The translations under genes were made by a program, and so were the position numbers. The notes beneath the pieces were generated by a model that did not search any database, was not told where the DNA came from, and was given only the letters and a program-made list of their open reading frames with translations. DNA of 64,000 bases from Candidatus Obscuribacter sp. (lineage in GTDB: Bacteria; Cyanobacteriota; Vampirovibrionia; Obscuribacterales; Obscuribacteraceae): NCBI GenBank assembly GCA_021772135.1, contig JADYXQ010000036.1:1-64000 (forward strand), read 5' to 3'. Shown piece after piece: positions 1 through 64,000 of this stretch (the stretch's first letter is position 1; every line of letters starts with the position of its first letter).

Positions 1-101
1 ATTCTGACTTGAAGCAGTAAGAAATATCGAGTCTACGCAATAGACTGTCAGACGATAGAATTTAGACCGCCGCAGATTTATCTGGGTGGTCTTTTTTTTA
101 C
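1..101 (+). ncRNA. 3' part of repeated structured RNA element, copy A (5' part lies outside the window)
   Basis: Near-identical to the 3' ends of copies B-D: ATTCTGACTTGAAGCAG..AAGAAATATCGAG..TACGCAATAG..GTCAGACGATAG then terminator GACCGCCGCAGATTTATCTGGGTGGTCTTTTTTTT. Hairpin GTCTA-CGCAA-TAGAC replaces GCCTA-CGCAA-TAGGC. Confidence 0.75.
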
Positions 102-168
102 AGCAATTTCGCGGTGGCCAGTGTCTCAAGCCATACTCTTCTAATTTCGCTGGCACCCATGCCGATTT

Positions 169-1881
169 CTAATTAACTTTCCCGATGAGAACGCCATAAG
201 CCGGTAGCTTCAGTGACTTAAGGTGCAGACTTTCTGACCCCGCGTCAAATGAGGCCAGCAGAGGTTCGGCAGTGTCAGCTGAAATGCCGTTGGCACTCAA
301 GTCAAGCTGAACGAATTTAGGAGCTGGTGTCATATTTAGTGCCACTACGACAATTTCGTCCTTACTCTTCCGCAAATAAGAAAGAACATCCGGGTTATGA
401 TCGTCTAGAGTTTCATAGCTACCATTTTTTAAAGCGTCTTCAGTTTTACGCAAATGAATCAGCTGCTTGTAGAAGTTGAGCACCGAATTTTTATCAGCAT
501 CCTCGCTGGCCACATTCACTTTTTTATAGTCGGGCGAAACCGGCAGCCACGGCTTGGCTTTGCTGAAACCGGCATTTATCTCACTGTTCCATTGCATCGG
601 TGTGCGTTCGCCATCTCGACCAATCTCCGCAGGCCAACCAATCTTTCCAATTGGATCTTGCACATCTTCTTTTGTTTTCGGATCGTTATTTTGCATTCCC
701 AATTCTTCGCCGTAATACATCATCGGCGTGCCACGCACGGTCATCAATACGGCTGCCGTCAATTTAGCAATATCTTCGTTATGAATTTTGTCGCCATATC
801 GAACGAAGTGCCGCACCTGGTCGTGGTTACTGAAGAAATACAGAGGCCAGCCGCCGGCAGGGTTCTTATCCCATTCGCTGATGCGTTTGCGAAACTCTGG
901 GGCCGACAATTTATTGATATAGGCCATAATGAAATTCATTGGCAGCTGAACTTCATCAAGATTTTTTCCGTATGACTTAGAAATTTCAGCGATGTCAGAG
1001 CCGGTTGTTTCGCCGATCAGAACTCGATCGCCCGGATACATATCGAGCACCGCTCGCAGCTCACGCAACACGTCGTGCACTTCAGGAAGTCGGTCGTTGT
1101 GCAGATATTCGGTATTTGGATCGCCGTATTGATTTTTGCCTTCTTTAACTGGATTATCCGGCAATTTTGGATCTTCGAAAAGCGCCTGCACGGCGTCAAG
1201 CCTGAAGCCAGCAACGCCTTTATCGAGCCAGAAGCGAGCGGCATCGTACATTGCCTTGCGCATTTCACTATTGCGCCAATTTAAATCTGGCTGTTCCGGA
1301 TAGAAGAAGTGATAATTATATTGACCAGTCTCTGGATACAATTTCCATGCTGAATGCCCAAAGAGAGAAATCCAGTTGTTAGGCGGAGCACCGTTCACAC
1401 CGTCTCGCCAGATGTACCAGTCTCTTTTTGCATTATCTTTGGAACTGGCCGATTCGACAAACCAGGGATGTTTATCAGAACTGTGGTTCATGACAAAGTC
1501 CATAATAATTTTGATATCGCGTTTTTTAGCTTCGGCCAGAAGCTCATCGAAATCAGCCATGGTTCCGTATTCTGGCGCAATGGCTTTGTAGTCGGAAATA
1601 TCATAGCCAAAGTCTACTTGCGGTGACGGGTAGCAAGGAGTGATCCACAGCGCATCCACACCTAGATCTTTTAAGTAATCTAGCTTTGACGTTATGCCTT
1701 TGATCTCACCAACGCCGTTGTTATCTGCGTCGGCAAAGCTGCGGGGATAAATTTCGTAAACCACGGCTTGTTTCCACCATGGTTCTTTCTCTGCCTCTTT
1801 GGCTATGGCAGTTGCGCAAAAGCTGCCGCATAGCGACAGGGCCAGAAGTGCGACTGAATATTTGCGAAATTTGCTAAACAT
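169..1881 (-). CDS. Secreted GH13 alpha-amylase-family protein (alpha-glucosidase / oligo-1,6-glucosidase-like)
   Basis: N-terminal signal peptide; WWKQAVVYEIYPRSFADADNNGVGEIKGI, DFVMNHSSDKHPWF, GVAGFRLDAVQ, GETTG, FFSNHDQVR motifs typical of GH13 alpha-glucosidases. Confidence 0.93.
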   Translation of the reverse strand: MFSKFRKYSVALLALSLCGSFCATAIAKEAEKEPWWKQAVVYEIYPRSFADADNNGVGEIKGITSKLDYLKDLGVDALWITPCYPSPQVDFGYDISDYKAIAPEYGTMADFDELLAEAKKRDIKIIMDFVMNHSSDKHPWFVESASSKDNAKRDWYIWRDGVNGAPPNNWISLFGHSAWKLYPETGQYNYHFFYPEQPDLNWRNSEMRKAMYDAARFWLDKGVAGFRLDAVQALFEDPKLPDNPVKEGKNQYGDPNTEYLHNDRLPEVHDVLRELRAVLDMYPGDRVLIGETTGSDIAEISKSYGKNLDEVQLPMNFIMAYINKLSAPEFRKRISEWDKNPAGGWPLYFFSNHDQVRHFVRYGDKIHNEDIAKLTAAVLMTVRGTPMMYYGEELGMQNNDPKTKEDVQDPIGKIGWPAEIGRDGERTPMQWNSEINAGFSKAKPWLPVSPDYKKVNVASEDADKNSVLNFYKQLIHLRKTEDALKNGSYETLDDHNPDVLSYLRKSKDEIVVVALNMTPAPKFVQLDLSANGISADTAEPLLASFDAGSESLHLKSLKLPAYGVLIGKVN

Positions 1882-2042
1882 GACTTCCCCAAGCGTGGCT
1901 CAAGGGGCAATTTTAGCAGGTCGTCAGTTTTCGATTTTGATGGTCTTGGCCAGAGTTAAATTCACCCTTCACCATTGGTAGCACCACACGACTGCATCGC
2001 CCAACAAATCGAAGACATTGGTGGGTCTTCGCGCAACAAAAT

Positions 2043-2579
2043 CTAAAACAGCTGATACCAGCGCGGAATGTAGAGTCGCTTATCTGCCAGTGTCAAAAAG
2101 AACGGTGCGACGTGCACGTTTTTAAAGAGAGATTTGAGCCGATGATATTCTTGCTCAAGGGCATCAAGTTCGCTTTTCACGGCCAGTTTTGCACTCTGTA
2201 CTTTAACAAATTGTTCAGCGCGACCTCTGCTCCAACCTTGATTTTCTAATGCAGCGACAATCTTTTCAGAATGCTCAAATAAATGCGCCATGCCGCAATC
2301 ATTGTGAGCCATGAGAAGAATGTTTTTTACTCCACGGGCGAGTACATAACCTCATGCCAGCTCTGAGCCAATCAGCCTCCCGCCGGGAGCGCAGATAACA
2401 TAGGCGTAATTAGATGGCACCGGCATGGAGTAGCGATATTCCATACAAGTGACAATTACAACTTGCGGGGTGGGTTGAGGGTGCAGCGGATAACCAAAAT
2501 TCTGCGCTTGAATCACTTGCTCAATGGGTGTGCCCTGCCAACGCACCAGAATATCTGCCGATGACTGCAATTCCACCAA
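2043..2579 (-). pseudogene. Carbonic-anhydrase-like gene interrupted by one in-frame TGA
   Basis: Two minus-strand ORFs (2352..2579 and 2043..2312) are in the same frame, separated by TGA at 2354..2352. Joined reading: VVIVTCMEYRY...ICAPGGRLIGSELA*GYVLARGVKNILLMAHNDCGMAHL, with the CxxxR and HxDCGM pattern of beta-carbonic anhydrases. No ATG start upstream in frame before a stop. Confidence 0.7.
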
Positions 2580-2727
2580 TTGATCTTTGTAGGCTGGATC
2601 TTTGTAAATATCAGAAAATAAATACAGCTCACTCTTTTGCCGTTTCGGCGTTAATTTACTTCTTTTATATTCTCAGCGTAGATCGGATCGGTTATGGCGA
2701 GGTGATCGATTTTGCAGCACCGTCCCC

Positions 2728-2905
2728 TGTTCGAAACTGCATATACAAATCAATTTGCGGCAACAGGCAGCCTGGTTCACGCGCTTGCCTACTTGAGTGC
2801 ATATCGCAAACAGCCCTGCAAGCCACCTCCAGAATTGTCAGCAGATATCCAATATATTTTCATCGGGGGACTTCTCATCAGATTCGATCCGGCTATACTT
2901 ATTTA
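2728..2905 (+). promoter_or_regulatory. Conserved upstream region/promoter of RNA copy B (dyad 2843-2859; -10 TATACT 2894-2899)
   Basis: Aligns with regions upstream of copies C and D: GAATTGTCA.CAGATAT-N5-ATAT.T ... GGGGGACTTC ... TTCGATC.GGCTATACTTAT. Confidence 0.6.
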
Positions 2906-3116
2906 CATAAGCGGTGAGCACACACCAATAAATAAGTTGTGTGCTTTGAGCCGAGGGGTTAAGTGGAAACATCAGGTCTGCGCAGACCGGAAACTGTAGT
3001 GATAACCCGCTAGCTGTGGATTCTGACTTGAAGCAGCAAGAAATATCGAGCCTACGCAATAGGCAGTCAGACGATAGTAATTAGACCACCGCAGATTTAT
3101 CTGGGTGGTCTTTTTG
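2906..3116 (+). ncRNA. Repeated structured RNA element, copy B (full)
   Basis: Hairpins AGCACACA..TGTGTGCT (2917-2945), GGTCTGCGCAGACC, TCTGACT..AGTCAGA enclosing GCCTA-CGCAA-TAGGC, and terminator GACCACCGCAGATTTATCTGGGTGGTCTTTTT. Near-identical to copies C and D. Confidence 0.8.
3084..3116 (+). terminator. Rho-independent terminator of RNA copy B
   Basis: GACCACC-G-CAGAT-TT-ATCTG-GGTGGTC followed by TTTTT. Confidence 0.85.
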
Positions 3117-3171
3117 TTTGCAGTCAGCGCCCAGCTGATAAACTGAGCACTTTAGTTTGGGGAAAATTCGT

Positions 3172-3783
3172 ATGAAAAAGCTGGCTGCCACTCTACTTAT
3201 ATGTTTGCTCTGCACAGTGGGTTCTGCCTGGTCACAATCGCCAACACCTGATGAGTGTCTTGCACGCGTAAAGAACATGGAGCCAATGTTGCCCAAACTA
3301 ATGGACAGCGCCTCGGCAGCAATTCACGCATTATTGCCAAACCCCGCCGCCTATGAGAAAACGCTGCCAACTATGGCGAAAGTAATTGCCACCAAAGACA
3401 AAACCAACTTAAAAAACTATGGCGGCTTGTCTGAAGGATTTTTCTTCGCCGGCGATAAAGTTAAAGGTGAGAAACTCTACAACCAATTTAAAGCCAACGC
3501 TAAAACCATTCTTGGGCCCACCGACACCTATCAGGCTCTGATAGAAGGAGACATGGGGTTGGTCTATTTCTATGAGAAGAACTATGCCAAGGCCGAGCCT
3601 ATGTTGCTCGACTCCAAAAACCAACTAGAGGCAAACCTTACCGCTGCCGTGGCCAACAACTTGATAACAGATTACATGTGCTTGTCGATGATGTACGACA
3701 AAAAAGGTAAACCGGCGGAAGCAAAAAAATACGCAAAAGCGCTTGTCGATCTGGCAGTGAAGCAGCGTTCGAAGCCTTTTTAA
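3172..3783 (+). CDS. Secreted TPR-like protein of unknown function
   Basis: Starts MKKLAATLLICLLCTVGSAWSQ (signal peptide); helical repeat-like body. Preferred ATG at 3172 over TTG at 3157. Confidence 0.65.
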   Translation: MKKLAATLLICLLCTVGSAWSQSPTPDECLARVKNMEPMLPKLMDSASAAIHALLPNPAAYEKTLPTMAKVIATKDKTNLKNYGGLSEGFFFAGDKVKGEKLYNQFKANAKTILGPTDTYQALIEGDMGLVYFYEKNYAKAEPMLLDSKNQLEANLTAAVANNLITDYMCLSMMYDKKGKPAEAKKYAKALVDLAVKQRSKPF

Positions 3784-3816
3784 AAACCGGATCGATATCG
3801 ATCCGGTTTTAGATTT

Positions 3817-4017
3817 GATGATCGTCTGCGCCAAAGCCCTGTTCAAAATCGCATATACAAACGAATTTGAAAGGCCTGGCGCTATGGGTCACGCGCTTGG
3901 CTAGACTGCTAGATATGCAGAACGCACCCTGAAGCCGCTTTTAGAATTGTCATCAGATATGTGAGATATCTTCAATGGGGGACTTCCTATCTCATTCGAT
4001 CTGGCTATACTTATTAC
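3817..4017 (+). promoter_or_regulatory. Conserved upstream region/promoter of RNA copy C (dyad 3955-3971; -10 TATACT 4006-4011)
   Basis: AGATAT-GTGAG-ATATCT, then 34 nt to TATACT, as in copies B and D. Confidence 0.6.
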
Positions 4018-4226
4018 ATAAGCGGTGAGCACACACCAATAAATAAGTTGTGTGCTTTGAGCCGAGGGGTTAAGTGGAAACACCAGGTCTGCGTAGACCA
4101 GAAACTGTAACGACACCCGCTAGCTGTGGATTCTGACTTGAAGCAGCAAGAGATATCGAGCCTACGCAATAGGCTGTCAGACGATAGTAATTAGACCACC
4201 GCAGATTTATCTGGGTGGTCTTTTTG
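4018..4226 (+). ncRNA. Repeated structured RNA element, copy C (full)
   Basis: Same hairpins and terminator as copy B; differences concentrate in loops (e.g. GGTCT-GCGT-AGACC). Confidence 0.8.
4194..4226 (+). terminator. Rho-independent terminator of RNA copy C
   Basis: GACCACCGCAGATTTATCTGGGTGGTC followed by TTTTT. Confidence 0.85.
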
Positions 4227-4269
4227 TTTACCGAATCGAACATGGTGAACGAGTATCTGGAAGGTTTTC

Positions 4270-5148
4270 GTGCAAGAGCTACTAAAACAAGCAAAATTCT
4301 CTCCCACAGATTTACTATCCTTGCCGACCCAGGATGGGGAGCCGGTCTACTATCTTCCAATCAAAATTGGGCAAGCAGAAAAATTACTTCAAGAGTTGAG
4401 GATGAAGGCCTCTGGCTCACATTGGTGCCCGGTGCTCGCCGAGGACAAAGATCGTTTAATCAGGTTGGCCTCAAATTCCTGTTCGTTTCTAGATGCTCCC
4501 ATACCGTCCGTTGAAGAAATTGCCGTACAGATTGCGCAGACGGAGCGCATACCGATACAAAAGGCACGCGACAAAGCGCCCGAACAGCAGCGCCTTTGCA
4601 CAATCGAGAAAAGTGGCCTGAAAGCTGCAGCTTCAACAACACAAATCATTGAAGCCGGAGAAAATTGTGATTTAGAACTCTGGCTTCGTTCAAGAGAAAA
4701 GCTCGGTGCGCTAGCGGACAGAACATACTCTTTAGATGGCCGCAGCACCGCAGCCAAATATTTAGAGATTCTTGGGCCAGACGAAATGTTTAAACAACAG
4801 GTTGAAGAACGAGCGCAATGGGATCTAAAAGAAATCATCATTTGCTTTGTACCAGTGCATTATTCCTGGCAAATTCCGGCTTTCTTCAGATACGGTGGCA
4901 CTGTCAACTGCCCGTCACCAGTGGTCAATACGGCCTTCATCAAACGCATGCATGATCGTTACGGCGCTGAAGTCGCGAGTATAGATACTACGTTTTTCGA
5001 GTTGCAATTGAGCGAAGCACCAAAGTCTACAGAAGTTGAATCGTTAGCCAAAGAACTCGCCATCTATAGTAAATATATTGGCGATCGCAGCCTGACTGTC
5101 TTCCAAAAATCTCTTAGCCAGAGCACCGTTTGGAGTTTTTATTCGTAG
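4270..5148 (+). CDS. DUF4253-like protein
   Basis: C-terminal part VPVHYSWQIPAFFRYGGTVNCPSPVVNTAFIKRMHDRYGAEV resembles DUF4253 proteins. GTG start. Confidence 0.65.
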   Translation: MQELLKQAKFSPTDLLSLPTQDGEPVYYLPIKIGQAEKLLQELRMKASGSHWCPVLAEDKDRLIRLASNSCSFLDAPIPSVEEIAVQIAQTERIPIQKARDKAPEQQRLCTIEKSGLKAAASTTQIIEAGENCDLELWLRSREKLGALADRTYSLDGRSTAAKYLEILGPDEMFKQQVEERAQWDLKEIIICFVPVHYSWQIPAFFRYGGTVNCPSPVVNTAFIKRMHDRYGAEVASIDTTFFELQLSEAPKSTEVESLAKELAIYSKYIGDRSLTVFQKSLSQSTVWSFYS

Positions 5149-5200
5149 AAATATTTGCGCGTTCAGGTGGTCTTTTTGTATGTTAATCCACATCAAGTTT

Positions 5201-6301
5201 TCATTGAAAGACTTCTTTATAAATGTCAACAGACTCTTCTTGGAGATTCTCCCAAACCACAGTTAGGCCTCGAAATTGTCTCTTCAGCGCGTCAATGTCT
5301 TTAGCACTGCCCTGTCGATGCTGCAAGCGCAAATACGTCAAAGGCAAGCCCTTCAGCGACATAAGGGTTTTAGCAGTGATTTTAGTAAAGGGCACAAGAA
5401 GCATATTGAGTTTCTTGAGCTGCTTCAATTCAGTCACGCATTTGTCGCTGAGATTTGGATTGTCGGTGATGTCCAGCTGTATTAGAGAAGAAGATTCCTT
5501 CACCGTCTTCATGTCGCCATCAAGAAGATGCGTGTTTGCCATTTTAAGAACCGAAAGTTTGGGATAGTTTTTAAGCGCCACCAAACATTTTAAATCAATG
5601 TCGTTGTAGCCAAAATTCAGATGTTTAATGCTTTTATTTAATTCAAACAAGAAGCGGCCACGCACTCGAGTGTGGTCAAGAATGAGTGTTTCGAGCTGCT
5701 TCAATCCGGCCAGTTTTTTTAAGCTATCATCGCTCACTTCTGTGCCCGTTAATTCCAGCCTTCTGAGATTAGAAAAGCGCGCAAGCATCTGCAAGTCTTT
5801 CTCATCAAAAATAGTATTGCTCAACGTAAGGCTTGTCAGGGCTTCGCTTGGAATAGCGTCGAGCACTTTCATGGTATTTCCCAATCCCATGAAGTCTGTA
5901 GAGCGAAAGGAAATGTGAGATCCAATTGGAACACTGATGGGGCCGTTTGCTTCTCCTAGTTTTTTGCCAGGAGCGTGTTTACCGCAATAGTCAGCAGTGT
6001 CGGATGTAATGCCAATTTCGCCGATCTTACCCTTGAGCGGAAATTTGATTGTGAAAAAGCCTCCAGGTAATACAGCTTTGTTTGCCTTTTGGGCTAAGAC
6101 CGGCTCGACGAGGCCGCAATCGCTGAAGCCACATAAGGTACATGCCAAAATCAAGGCGAAAATTATTATTGAAGGGCGGTAAGGTCTCGGGCATTTAAAC
6201 CCGGTCGGCACATTTGCACTTGATAGCATCAGTTTTAAGTACTCTTTTTGCATTTCATTCGCAGGTCTGAAGGCAATTCCAGGAGTGCTCTGCGGCATCA
6301 T
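5201..6301 (-). CDS. Leucine-rich-repeat protein with N-terminal membrane/signal segment
   Basis: Repeats such as SLTLSNTIFDEKDLQMLARFSNLRRLELTGTEVSDDSLKKLAGLKQLETLILDHTRV. Start chosen at MMPQ because the upstream extension overlaps an inverted-repeat-rich stretch. Confidence 0.75.
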   Translation of the reverse strand: MMPQSTPGIAFRPANEMQKEYLKLMLSSANVPTGFKCPRPYRPSIIIFALILACTLCGFSDCGLVEPVLAQKANKAVLPGGFFTIKFPLKGKIGEIGITSDTADYCGKHAPGKKLGEANGPISVPIGSHISFRSTDFMGLGNTMKVLDAIPSEALTSLTLSNTIFDEKDLQMLARFSNLRRLELTGTEVSDDSLKKLAGLKQLETLILDHTRVRGRFLFELNKSIKHLNFGYNDIDLKCLVALKNYPKLSVLKMANTHLLDGDMKTVKESSSLIQLDITDNPNLSDKCVTELKQLKKLNMLLVPFTKITAKTLMSLKGLPLTYLRLQHRQGSAKDIDALKRQFRGLTVVWENLQEESVDIYKEVFQ

Positions 6302-6482
6302 CTGGGCGCCCTTTTTAACCGTACACCGCATAGTGTACATGCCAGTGCGCCAATGGTGCAACGCCCGATCATAAAGGTTGCGCCTGGTGCAAAGCACCGA
6401 ATCCAGTGGCATCTATAACGTCTGGGCGCTAGCGCACCATGTACGGTGCCCCATTTTCACACCACCAGTTTGTCCGCAACCG

Positions 6483-7112
6483 TCAATTGTCGCTTCTCTC
6501 TGCATGCATCAGAAGGTGAGCATAAGGCTGCACTGGCGCGGGCTGAGGCGTGGCAACGCTTTCCTTTGCCGCGCGGCTGATTTGCCTGCCGCGATTTGCC
6601 ACGGCCTTGCGCATTTCTCGTGAAAGCCGCACTTCTTTGACTTCGATTTTGGTAATGCGAATGCCAAAATCTTTTGTTTGTCTGTCGAGAATATTCTTGA
6701 GATTGAAATTGACGCGATTGCGATCTGAAAGCAAATGCGCCAGATCGTTATTGCCTACTGCGGTGCGCACTGCACTTTCAGCTAGTTCTTTGGTGGCGCT
6801 CGCTAGATTTACCACCTTTGTCACTGCTTTTTTAGCATCAACGATCTGATACAGACACAGCGCTGAAACTTTGACCGATATATTGTCTGAGGTCAAAACC
6901 TGCACTGCCGGAATCGACAAAGTGACAATGCGAGTGTCGACCACTTGTGCCTTGTCCATCATCGGCACTACCAATTGAAGGCCGGGTCCCTTGTCAGCAA
7001 CGACTTTGCCATGCCGAAAAACTACCAGGCGGTCATATTCTTTAACGACTTTGATGCCCGAGAGAATTATCATTATTGAGAGTACGAACACGCCGCCTAA
7101 TATTTCGAACAT
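6483..7112 (-). CDS. SPFH/Band 7 domain protein (slipin/stomatin-like)
   Basis: VKEYDRLVVFRHGKVVADKGPGLQLVVPMMDKAQVVDTRIVTLSIPAVQVLTSDNISVKVSALCLYQIVDAKKAV...AVGNNDLAHLLSDR. Confidence 0.88.
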   Translation of the reverse strand: MFEILGGVFVLSIMIILSGIKVVKEYDRLVVFRHGKVVADKGPGLQLVVPMMDKAQVVDTRIVTLSIPAVQVLTSDNISVKVSALCLYQIVDAKKAVTKVVNLASATKELAESAVRTAVGNNDLAHLLSDRNRVNFNLKNILDRQTKDFGIRITKIEVKEVRLSREMRKAVANRGRQISRAAKESVATPQPAPVQPYAHLLMHAERSDN

Positions 7113-7251
7113 CGTCTCTCCTAATGCAGGCTGTATTCATTCTAGTGCCCGCGGCGCAATATGAGAACCGGGAAAAGCCTGATTCAGTAAAATCCCTACT
7201 ATACATATTGCGCTTCTGAGCTACGATGAATAAGTAGTCCGAGGGCAAAGC

Positions 7252-10083
7252 ATGGTCAACAGACAGAGCCTGACGCTTGAACGCGCACTAAGCAAGCCGC
7301 AGTCAAAACCCTTACTAATCAAACAATTACTTAGACCAGTTAAACATGGTCCTTTTTTCCTCGCTTTCGGCGTGCTTCTACCACTGGCCGCCGCAGTTTT
7401 CGAGCTGATCACCCACTTTTGCGCTCAGCATTATTTTGATCCATTCCCCTCGGCCAATCACGTTGTCTTATTCATGCTCATACCCTTGAGCAACTATCTG
7501 GCTTGGCTTTCCGGCAGAAAAGATATGTCGGCCCATTTCGGCTTTATGTCTCTCATCAGCGGCATGGCCATGGGCATCGGCTGTTTGTACGCTCTAATGT
7601 TCCTGCCGATGACCGCGACGTCCGCGATGTACACACTGTACTTTGGCTTTGGCCTGCTTGGCCTTGCGCCCCTTTTGTCTATTCCGTGCACCTGGCTGGG
7701 CGGAAAGACCGTTTGTCGGTTGGCCACGAAAAGAAAAACATTCTTCGACTCACACCAGGTCGAACACATCGGCCATCTGATCGTGCTCTGCATGGTCATT
7801 GCCATCGAATTTCCCTCCACCGCCACCCGCATGAATTTGAGCAAAGCAGCAGAAGGAAATGCCCCGGCCATAGCCTGGTTGAGACAGTTCGGCAGTGAAG
7901 AAGTGATGCTCCGAGCCTGCTACGAACGCTCTGGTCGGGCCACGGATATTCTTGGCTCTATGTACGAAAGCGGCCATCCATTAAGTATTGAGAAGGCGCG
8001 CGCGATTTTTTATCAAGTCACCGGCAAACCATTTAATTCGGTGCCAATTCCAAGTTCGGCCCGGGCCACGATTCAGCACGCCGGTTTGATAGACGATCCC
8101 GCTTTGGTGAATGCTAAAGTCGAAGACGAATTTGACCTTGACGCCGACATTGCCGGTGAAAACGTCAGTGGACTGGCGCGCGGCTTAACTGTGGCGGAAG
8201 CAAATACCATTGGAACAGTAAGCACTGACGCGGCAGTGGCAGATCTGGAATGGTCGATGCAGTTCGCCAACGTCTCTAAATATGATCGTGAAGCCAGGGC
8301 CAAACTATTGTTACCGCCGGGCGGAGTTGTCACTAAAGCAACAGTGATAGTCAATGGTATCGAGCGCGACGCAACCATTCAGCTGCGCAGCGCAGCACGC
8401 AATTATTATCGCCAATCGCTGGTTGAACAAAAAGCACCGCTTCTGGTGAGCACTTGCGGAGTCGACCAGATTTTAATTCAGTGCTTCCCCGTGCAACCAA
8501 ACAGCTCAATGAAGGTGAAACTGAAAATTGCCGCTCCACTGGTACTGAGTCAAGATAAAGGCCGAGCGGCGCTGACCTTGCCTACTCTGCAAGAACGCAA
8601 TTTTCAGTTTGACGTAGACAATTTTGTAAACATTCACGCCAATAAACCGCTCACGGCTTCAAGCTCGCTTTTGACTGCCAGCACCGCCCCTGGTGATTAT
8701 CAGATTTCCGGCAAGCTCTCTTCAGCACAATTATCAAGATTCGCTGGGGTAATCTGGTGTGATCGTGATCCCAATTGCACAATGGCGGTGGTAGAACATT
8801 CGGGCGCAAGAATAGCTCGCCATGTTTCTTTGCCCGCCTACAAAACCCCAAAGGCACTGGTTATTTTGGTAGACGGCTCAGCGTCTATGAAAAATTACAT
8901 GGCCGACATATCGACCGCACTTAAAAGTTTGCAGACAGCAATGCAAACACAAATAATGTTTGTCGGCGATAACAGCTCAATTCTCCACGACCCCACCGCG
9001 CTGCTAGACAACAAACCGGCTGGCGGCCAATCAGACGACAAAGCTCTGGTCAATTATTTAAAAACACCCAATATTTCCGTGCTCTGGATTCACGGCTCTC
9101 AACCAATCAGCACCGAAAACAAAACTGCTTTCCACCAACTTTTAAATGTTCCCTCAGATGCGCCCCGGCTTTACGATCTGCAGATAACTGCTGGGCCAAA
9201 TGAGATCTTGAATGACTTAAATTATAGTCCTAACTTTGTGCGCGTCGCTCGATTGGGCACAGTCAAATCTGATCTGGAACGATTATTTTCGCAATGGCAG
9301 CCCACTGCCACCACTACAAATCAATTCGAATTGTGGCCGGCAGAAAATATTGTGCCTGCTAACACGGCTGCGGCACCAGATTGTGTGGCTCAACTTTACG
9401 GTTACGAGCAAGTGTTAGCCGGCCTTCAGAATACCTTAGACCCTGCTGCCGAGCAAAGTCGCGCGCTGGGACTGGCGTCGCAGTTTCAGATTGTCACTCC
9501 AGTATCGAGCGCGGTTGTAGTCGATTTCAACATTGCTCCGGCCACTCACCCTGCGCCGACAAAAGTCGCACTGCCTAAACTCTGGAACCCACTATCAGGA
9601 CTAGACCAAATTAGAATTGACGCAATGGAAAAAGTGACAACCCAGCTAAATAGTCACTCAAGGGCAGCTGCAACCGCCGGCTGGTTCTCAGAGCCGCGCA
9701 GCGCAGTGTTGTATAACGGTGAAAATACTGAGTTCAAGGCTAAGGAATCAGACTTTAAAGCAGACCGAGCCAATTTCACTGCCGCTGGTGGCGCAGACGC
9801 AGACCAGGTTTACAAACAAGAACCCGGGCAGCCCGCAGCTGCAGCGCCGAGCGAAAATTTGACATTGCAGGGTGCCACAAATGGCACAGTCAGACAGCCT
9901 AGCCTTCCAACCAATGGCCTTGTTGGTGCACCTGTAAATCCTCGCTATGGTCAATCTAACGAAGTTGGACAATTAGCTGTTTACGACGAACGTTTTGACT
10001 GGCGATGGATAATGGGTGCCGCTGCGGCCCTTCTTCTGTTTGCTTTCCTCTTGCGAAAATTTCTCCTCAAGAAAAAAGCATAA
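7252..10083 (+). CDS. Multi-pass membrane protein with VIT-like and von Willebrand A-like domains
   Basis: Several N-terminal TM helices; VIT-like region (VTKATVIVNGIERDATIQLRSAARNYYRQSLVEQKAPLL); vWA-like KALVILVDGSASMKNYM; C-terminal TM plus KKK tail. Confidence 0.65.
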   Translation: MVNRQSLTLERALSKPQSKPLLIKQLLRPVKHGPFFLAFGVLLPLAAAVFELITHFCAQHYFDPFPSANHVVLFMLIPLSNYLAWLSGRKDMSAHFGFMSLISGMAMGIGCLYALMFLPMTATSAMYTLYFGFGLLGLAPLLSIPCTWLGGKTVCRLATKRKTFFDSHQVEHIGHLIVLCMVIAIEFPSTATRMNLSKAAEGNAPAIAWLRQFGSEEVMLRACYERSGRATDILGSMYESGHPLSIEKARAIFYQVTGKPFNSVPIPSSARATIQHAGLIDDPALVNAKVEDEFDLDADIAGENVSGLARGLTVAEANTIGTVSTDAAVADLEWSMQFANVSKYDREARAKLLLPPGGVVTKATVIVNGIERDATIQLRSAARNYYRQSLVEQKAPLLVSTCGVDQILIQCFPVQPNSSMKVKLKIAAPLVLSQDKGRAALTLPTLQERNFQFDVDNFVNIHANKPLTASSSLLTASTAPGDYQISGKLSSAQLSRFAGVIWCDRDPNCTMAVVEHSGARIARHVSLPAYKTPKALVILVDGSASMKNYMADISTALKSLQTAMQTQIMFVGDNSSILHDPTALLDNKPAGGQSDDKALVNYLKTPNISVLWIHGSQPISTENKTAFHQLLNVPSDAPRLYDLQITAGPNEILNDLNYSPNFVRVARLGTVKSDLERLFSQWQPTATTTNQFELWPAENIVPANTAAAPDCVAQLYGYEQVLAGLQNTLDPAAEQSRALGLASQFQIVTPVSSAVVVDFNIAPATHPAPTKVALPKLWNPLSGLDQIRIDAMEKVTTQLNSHSRAAATAGWFSEPRSAVLYNGENTEFKAKESDFKADRANFTAAGGADADQVYKQEPGQPAAAAPSENLTLQGATNGTVRQPSLPTNGLVGAPVNPRYGQSNEVGQLAVYDERFDWRWIMGAAAALLLFAFLLRKFLLKKKA

Positions 10084-10096
10084 AAAAAAGTTGGCT

Positions 10097-10273
10097 GTTC
10101 ATAACTCGATATACGAGTGAATTTTGAGTAACAGGCGCCGTGGGCCACGCGCTTGGCTTGCCTGTAGGATATCGAAAGCCGCCACTAAAGTCGCTTTTCG
10201 AATTGTCATCAGATATGCAAAATATCTTCTACGGGGGACTTCCTATCTCATTCGATCTGGCTATACTTATTAC
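10097..10273 (+). promoter_or_regulatory. Conserved upstream region/promoter of RNA copy D (dyad 10211-10227; -10 TATACT 10262-10267)
   Basis: AGATAT-GCAAA-ATATCT, then 34 nt to TATACT, same spacing as copies B and C. Confidence 0.6.
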
Positions 10274-10484
10274 ATAAGCGGTGAGCACACACCAATCAAT
10301 AAGTTGTGTGCTTTGAGCCGAGGGGTTAAGTGGAAACATCAGGTCGGCGCAGACCAGAAACCGTAACGACACCCGCTAGCTGTGGATTCTGACTTGAAGC
10401 AGCAAGAAATATCGAGCCTACGCAATAGGCAGTCAGACGATAGTAAAAAGACCACCGCAGATTTATCTGGGTGGTCTTTTTGTT
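10274..10484 (+). ncRNA. Repeated structured RNA element, copy D (full)
   Basis: About nine substitutions relative to copy C over roughly 210 nt by eye; all hairpins and terminator preserved. Confidence 0.8.
10449..10484 (+). terminator. Rho-independent terminator of RNA copy D
   Basis: AAAAAGACCACCGCAGATTTATCTGGGTGGTCTTTTT; A tract and T tract make it look bidirectional. Confidence 0.85.
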
Positions 10485-10558
10485 TGTAAAATTAACAACT
10501 CAGCAACAAACTGACTGTAGATTCAATCCTATCGTGGAACACCAATAGGAGTGACTAT

Positions 10559-10861
10559 ATGCCTGATCGTAATTCTGAAAGCAACATGGTGCGTGACGCA
10601 AAACAGATGGCCCGAAGATTAGACAACGTTCCATGCTTCGACAATTCTGATTCAGGAGACCGAGCTTCCGAACGACTAGTCTACGAAGCCAACGACGAGC
10701 TCAAGAGCCTGTCTCAAAAATATGGCAAAGACCAGTTCGCAAAATTTGTCACTTTAGTAAATAAGTACGACAAGAACCACCAGGGCCTAGATATTGATCC
10801 GTTGTTTGATAAAAACGGAAAAGTACATGGTTTTGAAATTGGGGTGCTGAGACGCTATTGA
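10559..10861 (+). CDS. Small hypothetical protein
   Basis: AATAGGAGTGACTAT ribosome-binding-like sequence before ATG; 100 aa soluble acidic/basic composition. Confidence 0.55.
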   Translation: MPDRNSESNMVRDAKQMARRLDNVPCFDNSDSGDRASERLVYEANDELKSLSQKYGKDQFAKFVTLVNKYDKNHQGLDIDPLFDKNGKVHGFEIGVLRRY

Positions 10862-10929
10862 AGACCCTATTGAAGACGCAATTGAAGTCCAACCACACGT
10901 CACGCAAAAACCTAAAAGTTTGATTACTT

Positions 10930-11336
10930 TCGTCGAAAAGCTCTGCAAATCAGTTCTGTACCGATAGCACTGATTTGTGCACATCCGAACCGTTTCTTTT
11001 CGATCGATAATACTTTTGCGCCGCCTTGAGCACTCGAGCGCGAGGCTAACAGTTGGATCAGCAGCACATTCAAAAGCTCTCACCGTACTGAGAACATTTC
11101 CCTGATCGAGGCCGGTTAGCACAGACACGGCTCCGAGCGGCATCAGTGGCGATAACTCGCGCGCTTCGAAATCGCTTGCCGTTTCACTGCGATGAATTCA
11201 TGGCAGCCACTCGACGCTTTAAAATTGCCAGCATAAGCGAGTGCAAGTCTGCACCTGAAACTTTATAGGCCAACGTCTCGACTAAATCAGGCGAGCCAAG
11301 ATCGCCGGCAATGCGAATTGCTATTTGTTCGCTCAT
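10930..11336 (-). pseudogene. Frameshifted, truncated gene remnant
   Basis: Minus strand: MSEQIAIRIAGDLGSPDLVETLAYKVSGADLHSLMLAILKRRVAAMNSSQ* (11336..11184), then continuing protein-like sequence in another frame: ETASDFEARELSPLMPLGAVSVLTGLDQGNVLSTVRAFECAADPTVSLALEC (from 11185). Confidence 0.5.
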
Positions 11337-11349
11337 TGTCAGTTACATG

Positions 11350-13566
11350 CTACATCGAAGTCGAATTGCGCTTATCGGCAAGCGATGTTCCTGGTTCTTC
11401 TTCAACAATCTTTGGCGTAATTAAAAGCATAAGCTCTGTACGGTTTCTGCCTTTCAAAGTATTTCTGAAAAGCGCACCAAGCACGGGAGCTTCTGCTAAA
11501 TAAGGTGTCTTAGCCAATTGAGCCGATTCCTGTTCGGTGAAAATACCGCCCAGTACAAGTGTCTGTCCGTCTTTAATACGCACTTCCTGCGCCATGATAT
11601 CTCTATAGTTCAAAAGAGTGACAACTACAGTTGGTGCGGTCGCCGGCCCGAAGAGCAGAGGCGGCCCCAGTGGAGTTGAAACTTGCGGCCGCAGGCGCAT
11701 GGTGATGAATCCATCTTGCGTAACTTTAGGCAGTACGTTTAAGAAGATGCCGGCCTTAGTCAACTCAACGTTAGTTGTGACCACGCCCAAACTGACCGTA
11801 GATGTCACTTTATGCACAACTTCCGAAGCGATGGTGATCAGTGCTTCAGAATTGTCTACCACTACAACAGAAGGGTTGGCAATCAACTTTGCTTTGTTGG
11901 TTTGCAAAAGTAAATTGAGCGATAAGTTTAAAGCGTGAGGAATAGTGGCAATGTTGGCACGGCCGCCGGCACGTCCGTCAGCAGTAATAAAATTGAAAGC
12001 ACTCTGGGCTGTCGATAGAGCGTTAACCCCGGCAATACTGGGAGCCAGAATCGGCACCAGTGATCCGATTAAACCGCTATAGGCAGTGCCCGGTTGACCT
12101 GCACCAAGCACGGCACCATTGGTGACGTTCGATCCGGTAAAGGGAATGGCCGGAATTGTCGGGTTGGGTGTGGAATTGGCGGGTGAACCTAAGCCAGGCA
12201 GGAACGTTTTCAAAGGCGCCTGCGAATTACCCATAATTGAAGTAGACAGACCTTCACCCTGCAAGTTGAGGGTGGCGCCCAGTTGTCTGATGCCCTGATT
12301 ATTTAGTTCGATAAGCGAGGCTTGAATGTGCACCTGCTTCGGACGACGGTCTATCAGTCTAATAGCGTCTTCGGCAATGTTGACGTCGTCGACGGTGCCC
12401 ACCACAATTACCTGGCGACCTTTAACGTCAGGTATGACTATGGCGCCACCACCATTAGGGTCAACGCTAAAGTCGGCGGCAATTTCTAAATTAGCTCTGA
12501 TCTGCTGCGTGCCGGGGTCGGTAGCAGCATTGTTGAAGCCCACGCCTTCCTGGGTTTGCGAGCGGCTGGTGCCGCGCAGAGTGCGTGCTTGAGTTTCGAG
12601 CGAATAGCTTTGCGTGCTATCAGTATCGCTTTTTGTGCCTTCGCGATCGCTGCTCTTTTCGCCAAACTTTTCAACTGAAGGACCGCTTAAATCACTTCCC
12701 TGACCAGAGCCTTGTTTTTCACTGGCACTATCTTCGGTGCTCTCACTGGCCAACTGACGTTTAGTGGTGGTCTTAAAATCAGGCAGATAGCCTTTGTTGA
12801 AAATTGAGGCTGAAAGCAAAGCGGCCACATCATATGGGTGCGAGTAGCTCAACTTAAACGCTCTGGCCATGGGCCTGTTCAAGCCCAATTGCACCATTGC
12901 CTGAGTCGATCCCACCACGATAGTGCTGTTATCGAGCACGCGGCTTTGCAAACCGGCGGCAGCTAAAACGTTATCCATGGCTTCGTTCAGTGAAACATCA
13001 CGCAAGTCACCGGTAATTTTTCCACTGCACGATTTATCAATAATGATGTTGACGTTGCCGCGTCTGGCAATTTCAGCAATTACATCTTTAACCGGCGTGT
13101 CTCTAAAACTGAGGTGATGAATTAGACCATTTTGATTTTGCAGAAATAGTTTGAATGGTCGGCGTATTTTGACTTCGCCGGTGACGCCGGGCAAGCTGTT
13201 GCGTGTCACTGAGCGCATTGAGCCCTGGGCAATCTTGCGACCATCTGCGTCTGAATCGGCTGCCGACTTGGCACTGTCGGGTTTGATGGCACTGACATTT
13301 CCAGCATCAATATCAGATAACTTGGCTGGTCCACTGGCATCAATAGAGCTTGCATCAGCGCCACTTGAAGTTGGATTGACCGAAGGATCTGAAATTAGTT
13401 CAGCCGGTGTGTCAGCGCTTGAAAGTGGGTTAGAGCTACTGTTGGTAGGCAATGCAAAAGTCGGCAGTGCCACCAGAGAATTTAAACCAATCGAAAGAGC
13501 AACTGATAGTGACACCACATGCGATATCACTAATCGTTTAGCAGGCTTTTGGCTATTTGCTTGCAC
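11350..13566 (-). CDS. Type II/IV secretion secretin (PilQ/GspD-like)
   Basis: Secretin N-terminal domain (LSFRDTPVKDVIAEIARRGNVNIIIDKSCSGKITGDLRDVSLNEAMDNVL) and secretin domain with VRIKDGQTLVLGGIFTEQE...ELMLLITPKIVEE. Confidence 0.92.
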   Translation of the reverse strand: MQANSQKPAKRLVISHVVSLSVALSIGLNSLVALPTFALPTNSSSNPLSSADTPAELISDPSVNPTSSGADASSIDASGPAKLSDIDAGNVSAIKPDSAKSAADSDADGRKIAQGSMRSVTRNSLPGVTGEVKIRRPFKLFLQNQNGLIHHLSFRDTPVKDVIAEIARRGNVNIIIDKSCSGKITGDLRDVSLNEAMDNVLAAAGLQSRVLDNSTIVVGSTQAMVQLGLNRPMARAFKLSYSHPYDVAALLSASIFNKGYLPDFKTTTKRQLASESTEDSASEKQGSGQGSDLSGPSVEKFGEKSSDREGTKSDTDSTQSYSLETQARTLRGTSRSQTQEGVGFNNAATDPGTQQIRANLEIAADFSVDPNGGGAIVIPDVKGRQVIVVGTVDDVNIAEDAIRLIDRRPKQVHIQASLIELNNQGIRQLGATLNLQGEGLSTSIMGNSQAPLKTFLPGLGSPANSTPNPTIPAIPFTGSNVTNGAVLGAGQPGTAYSGLIGSLVPILAPSIAGVNALSTAQSAFNFITADGRAGGRANIATIPHALNLSLNLLLQTNKAKLIANPSVVVVDNSEALITIASEVVHKVTSTVSLGVVTTNVELTKAGIFLNVLPKVTQDGFITMRLRPQVSTPLGPPLLFGPATAPTVVVTLLNYRDIMAQEVRIKDGQTLVLGGIFTEQESAQLAKTPYLAEAPVLGALFRNTLKGRNRTELMLLITPKIVEEEPGTSLADKRNSTSM

Positions 13567-13661
13567 GTTTTTTTGTTTCCTTCGCTAGCGCTTTTCAGTC
13601 ACCTTGGGGTTGAGCAAAAGCAGCGCCATTCTAACTTGAATACCTCTGGGTTTCCTTAAAC

Positions 13662-14852
13662 TTATGGTCGCTTATTGCCAGTTAAGCCATATATGGCGAT
13701 TTCGAGATTATTTCGGGCTTCCCCCAGATGAGGATTAAGCCGCAAAGCCAGGCGTAGTTCAGACACTGCCGAAGCTACATCTCCTCGACCGTACAACGCA
13801 TAGCCAAGATCGTTGCGCGCTTGTGCGTTGAGCGGATCCAGGTGAACGGCCTGGCGAAATTCTTCTACGGCGCCAGTTTTGTCTTTGTTGGCATAGAGGG
13901 CGCGCCCTAGAGCCAGATGGCTTTCAACCCACGCCGGCTCAAGCAATGTCGCCTGTCTGGCGGTTCTCAAAGCCGGATGATAATCGCCGGCTACCAGCAA
14001 AGCCCTGGTCAAAACGACGTGAGCCCTTGCAGAGCTGGGCTCTACAGATACAGCCTGACGGGCCGATTTAATTGCCCCGTTGATGTCGTGAGTGGCCAGT
14101 TGTGCCTCAGAAAGGCCCGAAAAGTTGCTGGCACTAGCTTTTATAGAGGTAGAGCGGCGAAACTCATCAACAGCCTGAGACACCTCTGCTCGCTTAAAAA
14201 GACTGTCAGCATAGTACTCATGGACTTCTGCCGACTCGCCCTGCAACTGCAGCGCTCTTTTGAATTCCAGTTCAGCGCTTGCTTCGTCGCCTGCATGGTC
14301 AAAGATTTTGCCGAGCATGGCATGGGCGAAAAAGCCTTCAGGGTTGATCGCCACGGCCCGTTTCATCTCAGCGGCTGCACCTTCAAGATCGCCTGCCAGG
14401 TAAAGATAACCGGCCAGTCGCAATCTTAAATTTTCATCATAAGGATTGTCAGTGATTTTGCGGCGCAGCTGAATCATTAAATCGCCCAGCGAACGCAGGT
14501 CGACGCTGGCCGGTTTGCTATTCATTAGTTTAACCAGCGATGCCTGAACCGCCGTCAACTGAGCCTTAGAGTCACTTCTCGTTTCGGGTTTAGCCTCTGG
14601 TTTGGCCTCGGCTTTGTCCTCAATTTTCGAGTCGGCTTTGGCCTCATCCTTACTCTCGGCGAAGCATGGCTGCCCCATCAGGGCGACTACGGCAATGAGG
14701 GCAAAAGCGCCAGTAGAGACGAAAAAGACTCTAGCAATGCGGACGACCGGTCTGAAAATCTTCAATGAAAAGCCTGTGGGGCGGCGGGGCAAAAGTGTCA
14801 TGCGGTGATTAGCCCTGTTTCTCGCTACAATCATGCCAAATGATAGCAACAC
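13662..14852 (-). CDS. TPR-repeat protein with signal/anchor segment
   Basis: Tandem TPRs (HLDPLNAQARNDLGYALYGRGDVASAVSELRLALRLNPHLGEARNNL) and K/E/D/S-rich linker. Confidence 0.85.
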   Translation of the reverse strand: MLLSFGMIVARNRANHRMTLLPRRPTGFSLKIFRPVVRIARVFFVSTGAFALIAVVALMGQPCFAESKDEAKADSKIEDKAEAKPEAKPETRSDSKAQLTAVQASLVKLMNSKPASVDLRSLGDLMIQLRRKITDNPYDENLRLRLAGYLYLAGDLEGAAAEMKRAVAINPEGFFAHAMLGKIFDHAGDEASAELEFKRALQLQGESAEVHEYYADSLFKRAEVSQAVDEFRRSTSIKASASNFSGLSEAQLATHDINGAIKSARQAVSVEPSSARAHVVLTRALLVAGDYHPALRTARQATLLEPAWVESHLALGRALYANKDKTGAVEEFRQAVHLDPLNAQARNDLGYALYGRGDVASAVSELRLALRLNPHLGEARNNLEIAIYGLTGNKRP

Positions 14853-16024
14853 CAGCCAATCAGATCAGTAAAAAAGCGGCCTCACCCGAGGGCGCGTATA
14901 TACACATTCCATTTTGCACACACAAGTGCGAGTTTTGCGATTTCGCCGCCTTTGCCGGTTTGATTGAACTCGAAGACGAATATTGCAAAATTCTCTGCTC
15001 TGAAATTGAGTCGCGTTTAGCTCCTCGCCCAGAGCCAATCAGCTTGCGCACCATTTTCTATGGTGGTGGCACACCCGGTTTGATCAAGCCCGAAAATATC
15101 GCCCTGATTCACAGTCAGCTGCTCAAATTTGCCGAGATCAAAAGCGACGGGCAGCCAGAAATCGCCATGGAAACTACGCCTCACGCTATCACAATGGAGA
15201 AAGCGCAAGCCTGGCTCGCCATCGGCATAAACCGTCTCTCGATAGGCATTGAGTCACTATGCGATGACGAACTGACGGCTATCGGTCGCGACCACACCGT
15301 CGCTGAAGCGCTGACCGGGGTTAAACTTGCTCAGCAAGCAGGGTTCAAAAACATCAGTATCGATTTTATGTACGGCTTGCCCACCCAAACCATAACGAGC
15401 TGGGAGCGCACACTCGATGCCGCTCTCAGCCTGGCAAAAGAGTGTCCCGCTATTGAGCACGTCTCAGCTTACGGCCTGGAAATCGCCAAGAATTCGCCGC
15501 TCCTGAGCCGCTTTCCGCGAGATTCAGCCAGCTATCCGTCTGACGATTTGTGCGTTCAAATGTATGAGCTACTGGTAGCCAAACTGGAAGAGAACAATTA
15601 TCAGCAGTATGAAGTCTCGAATTTTGCGAGACCAGGATTTCGCTCGGAGCACAATTTGACCTACTGGCGCAACGCCCCCTATTTTGCCTTCGGGGTAGGC
15701 GCCCACCGGTATGTCGACAGCGTTCGCAGCGCTAATTTGCGCTCACTGAAGAAATACATGCGCACGCCGCTGGCCGACGAAGTGAGTGAAAATATCGACC
15801 AGGCGATGTTTATCAAAGAGGGCATAATGCTCGGGCTGCGCTTGTTGGAAGGCATTGACCTGCAAGCCTTTCAGGCGAGTTACGGCGTAGATCTGCTAGA
15901 GACGCAGCGAAGCGAAATTGAATTTTTGTGTCGCGAAAAATTGCTCGATTTATCAGACAACAAGCTTAAAATCACGCGCCAGGGCATCCCTATCAGCAAC
16001 TCGATAATTGCAAGATTAATTTGA
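14840..16024 (+). CDS. hemW: HemW-like radical SAM protein (coproporphyrinogen III oxidase family)
   Basis: AYIHIPFCTHKCEFCDF (CxxxCxxC), FYGGGTPGLI, RLSIGIES, SIDFMYGLPTQT, EVSNFARPG. Confidence 0.88.
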   Translation: MIATPANQISKKAASPEGAYIHIPFCTHKCEFCDFAAFAGLIELEDEYCKILCSEIESRLAPRPEPISLRTIFYGGGTPGLIKPENIALIHSQLLKFAEIKSDGQPEIAMETTPHAITMEKAQAWLAIGINRLSIGIESLCDDELTAIGRDHTVAEALTGVKLAQQAGFKNISIDFMYGLPTQTITSWERTLDAALSLAKECPAIEHVSAYGLEIAKNSPLLSRFPRDSASYPSDDLCVQMYELLVAKLEENNYQQYEVSNFARPGFRSEHNLTYWRNAPYFAFGVGAHRYVDSVRSANLRSLKKYMRTPLADEVSENIDQAMFIKEGIMLGLRLLEGIDLQAFQASYGVDLLETQRSEIEFLCREKLLDLSDNKLKITRQGIPISNSIIARLI

Positions 16025-16077
16025 GGATTTTCTTCGCTATAAGGGAATACCAGATTATAGATGGTCAAATTTGACGA

Positions 16078-17802
16078 ATGGCCATATTTACCAGGCGTGT
16101 TGGAGTTTTGGCTTTGAAGTCTTGTCCTGAGTGCTACTCGGAATACCAAGATAGTCTTGAGCGTTGCCCGGCTGACAATAGCCCGCTCAAATCCGGTGAC
16201 CGCGATCCGTTAGTCGGTACACGACTGGGCGACCGCTATGAAATCGTTTCGGTAATCGGCCGCGGCGGTATGGGAGTGGTCTATAAAGCCCGCCAGGAGC
16301 AAATGGATAAGCTCATGGCGATTAAAATGTTGCACTCACATATGGTGTCAGATTCAGAAGCGGTCAAGCGCTTTTTTCGCGAAGCCAAAACAGTATCGCA
16401 AGTAAAACACCACCACATCGTCACCCTTTACGATTTTGGCATGAGCTCGCAAGGCCAGCCATTCTTGGTCATGGACTTTTTGCAGGGTGTTAGCCTTAAA
16501 GACGAACTGAAAGTCAACGGACCGCTTTCATTCGAAAGAGCCGATCGTATTTTTGGACAGATTGTCGATGGTCTGGCAGCAGCTCATTCGCTCGATGTTG
16601 TGCACAGGGACCTCAAACCAGAAAACATTGTGCTGTCAACTAACGCGCCTACCGGCGACTGGGTCACCCTGGTCGACTTTGGCCTTTCCAAATTGAAAGA
16701 ACCAAAGACCCAAGATCAATATCAAATTACTAAAACCGGCGACGTTTGCGGCAGCCCACCCTACATGAGCCCCGAGCAGTGTCTCGCCGCGTCTGCCGTT
16801 GATCCTCGCTCAGATACTTATTCTCTAGCGATCGTCGTTTACGAATCTCTTTCCGGTTTCCTTCCATACAATGCCAAGTCGGCAATCGAAATGATGGACT
16901 GCCACCTTTACGGCACGCCCATTCCCTTTTCACAATGCTCTCCCGATTTCAAAGTCTGCACCGAGCTGACCAATGTACTAAACAAGGCACTGTCGAAAGA
17001 GCCAGAGCAAAGACAAGAAGACATTCAAACATTCGGCAAAGAATTGCATGAAGCCCTCGCTCGCGACGGCATCAAGCTAAAGTCATACAAACACCGCATG
17101 GAAATTGCTTCGTTCAAAGATATGGAGAGTGAAGCCGAAGCGCTGATGACAGGCTCTTATCCGACCCTTGGACTGGCAGCTGAAGGGCATCTGAATGCAG
17201 TGAACGCGGTCTCAAATCAAACCGCCATGGAGATTGCTACCAATACGCAACTTGATCCTATGTACGCAAACCGGGTCACCGGGCCGAACGAAGTCATCAA
17301 TTTTGCTAATCCTCCTGGTTACTCTGCTAATCAGAATCAAAACGGCCATAAGGCTGCTGAACGCAGCTGGATTTCACGAATAATGAGCGCTGTTCTCGGT
17401 CCTCGCCCCAAGGTGGTTGAGGAAGAAGAAGTTGACGAATCGCTACTGCCCTACGCCAATTGCCCTTACTGTCAGGCTCCTGTGCGGTCCATGATCAGGT
17501 TTTGTATTTCTTGCCAGAGGCAGTTACCATCTGGTGCCGAATACGCAAAAATGCGCCTTAGTGGTGCCGGCGGCAAACTTGTTGCCACCAAACAACAGGC
17601 GCAAATGAATACCGGCAGGCACGCTCGACCTGGCTTCAGCAATCGCGCCAAGTCGTCGATGAATCGCCAGGGTTATCCGATGGTCACTAAGTTTCTCATG
17701 ATTGGCCTGGTGGGCGCCTGTCTCTACGCCGGTTCAGTGGCGATGAAAAATCCCGAGTTCATCAAAACCATGAAACGCACAGTTGCTTCGTTTAAAAAAT
17801 AA
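16078..17802 (+). CDS. Membrane Ser/Thr protein kinase flanked by zinc-ribbon-like motifs
   Basis: CPECYSEYQDSLERCPAD N-terminal ribbon; GRGGMGVVYKA, HRDLKPENIV, DFGLSK; C-terminal CPYCQAPVRSMIRFCISCQ and a TM segment. Confidence 0.9.
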   Translation: MAIFTRRVGVLALKSCPECYSEYQDSLERCPADNSPLKSGDRDPLVGTRLGDRYEIVSVIGRGGMGVVYKARQEQMDKLMAIKMLHSHMVSDSEAVKRFFREAKTVSQVKHHHIVTLYDFGMSSQGQPFLVMDFLQGVSLKDELKVNGPLSFERADRIFGQIVDGLAAAHSLDVVHRDLKPENIVLSTNAPTGDWVTLVDFGLSKLKEPKTQDQYQITKTGDVCGSPPYMSPEQCLAASAVDPRSDTYSLAIVVYESLSGFLPYNAKSAIEMMDCHLYGTPIPFSQCSPDFKVCTELTNVLNKALSKEPEQRQEDIQTFGKELHEALARDGIKLKSYKHRMEIASFKDMESEAEALMTGSYPTLGLAAEGHLNAVNAVSNQTAMEIATNTQLDPMYANRVTGPNEVINFANPPGYSANQNQNGHKAAERSWISRIMSAVLGPRPKVVEEEEVDESLLPYANCPYCQAPVRSMIRFCISCQRQLPSGAEYAKMRLSGAGGKLVATKQQAQMNTGRHARPGFSNRAKSSMNRQGYPMVTKFLMIGLVGACLYAGSVAMKNPEFIKTMKRTVASFKK

Positions 17803-17818
17803 TCGAGGGCTAACATAG

Positions 17819-19156
17819 ATGAGCAATCTGCCCAATTACATTCCCCAGACGGCACCAAAAGCGGCGGTGCTCGACTTGAGCGGTCGGCTCGATAGCTCAG
17901 CTCTGGCAAGAATTGAGCAAACAGCCGCCAAACTTTCCTATAAGGCAAAAGTAGTTCTCGTACCCGGTGACTACAAACCTACGCCCTCAAATGACCTGCA
18001 CGACCTGGCCAGAAGCATCGCCGATGCCTGGTCGGTGCAAGGCAATCGTTTTCTCATCGTCATTGATTTACCACACAAACAAATTCGCACAATTGGTGGA
18101 GAAGGGCTCAAATCAAAAGGCATCACCAGCGAGTTCGTGCAAAACACTTTGTTGCCGAATAATTTTTATCCCAGTATGCGCAAGGGAGATCTGCCTGGTG
18201 CCATTGAAAATTTGATGCAAGCTGTGCAAGACAAAGTGGCAGTGACGAGCCGTATGGGCACCACGGCCAGTGCCGGCCAGACTTCAAATGGGCAGTATCA
18301 ATCAGCGCCGACTCACGCCGAGCCACAAATCAATGGTCTGGGATTATGGGGAACAGTGCTCTTCTTTGGCAGCATTCTATTGGTGCTGGTGCTGACGATG
18401 GTCAATTTCTACAAGGGCAAAACCAAGCGGCTCAGGCAATCTCTCAATGATCGACTGGGCGATCTCTATCAGCGCGCCGACCAGTTGGGCCAGGCTTCAG
18501 AATATATGGCCCCCGCGAGAAACAAAGACCTGGCTCTTAAAATCACGGCATACTTTGAAAAATTGACCGCTCTCAATAAAGCTGAAGACGAAGTGGAGGA
18601 GCTGACCAAAGCCAATAATTTTGGCCGCGCCAATAACGGTTTAGTAAATTGTCTCAAATTAGCAGACCAATTGACATTAGAAATGGACGAACTTTTGCCG
18701 GCGGTCAATGCCATCACCGGCGGTGTCGACAACACTGGCGAAAACGAACGGCTTTGGTTGAAAAAGAAAGAAGCCTTAGAAAACAATCTCAAGATGCAAG
18801 AAAAGGTACCTGTATCGCAGGCCAACAGTAGATATTATCGACCGACCTGGTCTAACGAGCCCCAATATGCACCTCCCGTTTACAACAACGGCAGCAGCCT
18901 GATGAACGTCATGTTTTTACTCAATCAAATGAATATGAACAACGGAGTCGACCAGATGGATTGGCAGATGAACCATCAAATGTACCGCAATCAAAGCTAC
19001 GACAATCCTGGTATATCCGACGCCGGAGGCAGTTGGGGTAGCTCGAGTAGCGACAGCAGCAGCAATGACAGTGGCTGGGGCGACTCGGGTGGTTCCAGTA
19101 GCTCAGATTCTGGCGGAGATTCTGGTGGAGGGTCTGACGCTGGTGGCAGCTGGTAA
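17819..19156 (+). CDS. TPM-domain protein with Gly/Ser/Asp-rich tail
   Basis: TPM-like VLDLSGRLDSSALARIEQTAAKLSYKAKVVLVPGDYKP...GNRFLIVIDLPHKQIRTIGGEGLKSKGIT; TM; GGSWGSSSSDSSSNDSGWGDSGGSSSSDSGG tail. Confidence 0.72.
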   Translation: MSNLPNYIPQTAPKAAVLDLSGRLDSSALARIEQTAAKLSYKAKVVLVPGDYKPTPSNDLHDLARSIADAWSVQGNRFLIVIDLPHKQIRTIGGEGLKSKGITSEFVQNTLLPNNFYPSMRKGDLPGAIENLMQAVQDKVAVTSRMGTTASAGQTSNGQYQSAPTHAEPQINGLGLWGTVLFFGSILLVLVLTMVNFYKGKTKRLRQSLNDRLGDLYQRADQLGQASEYMAPARNKDLALKITAYFEKLTALNKAEDEVEELTKANNFGRANNGLVNCLKLADQLTLEMDELLPAVNAITGGVDNTGENERLWLKKKEALENNLKMQEKVPVSQANSRYYRPTWSNEPQYAPPVYNNGSSLMNVMFLLNQMNMNNGVDQMDWQMNHQMYRNQSYDNPGISDAGGSWGSSSSDSSSNDSGWGDSGGSSSSDSGGDSGGGSDAGGSW

Positions 19157-21630
19157 TGGCAGACCGCAAGCCTCTGGACTCTCATACCGGCAAACTGAAA
19201 GAACAGGCCCGAATTTACTATCAGGCTAGAAAAGACGCCGACAGAGAACTAGCGTCCAAAAATTATGCAGAGTCGCGCGCCGAATATCTGAAGGGCGTTA
19301 AAAATATCGACGCCAAAAGCGACAAAGAGAATTATCTTTGCGCTCTCTATGCAGGCGCAGGCAACGCCGCTCGCTGTCAGGGTAAATATATAACTTCTTT
19401 GCGCGATTTTGAAAAGTCGGCAAATCATTTGCAGAGCGGCAAACTTTTCATGGCAATGTTGACTTATATCATCGAATACTTGATCGACATGACCACGTAT
19501 ATCAACACTGACCCACAAAGGAAAATTGTCAAAACAGTAGCGCAGCAGCTCACACGCCGATACGCCGCATGGTTGAACTGTGGCGCGCCGCAAGCGAAGC
19601 CTAAAAGTTATTTGCTGCACAAGAAAAGAGTGGCCGATTGCTTTGCCACACTTGAAGAACTGGCTGACTTTCAAGATCCAGACAGTGTCAAAAAACGCAG
19701 CGATGCCACAGACTGGTTGCAAAAACAAGCACTGTTATCTCGTCTGCGTTTGCTGCCAATCATCCTCAACTACAAACGGCCCAAAGAGTTTTATAAGGCT
19801 GGTTACGCGCAAATGCACCAGGTTCCGTACAAGGCCGGCGATTACTATTTTTATACCAATACCGATCGCAGTTCTTATAAAACCATCAAACGCTCGCTAA
19901 CCATCGGTAAAAAAGCCAAGACCATATTTTCAGCAAAGAAACATTGCCCGGTGGGCACCTGGCTGGCCGGCACGAGAGTGCATCGAAACGGCAATTTGCT
20001 TGCATACGGCCTGTCAAAGCACGGTTCAGATTTTCAAAGTTGGAGAATCATTGACCTGAACACAAGCAGAGAACTGAAAGACGTAATCGACAATGTGCCA
20101 TCGGGTTCGATATTTTTTCACCCCACCAAACGTGGATTGTACTATCGCAAAAATGTCAGCAAATCTTCAAAAGGCAATGACGCTGAGTACAACAAACGAG
20201 CAGCAATTTACTATCACCATCTAGGCCAGAGTGCCAAACGCGATACACTTGTGCACGCACCTCATGGCAAAGATGCAGACTGGGTCGACATCTACCCGCT
20301 GATTAAGAGTGATTTTGTCATCGTTTCAGAAGTACCGTCGCAGTCTTTTCACAACCGCATTTATGTCAAATCGCTGGATACCGGAAAAATGGTGCGGCTC
20401 TTTGATCGCTCCATCGGCTCTTATGCCTATCTGGGCAAGGCGAATGACAAATTATTTTTCCGCACAGATCACCGTGCCAGTCGTGGACGCGTTCTGGCAG
20501 TATCAATTAATTGGAAAAAACATAAAGTCGTCTCCACAGACGAGATATTGGCGCAGAGCGCTTTCACACTGCAAGATATACGACTTCAAGACGATGGCAT
20601 GATCGTGCATGCCCTCGATGGAGAGGGGCGCACACGCCTGTTGCAATACAACTTCGCCGGTGAGCAAATTGCGGAAATAGGCTTACCTTTCAGCGGCACA
20701 TTAAGCGCGCTCTCTACAAGCTTCAGAGACAAAAACATATTTTTCACCCTGCAAAACTTTGCAACCCCCAGCACCATCTATCATCACGATCTGGAATGCG
20801 GCGAAACGACGCTGTTTCAGGCACCGACTTACTCGATGTCAAAGCGTGTGGAACAACATCTAGTGCAAGTCAAAAGCAAAGACGGCACCATGATACCGAT
20901 GAACATTGCCCATTTAAAAGGAATTACGCTGGACGGAAAAAATCCCACACTGCTCTATGTTTATGGCGGCTTCAGCATCGGCATGTTTCCATATTTTTCT
21001 TACCAGATTGCCAGTTGGCTCGCTGTGGGCGGCATCTGGGCTCAGCCTTACTTGCGCGGCGGAGACGAACTTGGATCAGATTGGCACGAATCTGCTACCA
21101 AGCTAAGCAAGCAGAAGACTTATGATGATACCGCTGCCAGTGCGCGCTGGTTAATTGAAAACAAATATACCAGGCCTGACAAACTGGCTATTAACGGCGC
21201 CAGCAATGGTGGATTAACCGTCGGCGTGGCCATCACCCAGCACCCTGAACTCTATGGCGCAGCTATTGCCGACAATGGCTTATACGATATGCTTAAATTT
21301 AGCTTGCATGGTCTCGGTTGGGCCTGGCAGGCCGAATACGGTTCAATCAACAAAGCAGAAGAGCTTAAGACTCTAGAAAAATATTCGCCTTATCATCAGC
21401 TCAATAAAGTGAAAAAAGCGGAGCATTTTCCAAAGGTGATGATCAACGCCTCCACCTGCGATGACCGCGTGGTGCCCTGGCACTCTTATAAATTTGCCGC
21501 AGCATTGCAAAATGAGCTGGGCGCTGATGTGATGTTGAACGTCAAATACAAGCAAGGTCACGGCGGCGGCAAACCCGATTGGACCATTCGCGATAACCTG
21601 GCTTATTTGAAATGGGCGCTGAAATTCTAG
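19156..21630 (+). CDS. Prolyl oligopeptidase family serine peptidase (S9A-like)
   Basis: NPTLLYVYGGFSIGMFPYFS, LRGGDELGSDWHE, INGASNGGLTVG (GxSxGG), STCDDRVVPWHSYKFAA, QGHGGG. Confidence 0.9.
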   Translation: MADRKPLDSHTGKLKEQARIYYQARKDADRELASKNYAESRAEYLKGVKNIDAKSDKENYLCALYAGAGNAARCQGKYITSLRDFEKSANHLQSGKLFMAMLTYIIEYLIDMTTYINTDPQRKIVKTVAQQLTRRYAAWLNCGAPQAKPKSYLLHKKRVADCFATLEELADFQDPDSVKKRSDATDWLQKQALLSRLRLLPIILNYKRPKEFYKAGYAQMHQVPYKAGDYYFYTNTDRSSYKTIKRSLTIGKKAKTIFSAKKHCPVGTWLAGTRVHRNGNLLAYGLSKHGSDFQSWRIIDLNTSRELKDVIDNVPSGSIFFHPTKRGLYYRKNVSKSSKGNDAEYNKRAAIYYHHLGQSAKRDTLVHAPHGKDADWVDIYPLIKSDFVIVSEVPSQSFHNRIYVKSLDTGKMVRLFDRSIGSYAYLGKANDKLFFRTDHRASRGRVLAVSINWKKHKVVSTDEILAQSAFTLQDIRLQDDGMIVHALDGEGRTRLLQYNFAGEQIAEIGLPFSGTLSALSTSFRDKNIFFTLQNFATPSTIYHHDLECGETTLFQAPTYSMSKRVEQHLVQVKSKDGTMIPMNIAHLKGITLDGKNPTLLYVYGGFSIGMFPYFSYQIASWLAVGGIWAQPYLRGGDELGSDWHESATKLSKQKTYDDTAASARWLIENKYTRPDKLAINGASNGGLTVGVAITQHPELYGAAIADNGLYDMLKFSLHGLGWAWQAEYGSINKAEELKTLEKYSPYHQLNKVKKAEHFPKVMINASTCDDRVVPWHSYKFAAALQNELGADVMLNVKYKQGHGGGKPDWTIRDNLAYLKWALKF

Positions 21631-21778
21631 TTTTGTGCAAAAACAGGAATGTTCTAGCCAGTCTTAAATTTGGCTGACACCACGGTTATACAAAGTTAGA
21701 GCGCAGGCTTATACATTATTTATTGGCCATTTAGAGCGAAATTGGCGAACAAACACCATCCACAATTCCGCATGCAAT

Positions 21779-22078
21779 CTAGTTCGCCTTGAAGTTGCCC
21801 TTCAAATTTTGCCCGATGCGGAAACCTTGAATCAAGTTGTGCCGGGTGAATTGAAAAATCTCGTGCAGAGCAGCAGCATCAGTAATGCCATGCTTATCAG
21901 ATATAGCATTGACCTGTTCCATGGCTACGGCTGAAAAGTAAACGTCAACATCATCGTGAACATGTCCGCGGCCCTGGTTCGGCAACTTCAAAATGGCCTT
22001 ACCAAAATCGTTGGTAACAGCGTCGGCTATTTGCGCGGTGAGAAGATCGGCGTAGAACGATTCGGCTTTAACTGCCAT
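21779..22078 (-). CDS. Small hypothetical protein
   Basis: 99-aa ORF in the same orientation and just downstream of the UDG gene. Confidence 0.5.
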   Translation of the reverse strand: MAVKAESFYADLLTAQIADAVTNDFGKAILKLPNQGRGHVHDDVDVYFSAVAMEQVNAISDKHGITDAAALHEIFQFTRHNLIQGFRIGQNLKGNFKAN

Positions 22079-22095
22079 TCAGAGCCCCCATGAGT

Positions 22096-22716
22096 TCACA
22101 CTAAGGTCACTAGATCTAGTTGCTTGCGTACTTCTTGGATGTCCTTCCACATCAACCACTTGGGTGAGCCGACTTCTTTTGAATCGTTTCGCAGCAAGTA
22201 AGACGGGTGGAATACAGGCATAACTTTAGCACCGAACTCACCATCGAACCAAATACCTCTTATACGGCTTATAGGATGCTTAACTTCTAAAATTGCCTCG
22301 ACCGCAGTAGCACCGGCAAGTAAAATCAGTGCAGGCTTAACCAGCTCCAGCTGTGCCTTTAGATACTTGCGACATGCCAATCGCTCCGCTTTTTCGGGGG
22401 GCCGATTGTTGGGTGGACGACACTTTACGACATTGCAAATGTATATATCTTTTTGCGCATCAATATTTGCCGCGCCGAGAATTTTATCCAGCAATTTTCC
22501 GGCTCTACCATCAAAGGGAATGCCGCTCTCATCGTCGTTTCGACCAGGCGAATCACCGATTATCATCAGCTTGGCTTGAGGATTTCCTCGGGCAAAGGCA
22601 ACTTGCTTGCGACTCTGGCAAAGGGCGCAATCTACACAGACTTTAGCCGCAGACTCCACCTCTGCCAGGCTCTTCCAACTTAAAAGGACTGCCAGATGAA
22701 GTTGTTCAGACATCAA
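22096..22716 (-). CDS. Type-4 (Fe-S) uracil-DNA glycosylase
   Basis: CALCQSRKQVAFARGNPQAKLMIIGDSPGRNDDESGIPFDGRAGKLLDKIL, ICNVVKCRPPNNRPPE, VMPVFHPSYLLRND. Confidence 0.93.
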   Translation of the reverse strand: MMSEQLHLAVLLSWKSLAEVESAAKVCVDCALCQSRKQVAFARGNPQAKLMIIGDSPGRNDDESGIPFDGRAGKLLDKILGAANIDAQKDIYICNVVKCRPPNNRPPEKAERLACRKYLKAQLELVKPALILLAGATAVEAILEVKHPISRIRGIWFDGEFGAKVMPVFHPSYLLRNDSKEVGSPKWLMWKDIQEVRKQLDLVTLV

Positions 22717-22734
22717 AAAGCCTCTAAGAACTTA

Positions 22735-23799
22735 TTAAGCAAAAGAAGGCGAGGTTGTAACGTCTATTGAAACACTCTGAGGTATGAGCGACGCTGTTGA
22801 GCTGCGTGCCACCTTCTTAGACAATTCACGAGGAGCAGCTACAAGCTCAGCTACATCAAGCTGCGATACAACACCCAGGTCTTGTCCTAAACAAGATGCG
22901 GCAGCAAGAGCAAAGTCTACGGCACTACCGGTGGTGTAAATCTTAAAGGCCGATGTCTGGTAATCATTGGGGGCCGTTGCTACTACCGGTGGTGCATCCA
23001 AACCAAGCAGCTGAAGTGCGAGTGCGTGGGATGGATCAACCAGTTTAAGCCCCAGTGGATAGAGCGCTTTCAGCTTTCCGCTCACCAATTTTTCAATGCG
23101 ATCAGCTACAAATGGGAAATGCGTACAACCAAGTACAAGCCCATCAACGCCGGTCAGCGCGCTCAAATATTCAATCAATGCGGCCTCGAGTTCAGCTTCG
23201 CAACTGGCTTGACCGAGGCGACCACTTTCAATCAGCGGTACTAGTTTCGGACAACCAATCTCAACCACCTTGCCTGCGTAACCACGAGCAGTTAGGGCGC
23301 GCGAAAATGCTTTGCTTTTGGCTGTGTTGATTGTCGCCATTACACCCAGAGACTCAGGCGGGTTAGCAATCAACCAGTCGGCAGTTGGCTCGATCAGGTC
23401 AAAAACAGTCACTCCCGCCACTCGTGCAGCAGCCTTCACCGCAGCACCTTTGGCGATGGCAGCACTGGTATTGCAGGCCATAACAATAGAATCAAGCTGG
23501 AAAGATGTTAGCCAGCTAACAATTTCTTCGACGAATAAAGCAATCTCGCCCTGAGCGCGGTTGCCGTAAGGGCAGCGAGCAGTGTCACCAAGGTAGACGA
23601 ACTCTAAAGCCTCGCTCTGAGTGACCGAAACCAGATGCCGCAAGACAGATAAGCCGCCTACTCCTGAATCGAAAAGGCCGATTCGTTTAGGTGCGCGCTT
23701 ATAGAGCTGGTCTTGAGTAATCACATTTTTAGACAATTGAGAATCACTTATTTGGCAAGAGATAAACGAGTTCAAAAACACTACTTGGTTGGTTTCCAA
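22735..23799 (-). CDS. murI: Glutamate racemase
   Basis: IGLFDSGVGGLSVLRHL, YLGDTARCPYGNR, VMACNTSAA, LVLGCTHFPF. The start is uncertain; residues before VITQDQLYKRAPKR overlap the upstream amidase. Confidence 0.92.
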   Translation of the reverse strand: METNQVVFLNSFISCQISDSQLSKNVITQDQLYKRAPKRIGLFDSGVGGLSVLRHLVSVTQSEALEFVYLGDTARCPYGNRAQGEIALFVEEIVSWLTSFQLDSIVMACNTSAAIAKGAAVKAAARVAGVTVFDLIEPTADWLIANPPESLGVMATINTAKSKAFSRALTARGYAGKVVEIGCPKLVPLIESGRLGQASCEAELEAALIEYLSALTGVDGLVLGCTHFPFVADRIEKLVSGKLKALYPLGLKLVDPSHALALQLLGLDAPPVVATAPNDYQTSAFKIYTTGSAVDFALAAASCLGQDLGVVSQLDVAELVAAPRELSKKVARSSTASLIPQSVSIDVTTSPSFA

Positions 23800-25988
23800 T
23801 TTCCGCTTGCAACCCTAGACGGATTTATCATCTCAGAAGTGCCTACTGAATGGGAAGAATTATTAGCCACGTCACTTTGAGATTTTACATCGTTCAAATA
23901 ATTCATAACCCCGCGAGCCAAGGCGTTGGCGACTTTTTGCTGATAATCGGACGAAACCAGGCGGTCGCGCTCGCCTTTGTGGGTGATATAGCCCACTTCA
24001 GCGAGGATAGCCGGTACTGGTGTGTGATTGATGACATAAAAACGCGCTTTCCTAACCGAACGGTCAGGTGCACCGAGGCCCCCTACCAGCGAGCCGTGCA
24101 CACGATCGGCTAAAGGCCGGCTGCGGTCAGTCTGGAAGTAGGTTTCGATGCCATATACATTCGATGTGCTTTCGAGCGAATTGATATGTACCGATAAGAA
24201 CAAGTTAGGACCTACGGCATTGGTGATTTTGACCCGATCTTCAAGTGAAACGAAAGTGTCGTCAGAGCGTGTCAACACAATGCGGGCGCCTTTGCTTTCA
24301 AGCACTTTCTTTAGCTTAGCGATGATTCGCATGGTCACTTCTTTTTCTTGCACATCGCCGCGCACCGCACCAGGATCGTTACCACCGTGCCCGGCATCAA
24401 GCACGACAACAGTTTCGTTGGGAGCACGGGGCACTACTATAGGTCCGGTTGGTACCAGATTAGCTACGGCAGAGCCGGTGCGGGAAATGCCGGCGTTACC
24501 GCTCAGCCCTTTGGCTAAAGTGACGGTCATATAATTTGAGCCGGTGTTATAGAACTCATCTACCGACACAGTGTCATCGCTTAACTGCAATACCAGGCGT
24601 CCGGCACCTTCTTGCTCGCCCGGCAAACCCACCCTTATAGATGAAACCAGAGGCGACTCAGTGATATCAGGCAACATCGACTCAGCCAGTTCGCGATACT
24701 CAGGCATATCGACCACGTAACGTTCCGGATTGTGCAGACGGAATGATTTAAAAGTGAGCTGTTTGCCGTCCGGACGTTCGACTCTAAAAAGTTCGAGCTT
24801 GGCGCCAGAACCCTGACCATCAGCAGATGAAAGCGTAATTACAGGCGGAGGTGCAGCAGGAACTTCGGCAGGTTGATTTTCAAAATCATACAAACCTTCA
24901 GCAGCTGAAGATCTTGTTGAACTAGTGGTAGTCGTGGAAGTTGTCGTGCTAGCAGTTGTAGTCGAGGTGGTGATGCCATTAGCAGTGCGCACTTCATGAG
25001 AAGCAGACGACGAGACCACTGCGGAAGCTGGTGCAACGGCAGACGGGGGAAGTGAATTAAAAGCGGAGACATCAGCGTCAATCGGACCGACAAGCCCAAA
25101 GTTTGTGCTCAAGTTGCTGTTGACGGTACTGCCGGCAGTGCCTGGGCGAGCAGGCGCAACTTTAGGCAGCGGCTTCTCAGCTATTTTTTCAATGGGCTTG
25201 ACCGGTGCTTTTACAGGAGCTTTAGCAATACTTGTAGTTGCGACTGTTGCAGCGGGTGCAGCGGGTGCCACTGCTACTGGTGGCACGTTTTCTACGGGCT
25301 CGTCCTTTGTCACTTCAGTCGGTGCGCCAAAATAGCCTTTGGTTTTTGTTTTCAAACGGCCCAGCCAGCCTTTCGCTTGCTCACTGGAAGCCGCAGCCAC
25401 GCTGCTTTTGCTACCGATAGCGGCGGCCACAGGAGGCATTTGATCTGACTCTGAATCTGCTTTGACCGGGGGTTTAGCTGTTAATGGTTTAACGACTGGT
25501 GGTTTAGCTGCTGGTTTTTTAGCAATCTGAGTGCTGGTGGTACCAGGTTCAGTCCAGGAAAGTTTGAGCAAACCGGGAGCGGCACCGATAGCTACTTTTT
25601 TTAAAACGGCCGGGTCATGAGCAATGAACGAAACTCTTAAAATGCTTGGACTTACTTGAAACTGGCCGATATGAATTTCTTTAATCCCGACCAATTTTGG
25701 ATTTCTTAGACCCTTCTCAGATGAATTCAACCTAATGATTTTAGTGGGGTAGCTCCAGCTCAAGCCCTCAAAGTCTGCAGTTAAAACCGTATCGCCGTTT
25801 GAACCGGGCAGATATTTAAATTGAGGACGACCTGCCACCACTTGGCCTTCGGTTTTAAGCACGATTTCACCGGCGTCGGCATTCTCAGAAAACTGAGTGA
25901 CGCGAGCTCCAGGAGCACGGTTATAACCACGCTCTTGAGCAGCTACCGGCAAAGCGTCAGGCACCAATAGCAGCGCCACCGTCGCCAC
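23781..25988 (-). CDS. AMIN-domain N-acetylmuramoyl-L-alanine amidase (Amidase_3)
   Basis: VVVLDAGHGGNDPGAVRG, LFLSVHINSLESTSNVYGIETYF, AILAEVGYITHKGE; AMIN-like N-terminal repeats and P/K/A-rich linkers. Confidence 0.92.
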   Translation of the reverse strand: MATVALLLVPDALPVAAQERGYNRAPGARVTQFSENADAGEIVLKTEGQVVAGRPQFKYLPGSNGDTVLTADFEGLSWSYPTKIIRLNSSEKGLRNPKLVGIKEIHIGQFQVSPSILRVSFIAHDPAVLKKVAIGAAPGLLKLSWTEPGTTSTQIAKKPAAKPPVVKPLTAKPPVKADSESDQMPPVAAAIGSKSSVAAASSEQAKGWLGRLKTKTKGYFGAPTEVTKDEPVENVPPVAVAPAAPAATVATTSIAKAPVKAPVKPIEKIAEKPLPKVAPARPGTAGSTVNSNLSTNFGLVGPIDADVSAFNSLPPSAVAPASAVVSSSASHEVRTANGITTSTTTASTTTSTTTTSSTRSSAAEGLYDFENQPAEVPAAPPPVITLSSADGQGSGAKLELFRVERPDGKQLTFKSFRLHNPERYVVDMPEYRELAESMLPDITESPLVSSIRVGLPGEQEGAGRLVLQLSDDTVSVDEFYNTGSNYMTVTLAKGLSGNAGISRTGSAVANLVPTGPIVVPRAPNETVVVLDAGHGGNDPGAVRGDVQEKEVTMRIIAKLKKVLESKGARIVLTRSDDTFVSLEDRVKITNAVGPNLFLSVHINSLESTSNVYGIETYFQTDRSRPLADRVHGSLVGGLGAPDRSVRKARFYVINHTPVPAILAEVGYITHKGERDRLVSSDYQQKVANALARGVMNYLNDVKSQSDVANNSSHSVGTSEMINPSRVASGNWKPTK

Positions 25989-26436
25989 TGAAGACGAAAG
26001 TAATGCAAGCGAAGCAGCTGATAAAGCTTTTCTGAACGGTAGGCCGGTGATTGCTGACTCCTTGGCTTCTTCAAACTAAAGAGAGATGCGCACTTCGTAG
26101 TTATAAAGAGATACTGGAGAAATTCTAACATGCCCGCCACGCTTCCTTTTCAAAGGAAGATAGCTTCTTGTCTAATTCTCAATATCCAGTAGACAACATT
26201 CGCGGTACCTGTACGTAAATTAAATAGAACTTGAGATTGGAGCCTGCCCTTCCTGCTACTCTAAGCAGTCGTGGAGATCGGGAATATTTCCGCCCCGGGC
26301 GATTATTACCGAGCATTTCTATCGCAATCGAATCTTGCTCATTTGTGTTGAGCATTTTCGTTTCATAGCCAAAATCGAACGGTGGGCTGAACGCCTATTT
26401 GTCAAAAATCCGTTCAGAGTAATTAGGGAGTAAAAA

Positions 26437-28527
26437 ATGGGTGATCTAGATCTACCTCTTCAAATATCCATAGGCTGCGGCTTGCTCGCAGTTCTGTATG
26501 GACTTTGGGCCGGCAAAAGTGTCTTGGACATGAGTCCGGGTAACGAACGTATGCAATCAATTGCAGCGGCGATTCAAGAAGGCGCAAACGCCTACATGAA
26601 TAAGCAGTACACAGCCATCGCCGGAGTTGGCGCTGTGCTCTTCTTCGTCATTGGATACTTTATTGGTTGGACTTCCGCTGCCGGATTTTTAGTAGGCGCC
26701 ATTCTCTCTTCTATCTCAGGATTTGTCGGCATGTATGTTTCAGTACGCGCCAATGTGCGAACTGCTGAAGCTGCAAGAAATGGTCTTGAATCCGCACTGG
26801 CAGTAGCATTTAAAGGCGGCTCCGTCACAGGGTTGCTCGTAGTGGGTTTGGGCTTACTCGGTGTTTCGATTTTCTATTACTTCACTCACGACGTTAACGC
26901 TCTGGTTAGCCTCGGATTTGGTGCCTCGCTAATTTCGGTATTCGCCAGATTGGGCGGCGGCATTTATACCAAAGCTGCTGACGTAGGCGCTGACCTGGTT
27001 GGGAAAGTCGAAGCCGGCATTCCTGAAGATGACCCAAGAAACCCAGCCGTAATTGCCGACAACGTAGGCGATAACGTGGGCGACTGTGCCGGTATGGCTG
27101 CCGATTTGTTCGAGACTTACGCAGTAACTGCTGTTGCCACCATGTTGCTGGGCCATGAATTATTCAAAGCTCAAATGGTCGGCGACGTTGCTAAGTACGT
27201 CGTTGAGTATCCACTGGTACTGGGCGCCGTTTCAATCGTCACATCAATCATTGGTTGCATGTGCGTCAAGCTTGGAAAAAGCACCAACATCATGGGTGCG
27301 CTCTATAAAGGTTTGATCGTAGCCGGCGTACTTGCCGGTGTTGCCTTCTACTTCGTCACCGATAAGATGATGCAAGGTCTGACCATGAACGGCAACCCCA
27401 TTAGCGCCATGAATTTCTTCTACGCGTCAATGGTTGGTTTAGTCGTCACCGGTCTGCTCGTGTACATCACTGAATATTACACATCGACTTCTTATGGTCC
27501 TGTGAAATACATTGCTAAAGCTTCCGAAACCGGACACGCCACCAACATCATCGCTGGTCTGGCTGTATCTATGAAATCTACAGCCTGGCCTGTTCTTTCA
27601 ATCGTTGTTGGTATTCTCGTGGCCTTTGCCCTGGCAGGCGTTTACGGCGTGGCACTAGCTGCGATGGCAATGCTTTCAATGGCTGGAATTATCGTAGCCA
27701 TTGACTCATACGGACCAATTACAGATAACGCCGGCGGTATTGCTGAAATGGCCGAAATGCCAAAAGAAGTACGCGCCGTTACCGATCCGCTTGATGCCGT
27801 GGGTAATACCACTAAGGCCGTCACCAAAGGTTATGCCATCGGTTCTGCCGGTCTGGCCGCCATTGTTTTGTTCAGCTCATACACTCAAGAATTGAACGCT
27901 CACATTCTCGCTAAAGGCGGCGTCGCCATCACCTTCGATCTTTCAAGCCCATATGTTCTGGCTGGATTGTTCATAGGTGGTTTGATTCCATTCCTCTTCG
28001 CTGCCCTGGCAATGGAAGCTGTTGGAGCTGCCGGTGGCATGGTAGTGGAAGAAGTTAGACGTCAGTTCCGCGAGATTCCGGGGATCATGGAAGGTACTGC
28101 TAAACCAGACTATGCCAGATGCGTCAGTATCGTCACTGGTGCCGCTATTCAAAAAATGATTGTCCCTGCATTGCTCCCGGTGCTCACACCAGTAGTGATT
28201 GCCTTGATTGGTGCCTTCTATCTGAATGCCGCCCTTCCTGGTGAATATGCTGCTGCCAAAATTCTTGGTGGCATTCTCGTCGGTTCAATCATTACAGGTT
28301 TGTTCGTGGCCATTTCCATGACCTCCGGTGGTGGCGCCTGGGATAACGCTAAGAAATACATTGAAGAAGGAAACCACGGCGGCAAGGGCTCCGATGCTCA
28401 CAAAGCTGCGGTTACCGGCGACACTGTAGGCGACCCTTACAAAGACACTGCCGGCCCTGCCATCAACCCGATGATCAAGATTTTGAACATCGTGGCATTG
28501 CTGCTGGTTACCTTGCTCGTTCGCTAA
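26437..28527 (+). CDS. hppA: Membrane-bound proton-translocating pyrophosphatase
   Basis: [96 protein letters not shown]. Confidence 0.97.
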
Positions 28528-28550
28528 TAAATAGATGATCTGAAAAAGAG

Positions 28551-28587
28551 TGGCCGGGTTAGACTAATAGTCTTCCCGGCCATTTTT
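28551..28587 (+). terminator. Rho-independent terminator after hppA
   Basis: TGGCCGGG-TTA-GACT-AAT-AGTC-TTCCCGGCCA followed by TTTTT. Confidence 0.85.
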
Positions 28588-28612
28588 GTCTCCACTTCTT
28601 CAAGAGGATGCC

Positions 28613-28990
28613 ATGCAAATTCGTCTCTTCAATCGCCAGGACGACAAAGAATTGCGCGCATTGGTTCAATCAATCAATGAGAGCCAGGGAACAGTTATGG
28701 ATCTTGACGGCAAAGACAACGATTTGCGCAATGTTGAAGGTACCTATTTTGGCCACGATGGTCTTTTTCTCGTGGCTGACGACGAAGGCACCATCGTTGC
28801 ATTTTGCGGTGCACGCATAGGTACAGAATCCAGCAACGTGGCCGGCGAGACTTTGGAGATTACAAGGCTATGGGCTAAAGATGGCCTTGATAAAACTATC
28901 GTCGACCGGTTGATAAGCATTGTAAGCAATCATGCCTGGCAATTAGATTTTGAAAAAGTCAGTGTTAGCGATGAATTGGTCGCAATTTAG
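28613..28990 (+). CDS. Small protein, possibly GNAT-like
   Basis: MQIRLFNRQDDKELRALVQSINESQG..., weakly acetyltransferase-like; AAGAGG upstream of ATG 28613. Confidence 0.5.
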   Translation: MQIRLFNRQDDKELRALVQSINESQGTVMDLDGKDNDLRNVEGTYFGHDGLFLVADDEGTIVAFCGARIGTESSNVAGETLEITRLWAKDGLDKTIVDRLISIVSNHAWQLDFEKVSVSDELVAI

Positions 28991-29125
28991 TTCAGCCAAC
29001 TTTCATGGATGAATTTTGCTGTACGGTCAACCACCCTCAAAAATTCTGCTAAAGAATTTTACAACCTACAAGTTGTAAGAAAATACAACTCTTAGGTTGT
29101 AAAAAAACCCTAGACAGCAAATCGG

Positions 29126-29149
29126 GACCCTCCACTGAGAGTCCCGAAA
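29126..29149 (-). terminator. Hairpin downstream of the SLH gene
   Basis: CGGGACCCTC-CACT-GAGAGTCCCG stem-loop immediately past the stop codon of the minus-strand gene. Confidence 0.55.
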
Positions 29150-29176
29150 AGCCACCAAAACAAGGCGACAAAAGAT

Positions 29177-31630
29177 CTACTGAGGCTCAATACCCACTCT
29201 AATCTGCGGTAAATTCTTACCAAGATTATTGAGAGTCTGGTAGGTCAATGCAGCAACGTCTGCACGTGTCGCATTAACGTTCGGCTTGATCTGACTGGGG
29301 TCAGGATAGCTAACGATAATGTGGGCCTTCGCTGCTTTAGCAACGGAAGGGGCAGCCCAGGCCGGTACTGAAGAACCATCTCCATAAGAATTGAGAATGG
29401 CAGTATCGCCACCGGATGCATTACCAGGCAATGCCTTAGCTAAAATCACAAGCGCTTGAGCACGGGTGATCTTATCTTCGGGCTTGAAGCTGCCATCAGG
29501 GAAACCAGTTACCAGGCCGGCCTGGCTTACAGCTGCAATCGCGCGATTGGCCCAGTAAGAACTTGAAACGTCAGCAAAATTAGCTGGCCCTGAAGCGGCT
29601 GGCAAACTCAATGCCTTAACTGCAATGGCAGCGAATTGCGCGCGGGTGATGCCATCATCAGGCTTGAATGAACCATCAGGGAAACCACCGATGATACCGC
29701 GTTGCGTTAGCTGACCAACATATGATTCCGCCCAGTGGCCCTTTGTATCAAATGGTACGCTTGAACTCGAAATCGGTGGAGAAACAGGAGCTGCAGCCAT
29801 AAGTCTGGTCATATCGCTCTCGAATTTATCTAGATCGCGATTGACTGACATGGACTCCCAATCTGTCAAAGACTTTCCAGAAGCCCTTAAGGAACTTTCG
29901 ACACCATTGATGCGGTCCAATTCTTTGCGTAAGTCAGTAATTTGATTACTGTTCAAGCTTCCGGCAGCTTCAGCGTCGCTGAGCTTTTTGCTCAGTTGAG
30001 ATTGCCTGCGATTGATATCAGGTAAAGGCGTAATGGCGCCATCAAGTTTAGCGGTAACGCTTTCATATTCGCGGTTCATTGCTAAAACTTGCTGGTCAGT
30101 AAAGTGGCCGTTGCCGGAACGCATGGCTGATTCCAAATCTGCGGCACGGGCCAGGTCAGCTCTAAACTCATTAGCCTGAGCCGGAGTCAAACGACCTGAA
30201 GCCACGCCGTCTTCGATGCGTTTGGCCAGCTCTGTTTTCTTACTGCCAACATCAGGTAATGCCACCATCGAGCGGCGCAAGCGATTATTGATTTTTTCGA
30301 GATCATCAGCCAGCGAAAGAGTCTCAGCGTCTGTGAGCAAACCGTCAGCACGGAATAAACGCTCATTGGCAGCTACTCTGTCAAACTCGCTGCGCATCTG
30401 CCCGTACACTTCTTCAGAGATGCGCTGATTATTGCGCGCGGCATCAAGTTGAGATTGCAAGCGACTTCTGCGCTCGGCCAGTGAATTATTGGCACCAGGT
30501 CCGCCGGGACCACCTGGAGATGAAACGAGGCTGCGCTCAAGACGTTTGTTTAATCTGCCAAGATCATTGGCCAGTGTCAAAGTCTCAGTATCAGTGAGTG
30601 CTCCGTCGGCACGGAATGTAGCCTCCAGGCCACTGATGCGATCGAATTCTTGCTTGAGAGTTGCCAGTTCTTGTGCGTCTAACTTACCTGATGACTGACC
30701 TGTAACTAAGCGCTCCGAAATCTGGCGTTGCATATCATTGATACCGGGCCCGGCACCACCAGAATTATTACTGATTGCGGTAAAGCGTTCGAGCTTACTG
30801 TTAAGGCGCTCCAGATCAAGAGCCAAGGACAATTGGTCTTCGGTACTGAGAATGCGGCCGTTAGCCGTCATTGACGTATTGCGAGCGGCAATGCGGTTCA
30901 ATTCCTGACGATAGTTTTCGGCATCGGCTGCATTGATACGATTGGCAGTGGCAAGATCGTTAATGCGAGTAAAGAGATCTTTGCCTCTGGCAGTGAGATC
31001 CATGTCGCCGCCTGTACGAGCTTTAAGTTGAGTTTCAACCGTGCTCGATAGGTGATCGAGTTCCAGAGCCAGTTCCAGTGTTTGAGTGCTGGTCAGCGCT
31101 CCTGCTGATTTGTAAGTCGCTTCTTTAGCGTTGATACGACCAAGAGTTCTTTTAAATTCGGCTGCTTCCATTGAAGAAAGTCGGCCAGATGTAACAGCGT
31201 CATTCAATCTGGTTTGAATATCCTGTTCGCGACCGTCCAGATCAGTAAGTCCAATTGCGGTGCGCTCATGCATACCTTTTTCAATATTTGTGGAGAGCGC
31301 GTCAAGTTCGAGCGTCAGTCTGGCTTTTTGAAAGAACGAAAATCTGCCGCCGGCTTTATAGCCGTCTTCAGCATTTTTCAAACGCACCAATTCTTGTTTG
31401 AATGGTGCCGCTTCAGCTGCAGTCAGACGACCTGCAGTAACCGCATCGGCAATTTTCTTATCGAGATCAAAACGCCTTTTTTCTACATCCAGCATTGATT
31501 GCATTGGATTGAAATTATTGCCACCATATTGCGCCTGTGCCGACGGTACCAAAACTCCATTGGCAATGGTCGTGACAACTGTTGCCATAGCTAACGATGT
31601 AGCCAATCCGATCTTCTTTGGCGAACGCAT
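29177..31630 (-). CDS. SLH-domain surface protein with seven helical tandem repeats
   Basis: C-terminal SLH repeats (DTKGHWAESYVGQLTQRGIIGGFPDGSFKPDDGITRAQFAAIAVKAL); N-terminal ~75-aa repeats of the form LxxRLxDAxxSGRLsxxEAxxfrxELxRIxxxExxxra.G.Ltd.etLxLaxdLxxLnxrLer. Confidence 0.9.
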   Translation of the reverse strand: MRSPKKIGLATSLAMATVVTTIANGVLVPSAQAQYGGNNFNPMQSMLDVEKRRFDLDKKIADAVTAGRLTAAEAAPFKQELVRLKNAEDGYKAGGRFSFFQKARLTLELDALSTNIEKGMHERTAIGLTDLDGREQDIQTRLNDAVTSGRLSSMEAAEFKRTLGRINAKEATYKSAGALTSTQTLELALELDHLSSTVETQLKARTGGDMDLTARGKDLFTRINDLATANRINAADAENYRQELNRIAARNTSMTANGRILSTEDQLSLALDLERLNSKLERFTAISNNSGGAGPGINDMQRQISERLVTGQSSGKLDAQELATLKQEFDRISGLEATFRADGALTDTETLTLANDLGRLNKRLERSLVSSPGGPGGPGANNSLAERRSRLQSQLDAARNNQRISEEVYGQMRSEFDRVAANERLFRADGLLTDAETLSLADDLEKINNRLRRSMVALPDVGSKKTELAKRIEDGVASGRLTPAQANEFRADLARAADLESAMRSGNGHFTDQQVLAMNREYESVTAKLDGAITPLPDINRRQSQLSKKLSDAEAAGSLNSNQITDLRKELDRINGVESSLRASGKSLTDWESMSVNRDLDKFESDMTRLMAAAPVSPPISSSSVPFDTKGHWAESYVGQLTQRGIIGGFPDGSFKPDDGITRAQFAAIAVKALSLPAASGPANFADVSSSYWANRAIAAVSQAGLVTGFPDGSFKPEDKITRAQALVILAKALPGNASGGDTAILNSYGDGSSVPAWAAPSVAKAAKAHIIVSYPDPSQIKPNVNATRADVAALTYQTLNNLGKNLPQIRVGIEPQ

Positions 31631-31843
31631 ACTTCCCCTTTACATGTACTGTTAGACTCTTCTCGCGCGGCGCTGAACACTTAACGGTTTACAGGCGCAC
31701 AGTCTTGCCTCTATGCAACCCGGTGCAAAGAGCAGACCTGTGCTAAAGACTCAACAATAGCGTAATTGGTTCCCATAATTGCCGCGAAAGACCATACGTG
31801 GCTCATTTGGAACATATCGAACTGACAAATTGGTTTGTTGTTT

Positions 31844-32218
31844 TTAGCCAAGCAGCCGTGAAATCAGAGCGAAATATGACTCAAGGTCGCCTCGCGACAA
31901 ACCTAATTGTGGGCCGTGGTCTTCTGCCACCATGTTCGAAATTGCTTCTTGATTGTTGAGCAAAAAAGTAATGAAAGACTTTTCTTTGCTACCAGCCGGT
32001 GCGCTGCTTTGAGCGTAAGCCAGTTCTGTTTGCTCAATGAAACCGTTGCCGTTTTTGTCTAACTTGTCGAACGCTTTGTAGGCGAAGTCGCGTATAGCAA
32101 TGATGTCGCGTAGGTCGCCATCTTCTTCTTCAGAATTCATCCACTGGCGGTCAAAGCCGTCAGTACCCGCTACGTCATTTTGGCCGCCATTTTCGCCCAT
32201 ATTCGCCATTCGCCCCAT
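31844..32218 (-). CDS. EF-hand-like protein
   Basis: FDKLDKNGNGFIEQTELAYAQ matches an EF-hand calcium loop (DKNGNGFIEQTE). Confidence 0.7.
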   Translation of the reverse strand: MGRMANMGENGGQNDVAGTDGFDRQWMNSEEEDGDLRDIIAIRDFAYKAFDKLDKNGNGFIEQTELAYAQSSAPAGSKEKSFITFLLNNQEAISNMVAEDHGPQLGLSRGDLESYFALISRLLG

Positions 32219-32325
32219 TACAAAAGTGTCTGACTTATGATTCCACGGCAGCTTCCGGTCAAAACCGTTTGAGTCATTGCGTTAAGGGGCAAGTAATTGC
32301 TAGCAACCGGAGAAGATTTAAGGTT

Positions 32326-32475
32326 ATGGCGGACGAGCATCTCAATAAAATGTGGCTGGCGGTTATTGCCGGTTTACTCATCGCCACCTCTAATACCTGG
32401 CTTTTTCATCCTGAGCAAAAGCATTCTATATATAGCGCGCCCTGGGTCTACCCTGGTGACCAGCCACCGGCCTGA
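32326..32475 (+). CDS. Very small putative membrane protein
   Basis: MADEHLNKMWLAVIAGLLIATSNTWLFHPEQKHSIYSAPWVYPGDQPPA; one TM segment; short, so tentative. Confidence 0.35.
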   Translation: MADEHLNKMWLAVIAGLLIATSNTWLFHPEQKHSIYSAPWVYPGDQPPA

Positions 32476-32478
32476 TGC

Positions 32479-33525
32479 TCAGATCAGGTGCAGAACGGCA
32501 AACAGGCGAAAGAGCGTGAAGGCGAACATTGCCGAAAGTGGAATGGTTAACAGCCATGCTCTGGCCATTTCAGTGGCGACCAGCCAGTGCACACCTTTGC
32601 GGCGATTGGCGTAACCCACGCCCATAACAGTCGAAGCGATTACCTGCGAAGCCGCAACGGGCCCACCGGTAAGCGAGCCCACCAATACCACCACTGCCGA
32701 GGCCAACTCGCTGACAAAACCATGCACCGGACGCTGCTTGAATATACCAAAACCAACACGCTTAAGAATGCCGGGGGCCATTGCCACTACCCCTAGTGTC
32801 AGGCAGGCACCAATAGAGATTCGCACCCAGAGGGGAATGGAGTCGCTCGAATTGAACGGATTTTGATGACCGCTCATGCTCGCAGCACTGAGCGCCAATA
32901 CCACCACACCCATAATTTTTTGACTGTCATTAGCTCCGTGGCCAAATGCGAGAACGGGCAAGACGAACCACTGCGCGGCTTTAAGAGCATTGTTGACTCT
33001 AACGGTGGCGCGCGAAAGTAGGAATTGCAGCAAGTGAAGAGTGAAATAACCAGCAGTAAAACCAATTAGCGGCGACAAAAATAAAGTGGCAATGACTTTG
33101 CAAACGCCAGTGGCATGCAGCCATGAAACTTCCCCCCAGACAATATATTCAAAATTACCGGTTGAGGCAAAAATGGCACCGATCAGCCCTCCCACTAATG
33201 CATGAGTTGAACTTGATGGCACCCGCAGCAAACGGGTGAGAAAATTCCACCCGACAGCTGCTAAAAGACCACAACCGAGCACACTTAAAAAAGCTTCGCC
33301 CCGCGGATAATTTGTAATGCCGGCAATAGCAGAAGCTACTTGCGAGCCACCAAAAACGGCGCCCAGAAACTCAAAGACGGCGGTGAGCAAAACTCCCTGC
33401 CAGAGCCGCAAAGACCTTGACGCAATTGGGCTGGCCGCTACGGAGCTGCCATCCTGAAAGCCATTGGTATATGCAAAAACGCATCCGCAAATGAAGACAA
33501 AAAGAAAGTGAGGATTTACTGTCAT
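32479..33525 (-). CDS. PiT-family inorganic phosphate transporter
   Basis: NGFQDGSSVAASPIASRSL, SSSTHALVGGLIGA, VLAFGHGANDSQKIMGVV, GSLTGGPVAASQVIASTVMGVGYANRRKGVHW. Confidence 0.92.
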   Translation of the reverse strand: MTVNPHFLFVFICGCVFAYTNGFQDGSSVAASPIASRSLRLWQGVLLTAVFEFLGAVFGGSQVASAIAGITNYPRGEAFLSVLGCGLLAAVGWNFLTRLLRVPSSSTHALVGGLIGAIFASTGNFEYIVWGEVSWLHATGVCKVIATLFLSPLIGFTAGYFTLHLLQFLLSRATVRVNNALKAAQWFVLPVLAFGHGANDSQKIMGVVVLALSAASMSGHQNPFNSSDSIPLWVRISIGACLTLGVVAMAPGILKRVGFGIFKQRPVHGFVSELASAVVVLVGSLTGGPVAASQVIASTVMGVGYANRRKGVHWLVATEMARAWLLTIPLSAMFAFTLFRLFAVLHLI

Positions 33526-33527
33526 CG

Positions 33528-34196
33528 CTAACTGATTTTGACAATGACATGACGCAACTTCTCCGCCGCAGTGTCAATGCAAGTGGCGGTGTGCATCATA
33601 GTGCGGTAGACCTCAAGTGTGCGCAAAATAGTTTTGAAATCATTGACCTCAAATAATTCGCGCATAGCCTGTCGATACATTTTCTCAAATCGAGTTTCGG
33701 ATTTGCGAGCAAGACTAGCCTGGGCTGAAGCTTCGGTAAGATTTTTATCGAGATTACGAAAGGAATTGTAGAGACAGCGCGTGCCTTCAACTAGAGTGCG
33801 CGCCATTTCAGACAGGGTTGAATCACGCGGACAATAATTGAGCGCTTCCACTTCGCGCGCGCTGTCTTTAGCTGAATTAATTACTTCATCGAGCCTGACG
33901 GACAGATCATATATGTCTTCCCTATCGAATGGAGTAACGAACGATTCTGCTAATTTCAAATGCAACGATGCTTTTTGCTCGTCGGCTTGACGCTCAAGAT
34001 CTCGCACCAGCTGACAGCGTTCATAGGCACCGGTACTGAGCCAGACTTCCAGAGCTTCTACCCCTTTCAATGTGGTGTCGGCCTGAGCAATGAGCAATGC
34101 GTAAAAATCGATGCGTGGCTCAAAAAAATGCGAGAGACCAGGCAATTTTTTCTGCAGCAAATGCCAGAAAGATTTCTTGGAAGATGATGCCATCAC
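33528..34196 (-). CDS. DUF47/PhoU-like phosphate transport accessory protein
   Basis: FVTPFDREDIYDLSVRLDEVINSAKDSAREVEAL; directly upstream of the PiT gene in the same orientation, the usual pairing. Confidence 0.88.
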   Translation of the reverse strand: MMASSSKKSFWHLLQKKLPGLSHFFEPRIDFYALLIAQADTTLKGVEALEVWLSTGAYERCQLVRDLERQADEQKASLHLKLAESFVTPFDREDIYDLSVRLDEVINSAKDSAREVEALNYCPRDSTLSEMARTLVEGTRCLYNSFRNLDKNLTEASAQASLARKSETRFEKMYRQAMRELFEVNDFKTILRTLEVYRTMMHTATCIDTAAEKLRHVIVKIS

Positions 34197-34216
34197 AACC
34201 TGCTTGTTTTGACTTC

Positions 34217-35344
34217 TCAGGCACTAGCGTCACTCTCACTGAGGGCCGATTTTAATGCTGTAAGAAAATCATCGCCTTTGATTCGAGTTTCTTCACCATC
34301 GGTCAGCTTGAGCCGGGCAATTATGTCATCGATGCCGTTGAATTGCCAGCGACACTTGCCATTTTCGAGTTTACTCAAAGTTTTTGCCAGGGCGGTCAAA
34401 TCAATTCTCTTCTTTAGCGGCCGTGAAACATAATCGACCCAGGTTTCATAGCGATAATAAAATTCATAGCGCTTGCCGCACATTACTAAAATGCGCATGC
34501 GCTGGGTGCGATTGTGTATTGCCATCGGGTGCAACACTGATGAAATCCAGCTGGCGCAATGCTCTCGATCAAAAGTAGCAAAGGCATTTTCTTCTATGCG
34601 CACTACCAGCAAATCAATCTCCGGATATTCGATCAGTGAAATTTTGCCTGCTTCGATAGCATCTTCTGTACGGGTAAGAAAATCATCTTCATCGCGCCAG
34701 TAGCGCCGCAGATTATCTATTTTTTGCATAATCTTTGGCAGGCGCACCAGCAGCTCGTCATAGAGTATTGCCGTTATCTCGGGATGAGGTCGGGCAAAAA
34801 CTCCGGAATTGAGAGGAGAGAGCCCCGGATTGGCCCATGCAGACAAAACGAAAGAAACTCTGGCTGATTCGCGATCATTAAAAACACCAAAGTCTCCGGC
34901 ACTGGCTATATCGATTAGCGCGTGACGCTCTTCGGCTGCTGCTTGCGGATTGAGAATGGCATACAAACTGACCAATCCATCTTCGTCAAAATGATTGTTT
35001 GATACCACACTGCAAGCAGCCTCAGGCGTGGCACTATCTCGCTCAAGATACCGATAGACAATTTGCGCCGATAAGTCGTCTTTATAAACAGCCGGAGTGC
35101 CGCTGGCGGGCCAATGCGAAAGCGTAAGTACGGTGCCATCGTTTGCTTTTCCGTCCACAATCAAATTGGGAGTACCACCCAATTTGTGATAAGGCACGTA
35201 GCGCATTCGCAGACACCGTGATTCCGAGACTCTTATTACCAGCTTATCAAAAAGAGAACCCGCTGGGTCGCGAAAATCATTGCAGACATCAAGTTTTAGA
35301 TTTCTCTTTAATCTAAAGGTGGAGTGAAAATTCGGCTCAACCAA
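34217..35344 (-). CDS. Conserved hypothetical protein (possibly DUF6687-like)
   Basis: MRYVPYHKLGGTPNLIVDGKANDGTVLTLSHWPASGTP...SNNHFDEDGLVSLYAILNP; family assignment from memory. Confidence 0.5.
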   Translation of the reverse strand: MVEPNFHSTFRLKRNLKLDVCNDFRDPAGSLFDKLVIRVSESRCLRMRYVPYHKLGGTPNLIVDGKANDGTVLTLSHWPASGTPAVYKDDLSAQIVYRYLERDSATPEAACSVVSNNHFDEDGLVSLYAILNPQAAAEERHALIDIASAGDFGVFNDRESARVSFVLSAWANPGLSPLNSGVFARPHPEITAILYDELLVRLPKIMQKIDNLRRYWRDEDDFLTRTEDAIEAGKISLIEYPEIDLLVVRIEENAFATFDREHCASWISSVLHPMAIHNRTQRMRILVMCGKRYEFYYRYETWVDYVSRPLKKRIDLTALAKTLSKLENGKCRWQFNGIDDIIARLKLTDGEETRIKGDDFLTALKSALSESDASA

Positions 35345-36654
35345 TCGCGAAAAGACCTGGCCCAGTCTGACGATTGAAAGGATTGCTTTTCAACCATACG
35401 AGTGTAGGCGCCATTGATTTCTAAATTGTATGGCGACATCGCATGAGCCATTTCATAGTAGCGCAGGGCGTCGGTGTAGTTGTGAGCATAATTCTCTTCG
35501 AGTTTGCCGAGCAAATACAAACCATCCACCGATTTTGGATCTTCCGCCAGAAACTTCACCAGCTCTGACTTAGCCGTATGCGGCAAATTGCGCTTATAGA
35601 GCATGTCGGCGAGATAGTAATGAAACGCCGGTCTAACATTCATTTTGTCTTTGGCGAGACGCGCATAAAATTGATTTAGCTGTTCTTCTATAAAGGATGC
35701 GGACATCGTCCTTATCATATTCGAAAGCACTTCTGCTGATACCAACGGTCCGCCCTGATATTGGGCCTCTTTTCGAAGAAAATAAAGAGCCGGCTGCATG
35801 GCCGCTTTACAATGGCCACACCAGTAGCGGCAGCGCAAAAGATCTTCAGCCGTACGAGCGTAACTGGGCGATTGATCGTAGAGATTTTGCAAGGGCACAA
35901 TTGCTTGCTCGAACTTTCCCTGGTTAATCAAAGCCGCCGCTTTTACCTGCAATGCTAGCGGGTATTTGGGATATTGCGCCAGCTCTTCGTCGGCTAACTT
36001 AATAGCTTTGTCTGGAGCGATTTCTTCGTACATCTCGCCCAGTTCAGCAGCCAGGTGTTTAATTTTGGAGCCGGAGTCATAAGCCTGTTTAAGCACGCGT
36101 TCCGCGGCGTACCAGTGCTTATTGTCTTTAAAGTTCTTGCCCATGAAATACAATATTTCGGGCGAATTGGGAAAGCGTTTGAGTGATTTCTCCAACAACA
36201 CAGTTGCCGCTTGAGATTCATGCCTTGCCAAAATGTGATTCATGATACCCGCGGTAGCTCTGGGATCATTCGGGCCAAGTTTATCAGCCAGCTCATACTC
36301 GGCCACGGCCTGGTCTGGCAGACCAAGTTCGTCGAAGACCAGGCCCAAATAAAGATGCAGCTTGTAATTGCTGGGATATTTTCCCACCAGCTCTTCCATT
36401 TGACGCTGCGAAGCATCAGTCAGCCGTCGGCCGTCGAGCTCTTCTTGAACGCGTCTGAGCACATCTGCCACGACCATTCCACCTGGAAGCTGGGCGTCGG
36501 TCAATTCGGCTTTGCGCAAATCAAGCTGCTGTGTCGTTTCGGCCCCAACTGGACAGGCACCGGCAACGAAAGTGAAACAAGTGATGGCACCCGCGATGGC
36601 AAATTTGATTGGTCGTGTCACTCTAAACGTCCTTCCAACAAGTTTTTTATTCAC
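35308..36654 (-). CDS. TPR-repeat protein
   Basis: Signal-like N-terminus and tandem TPRs (NYKLHLYLGLVFDELGLPDQAVAEYELADKLGPNDPRA). Confidence 0.85.
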   Translation of the reverse strand: MNKKLVGRTFRVTRPIKFAIAGAITCFTFVAGACPVGAETTQQLDLRKAELTDAQLPGGMVVADVLRRVQEELDGRRLTDASQRQMEELVGKYPSNYKLHLYLGLVFDELGLPDQAVAEYELADKLGPNDPRATAGIMNHILARHESQAATVLLEKSLKRFPNSPEILYFMGKNFKDNKHWYAAERVLKQAYDSGSKIKHLAAELGEMYEEIAPDKAIKLADEELAQYPKYPLALQVKAAALINQGKFEQAIVPLQNLYDQSPSYARTAEDLLRCRYWCGHCKAAMQPALYFLRKEAQYQGGPLVSAEVLSNMIRTMSASFIEEQLNQFYARLAKDKMNVRPAFHYYLADMLYKRNLPHTAKSELVKFLAEDPKSVDGLYLLGKLEENYAHNYTDALRYYEMAHAMSPYNLEINGAYTRMVEKQSFQSSDWARSFRDWLSRIFTPPLD

Positions 36655-36880
36655 GCAACCACCTAATCGTAGCGATTATAGCCCCCTTTGGCAGTAGATT
36701 AAATATCACTAACCCTGATGGATGCCAGGATGTTTGTTGATTTAAATGCCTGAGCAAATGGGAATAAGCATATTGGTGCATCTTTTGCAGGCGTCGTGTT
36801 TCAGTGCCTGAACGGAATCCGAAAATTGAAAATTATCGGCACTGATCTTTGTAATTTGATTTTCCCGGGGGGAATGACAC

Positions 36881-37363
36881 ATGAAGTTAAGGCGGAAAAG
36901 CACGGGTGGTCAAATCGCTGAGCTGGCGCCGGCCCTGCTTATACTCTTCATCATCATTTTGTTTCCAATGTTGGACATTATCTATATGGCACTGGGATAT
37001 TGCGCAGGTTGGTACCTTAATCATATGACCGCCAGGGCATGCGCCACGGTGCCTCCCACCCAATACGTGGCGGCTACAACAAGCATGAACAATGCCTGGT
37101 TAGCCAGTTCTTTTGCCAACTTTACTGGAGCTTCGATTGCTTCTAACTCGGCGAACCTAGTAGCGTTCGGTAGTACGGCAGTTGATCGTGAAACCGGCGC
37201 CACCATGAAGTACATAGAAGTGACGACGCGAGTTAGCGTCAATCCATTTTTCTCCCTTGCCTCAGTACCATTTTTGAACTCTCTTAATATTGACGGACTG
37301 ACCAAGCCGATAGTTTTTAATTACATCGACAAACGACCGCAAGAAGAAACTGGAGTGAACTAG
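36881..37363 (+). CDS. TadE/pseudopilin-like membrane protein
   Basis: Short basic N-terminus with GGQIAELAPALLILFIIILFPMLDIIYMAL, a TadE-like Glu followed by a hydrophobic helix. Confidence 0.55.
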   Translation: MKLRRKSTGGQIAELAPALLILFIIILFPMLDIIYMALGYCAGWYLNHMTARACATVPPTQYVAATTSMNNAWLASSFANFTGASIASNSANLVAFGSTAVDRETGATMKYIEVTTRVSVNPFFSLASVPFLNSLNIDGLTKPIVFNYIDKRPQEETGVN

Positions 37364-37405
37364 CGCTGGTGAATGATGGAAGTTTCGAAGGTTGTGGTGA
37401 AATAG

Positions 37406-37825
37406 TTGAGAACGTTGAATATGAAAAAAAGAAATAGAAAAGGCAGTAGTTTGGTTGAAACTGTTGTAGGCGCTATTTTCATTATCCCCATTGCATTATT
37501 TTTGCTCGATGTTGCCTCTATTGTCATCTGTCAAACACAGAATGATGCTCTTGCTAAACACTGCGCCCGGGCTGCGGCGAATCAGGACAGCTCAGGCAAA
37601 GCTCAAGGCGCGGTCGACGACGTTGTCTCAGAATTTCAAAAAAGTGGTGGCGGTTCAAAAATCTGTCTTTTCAATAAGGCATCAATGGATTACACAGCAG
37701 CTCAGGTTTTAGTCAAAACAGAAGTGACGTGCAACTTCCCCGTTCCCATCCCCTTTGGTCCCGGTTACATGAATTTTTCGGCTGAAGCAACCGAACCGGT
37801 AATTGCCGATGTGCCTCCTCCATAG
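37406..37825 (+). CDS. TadE/pseudopilin-like membrane protein
   Basis: MKKRNRKGSSLVETVVGAIFIIPIALFLLDVASIVI; same layout as the preceding gene. Confidence 0.55.
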   Translation: MRTLNMKKRNRKGSSLVETVVGAIFIIPIALFLLDVASIVICQTQNDALAKHCARAAANQDSSGKAQGAVDDVVSEFQKSGGGSKICLFNKASMDYTAAQVLVKTEVTCNFPVPIPFGPGYMNFSAEATEPVIADVPPP

Positions 37826-37849
37826 GCCGGATCCTTCTTTTCCGAATAT

Positions 37850-38266
37850 TTAGTTTTGCAGCAGTGAATTGTGCTTAGGAATCAGCATCAGCGGCTCTTT
37901 AGCGATGGGCTCATCAAGCACGCCTTTGACAAGAACGGTCGAACGCGGGTCAGCTTTAACAGCTAGCTCGGTTATTTTTTTGATGTCTATCTGACCGGCG
38001 TTATAAATCACTACGCCACCGTAAGGCTTACGTAGAGCCAGTTCACAACGGCTAACACCTTTAGCGGCCCTTAAAGTTGAGCGAATTTTGAGCAAACAGC
38101 TGGCGCAGCTTGCCCCCTCTAAGCGAAAATCTAGACGGTGCAGCTTTTGCCCGGCAGCTGCCTGCGCGGGTTTCGCAAGAGCTGGCTTGGCCGCAAAAGC
38201 CGGTGCCTGACTAAATAGCAGAAGAGCGCTCAAAGTCGTCAAAGCAAAATTATGTATGAAGGTCAT
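37850..38266 (-). CDS. Secreted HMA-like (heavy-metal-associated) domain protein
   Basis: Signal peptide, then LDFRLEGASCASCLLKIRSTLRAAKGVSRCELALRKPYGGVVIYNAGQIDIKKI with a CxxC metal-binding pattern. Confidence 0.65.
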   Translation of the reverse strand: MTFIHNFALTTLSALLLFSQAPAFAAKPALAKPAQAAAGQKLHRLDFRLEGASCASCLLKIRSTLRAAKGVSRCELALRKPYGGVVIYNAGQIDIKKITELAVKADPRSTVLVKGVLDEPIAKEPLMLIPKHNSLLQN

Positions 38267-38321
38267 AAATAATCGTTTCCTGTTTATACTCTGAAATTAA
38301 ACTCTACTCTGATACTCTAGC

Positions 38322-39401
38322 TCAAATCTGAATTTTCAGCGCCCTGTCGATGCTACTTCTATAATCAGGCCGCAGTACACCAGCTTCAGTTATGATGCCG
38401 GCGATCAGCTCTGCCGGGGTAACATCAAAACCAGGGTTGTAAGCTCTGGCATCAGGTACGGTGGTGGCAACACCATCTATGGTGACAACCTCCGAACTTG
38501 AGCGCTCTTCAATTGGTATATTATTACCATCAAACAGCTCGCAATCAAAGGTCGAAAGCGGTGCGGCAATATAAAATGGAATCTTATGGTGATGAGCCAT
38601 GACAGCCAGATTGTAAGTACCAATCTTATTAGCGCTGTCACCATTTCGAGCAATGCGATCAGCGCCTGTAATCACCAGATCGATTTTGCCTTGCTTCATC
38701 AGATGTCCAGACATGGAGTCGCAAATCAAAGTGGAAGGTATTGCATCTTGATGCAACTCCCACATAGTCAGTTTTGAACCTTGATTGCGCGGCCTGGTTT
38801 CGTCCACATACACAGAAATATTTTTGCCGGCAAAGTGGGCTGCACGAATAACCCCTAAAGCAGTGCCATAACCGCATGCAGCCAATCCACCGGCATTACA
38901 ATGAGTGCTGATGCTGTCGCCTTGTTTTACCAGGGCAGCGCCATATTCGCTGATGGCGAGATTGGCATCAAGGTGTTCTTGAAAAATTTTTTCTGCTTCT
39001 TTGAAGGCTAAATTAGCTATGTCTCCGGGATACTTTTGATCAACTGCCTGAATCACCAGAGCGGCTATGCGCTGCAGAGCCCAGCGAAGATTTACCGCTG
39101 TCGGTCGAGTCTCATTTAATTCACTGGTGGCCAGGGCAAAGGCTTTGAGAAAATCAGGCTTGCTCAAAGTCGAAAGTCTGGCAACATTCAGGGCCAGGCC
39201 AAAAGCCGCCGCCACACCGATGGAGGGCGCTCCACGTACCACCATGTCTTGAATGGCAAAACACATATCATCGTGCGCTGTAGCGTCAAAATAACAAAGC
39301 TCATGAGGCAGCTTGCGCTGATCAACCAGCATGATGCGGCCCTGTTCAAATTGGATCGGCAAGACACCTGGATGATAAGACTTACTGGTCAGAGCAGACA
39401 T
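38322..39401 (-). CDS. mtnA: S-methyl-5-thioribose-1-phosphate isomerase
   Basis: VRGAPSIGVAAAFGLAL, HCNAGGLAACGYGTALGVIR, VYVDETRPRNQGSKLTMWEL, VITGADRIARNGDSANKIGTYNLAV. Confidence 0.95.
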   Translation of the reverse strand: MSALTSKSYHPGVLPIQFEQGRIMLVDQRKLPHELCYFDATAHDDMCFAIQDMVVRGAPSIGVAAAFGLALNVARLSTLSKPDFLKAFALATSELNETRPTAVNLRWALQRIAALVIQAVDQKYPGDIANLAFKEAEKIFQEHLDANLAISEYGAALVKQGDSISTHCNAGGLAACGYGTALGVIRAAHFAGKNISVYVDETRPRNQGSKLTMWELHQDAIPSTLICDSMSGHLMKQGKIDLVITGADRIARNGDSANKIGTYNLAVMAHHHKIPFYIAAPLSTFDCELFDGNNIPIEERSSSEVVTIDGVATTVPDARAYNPGFDVTPAELIAGIITEAGVLRPDYRSSIDRALKIQI

Positions 39402-39440
39402 ATAATAGTCCTTGTATTTGTAAGGTCAAATTTTAGAGAC

Positions 39441-40382
39441 ATGCGAGCTTTAAGTCAAAAAATTTCCCGCGGGCATCTGGTACTTATCGTTGCCATTGCC
39501 GCTCTGGCTGCACTTTTTGGCGGGGCTAAATTTACTGCATTGCAAGCACAGCAAATTAGCTCTAATCGGCTCTCCCTGGGTCCTCAAGCCAAGGTGCAGA
39601 GTTTCGTCAACCTGGCCATTAACGCTCCCAGCGAATACGATTTTCACACGCGCAGCGATATCGAGACTCTGCGCAAGGCTTGCGCTGCTCAGCACAATGA
39701 ACTGCTGCTTTACCAATATACGCCCATGCAGGCAATTTTTGGCCAGATTGAAGACGGTAAAGCGTGGTGGGGCCTTGAAGGCCAGCTCTTTTACGATACC
39801 GGTAACCGCAGCCTCGACGGAATGTCAGAAGAATCGCGTTTCATCAATAATCCATTTTTGCTGGTATGCGCCAACATGGTCATAGACGGATACCAGTACG
39901 ACAACAACAAATATCCCAATAAAGAAGATCTCGCTACTGCCGGTTTGCCACTTGAATGCGCTCCCAGTCAGGCTGTTATTTATCCTCGCGAGCAAAAAGA
40001 AGAAATTACTTACAACGTTACCAACTTTATGCGTGCCTCCGCCAGAATAGTTGATTTTCCAAAACAGCTCGGTAATGCGCCATTTGATGTGGTGGCATAC
40101 AACGCTCGCGATTTTGGTTTCAATTATCTGGCCGTATCACCAAAGTTTTCCAAAAACATCAATAAAACCAGCGATCGACCAATTGAAATCGCCCAGTACA
40201 TTCACTGCGGCAATTCCTGCGGATACTCAGGTGGTTGCAATAACATGAGCCCTTATACGGAAGGCCTCTATGACCTCAGCTTGAAAGGGTTGCCGGCACA
40301 GGCCTGCGTTTATTTATGGCGTGCACGACCGACATCGGTTGACCAGGTGCCTGACTTTATGGTCACACTAAATTTCATTTGA
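39441..40382 (+). CDS. Membrane-anchored hypothetical protein
   Basis: Signal anchor MRALSQKISRGHLVLIVAIAALAALFGGAKF; no family recognised. ATG 39441 preferred over the upstream extension overlapping mtnA. Confidence 0.6.
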   Translation: MRALSQKISRGHLVLIVAIAALAALFGGAKFTALQAQQISSNRLSLGPQAKVQSFVNLAINAPSEYDFHTRSDIETLRKACAAQHNELLLYQYTPMQAIFGQIEDGKAWWGLEGQLFYDTGNRSLDGMSEESRFINNPFLLVCANMVIDGYQYDNNKYPNKEDLATAGLPLECAPSQAVIYPREQKEEITYNVTNFMRASARIVDFPKQLGNAPFDVVAYNARDFGFNYLAVSPKFSKNINKTSDRPIEIAQYIHCGNSCGYSGGCNNMSPYTEGLYDLSLKGLPAQACVYLWRARPTSVDQVPDFMVTLNFI

Positions 40383-40400
40383 TAAACAGTTTTCACACAA

Positions 40401-40446
40401 GAAAGCCCCGTTATTGCTAACAGGGCTTTCAATTTTGTTTTGAATT
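40401..40446. terminator. Bidirectional terminator between the 39441 gene and ftsZ
   Basis: GAAAGCCC-C-GTTA-TTGC-TAAC-A-GGGCTTTC stem between convergent genes with flanking T/A-rich tracts. Confidence 0.75.
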
Positions 40447-40447
40447 C

Positions 40448-41614
40448 CTATTTACTAGGATTGCGTTGTTTCAAGAACTCAGGAATATCGAGAATATCGC
40501 TAGCAATCTTTTTCATATCATTTTGATTTTGTTGCGGTTGCTGAGCTGGTGCGGCCTGACGCTGTTGTGGCTCGGCCCGCTGCTGCTGCTGAGCAGGAGC
40601 CGTGGTCTGAGTTGGTCTTGCTTTTGGTTGTGATTGCACAAGCATATCGAAACCGGTGGCAATAACAGTAATCAACACTTCACCGTGGAGACGATCATCA
40701 AGAACGGCACCAAAGATGATGTTAGCTTCGTCAGACACAGCCGAGTAAATTACATTGGCCGCTTCTTGTACTTCGTGCAATGTCAGGTCAGGGCCGCCGG
40801 TGACGTTGAAGATAACGCCGGAGGCACCATCGATAGTGGTCTCGAGAAGAGGACTGTTGATGGCGTTGCGGGCTGCTTCTACAGCTCTGCCTTCGCCTGT
40901 TGCACGACCCACGCCCATTAAGGCAGAGCCGGCAGTTTGCATTACAGCTTTGACGTCGGCAAAGTCTACGTTAATAAGACCAGGCACGGTGATGATGTCG
41001 GAAATACCCTGAACACCTTGCATCAATACTTTGTCTGCTTCGACGAATGCTTCTTGCATTGAAGCTCTGTGATCGACTACTTCCAGCAAGCGCTGGTTAG
41101 GAATGACGATCAAAGTGTCAACGCGGGAGCGAATTTCGTTGATGCCGGTTTCAGCTTGATTGCTGCGACGCTTTCCTTCGAAAAGGAAAGGTCTTGAAAC
41201 AACACCAACAGTAAGGGCGCCCATTTCTTTGGCCACTTCGGCAACGATTGGAGCGGCACCAGTACCGGTACCACCACCCATACCGGCAGCGATGAAGACC
41301 ATGTCGGCGCCTTGCAAAGCTTGTGCGATTTCTTCACGGCTTTCTTCAGCGGCCTTTTGACCGATGGCAGGGTTGCCACCAGCTCCTAGCCCACGAGTAA
41401 GCTTCGAGCCAATCTGCAAACGATTTTTGGCGGCGGCCAAATCGAGCGCTTGAGCATCGGTGTTACAAGACCAGAATTCCACTCCATTCAAGCCTGCTGC
41501 AATCATTCGATTAACAGCGTTGGAGCCGGCACCACCAACACCAACAACTTTTATGCTGGCCTTCATTTCGAAGCTTTTGGCAGCTTTCTCATCAATATTA
41601 GCTCGCTCAAGCAC
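40448..41614 (-). CDS. ftsZ: Cell division protein FtsZ
   Basis: [46 protein letters not shown]-terminal [12 protein letters not shown] tail. Confidence 0.98.
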
Positions 41615-41989
41615 AGCCTTTAGACCTCTTCAAACTACTACGACAATTTGACTCAATAAAGTCACGAACAGTGAGTCCTCTCTTGAAGACTCTCACTTTT
41701 GGGCATTCGCCATTTGCGACAGATAGCTTACGAAATCACGGTCGAGGACCTTTCAGTCTCTGCGAACGTGCACGTCACTGCTGTCTTAGCTTAACTTATG
41801 TTAGAGCCTATCTAGTCTATTTGCAAGTTGCTGCATTGGGTATGTAGTTAACCTTTTCACATACCTAAACGGCATGCTTTCAGGCTTCAACAAGTTGACA
41901 AGAGCACGGCCGGCAAGCTTTACATCTACCCCAATAATGCAGTGCGGGCATAAATAAATTTTTTGCCCGACGCAAAGATCGCGGCAACA

Positions 41990-42814
41990 TTACTTAGTTT
42001 TCGAGGCTACTTTTATTTTTTCCAGAGTCTGAGCATATGCTTTGTTGTCTGGATCGATATTGACGGCAGATTGGGCAGCGCTCACAGCTTCTTTATACTG
42101 ACCATTGGAAGCCATGATTGCCGCTAAGAGGCGGAAGGCATCGGCATTCTTCTTGTCTAATTCGACACAGCGCTGTAAGTAGGTCTGAGCCTCTTTTTTC
42201 TTGCCCTGACCAGCATAAGCAGAGCCCATGTAATAGTTGGCGTCGGCACTGTCAGGAGAAAGAGTGAGAGCGGTTTTTTCTTCAGCAATTTGACCGGCTA
42301 GATCGCCTTTCAAGCCAAGAGCGGCGCCATAGTCACGGTGAGCGGTGAAATCTTTGGGATCAAGCTTGATAGCGAGTTTGAATTCAGTCAGTGCTTGTTC
42401 AATTTTCTTCTCGTCGCGCGAGAGCAGTTGAGCGTACTTCAAATGATAAGCAGCCTTATTAGGAGCCAATCTCACGGCCTCTTTGATATTGGTGGTTGCT
42501 GCTGCAATATCGCGTTTGCGCCCGTAGCAACGAGCCAGACCCATGTAAAATTCGGGGTCTTCGCTATTGAGCTTAACTGCTGTTTTGAATGATTCAATCG
42601 CTTTATCAATGTCGTTGCCCATCAAATAAGCTTTTCCCAGCTTGACGTGGTTAATGGGATTGCTGGGATTTTGCTCTGTAGCGGCCTGATATCTAAAGAT
42701 GGCGCTTTTGATATCTTCTGCATCTTTGTCCTCGCAGAAGCCAGGCACAGCCGATGACAGACCAAGACAAGCTAGTCCGGCTACAGCTGCCTTCAGAGAA
42801 AGATCAAATCGCAT
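41990..42814 (-). CDS. TPR-repeat protein
   Basis: Tandem TPRs and signal peptide. Confidence 0.85.
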   Translation of the reverse strand: MRFDLSLKAAVAGLACLGLSSAVPGFCEDKDAEDIKSAIFRYQAATEQNPSNPINHVKLGKAYLMGNDIDKAIESFKTAVKLNSEDPEFYMGLARCYGRKRDIAAATTNIKEAVRLAPNKAAYHLKYAQLLSRDEKKIEQALTEFKLAIKLDPKDFTAHRDYGAALGLKGDLAGQIAEEKTALTLSPDSADANYYMGSAYAGQGKKKEAQTYLQRCVELDKKNADAFRLLAAIMASNGQYKEAVSAAQSAVNIDPDNKAYAQTLEKIKVASKTK

Positions 42815-42863
42815 TTCAGTACCTCATTTTGCACATCAATTTTAGAACACAGACTTAAGCAGA

Positions 42864-43853
42864 TCAACGAGTGGGACGGTCGAGGATGGCGGTACGCGGC
42901 ATACTCTTAACCAGAAGTTCACTCATGGCAGCCTTGCAGCCAGGGTCTTGAGGGGCCAGTTGCATGGCTTTGCGCACACTTTCAATTGCTTTTCCCGGCT
43001 CTTTCAGCCCTTCATATATGCGAGCTTTAGCCAGGTAAGCATAATGATTGTTCGGATCAAGAGAAATCACCTTGTCTATCATCAACTTGGCTTCAGGATA
43101 TTTTTCTCGTGCTTCATAGCAAGATGCCAGGCCCAACACAGCCATGGCCACTTGTGGTTGCCTGGGGTTTTTAGTCATGGCTTTTTCAAAATATGCAGCC
43201 GCTTGCGTGTAGTCAGCTTTGAGTGAATAGGCCAGGCCGAGGTTGTAGAGCGAAACAAAGTTGGTCGGATCATCAGTTAGCACTTTTTTAAATTCGACAA
43301 TGGCCATATCCACAAATCCGAGCTGCTCCAGGCAGATGGCAAGATTGCCTCGGGCGGTGAGATTGGTCGGAGTCAGGTCAACGATTTTCTTGAACTGGCC
43401 GCCGGCTTCATCGAAGTTGCCTCGTTTCATATAAATTGCTGCCAGGCTTTCGCGTGCCGAAAGAGCCTGCAACGGATTGTCAGCAGATAAGCTGAGCGCC
43501 TCCATGAGCGACATGATCGCTTGATCTTGGTTGCCCAGCTGGTTTTGAATGCGACCGAGCTCTAAATGGGCGGCAAAAATGTCACGCCTTTTGGCAATCA
43601 AATCTTCCAACAACCTGGCTGCTTGTGTCAGCCCGGTCAGTGATTTTGTTTTTTCCAGCATGTAAACCGACTGCATGATCTGGTCACTGTCGGGTTTCTG
43701 CGCCTTATGAGTGAGACTGTTGAGGCTGGAAAGCGGCGAACAAGAGGCCCCGGGGGCAAAGACCGGCACGACTGTGCCGGCGATTAAAATGCCACAGGCT
43801 GAGGCTTTAGGCCAGAGTCTGACAGTTTTGACGGTGAGATTGTGGTGAGGCAA
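42864..43853 (-). CDS. TPR-repeat protein
   Basis: Tandem TPRs (DPTNFVSLYNLGLAYSLKADYTQAAAYFEKAMTKNP). Confidence 0.85.
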   Translation of the reverse strand: MPHHNLTVKTVRLWPKASACGILIAGTVVPVFAPGASCSPLSSLNSLTHKAQKPDSDQIMQSVYMLEKTKSLTGLTQAARLLEDLIAKRRDIFAAHLELGRIQNQLGNQDQAIMSLMEALSLSADNPLQALSARESLAAIYMKRGNFDEAGGQFKKIVDLTPTNLTARGNLAICLEQLGFVDMAIVEFKKVLTDDPTNFVSLYNLGLAYSLKADYTQAAAYFEKAMTKNPRQPQVAMAVLGLASCYEAREKYPEAKLMIDKVISLDPNNHYAYLAKARIYEGLKEPGKAIESVRKAMQLAPQDPGCKAAMSELLVKSMPRTAILDRPTR

Positions 43854-43965
43854 AATAAACCCGGTGTTGGTAAGTTTGAAAACAACAAGTCATTATATGA
43901 GAGGTCAAGGAGTAATCAGAGCGCTTAAAATAACTCCTATCTAACTAAGGCGACAATAGAGCAGC

Positions 43966-45243
43966 ATGGAATTTCATTGGGCAACATTATTTGCGTCGCA
44001 GCATGCGATTTTTTGGAAAGTAATTATGCCGCCCTTCCTCTACTTTGCCCACGGCTATCTGGCCACGTGGATGGCAGTGGCCGCCCTTTTCAGGCCTTAC
44101 GAAGCCTGGTATGTCCCTTTCACTAAAATTCAGTTACCGCTCACACCAGGCATTTTTCCCAAGCGGAGGGCCAAACTTGCCCAGGCTGTCGCCGGAACGA
44201 TTACCGAAACTTTACTTACTCCCAAAGACATTAAGGTGCAGGTCGAGACCCTTTTGACCGAAGCCAATATTCACCTGGCCGTGGGTATGTTCGTCGACTC
44301 AGTTCTCAAAGAATTTCGCGACATAACCAAGTTGCATCGCCTTGCCTCAGACATTGCCGAACTGAGCCCCACTCTAATGGAGCACTTCGTGCGCTCAACC
44401 ATCGAATCGCTCGAGTCGGGGAAAGACAGCAAAATTGCTGCCATCACTGAGAAAGTCTTTGACCAGGTTGTACTGACCGCCCGCATTTCACTTGACCAGG
44501 CCAATGAATTTGCCGCCCGCATCATCGAAGCCTTCTTGACACCACCTAAGGTGCGCAGTTCGCTGATAATTTTGTTAAGTCCTCAAAATATAAGTTCGCT
44601 CGATGAGTCAATTAACGCCCACGCCAGCACGCCTTATAAAATACTGGCCAGAATTATCGGCGTCAAAAGAGTCTGCTACGAGTGCCGCAACTATCTAGAA
44701 AAAGAACCGGAACAGGCTGAAAAACTGATTGCCGACCTGACTAAACGGTTTGGTATTCGCGATCAACTGGCCATTCAGATTGCCAACTTTGACCTGAGCT
44801 CTATGCCGTTGCAGAGTATCGCCAAATTTAAAGCCAACATGGTTTCGTTCGTTGAATCATTCTTGGTGGAGCACAAAGGCGACATCTTACTCTCGGTGCG
44901 CAAAGTAGAAGGTGAGGCCATGAGCGCCGTGCGCCAGTCGATTGTGCGTTTTAATCCAGAATCTATACCTGCAGTCTGGCTTGAACGAGCCAAAAATGAC
45001 CTCTCCCAATTTGCATATTCATATCTCAAAAGAGAATTGGGCGAGCTTTTAGAGCAAGCTATTCCTGCTCTGGGTATGTACAACCTAATTGCAACCAAAA
45101 TCGACTTGTTTACCGCGCAGCAATTAGAAGCTCTGGTAAAGAGGATTTGCAAGCAAGAGTTGAAGGTCTTAGAATTGTTTGGCGGCCTGATCGGTTTGAT
45201 GTTGGGATTTGTTCAGATCTTGGTTAACGCCATTGCTCCTTAA
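43966..45243 (+). CDS. DUF445-family membrane protein
   Basis: PLTPGIFPKRRAKLAQAVAGTITETLLTPKDI near the N-terminus and C-terminal hydrophobic helix (LELFGGLIGLMLGFVQILV). Confidence 0.78.
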   Translation: MEFHWATLFASQHAIFWKVIMPPFLYFAHGYLATWMAVAALFRPYEAWYVPFTKIQLPLTPGIFPKRRAKLAQAVAGTITETLLTPKDIKVQVETLLTEANIHLAVGMFVDSVLKEFRDITKLHRLASDIAELSPTLMEHFVRSTIESLESGKDSKIAAITEKVFDQVVLTARISLDQANEFAARIIEAFLTPPKVRSSLIILLSPQNISSLDESINAHASTPYKILARIIGVKRVCYECRNYLEKEPEQAEKLIADLTKRFGIRDQLAIQIANFDLSSMPLQSIAKFKANMVSFVESFLVEHKGDILLSVRKVEGEAMSAVRQSIVRFNPESIPAVWLERAKNDLSQFAYSYLKRELGELLEQAIPALGMYNLIATKIDLFTAQQLEALVKRICKQELKVLELFGGLIGLMLGFVQILVNAIAP

Positions 45244-45269
45244 TTAAGTCGGAAAAGTCTTAAGCAAGC

Positions 45270-46796
45270 ATGCCACACTATGCCCGAACGCCAGCACCAC
45301 AGTTAATACCGCTGCAACACACCGGCAAGCCACCGCTTTTTCGTATTGCCATACCAGGCGACTTCAAAGATCTTCTAGTAGGCGCAACGCTCGGCGGCCG
45401 CTACTGGGTGCTAAGTGTCATCGGCCGCGGTGGCATGAGTGTTGTTTACAAAGCCAAAGTCAAAGACACCGGCAAGATTGTGGCGGTAAAAACTCTGCGC
45501 ACTCAGAGCATGACCGATGACATGGTTGTGAAACGATTTCAACGCGAAGCCGAATTGCTAAGCCGCCTCAATCACCCGCGCATTGTCAATCTCCATGCAT
45601 ACGGATCAAGCGCTCGCGGTCAGCCATATTTTGTTATGGATTATTTACAGGGCGAAAACCTTACCGATCTGCTCAAACGCGAAAATCACCTCGACCCGGA
45701 AAGATTTCAAGATATTTTTGTGCAGGTTTGCGCCGCCATTGAACATGCCCATCGCCACGGCGCCATTCACCGCGACGTCAAACCGGGCAACATCATGCTC
45801 ACGAGACAGGGCCGCACCAACGATTATGTCAAAGTGGTAGATTTCGGCATTGCCAAAATGGCGGAAGAAGCCCAGCGACTGACTCGCATGGGTGAAGTCT
45901 GGGGCTCGCCCATATACATGAGCCCAGAGCAGTGTATGGGTGCCACCGTGGACGAACGCTCAGACATTTACTCTCTGGGCATAGTCATGTACGAAAGCCT
46001 TACCGGCAAAGTGCCATTTCTCGGCAGAAATTATGCTGACACCATGACTAAACAAATTTCTGATAATCCGGCACCATTCAGTCAGATCAGACCAGATTTG
46101 AAAATACCCTACTCGCTGGAAAAAGTGGTGATGGCCGCTCTGGAAAAGCAACCGGAGAGCCGGTATCAATCACTTGGTCTGATGAGAAAAGATATTGAGG
46201 CGGCACTGAGTCAAAAAGTCACCAGTGAAATGCCCCTTCCTGCAGCGGCGAAAGTAAACAAACCCAAAGCCTCACTAACTAATCTGCGCAAGCCGGAAGA
46301 ACTAAAGAAAACAGTCGAAAAGCCAAAAATCGAAAAAAAGCCCGAAGTCAAAAAGGTCGAAGAGAAAAAGCCAGATCGCAAGAGCGATAGCAAAGCCAAT
46401 AAACGCATCATGTCATCGAAAAAAGAGTTCGAACAAGCTGCCAAGAAAAAACGCCGCACCACGCAGTCGATGCGTCAGTTGGACGAGTTTGAAGTGCGAC
46501 CTGTCAGTCGCGGAAGGCAGCTATTAATAGTGGCCGGCTCATCGCTGCTTTTTTCGATTGTGGTAATTACAATCGTCAGCAATGGCGACACCATCAGTCA
46601 TTTTCTCGCCAATATGATAAAAATGCTCGTCAGCGGATTAGATGAAGATACAGGACCTTACTCAGAGTTAAAGAACGGTCTGTCCGGCGATCCGACTTCA
46701 AGCAAAACGCAAACTACCACTACCGGCGATGCACCGGGCCAGCCGGAAACCACCACGGGTTCTTCAGACCAGCAAGAATCGCAAAATACTCAATAA
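45270..46796 (+). CDS. Membrane Ser/Thr protein kinase
   Basis: VIGRGGMSVVYKAKV, AIHRDVKPGNIML, DFGIAKM, GSPIYMSPEQC; K/E-rich linker and C-terminal TM. Confidence 0.92.
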   Translation: MPHYARTPAPQLIPLQHTGKPPLFRIAIPGDFKDLLVGATLGGRYWVLSVIGRGGMSVVYKAKVKDTGKIVAVKTLRTQSMTDDMVVKRFQREAELLSRLNHPRIVNLHAYGSSARGQPYFVMDYLQGENLTDLLKRENHLDPERFQDIFVQVCAAIEHAHRHGAIHRDVKPGNIMLTRQGRTNDYVKVVDFGIAKMAEEAQRLTRMGEVWGSPIYMSPEQCMGATVDERSDIYSLGIVMYESLTGKVPFLGRNYADTMTKQISDNPAPFSQIRPDLKIPYSLEKVVMAALEKQPESRYQSLGLMRKDIEAALSQKVTSEMPLPAAAKVNKPKASLTNLRKPEELKKTVEKPKIEKKPEVKKVEEKKPDRKSDSKANKRIMSSKKEFEQAAKKKRRTTQSMRQLDEFEVRPVSRGRQLLIVAGSSLLFSIVVITIVSNGDTISHFLANMIKMLVSGLDEDTGPYSELKNGLSGDPTSSKTQTTTTGDAPGQPETTTGSSDQQESQNTQ

Positions 46797-46812
46797 GTTG
46801 AAGGAGCAGGCG

Positions 46813-47700
46813 TTGACCTTCAAACAAGCAGCCATACTTGCCAACTTGGCCCTGCTTCTTTGCCTGGCACCACAATCTCTTTGTCAGACTCCTGCTGCAG
46901 CCGATGAAGATAGTCTTCGTGCTCAAGTCTTGCAGTACGAGCAAAAGCCGGGCAGGGAAGGAGACGAGCAACTCGCCACGGCGCGTCTGAAGCTGGCAAC
47001 ATTTTTAAAAGAAAAAAACAACCTTGGAGCAGCGCGAGAACTAACCCTTTTAGCTCTTGCAGCGCAAGAGCTATTATTTGGTGAGGGCAACGTCAAAAGC
47101 GTGCCTGCCTTGATGTTGCTAATCAGGCTGCGAAGCGAAGATAAACTTGACGGCCGAATTTATACCAAGCTTGAAAACGCGCTTTCCGAGCTGGCAAACC
47201 AGGAGCGAAAACAAGCGGTAAAGTATCGCGTGGAGCTGGCGAAGATTTACATCGACACCAGCCAAGAACAAGAAGCAAAAAGATTGTGGTATCAATGCAC
47301 CGATTTGTTGCGCGATCATCTGGCGGCTGACTGCAAAGATCTGGCTGCCCAATGCAAAGAAGTTTTTGCTCGCTTGTCTAGAGAAAATCAGTGGACGGAA
47401 GGACAGTCGCTCGCTGAAATGATGGCTCAATATGGCTTTGAACAAGACGTACTAGTAAGCGCGGCCAATGGTTTTGTGGTTATCTCGCAAACACAAGAAA
47501 ATTTTGGCGAATACAAAAAAGCCTATAAATTAGCCCTGCGCGGCCTCAAAATCGCAGACAAATATGGCGGCAAACAAAATTGCAGTTACGTAGGTGCCTT
47601 AAGGCAATCGGCAGACTTGTTACGCAAGCTGGGTAAAGCAGACAAGGCCGCAAAGCAAGAGCGCGAAGTGGAGCGATTACTTGAGAAACCCCTTCACTGA
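46813..47700 (+). CDS. Secreted TPR-like protein
   Basis: Likely TTG start after AAGGAG; MTFKQAAILANLALLLCLAPQSLCQ signal peptide; helical repeats. Confidence 0.65.
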   Translation: MTFKQAAILANLALLLCLAPQSLCQTPAAADEDSLRAQVLQYEQKPGREGDEQLATARLKLATFLKEKNNLGAARELTLLALAAQELLFGEGNVKSVPALMLLIRLRSEDKLDGRIYTKLENALSELANQERKQAVKYRVELAKIYIDTSQEQEAKRLWYQCTDLLRDHLAADCKDLAAQCKEVFARLSRENQWTEGQSLAEMMAQYGFEQDVLVSAANGFVVISQTQENFGEYKKAYKLALRGLKIADKYGGKQNCSYVGALRQSADLLRKLGKADKAAKQEREVERLLEKPLH

Positions 47701-48146
47701 CGGTAGCCCTCAGCACGGGTAGGAACACCAAGGCTGGGTCCGTAAAGAAGCAGCTGTATGCGCACCAGTCGCGGATCGGCCGGTGACACACCTGAAGCCT
47801 GCTGGTAAGTATCAATAGATGAAACACCCCCTTGAGGCTGAACACCGTTGATACCGCCTCTGGTAGCACCGCCGACAAAGGCCTGACAGGCAGGGCAAGA
47901 CATTCCGATTGGCTCAAGCAATATCACTTTGCCGGCAAAAGACGACAGCTTGATTTTCTTGCCCGAGAGATCGCTCAATTCTAATTCGGGATAAACCTGA
48001 TTAACTACAGGAGGCCAGAACGTCTTGTATGTGCGCGCCACCGGAGCTGTTTGAGCTGTCACCGGGCCAGCCGCATAAGTAATTATATGCGGGCTTGTAA
48101 ACAGAGCCAAAATCACAAACACAGTTTTAACATCATTGCTGTTCAT
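47694..48146 (-). CDS. Secreted thioredoxin-fold-like protein, apparently short
   Basis: VYPELELSDLSGKKIKLSSFAGKVILLEPIGMSCPACQAF resembles the N-terminal half of a redoxin; the ORF ends soon afterwards, in the convergent overlap. Confidence 0.5.
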   Translation of the reverse strand: MNSNDVKTVFVILALFTSPHIITYAAGPVTAQTAPVARTYKTFWPPVVNQVYPELELSDLSGKKIKLSSFAGKVILLEPIGMSCPACQAFVGGATRGGINGVQPQGGVSSIDTYQQASGVSPADPRLVRIQLLLYGPSLGVPTRAEGYRQ

Positions 48147-49395
48147 TAAATTTGTCCTCCACCGTCAAAAGTAGTATTACTTCTGGTGGCAAAATTTGGT
48201 ACTTCATAATCGGCCTTATAATTGCGTAGCACTGACTTATAGAAGAAAACAAGTTTGCGCAAGGCAGCCTCAGAGACTGCGCCAGGTCAGAGCGCCTCCA
48301 GATATCCAGGGCCGCTTTGAGATTTTTCTCGGCAACCGGATAATTACCCATTTCTTCGGCTACCCGTCCTTTGTTGTAGAACACATCAGCATAAAAAGGA
48401 TTTTCTTTAGCGACCGTAGGACGCATTGCCTGTTCTGCTTCGGTATAAGCCTGGTCTGCAGCTTTAAGCTGTCCAAGACAGCGCAAACATTCAGCCCGGT
48501 AGTAATTGCAGTCACCTACAGTGGCGCTATTTCCACCGAGGACGGCCTGCGCCAGAATTTTTACTGGAGTACTGAGATTCAAGCACTGTTGATACTGCCC
48601 CTGACACCAGTACTGCCAGGCTGCTGCGTGCAGGCCAAAAGCAAAGAACAAATAGAATGCGGCACAGAGCACATCGGCGCGGAAGTGCAGAGCAGCAGAA
48701 ACTTTTGGCACGGTCAGCCCGGGCAACGCAAATTGAGAATCACCAATCTCATCACTTGCGCAAACGAGGCCAATGGTGGTCATCATTTTCTGCAAAGCGG
48801 GTAGGTAAAAATGCCGCGTCAATATGGTGGCTGCCACACTTAAAATGATAGGCATCGCTACCGCCAAAACCAGAGAAGAAAAGAGCAAAATCGGATGCGG
48901 CAGCAAGTAAGCCGCAGCCAGATAGCCAAGAAAGATTAGAAGAATAGCCATGGGAGGACAATTTATCGTCTCCATCACCGGCCCCAAAATTTTGGTCTCT
49001 ATAATCACCGTGGTACCGCCCTGCGGCGCGATTTGCACCAAGCCGTCCAAACTGGCTGAGCTCGAAAAAGTAAATTGCCTGTCTGATTGAGGCACCACAA
49101 GCTGGTTTAAATGATACAGCGGTGCAAGCGGATCGATTTTTTTGCGCTGGCCCGCCAATGCTCTGTCTACCTGACTAGCAATTAACTTTTCACTTTCGTC
49201 GACCTTATTTAACTCTGAATCACCAGGTTGAAGATCCTGCCTGAGAGCCGGCTTCTCAATGCCTAAGGGCACAGACGGCTCAGTTACAAGGTCTGTTTTA
49301 AGTTCAACACTGGAAGGCTCGGTGCGAAGAGGGATCTTTTCTTCTTTTTTCTTCTCTGACGACTGGAATTTAAAACTAGGAAAGATCTTTGTCAT
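48133..49395 (-). CDS. Membrane protein with C-terminal TPR-like region
   Basis: Two hydrophobic segments and TPR-like C-terminus (DVFYNKGRVAEEMGNYPVAEKNLKAALDIW). Confidence 0.65.
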   Translation of the reverse strand: MTKIFPSFKFQSSEKKKEEKIPLRTEPSSVELKTDLVTEPSVPLGIEKPALRQDLQPGDSELNKVDESEKLIASQVDRALAGQRKKIDPLAPLYHLNQLVVPQSDRQFTFSSSASLDGLVQIAPQGGTTVIIETKILGPVMETINCPPMAILLIFLGYLAAAYLLPHPILLFSSLVLAVAMPIILSVAATILTRHFYLPALQKMMTTIGLVCASDEIGDSQFALPGLTVPKVSAALHFRADVLCAAFYLFFAFGLHAAAWQYWCQGQYQQCLNLSTPVKILAQAVLGGNSATVGDCNYYRAECLRCLGQLKAADQAYTEAEQAMRPTVAKENPFYADVFYNKGRVAEEMGNYPVAEKNLKAALDIWRRSDLAQSLRLPCANLFSSISQCYAIIRPIMKYQILPPEVILLLTVEDKFNEQQ

Positions 49396-52300
49396 AGTCG
49401 TCTTTTAACCTGGCCAGGGCGTCTTTGTATTCGCTTATTGTCTCGGCCAGTTTAATCATATGCTCTGCCCCTTTAAGATCTCGTCTAGCAAAAGCTTCTG
49501 AGCCCTTTGAGGAAATTATTTCAAGTTCTTTTTCAAAAGCTGAAATCACACGTCCAATTTCAGATTTGATCGAATGCTGGTTGGCCGCCACTATATTTGG
49601 TGCGAGGTCGCCTAGAGATATGGAGATCGGTTCAAAGTCTGGCATAGAAGGAGGGCTCGATAACGGTGCTTGCTCGGGCCCGCGCCAGTGCGCGGCGCCT
49701 TCTGTAACAGTTTCAGCAGCTTCGACAATTGCCATTTCTTCTTGTAGCTGTTGAATCGACTCAAAAGTCTCTTCTTGCAATTCGGCAAGATCGGCCAGTT
49801 CGTCTTGGAGCTCGTTAGGGAGCTGCTCTTCAACTAGAGAATCTTCGTGTATTGAATCTGTTGAATCATCTATTGATTCTTCAATCGATTGATTGCCATG
49901 GGCATTCTCGTCAGCTTCAGAATTATCTAAATTCTCACCGCTATCTTCAGCTTCCTGATCATGCCTTTCGGTTTCGTGAGGCAGAGGTTCTGCGGTGCCA
50001 GGCGCATCTTGTTCCGGTGCGTGTTCCTGTGCTTGTTCTGATACGCCCTCAACTTCCATTGGCGGAGGTTCGATAGAGGCGTGATGTTCGGCGCCCAATT
50101 CTTCATCGAGCTGAACAGCCAAATCTACGACAGGTTCTATAGTGATGCCGGCTTCCCAGTCTTCGATTTCTTCGGCAAGAGCGTCTGAAAGCACGTCGGC
50201 TACATCAAAGTCTGGAACATCGTCTTTATTAAACTCAGGGGCTAGCGGCACACTTTGACTAGCAATAGAGAACGCAATTCTATCAACGCTCAAAGATCCG
50301 CTGGACGACGCCGGCAAACTTGGTGGTAAAGGAGCAGGCGGCGGTGAAATCATGTTTTGATTGTCGGCGGCAGTGCCTTGAACCTCTCCACGATTACCGA
50401 TTTGATTATTATCAGTGGGCGCCACTGACCACGGTGAGTCGTTACGGGGGGCTGGTCCTGGTAGGGGTTGTTGCGGTGCACTGGCCTGGGTAGACGCGCC
50501 AGGAGGAATATCAGGACGAGCTAAAGCAGGAAAAGACTGCGGCCGCTGAGGAGGCAAGTGCTGCGGACGAGTTGTTAAATCATTGTTGCTCGCTGGTGGC
50601 GCATGTGGTGCAGGTGGCGTGACCGAGGGTTGAGCAGGAGCTGGAGCTGGACTAGGAGCAGATTGTCTTTGAGGGTGACCAGTTATTTGTACAGGCCCCC
50701 AGCTTTGCGATGCTGGATCGGCTGGCTGAGGCTGAGAATTCTGAAGTTTGGCCAGAGGTACAATCTGCGGCAGGGGCGGAATTTGAGCCCCAGGCATTTG
50801 TGATAATTTGGCTGACGCTTCAGCAGAAAATCCTAAATTGGCCGGCATATCGGCAAAAAGACCACTGGGAAACGATACCGGTGGCAATTGATTAGGGTCT
50901 TTCGGAGCTTGACCTTCTGGAATCTTCTCAATCGGTACGAAATTCCAATCATCGCTGCTGGCCTTTGCTTGCGGTGCCGGCGGCGCTTGAAACTGTGGAG
51001 GTTGCTGAGGCTGTGGTGCTTGTTGAGGCGCTTGTTGCTGAGGCTGCTGCGAAGGCAGTTGTTGTTGCGGCTGTGGCTGCTGATATTGGACTGGGAGCTG
51101 TGGTGGCACTTGTGGTGCTGCCGCCCTGAAAGGCTGGCTGAAAGCATTAGTTGGCGGCTCGGCACCCATGTTGGCCGAAGAAGTGCTCGACGGTACACTA
51201 CGCCAACCATCGTTACCTGGACCTACCGGGGGTTTCGAAAACTGCGGTGTTGATGCAGGCTGAGCAGGTTGAGCAGGTTGAGCAGGCTGAGAGGGCTGCG
51301 GAGTCTGGTTTAACGGATTAGCTTGATTGCCCGATGACTGACGCACTATCGGCTTCCAATCATCACTGTCGTCAGCTTTCTGATTAACTGCATTCTGGTT
51401 GACCGAAGTGTTTGTGCTCTGATATGGGTTAGGCTGTGGATATCGCTGATCGCTTTGCCCGTGATTAGCGGGGCCGGTAGAAGAATTTGCCGAATCGCTG
51501 GAGAAATGTTGCTTGTACCGTTCTGAATAGTTGATGTCACCGCCCATCATGCTGGGTCCAGGTGCCATAAACTCGGTAGTCTGCGGGCGCCCAGGAACTG
51601 ACTCTTCAACAGGTGCAGCAAAGAGGTCAATGGGCTGAGTGGGGGGCACGTCATCTTGCGCTACTTGCACAAGACTGTCGAGACAGGCACGGAATGCTAC
51701 ATCCATGTCTGAACTCTTCAATATTTGTTCAGCCACAGTCCAGTACATCATCGAACCGTCGAAATATGGTGCCATATCAAGAATGGCCATAAAACTTGCT
51801 GGGTTGGAATTAAAAGTCAGCAATTTGTCGGCAGGAATTATGTGAGCGGTAATGCCTTCGTAGCTACCGCGCACGACTAAAGTCCAATATCTAGTCGAAA
51901 TGCGCCCGCTGAACACAGAGATAAATTGCGCACCCTGGTGCCATGAGCCAACATTCTCGCGAGCGATGCTGGGACGAATCCAGGTCAGTTCGAGGTCTGA
52001 CGCGGCCGCTACCTGGTTAAACTCATAAGCCAGATTCTGAAAATGGTCGAACATGCGGTCGACAACACCGATCATCGCTTCGTGTTGTGCGTTCATGCGG
52101 GCTTTTTCAGCAGCTTCCATAGCTACTCGATTAGCGGCTGCCGGCACGTTAATGTTGCCTGAACTTGGCAGCGCCGGTTTACTGGTTCCAGCCAGCTTGG
52201 CCTTCCAGACATCACTGAGCTGTTCGTCCAGACTCACCGATTTATCGGGGATTTTTAAAAACTCTGGGCCGGCATTACGTACAGCTTGTTCTCTCGCCTG

Positions 52301-52534
52301 CTGGTCGAGTGAAGCCTGCTGAGCGGCTTTGAAAATCTCGGCTTCCAGCTGCTCTTCACTGGTTATTTGAGGCTCGCCATCAAGCTCCCCAGCTTCTTGC
52401 AAAGCTTTAGCTGCGGCTTCAGCCGAGAGTGCTTTTAGCTTTGTCCTAGTGGCACGGGCCTTCTTGGTTGTTTCCTTGCCGCCTTCATTTGGCTTGGAAC
52501 CACCTTTTCCACCCTTGCCGTTCTTTGGCCACAT
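49376..52534 (-). CDS. Large P/Q-rich, acidic low-complexity protein with N-terminal folded region
   Basis: One ~1,050-aa frame; N-terminal globular segment, then Pro/Gln tracts (QQPQPQQQLPSQQPQQQAPQQAPQPQQPP), then an E/D-rich region. Confidence 0.72.
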   Translation of the reverse strand: MWPKNGKGGKGGSKPNEGGKETTKKARATRTKLKALSAEAAAKALQEAGELDGEPQITSEEQLEAEIFKAAQQASLDQQAREQAVRNAGPEFLKIPDKSVSLDEQLSDVWKAKLAGTSKPALPSSGNINVPAAANRVAMEAAEKARMNAQHEAMIGVVDRMFDHFQNLAYEFNQVAAASDLELTWIRPSIARENVGSWHQGAQFISVFSGRISTRYWTLVVRGSYEGITAHIIPADKLLTFNSNPASFMAILDMAPYFDGSMMYWTVAEQILKSSDMDVAFRACLDSLVQVAQDDVPPTQPIDLFAAPVEESVPGRPQTTEFMAPGPSMMGGDINYSERYKQHFSSDSANSSTGPANHGQSDQRYPQPNPYQSTNTSVNQNAVNQKADDSDDWKPIVRQSSGNQANPLNQTPQPSQPAQPAQPAQPASTPQFSKPPVGPGNDGWRSVPSSTSSANMGAEPPTNAFSQPFRAAAPQVPPQLPVQYQQPQPQQQLPSQQPQQQAPQQAPQPQQPPQFQAPPAPQAKASSDDWNFVPIEKIPEGQAPKDPNQLPPVSFPSGLFADMPANLGFSAEASAKLSQMPGAQIPPLPQIVPLAKLQNSQPQPADPASQSWGPVQITGHPQRQSAPSPAPAPAQPSVTPPAPHAPPASNNDLTTRPQHLPPQRPQSFPALARPDIPPGASTQASAPQQPLPGPAPRNDSPWSVAPTDNNQIGNRGEVQGTAADNQNMISPPPAPLPPSLPASSSGSLSVDRIAFSIASQSVPLAPEFNKDDVPDFDVADVLSDALAEEIEDWEAGITIEPVVDLAVQLDEELGAEHHASIEPPPMEVEGVSEQAQEHAPEQDAPGTAEPLPHETERHDQEAEDSGENLDNSEADENAHGNQSIEESIDDSTDSIHEDSLVEEQLPNELQDELADLAELQEETFESIQQLQEEMAIVEAAETVTEGAAHWRGPEQAPLSSPPSMPDFEPISISLGDLAPNIVAANQHSIKSEIGRVISAFEKELEIISSKGSEAFARRDLKGAEHMIKLAETISEYKDALARLKDDYDKDLS

Positions 52535-52718
52535 AGAATTTACCAGCCTCCTGGCGCGACATCGAGCACGCTCTACAATCATCTACCCCCCGCTAAAAGA
52601 GGCAAAACACGACCCACAGGCTGTGTGAGAGAAATTTGTAAATTAATGCGGCAAGAAGCGGCAATTTCTCAAAGAGATTGTTAGAACTGAAGGAATGTCC
52701 CGTCAACCAGGCTAATAT

Positions 52719-55694
52719 ATGGCTATAGTTTCTATAAAGAAGAAGATGTTAAGCGAGATCAAGCGCAACGGCTCTCACATGCACGACTATATTGTTGTTC
52801 GTGGGGCCAGGCAACATAACCTGAAGAATATCGACGTCAAAATTCCGCGTGGCCAGCTAGTGGTCATTACCGGGGTGAGCGGTTCAGGAAAATCATCGCT
52901 GGCATTCGACACAATTTTCGCAGAAGGGCAAAGACGCTATGTCGAGTCGCTCTCTGCATATGCCAGACAATTTCTTGGCCAGCTTGATAAACCGGATGTA
53001 GACGGAATTGACGGCCTATCGCCGGCTATTTCCATCGACCAGAAATCAACCAGTCATAATCCCCGATCGACTGTCGGTACTGTTACTGAAATTTACGATT
53101 ATTTGCGCTTGCTTTTCGCGCGCACGGGTACACCACATTGTCCTCAATGCGATCGACTAATCAATCCCCAGACTATCGACCAGATTGTCGATCAAGTGCT
53201 GGAGATGCCCGACGGTACCAGAATTCAAATTTTGGCCCCACTGGTCTCCGGTAAGAAAGGCGAGTATCAAGCTCTCTTTACTGAATTGCGTAAAGAAGGC
53301 TTTGTTCGCGCCCGCATTGATGGCGAAGTTGTGGAGCTAGAAGACGAAATTAAGCTCGATAAAAATAAAAAACACTCAATCGAACTGGTCATCGATCGTC
53401 TGGTGATTAAAAAAGGCATTCAGTCAAGATTGGCAGACAGCCTATCTCTTGGTCTCAAGTGGGGCAAGTCAAACGTACTGGTTGATATTGTCGGCGGTGC
53501 TAAAGGCGAAGGCAAACCTGATAGCAAATCTGATAGAAAGTCAGACGATAAAAACGACGATGCGCCAAAAGAAATGCTCTTTTCAGAAAATTTTGCTTGT
53601 GCTGCTTGCGGTATCAGTTTCGCTGAAATATCACCGCGTATATTCTCGTTTAATAGCCCATATGGCGCTTGCGAAGACTGTCACGGGCTTGGTTGCAGCT
53701 TTGAAGTGGATCCCGCACTAGTTGTACCAGACCAGAAAAAATCGTTAAAAGAAGGTGCGATTTATCCCTGGTCTAAAACCAATAACCCTTATTATGATCA
53801 GCTGGTCGCATCTGTGGCCAAACACTACAAATTTTCCACCACAGTGCCTTTTGCTACCCTGACCAAAGCGCAGCAAGGAATAATTTTGTACGGCTCAGGC
53901 GTGGACCGCATCAAATTAGGCCACGACTCATTTGACGGCAAAGAGTTCTGGGAATATAAAAAGGTTTTTGAAGGCGTAATCAATAATCTCAAACGTCGCC
54001 ATGAAGAATCAAATTCTGATCGCATACGCAACGATATTGAAAATTATATGACTCAAATGACTTGTGGCAGCTGCAAGGGTGCCAGACTCAAACCGGAGAG
54101 CTTAGCGGTCAAAGTCGGCTCCCAGTCTATCGCTGTCATCAGCAACATGTCGGTAGAAAAAGCAATTTATTTCTTTGCCAACTTGCCCGACAAACTAACA
54201 GCACGTCACAAAACAATTGCGCACCAGGTTTTAATCGAAATCAATGCTCGCCTGAAATTTTTAAATGACGTCGGTCTTTCTTATCTCACACTCGACCGAC
54301 AAGCGGGCACTCTATCAGGCGGAGAAGCCCAGCGCATCAGGCTCGCCACCCAAATCGGATCAGGTCTATCTGGCGTGCTTTACGTTCTCGACGAACCTTC
54401 GATCGGCTTGCACCAGCGCGACAATTCGAGACTGATTGAAACACTCAAGCATCTGCGCGACCTGGGCAACACTTTGCTTGTGGTTGAACATGATGAAGAC
54501 ACCATTCGCGAAGCCGACTGGCTGATTGATATCGGCCCAGGAGCCGGTGTTCATGGCGGTGAGCTGGTGGCCGAAGGTCAGTTGCCCGCTATTTTAAATT
54601 CTTTGCGTTCGTCAACCGGTGCTTATTTAAGCGGCCGAAAAAATATTCTGGTGCCGAAAAAACGTCGCCAGGGCAATGGTCACAAACTCACCATTGAAGG
54701 CGCCACACTGAATAATTTGCAAGACATCACCGTAGATATTCCTCTGGGCAAATTCGTTGCTGTCACCGGCGTGAGTGGTTCTGGTAAATCGACTTTAGTA
54801 AACGATCTTCTTTATCAACATCTGCGCCATTATTTTGGCGGCACCGTGCCTGCACCTAAAGGCGTAAAAGCAGTAAAAGGCGTCAAAGAATTAGACAAAG
54901 TAATCGACATCGATCAGTCGCCAATTGGCCGCACACCAAGATCCAACCCGGCAACTTATACCGGATTATTCGATATTGTGCGCGAAGTATTTTCTATGAC
55001 CAATGAAGCGAAAGCACGCGGATATCTGCCCGGTCGCTTCAGTTTCAACGTCAAAGGTGGCCGCTGCGAAGCCTGTCACGGCGAGGGTATGAACGAGATT
55101 GAAATGAATTTCTTGCCTTCAGTTTTTGTCACCTGTGACGTTTGCAAAGGTGCTCGCTATAACCGTGAAACTCTGGAAGTAAAATTTAAAGGCAAATCAA
55201 TCGGTGAAGTGCTTGAGATGACCGTTGAAGACGGCCTCAAATTCTTTGAAAATATTCCCAAAGCGCAGACCAAATTAGCCACACTTATGGAAGTAGGTCT
55301 CGATTACGTCAAACTTGGCCAACCTGCCACCACATTGTCAGGCGGCGAAGCGCAACGTGTAAAACTGGCAGAGCAACTGAGCAAACGTTCTACAGGAAAA
55401 ACAATTTATATATTGGACGAGCCCACCACAGGCTTATCTTTCCATGATGTCGACAAACTTTTGCATGTGCTCAACCGACTGGCTGACTCAGGCAACACTG
55501 TGCTCATCATTGAGCACAATCTCGATGTTATCAAACAGGCAGACTGGGTTATCGACCTCGGACCAGAGGGCGGTGACAAAGGTGGAACGGTGATTGCCGT
55601 CGGCACCCCCGAAGAAATTGCCGCTAAGAAGCACTCGTACACAGGGGATTATCTCAAGCGCTTTCTCGAGCAAAAAACCAGCCTTGTCAAATAG
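52719..55694 (+). CDS. uvrA: Excinuclease ABC subunit A
   Basis: [65 protein letters not shown] signatures [12 protein letters not shown] and [12 protein letters not shown]. The start may be at MHDYIVV. Confidence 0.98.
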
Positions 55695-55750
55695 TATTTA
55701 TCAGCTCAATAATAGTCATGAGGCAGGCTGCCTTAGGGTATGATTCTAAG

Positions 55751-56257
55751 ATGAACAGCGCCAAGAAAACTCCGGACAATCTGGGTAAAAGCGAAGAAAA
55801 ATTGCCTGGCAATGAAATTGGGCCTGATCCAGTTTTTGACAGCTTGCGCAAACGTGGCCATCGCATCACATCTCAGCGCGAGACCATTCTGCAGATTTTC
55901 AAAGAGCAGCCCCACGGAGAGCATCTTTCGGCTGAAGAACTGCATGCCCGGCTGCTTGAGCGTGGTTCAAACGTATCGTTGGCCACAGCTTATCGCACGC
56001 TCAAATTGCTGTCTTCACTGGGCCTGCTGCGAGAATTAGACTTTGCCGAAGGTCATAAACACTATGAACTGAAGCAAGATACTTTGCCGCACCAGCATAT
56101 TATCTGCACCGGCTGCAATTTGACGCTTGAATTCGAAGACTATTTTCTTGAAGAAGCAGGGCAGAAAATCGGCTCTCGTTATAACTTCGAAGTAATCGAC
56201 GCTCAATTCAAAATTTTCGGCCTTTGTCCTAATTGCAAACTGAAAAGGCGGGCTTGA
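55751..56257 (+). CDS. Fur-family transcriptional regulator
   Basis: GHRITSQRETILQIFKEQPHGEHLSAEELHARLLERGSNVSLATAYRTLKLLSSLGLLRELDF; PHQHIICTGCNLTLEFED. Confidence 0.93.
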   Translation: MNSAKKTPDNLGKSEEKLPGNEIGPDPVFDSLRKRGHRITSQRETILQIFKEQPHGEHLSAEELHARLLERGSNVSLATAYRTLKLLSSLGLLRELDFAEGHKHYELKQDTLPHQHIICTGCNLTLEFEDYFLEEAGQKIGSRYNFEVIDAQFKIFGLCPNCKLKRRA

Positions 56258-56499
56258 TGACTCTTGCCGACGCTACTGAGGGCAACACTTTTCGCATCAA
56301 AGCCACGGACGGCGACGATGTTACTGTACAAGCCCAGCGATTCGGCATTGCCGCCGGTGCCGTCGTCAATATTGAGAAGAATATTCCCGGTGGGCCGGTG
56401 ATAGTTAGCCGCAATCAGATGGAATTAGCGGTTGGTCGCCAGTTGGCACTCAAAATCGAAATCGAATTGTCCGCTGCCAGTCAGCCCGTCGAGGGTTAG
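56257..56499 (+). CDS. FeoA-like small protein
   Basis: MTLADATEGNTFRIKATDGDDVTVQAQRFGIAAGAVVNIEKNIPGGPVIVSRNQMELAVGRQLALKIEI; ATGA overlap with the Fur gene stop. Confidence 0.7.
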   Translation: MTLADATEGNTFRIKATDGDDVTVQAQRFGIAAGAVVNIEKNIPGGPVIVSRNQMELAVGRQLALKIEIELSAASQPVEG

Positions 56500-56502
56500 G
56501 CC

Positions 56503-56871
56503 GTGGATATTCCTTTTAAAGTTGAAGGCCTGGAACCCAAGGATATCAAGGCGAAATCAGAAGCTGAGCGCCTGCTCTGCCCCAATTGTACTTTTCAGCT
56601 TGAACTCACATCTTCAAGCGCTGCCAAAATTTGCTGCCCCCGGTGCAATACCTGGATCGACATCGATCCATCGTGCTTCGGCAGCTGCATAAAATGCCAC
56701 AAGACCAGGCAAGGCGATGACAGCGCCTGCTCTACCCCTTCATTAGCAAATTCCAAGGAAGCAAACGAGATATCGCCGCTTGTAAAGGGAAGAGTTAATC
56801 ATAGAACTTTCTTTGCAAAGTTCAGCGCCTTTATAGAACAGGCGCGTGGCTACCTGTCGGAAAAAAAGTAA
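56503..56871 (+). CDS. Multi-zinc-ribbon small protein
   Basis: CPNC...CCPRC...CIKC cysteine pairs; GTG start 3 nt after the FeoA stop. Confidence 0.55.
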   Translation: MDIPFKVEGLEPKDIKAKSEAERLLCPNCTFQLELTSSSAAKICCPRCNTWIDIDPSCFGSCIKCHKTRQGDDSACSTPSLANSKEANEISPLVKGRVNHRTFFAKFSAFIEQARGYLSEKK

Positions 56872-56978
56872 CCTGAATTAAATTGGACTCCATCACTGCA
56901 AAGCCCATGATTACCAGTTCGCTAGAGTTTTCCTGTAGTATTAAAAGGTAAGAGGACACAAGAGCTTTAGATGGAATC

Positions 56979-58226
56979 ATGGCAAAGATAAATCCCTGGA
57001 AAGTGACAGGGTACAAAGGGGGACAGAACGTTGTTTGCATTGTAAAAGGTGCAGAACAAGGTGGCTACGAAGTTGTCATCAAAAAAGACAATCTCCCCGG
57101 CTTTATCAAAACTATCGAAACCTTAAAACCAGGCTCTGAAATCCTAGCCAAGTTTGTATGCGTACACAAAGATCGCGTGCTTTTAAGCCCAATTTTCCAA
57201 GAGGGGCGCGGTGTACCAGGCCAGAGCGTCGGCGGCAGTGTTAACTGGCAAGAACACAATTTAGACGATTTAGACGTAGCCTACGAGCAAAAATCGCAAG
57301 AAATGCGCGCCTATCGCGGCGTCGATGAAACTGGCAGCAATCCTCCGGTTCAGCCGCACAACATGGGCAGCCCACCGATAATACCGCAGCAGGGAAATCA
57401 AGCTTACGCTCCGCCCGACCAGCAACAATATGCTCCGCCTCAGGACCAACAATATCAATCAGGCAGTCAGCAGCCTATCAGTGAAGAACAATGGCAGGCG
57501 TCAAATGAACACACGCCCACTAAACGTTTTCGTTTGCGACGTGCCATCGATCTAGTGATGCCACCACCAGATGAAGAAAGTCTGGAAAGTCTCAAGACCT
57601 TCAAAATTTCTGACTATGACCTTGAATGGTTAATTACTGATGTGGAAGGCGGCATGCGCACCGGCTGTCTTAAGGCCACTTCCGAATCAAAACTTTCTCG
57701 TGCTGCTATTCTGCTTTATAAAGGACGAGCAGTTGGATGCATTTACGGATGCAAGTCAAATCCAGATGCAAAAGCTACTGAAGAATCGCTCACGCTCACA
57801 CTTTCTGATCTCGAAGCATCAGACACCATGGTGACGATGTACGATTTGCCCGATGAAGCCACACTGGCTATGTCGGCTCTCTTCCTCGGTTATACGCTGC
57901 CAAGAGAAGACAATATGGACAGCCGTTCATACTTCGACTATGTGATGAATTCATTCGTCTCTAATGCCAGCACCGCATGTGTTGTACTGACTGTTCCCTC
58001 AACCAAATCAACTTATTTGATTTTTGTGGGTAAAGGAAAATTTGGTGGTGCCTTCTTCGTCGAAGAACAACAGTTCACCAAAGATCGCAATGCCATTTAT
58101 CAATTGTTCGAATCGGACGCCAATGCCCAGGTGGAGGTCAGTCTGCTCAGCGCTGATGCTACCGCTCCTGGTGTGCGTTTTGGTTATAGTTTGACCATGG
58201 CAAGAAAATCGCGGCCAGCTTTTTAA
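56979..58226 (+). CDS. Hypothetical protein with N-terminal S1-like KDNLPGF domain
   Basis: VTGYKGGQNVVCIVKGAEQGGYEVVIKKDNLPGFIKTIETLKPGSEILAKFVCVHKDRVLLSPIFQ; P/Q linker; folded C-terminal domain. Confidence 0.65.
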   Translation: MAKINPWKVTGYKGGQNVVCIVKGAEQGGYEVVIKKDNLPGFIKTIETLKPGSEILAKFVCVHKDRVLLSPIFQEGRGVPGQSVGGSVNWQEHNLDDLDVAYEQKSQEMRAYRGVDETGSNPPVQPHNMGSPPIIPQQGNQAYAPPDQQQYAPPQDQQYQSGSQQPISEEQWQASNEHTPTKRFRLRRAIDLVMPPPDEESLESLKTFKISDYDLEWLITDVEGGMRTGCLKATSESKLSRAAILLYKGRAVGCIYGCKSNPDAKATEESLTLTLSDLEASDTMVTMYDLPDEATLAMSALFLGYTLPREDNMDSRSYFDYVMNSFVSNASTACVVLTVPSTKSTYLIFVGKGKFGGAFFVEEQQFTKDRNAIYQLFESDANAQVEVSLLSADATAPGVRFGYSLTMARKSRPAF

Positions 58227-58229
58227 CCG

Positions 58230-58580
58230 ATGGTTGATGAACCGCCAGTAGAGGTCGAAGAGCTATCCAAACCTAAACTGACACTGTTGCGCGGTGGAAT
58301 CTCCGACAAGCCACGTCATCCGCCACTGGCTTACTTAAGTAGAACTGGTGCTTACTATGGATAAAAAGCAGGCCAGAATGTAGTCTGTAGAATAAAGTGC
58401 GAAGAGCGCGGTGGTTACGCTGTTGTTATTAAAAAGGACAATCTGCCTGGCTTTATCAAAACTATAGAAAAACTCAAACCTGGCGCCGAAATTTTAGCGA
58501 AATTCATCTGTGTGCATAAGGGTCAAGTTTTACTCAGTCCTGTATTTCAAGAAAATCGAAGTCCGGACCAGGACATTTAA
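58230..58580 (+). pseudogene. Tandem paralogue of the 56979 gene's N-terminal domain, broken by one in-frame TAA
   Basis: ATG 58230: MVDEPPVEVEELSKPKLTLLRGGISDKPRHPPLAYLSRTGAYYG*KAGQNVVCRIKCEERGGYAVVIKKDNLPGFIKTIEKLKPGAEILAKFICVHKGQVLLSPVFQENRSPDQDI*; single stop at 58362-58364. Confidence 0.7.
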
Positions 58581-58583
58581 TCG

Positions 58584-58613
58584 GGAAGATTTACGCCCGG
58601 GCGTAAATCTTCC
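58584..58613. repeat. Perfect 30-bp palindrome
   Basis: GGAAGATTTACGCCC|GGGCGTAAATCTTCC, no spacer. Confidence 0.95.
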
Positions 58614-58660
58614 ACGAAATAGATCCACGCACATCAATAACCAGGCAACAACAACAACAA

Positions 58661-58692
58661 AGCGGCCCCCACAGTGAAGTAAGGGCCGCTTT
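58661..58692 (-). terminator. Terminator downstream of the RNase E/G gene
   Basis: AAAGCGGCCC..GGGCCGCTTTT stem between the palindrome and the minus-strand stop. Confidence 0.65.
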
Positions 58693-58722
58693 TCGTAAGT
58701 AATCAGTTAGCTCGCTGCGACC

Positions 58723-60984
58723 CTATTCTTGATCGCGGTGCTCGCCACCATATTCAGTGTTCTCACCTTCTTCAGAAGAACCAGCATCCGAACCATAAGC
58801 ATTGCTTGTGATCGGAATTCGCAACTGACTGAACTCATTGCCCGATTCTGAATCATTGTTTGAATTCGATTCAGGTGTTCCCTGATTATCGTCAGCACCG
58901 AAAAGTGCAGGCTCTTGATGCCATGGCGCATCGCTATCGGATGATGCACGCAATGCATTAGCGCGTTCATCTTCAGCACGATCAATGGCTTCTTGCTCAG
59001 CTTTTGTTTTCAGCCGATATATGCCGGTAACAGGATCAACTTCAGCAGCGATTGGAGTTTCTGGCTCTTCGACCGATGGAGCCGAAGCAGCTTGTTCTGG
59101 CTGCTGATGTTCGCTTTCAGTTGATGGAGCGTAGGCAGAATTAGGATTAATCAGAGCCTTAGCAACATCTACACCGAAATCAACCGCGGTTTCCAGAATA
59201 TGACCTAACTCAGCACCGGCAAGTCTAACCGGTTCAAGAAAGTCATGAGTGGTGGTCGGTTTATCGTCGGAATGAGCATCTGAATCGCTGCCGGCATTAG
59301 CTTCAGAATGTGAATCCATTTCCTGGTAGACACTTTCTACAGCCGATACGCTGCGGGCGAGATCTGATGCCATATCTTGATCATCATCACTGTCATCATC
59401 ATCATCGTCTGAATCAGTCAAACTGTTTCTGGTTGAAACGTTAGCGCGTTCCTCCTGAGCTTGATGGACTTCATCGTCCTCATCCGGTTCTTCAAAACGC
59501 TTAGATTTAAAGGCAGTTCTTGGATCCAGCAGATCTTCAGGCATTTGCGCCAGAATTTCTTCAGGCACATCGTCAAAATCATGACTGTGCTCATCTACAT
59601 CATGTGCGTCATGAGAAAGAGCATGTTCGTGAGTGTGACTGTCTTGCACTGTTGGCACGACTCTTCCACCCATGGCAGAAGCGGCCTTCAATGGTTGATT
59701 GCCACCCTTGCCTCTAGATCTGCCGCGACGATTTTCTTCATCGCGATTTCTGAAGGCGATGATGCGGCGATCTTCTGGGGGTCCAAGTTCCAGTTGTGGA
59801 ATAACACCCTGGCCGACACAGCTCGTACACTTAATAGAGAACAATTCTCTTAAGCTCTGGCCCTGTCTGCGGCGAGTTAATTCAACTAAACCGAGATCCG
59901 ACAATTGCCCGATTTGTGGCTTGGCGCGGTCTTCTTCAAGAGCACGTTGGAAGGCTTCTAAGACTTGTTGTTGGTCTTTTCTGCTGTCCATGTCGATGAA
60001 GTCGACGATCACCATGCCACCAATATTTCGCAGTCGCAATTGGCGTGGAATTTCTTGAGCTGCTTCCAGATTGGTGCGACGTACAGTTTCAGCCTGTGTG
60101 CGCGAGCTGGTGAAGCGGCCCGAGTTAACGTCAATTACTGTCAGTGCTTCAGTTGGTTGCACATTCAAGTGACCGCCTGAAGGCAATTCAGCTCTATCAG
60201 ATAGAGCTGCTTCGATTTCACGATCGATGCCTTTAGCTAAAAGCAAAGGAGTTTCGTCTGTGTGGAAGGAAACCTTGGTTTGTTTGCTGGCCCAACCGCT
60301 CAAGTATTCCTGAGCGCGTCTCATGCCTTCTGGACTGTCAGCGATAATCTCGCTCACTTCGTGTGAATAAGCATCACGAATGACGCGGAAGAGCAAATCT
60401 TGGTCTCTATAAATTAGAGTCGGTCCGATTGACGCTTCGGCTTCAGAGACGATTGTTTGCCAGCGGTCCCAGAGTTGTTCGAAGTCTTCGAATAATTCTT
60501 GATCGCCCTGGCCTTTGGCTTCAGTCCTGATGATGAGGCCGACGCCCGGAGGCTTCATTAAGTTGACTACCGATTTAAGTCTGGCGCGTTCTCTTGCTTC
60601 AGAGATGCGGCGTGAAATTGATACTCCGCGCTCTTCAGGCACCAGCACGAGAAAGCGGCCCGGTAAGCTTATCGCAGTCGAAACGCGAGGGCCTTTGTGA
60701 CCGGTTGGTTCTTTGGTGATTTGCACCAGAAGCTTTTGTTTAGGTACGAGACGCTCTTTAAGCGGTCCCTGTCCCGGCACGTCGTTAGCGTGAAGGAATC
60801 CCATTTTGTCTTTGCCTAGATTGACGAAAGCGGCATCAATACCGGGGAGAATATTCTCCACCGAGGCTGTGTAGATGTCACCGAGAAGCAATTCACCGCG
60901 ATTGACGAAGAACTCGACTACTCGGTCGTTCTCCAGCAATGCAGCAATATTATCTTGCTCCGAAATGACGATTGACTTTCTCAT
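58723..60984 (-). CDS. Ribonuclease E/G family protein with acidic C-terminal extension
   Basis: GDIYTASVENILPGIDAAFVNLGKDKMGFLHANDV, LTVIDVNSGRFTSSR, GGMVIVDFIDM, KCTSCVGQG. Confidence 0.95.
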   Translation of the reverse strand: MRKSIVISEQDNIAALLENDRVVEFFVNRGELLLGDIYTASVENILPGIDAAFVNLGKDKMGFLHANDVPGQGPLKERLVPKQKLLVQITKEPTGHKGPRVSTAISLPGRFLVLVPEERGVSISRRISEARERARLKSVVNLMKPPGVGLIIRTEAKGQGDQELFEDFEQLWDRWQTIVSEAEASIGPTLIYRDQDLLFRVIRDAYSHEVSEIIADSPEGMRRAQEYLSGWASKQTKVSFHTDETPLLLAKGIDREIEAALSDRAELPSGGHLNVQPTEALTVIDVNSGRFTSSRTQAETVRRTNLEAAQEIPRQLRLRNIGGMVIVDFIDMDSRKDQQQVLEAFQRALEEDRAKPQIGQLSDLGLVELTRRRQGQSLRELFSIKCTSCVGQGVIPQLELGPPEDRRIIAFRNRDEENRRGRSRGKGGNQPLKAASAMGGRVVPTVQDSHTHEHALSHDAHDVDEHSHDFDDVPEEILAQMPEDLLDPRTAFKSKRFEEPDEDDEVHQAQEERANVSTRNSLTDSDDDDDDSDDDQDMASDLARSVSAVESVYQEMDSHSEANAGSDSDAHSDDKPTTTHDFLEPVRLAGAELGHILETAVDFGVDVAKALINPNSAYAPSTESEHQQPEQAASAPSVEEPETPIAAEVDPVTGIYRLKTKAEQEAIDRAEDERANALRASSDSDAPWHQEPALFGADDNQGTPESNSNNDSESGNEFSQLRIPITSNAYGSDAGSSEEGENTEYGGEHRDQE

Positions 60985-61004
60985 AATTTCCCTCTAAATG
61001 GAAT

Positions 61005-63986
61005 TTAAGTGTGTGAGCTCACCGTGGAAAAATTGATGCTCGGTTGAGTCAAAAGCTCAAGCCGAGTAACACGCCAGTTGAGATTCAGTGCAGGGCATAA
61101 AAGCCCCAACAGATCAGTCGGCTTTGTATGGCCAGCTGCTCCGGTCACCATCTCAAACTCGAGCGTGGGTGGCTCATCGTTTGGTCTCGATAAAAGTTTC
61201 AAACTAGTGATGCCCGGCCTTATATTTTTGACTTTTTCAAGCGAGCGGCCCTGAGCATTTTTATCTCTAGTATTCTTCTTTGATGAATTAGTTTCTGACA
61301 CCGGTGCAATGAGGTGTTCGCTATTCATCAATTCTTCAATGCCGGTTGTTAACGCTTCGACTAGATCAGCAGAGGAAGCTGTTTGACCGACCAATAATGA
61401 GTCTTGAAGCACATGCAATTCAGCTCTATAACGAGCTGAAGTTACTATCGACGCAATTGATGGTGTCGCCTGAGCGTTGCCATTAATAGGCAAGAGCTTG
61501 GGCAACTCAACGCAATCGACAATCTGCACTTCAGGAGGCAACTGTTGATTGATTCTTTGTTTGAACTGTTCGCAAGTAAGATGCTCGACCAGCTCGATAT
61601 CGGCTAGTTCGCGCAATCCTTCCTGGAAAAGCGGCAAAGGACAAGCCAATGAAAGTTTTGGCTGTGGATTGAAGCCCTGTGTGTAAGCCATTGGCAGGGC
61701 TGCACGGCGGGCTGCTCTGACGAGCAGGTTCTGCATGTCGAGGTGGCCAATGAAACGCAAATCGCCGGTTTTGCTGAAAGCAAAACGCAATCGAACATGT
61801 GTGTCGGGGCTTGGCTCAACTACAGGCGCTTGAGGCGCAACAAAAAATAATGACGGATGCGATTCACCGTCTGAAGTATTGGCATTGAGCTCTTTGACGA
61901 AGGGGTTCTTCTTCATCACTTCAACGTTCGGATTAGCCAGAGTATGTGTGGTATCGAGTTCGGTGCAGATGCCGCAAGCGTGACAAGTATTCTCAGTGCA
62001 AGCAGCGGTTTCAACAGCGTTGACGGCCTTTTCCCATTCGCGTTTGAGCCACCAGTCATGCAGTCCAATGTGCACTACGTCAAAGGCCTGACGTGATCCA
62101 ACTTCAAGGTCGGGGCAAGCCAGATCTTCTAAAGTGACACCAAGAGACTCGGCTGCTTTCTCCCAAATTTCTGGTTTATAGCGGTCATCCCAGGCATCGA
62201 ATATTGCTCCGCCCTGCCAGGCGCGGTAAATCATTTCGCCCACTTTTCTGTCACCACGCGAAATGGCGGCCTCAAGCAAACTGATGGCGGGGTCAGTGAC
62301 GTTCAAAGTCACTTTGCGCATTCCTGACTCTCTCAGTTTGGCGCGCAAAACAGCGTGCCGTCTGGCGGTCTCCCGCGGGTTGACCTGGCCGAACCACTGA
62401 AACGGAGTGAATGGTTTTGGTACGAAGTTAGAAATGGTGCAGGTGATTTCCAGAGCTTTTTTATGATTTTCAATATCGGCGCGTCTAATCACATTGCAGT
62501 GATGCTCTGCTTCTTTCAAAATGTCGATGATGCCCTGCAGATCGCTGTCATCTTCAAAAGGAAGGCCACACATAAAGTAGAGTTTGACCGATGCCCAGCC
62601 CGATTTGTAAGCTGATTCAATAGCGCTGATAATTTGCTGGTGGCTCAAACCTTTGTTTATAACGGCTCTAAGTTTTTCAGTGCCGGCTTCAGGTGCCAGA
62701 GTGATACCGCTTTTACGCACAGCTTTGAGTTCTTCGGCAATTTCCAAATTCATACGATCAGCGCGCTGGCTGGGGAACGATAAAGAAGCGCGAGTGGCGC
62801 TGTGCTCACGGTTTAGAGCACGCACAGAATCATGTAATGACGTGTAATCACTGACACAAAGTGAAAGCAGAGAATATTCTTCGTGACCGGAATTGGCCAG
62901 AGCTTTTTTAGAAAGCTCGAGCAAATCGGCAGCAGATCTTTCGCGCACCGGTAAAAACGTATAACCAGGCTGGCAGAAGCGGCAGCCGCGATCGCATCCA
63001 CGCCTTACTTCTAAAGTTTCGCGATCGTGTACCAGAGCCAGGTAAGGAACTAAATTAGTAGTGGGCTGATTGCTGTCTGTGAGTGGGGCAATCTGCCTCA
63101 AGACTCTCTGCGGAATCAAAGCCTGTCTTAAACTTTCCAATGCCTCAAAATGTTCCGGTAATGCTTTTTGCAGACTGTCTACCAGTGGTGACAATGGCAT
63201 GGGCGTGACGACAACATCATTTTCTTTAAGTTCGTATAGGGCCGGCACATAAACACCGGAGATTTCGCTTGCCAGTTTTGCCAGCAGCCACTGTCTGTAG
63301 TGCGCTGATAGATGCGGCTTACTTTCCACCGCTGCCAGATGCGCAGCTTTGAACTCGCGAACCAGGTTCATTACAGCCGGTATGGCCAATTCACCATCGC
63401 CAATAATAAAGAAATCCATGAATGGCGCCATCGGTTCAGGATTGACCGACGAGGGACCACCACCAAAAATAAGTGGAAATAACTCAGTGCGCTCGTGTGC
63501 CTTCACCGGCAGCTGTGCCAGATCGAGCATGTTGAGAACATTGCTGTACGTGAGCTCGTACTGCAAAGAGAAGCCCACAAGCTCGAAGTTGTAGAGGGGT
63601 TGGCGCGACTCGAAAGCAAAAAGCGGCACAGCCGGTTTGGCCTGGCGCATGAGCGCCTCTAAGTCAGAGGCTGGCGCGTAGGTGCGATCGACAAGGAGCC
63701 CTTCAAAGTCGTTGACGAGCTGATAAAGAATTTTGAGACCGAAATTCGACATGCCAAGTTCGTACATGTCAGGAAAAGCCAAAGCCAGACGAACGTCGCA
63801 GCCATCAAAAGGCTTGCGGCGAGCACCCCACTCATTACCCAAGTACTGACCCGGCTTGAAAACCTGGGGCAGAAACTGCTCCACAAGCAATTCAGAAATC
63901 TCTTTGCTCGATTTTCTCAGGGTGCTAACGCGAGAATTTATGATGACCTTTCTCCAAAGACAAAACGGTCTTGGACCGCGAAACAT
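61005..63986 (-). CDS. TIGR03960-like radical SAM protein fused to a DUF2344-like C-terminal domain
   Basis: RLALAFPDMYELGMSNFGLKILYQLVN; EVRRGCDRGCRFCQPGYTFLPVRERS (CxxxCxxC); C-terminal LRFAFSKTGDLRFIGHLDMQNLLVRAARRAALPMAYTQGFNPQPKLSLACPLP. The true start may be internal. Confidence 0.9.
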   Translation of the reverse strand: MFRGPRPFCLWRKVIINSRVSTLRKSSKEISELLVEQFLPQVFKPGQYLGNEWGARRKPFDGCDVRLALAFPDMYELGMSNFGLKILYQLVNDFEGLLVDRTYAPASDLEALMRQAKPAVPLFAFESRQPLYNFELVGFSLQYELTYSNVLNMLDLAQLPVKAHERTELFPLIFGGGPSSVNPEPMAPFMDFFIIGDGELAIPAVMNLVREFKAAHLAAVESKPHLSAHYRQWLLAKLASEISGVYVPALYELKENDVVVTPMPLSPLVDSLQKALPEHFEALESLRQALIPQRVLRQIAPLTDSNQPTTNLVPYLALVHDRETLEVRRGCDRGCRFCQPGYTFLPVRERSAADLLELSKKALANSGHEEYSLLSLCVSDYTSLHDSVRALNREHSATRASLSFPSQRADRMNLEIAEELKAVRKSGITLAPEAGTEKLRAVINKGLSHQQIISAIESAYKSGWASVKLYFMCGLPFEDDSDLQGIIDILKEAEHHCNVIRRADIENHKKALEITCTISNFVPKPFTPFQWFGQVNPRETARRHAVLRAKLRESGMRKVTLNVTDPAISLLEAAISRGDRKVGEMIYRAWQGGAIFDAWDDRYKPEIWEKAAESLGVTLEDLACPDLEVGSRQAFDVVHIGLHDWWLKREWEKAVNAVETAACTENTCHACGICTELDTTHTLANPNVEVMKKNPFVKELNANTSDGESHPSLFFVAPQAPVVEPSPDTHVRLRFAFSKTGDLRFIGHLDMQNLLVRAARRAALPMAYTQGFNPQPKLSLACPLPLFQEGLRELADIELVEHLTCEQFKQRINQQLPPEVQIVDCVELPKLLPINGNAQATPSIASIVTSARYRAELHVLQDSLLVGQTASSADLVEALTTGIEELMNSEHLIAPVSETNSSKKNTRDKNAQGRSLEKVKNIRPGITSLKLLSRPNDEPPTLEFEMVTGAAGHTKPTDLLGLLCPALNLNWRVTRLELLTQPSINFSTVSSHT

Positions 63987-64000
63987 GCCTGAAGATGCCA

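Follow-up and report, generated by a model that had tools for sequence, protein, structure and literature searches.

Among the described systems that come closest to the locus studied here, CsrB/C, RsmX/Y/Z and Qrr are sibling small RNAs that act in trans and are encoded in several dispersed copies with their own promoters and terminators, an arrangement which the present RNA shares. Closer still is poplar-1 (RF03041), a curated Rfam family of type Gene; sRNA, without assigned function, whose model spans 141 positions and has a gathering score of 110.5 bits. As far as we checked, poplar-1 had so far amounted to a name and a core model with no worked-out gene, and a literature search, outside of which the family's discovery paper lay, found neither poplar-1 in connection with RNA nor Obscuribacter in connection with small RNA.

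In the window, i.e., the whole stretch of 64,000 nt analysed here (contig C192 of its genome from base 1), we found three complete copies of a structured RNA gene of ~212 nt and, in addition, a 3' fragment of it. They are 90-98% identical across the aligned stretches (92-98% for the complete copies over the RNA itself) and all lie on the + strand, precisely where the initial annotation had placed them. Copies B (2906..3116), C (4018..4226) and D (10274..10484) match RF03041 across the entire model (positions 1-141) with 117.7, 112.2 and 113.7 bits, respectively, all above the gathering score, and they reach 201, 195.2 and 199 bits with R1, a covariance model of 206 positions made from an alignment of 67 copies. 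Copy A (1..101) holds the 3' part only, as the contig starts inside the gene; it matches R1 positions 109-206 with 78.6 bits, and its bases 1-62 represent the 3' half of RF03041 (positions 79-141, 33.5 bits). The element is poplar-1, a family already catalogued in Rfam. Sub-threshold Rfam matches in the region to snoZ256, CbSR2 and CLRN1-AS1 were taken as chance.

The initial annotation, which had proposed a family of sibling small RNAs of unknown class, is thus upheld in part. Its "unknown class" has to be given up in view of a significant Rfam match, the very finding it had named as counting against itself, while the Rfam search of the window bears out its view that the element is not tmRNA, RNase P, SRP or 6S RNA; the sibling-RNA part is supported by the autonomous promoter and terminator, the dispersed paralogs, the covariation and the lack of a link to downstream genes. 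In core fold and sequence, the copies show no difference from RF03041. However, the unit delineated here has 206 positions compared with the 141 of the Rfam model, which covers the core only and leaves the 5' hairpin and the terminator outside, and the structure line of that model (the object of this comparison, rather than the original family description) has no pseudoknot. The family being known, our additions relative to the Rfam model are the transcription unit, the pseudoknot, the promoter and the host assignment. With predicted transcript boundaries, a pseudoknot backed by covariation, a private promoter and a host order, the transcript, its regulator and its partner become directly testable.

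The full unit, as seen in the 67-copy alignment, consists of a 5' hairpin, P2/P3, P4, P5, P6, a pseudoknot and a terminator, and displays strong compensatory change. Its helices were recovered from column-pair statistics on the alignment with no structure preset. The 10 helices, pseudoknot included, have 92.6% of their cells paired, against 32-37% in slid controls, a contrast that is flattered by deriving the structure from the same alignment; independent of this are the both-side changes, which affect 45 of the 55 pairs and amount to 634 cells versus 177 in shuffles, none of the 500 shuffles being as high. Given a fold z of -3.3 and no shuffle among 500 that attains any covariation measure, the structure of the repeat is not due to chance, and covariation in a wider alignment, a check that the initial annotation had itself suggested, is present.

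In copy B, the 5' hairpin (2912..2953; helix 1, both-side changes in 6 of 8 pairs), outside the Rfam model, combines CGG/CCG (2912-2914 with 2951-2953) and AGCACACA/TGTGTGCT. It is followed by P2 (GGGTTA/TAACCC, 2956..3008), which surrounds P3 (GGTCT/AGACC, 2975-2988) with a GGAAAC motif on each side (helices 2-5), and by the P4 hairpin (3010..3040, 3010-3017 with 3033-3040; helix 6, both-side changes in 7 of 8 pairs), whose loop holds TCTGACT. P6 (TATC/GATA, 3044..3076) encloses P5 (GCCTA/TAGGC, 3050-3064; helices 8 and 9), and the unit ends in an intrinsic terminator, likewise outside the Rfam model, formed by GACCACC...GGTGGTC and a T tract (3084..3115; helix 10, both-side changes in 10 of 11 pairs, 97% paired). 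The strong terminator recognized by the initial annotation is thereby backed by covariation, and the hairpins it had named exist in the sequence; a mechanical terminator scan misses the poplar-1 terminators, probably owing to a bulge in their stems. The closing pair AGCGG..CCGCT, considered possible at the outset, is less likely on the basis of the fold than CGG/CCG together with GGGTTA/TAACCC, although these positions are near-invariant and do not settle the choice.

A two-level stem TCTGAC..GTCAGA around GCCTA..TAGGC, which had also been proposed, turned out to be a pseudoknot, TCTGAC lying in the loop of the overlooked P4 hairpin. The pseudoknot (3022..3071 in copy B; helix 7, both-side changes in 5 of 5 pairs) joins the P4 loop (3022-3028, TCTGACT) to the strand between P5 and P6 (3065-3071, AGTCAGA). 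Fixed columns undercount its pairing, because in the window's genus the loop sits one base out of register; when counted per sequence, 66 of the 67 copies make at least 5 pairs, mostly 7. The two strands are exchanged as whole units (CUGACUG/CAGUCAG, CUAGCUG/CAGCUAG, UUGGCUG/CAGCCAA and UCCAAUU/AAUUGGA), and in the model-found set the mean longest pairing is 6.9, as opposed to 3.6 with shuffled strands and 5.8 with strands swapped between sequences.

Homology among the copies reaches ~180-200 nt farther upstream than the initial annotation had described, and this stretch is promoter rather than RNA. Over these ~180-200 nt, copies B, C and D are 72-85% identical; the conserved upstream regions span 2727..2893 for copy B (repeat families D5 and D6), with the promoter and distal boxes such as GGTTCACGCGCTTG, 3839..4005 for copy C and 10095..10261 for copy D, all on the + strand and all supported by repeat homology and by conserved columns (92 upstream segments). 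A whole-genome pattern search located the promoter cores at 2865..2899 (GGGGGACTTC ... TATACT, copy B), 3977..4011 (copy C) and 10233..10267 (copy D). The promoter common to poplar-1 genes consists of GGGGKAST (GGGG[TG]A[CG]T), 20-22 nt and a TATACT-like -10, with A/T-rich and GCGCTTG-like boxes farther up (125 copies). Of 125 upstream segments, 101 have their -10 offset by 29 nt from GGGG, and in 54 the hexamer reads TATACT; as the GGGG anchor was imposed, the evidence resides in this spacing and in the adjacent columns, not in the invariance of GGGG itself.

This promoter is nearly exclusive to poplar-1 genes. Scanning the window's own genome with the pattern gave seven matches, six of them at poplar-1 copies (three on C192 and one each on C40, C127 and C189), and promoter matches coincided by coordinates with poplar-1 copies in 9/9, 8/9 and 6/7 cases in the genomes G017, G018 and G027, respectively, while genomes free of poplar-1 have few matches, roughly as many as the reversed control gives. 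One genome with no poplar-1 match, G033, carries two promoter-like sequences of the form GGGGGACTT...TATAGT (C197:18400-18674 and C235:15280-15560) whose upstream flanks have over 100 identical bases in common. Both contigs stop 7-8 nt past these sequences, as if an unassembled multi-copy element came next, be it an rRNA operon or a divergent form of poplar-1.

We considered whether poplar-1 might be a cis-acting leader, i.e., a riboswitch or attenuator that would govern the following gene through its terminator. The terminator at the 3' end and the + strand ORF within about 100 nt downstream of copies B, C and D would fit such a role, but the gene after copy A encodes an amylase and converges on it, arrays with no called ORF between copies exist (e.g., locus L088), and among mechanically called ORFs the next one downstream is codirectional in just 65 of 110 cases. 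Clustering of 588 neighbour ORFs yielded no family tied to poplar-1 and none near more than a few copies, and the members of the largest clusters resemble general kinases and metabolic genes. A leader of this kind, for which the downstream genes should be consistently codirectional and functionally related, is hence very improbable, and the same observations on orientation and on the lack of a shared family indicate an independent, probably trans-acting RNA. The upstream ORF is codirectional in 60 of 119 cases (again mechanically called), and the upstream gap, typically near 200 nt, fits the promoter region. Judged from this organization, poplar-1 probably acts as an independent sRNA gene with its own promoter and terminator and no linked downstream gene. 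As for the neighbourhood itself, the window encodes a 943-aa VIT-domain protein between copies C and D (7252-10083), DUF4253 at 4270-5148 and a secretin domain at 11350-13566.

The window's own genome (G000) has seven RF03041 matches. Contig C189 carries a copy truncated by its right end, and its left end holds the promoter and 5' half of another. This 5' half together with window positions 1-101 resembles a single intact copy (L085) of the relative G003; copy A is thus probably split between C189 and C192 and would add one more copy to the genome. Assemblies often break inside poplar-1 copies, so that copy numbers are underestimates. Within the genus, the copies form lineages common to several genomes (the C127 copy and one of G003 are 99.5% identical), which argues that many of them are old and do not stem from recent bursts. 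A divergent single paralog, G000:C80:47981-48179 (L192, L001), in which CGGUGCG replaces CGGUGAG and the promoter is a variant one, has one similar copy in each of the six genomes of the genus (the others being L022, L026, L027, L028 and L034).

Repeated and clustered copies, often at contig ends, could also be read as selfish or mobile repeats of a REP-like or cassette-like type, with no RNA gene in them. Yet the homology runs from promoter to terminator and then stops, the copy lineages are common to genomes within the genus, and the compensatory changes act on RNA pairs, all of which makes this reading highly improbable. A plasmid or phage origin was likewise considered, and no match emerged in the plasmids or phages searched.

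With regard to host range, most records retrieved by pattern carry the label Obscuribacterales, Melainabacteria or Cyanobacteria. Some loci retrieved with the 17-base pattern are chance matches in other phyla that lack the remainder of the RNA (e.g., L037, L040 and L067). The RF03041 model is matched in 34 of 60 relatives and in none of the 21 that lie outside the order. R1 finds 1-14 copies in each of 48 out of 53 Obscuribacterales genomes and no match in 296 further genomes drawn from the phylum (297 with the window's own); within the order, poplar-1 was not found even at E = 1 in G014, G016, G026, G033 and G073. As judged from the genomes searched, the host of poplar-1 is one order, Obscuribacterales, non-photosynthetic relatives of cyanobacteria.

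What might such an RNA do? In the reading we prefer, and to which we give about an even chance of being right, each copy is an independent ~212-nt poplar-1 gene under shared promoter control, and the RNA, most likely bound to protein, has a trans-acting role. A dedicated regulator, or order-specific polymerase recognition at the unusual -35 region, would switch the poplar-1 genes on together; the RNA would then fold into a compact, trans-acting particle, for which the most likely mode of action is protein binding as scaffold or decoy rather than pairing with mRNAs, and the several copies would provide dosage or separately tuned expression. Protein binding is preferred over mRNA pairing because the conserved sequence is for the most part located within helices or between them, and we infer a role as RNP or decoy from the compact conserved fold, the mostly paired conserved sequence and the lack of gene linkage. 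As a tentative possibility, rather doubtful at present, poplar-1 may be the RNA of an order-specific RNP with a regulon composed solely of one RNA's copies and a regulator recognising GGGGKAST at -35; should a dedicated promoter be real, it would represent a rare promoter type reserved for one multi-copy RNA.

As a counterpoint to protein binding, GAGCCGAGGGG and GGAAAC could be exposed and pair with RNA targets. The 60 unique sequences of the model-found set contain the former in 52 cases and the latter in 58; in most of alignment A1 both are fixed by construction, since the loci were found with them. Base-pairing sibling sRNAs, in which an exposed conserved stretch, e.g., around GAGCCGAGGGG, would pair with mRNAs in trans as in Qrr, would accord with several paralogs per genome that each have a promoter and a terminator and with the strong conservation of GAGCCGAGG (57 of 60 unique sequences); nevertheless, the conserved stretch is mostly paired in the predicted fold and Hfq is unrecognised in the carriers, and we hold this explanation to be unlikely. 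None of 26 Obscuribacterales genomes gave an Hfq over the cut-off, which speaks against an Hfq-dependent sRNA; the control finds Hfq in five named genomes, although a divergent Sm-like protein could escape the search. A1 columns 74-75, between GGAAAC and CAGG (2971-2972 in copy B), vary freely (AT, AC, TT, GA and GC, among others), even among one genome's copies, while their flanks are near-invariant, and have no consistent pairing partner.

Unlike CsrB/C, RsmX/Y/Z and Qrr, poplar-1 has a more elaborate conserved fold, and nearly all its carriers are without a recognizable CsrA and Hfq. A CsrB/RsmZ-like sponge for CsrA could be imagined from a multi-copy sRNA with the repeated GGA-containing motif GGAAAC, but instead of many GGA loops there are just two or three such motifs, of which the second often reads AGAAAC, and CsrA was found in only one of the 26 Obscuribacterales genomes searched, the window's own being among the 25 others; to the extent that the absence of CsrA is genuine, the sponge is refuted and can be regarded as next to impossible.

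Finally, poplar-1 resembles 6S RNA (RF00013) in size and independent transcription, and its own promoter and order-wide conservation would also accord with a 6S-like RNA that binds RNA polymerase. On the other hand, poplar-1 is multi-copy, its fold is a different one with no long hairpin bearing a central bubble, and the copies have no 6S match in Rfam (none in window positions 1-11000 up to E = 5), so this proposal appears quite improbable. Moreover, weak full-length single 6S candidates are found elsewhere in 20 of 40 related genomes, including our own, where the candidate G000:C169:4443-4651 (E 9.8e-4) scores below the Rfam cut-off; 6S RNA in this class may deserve a model of its own.
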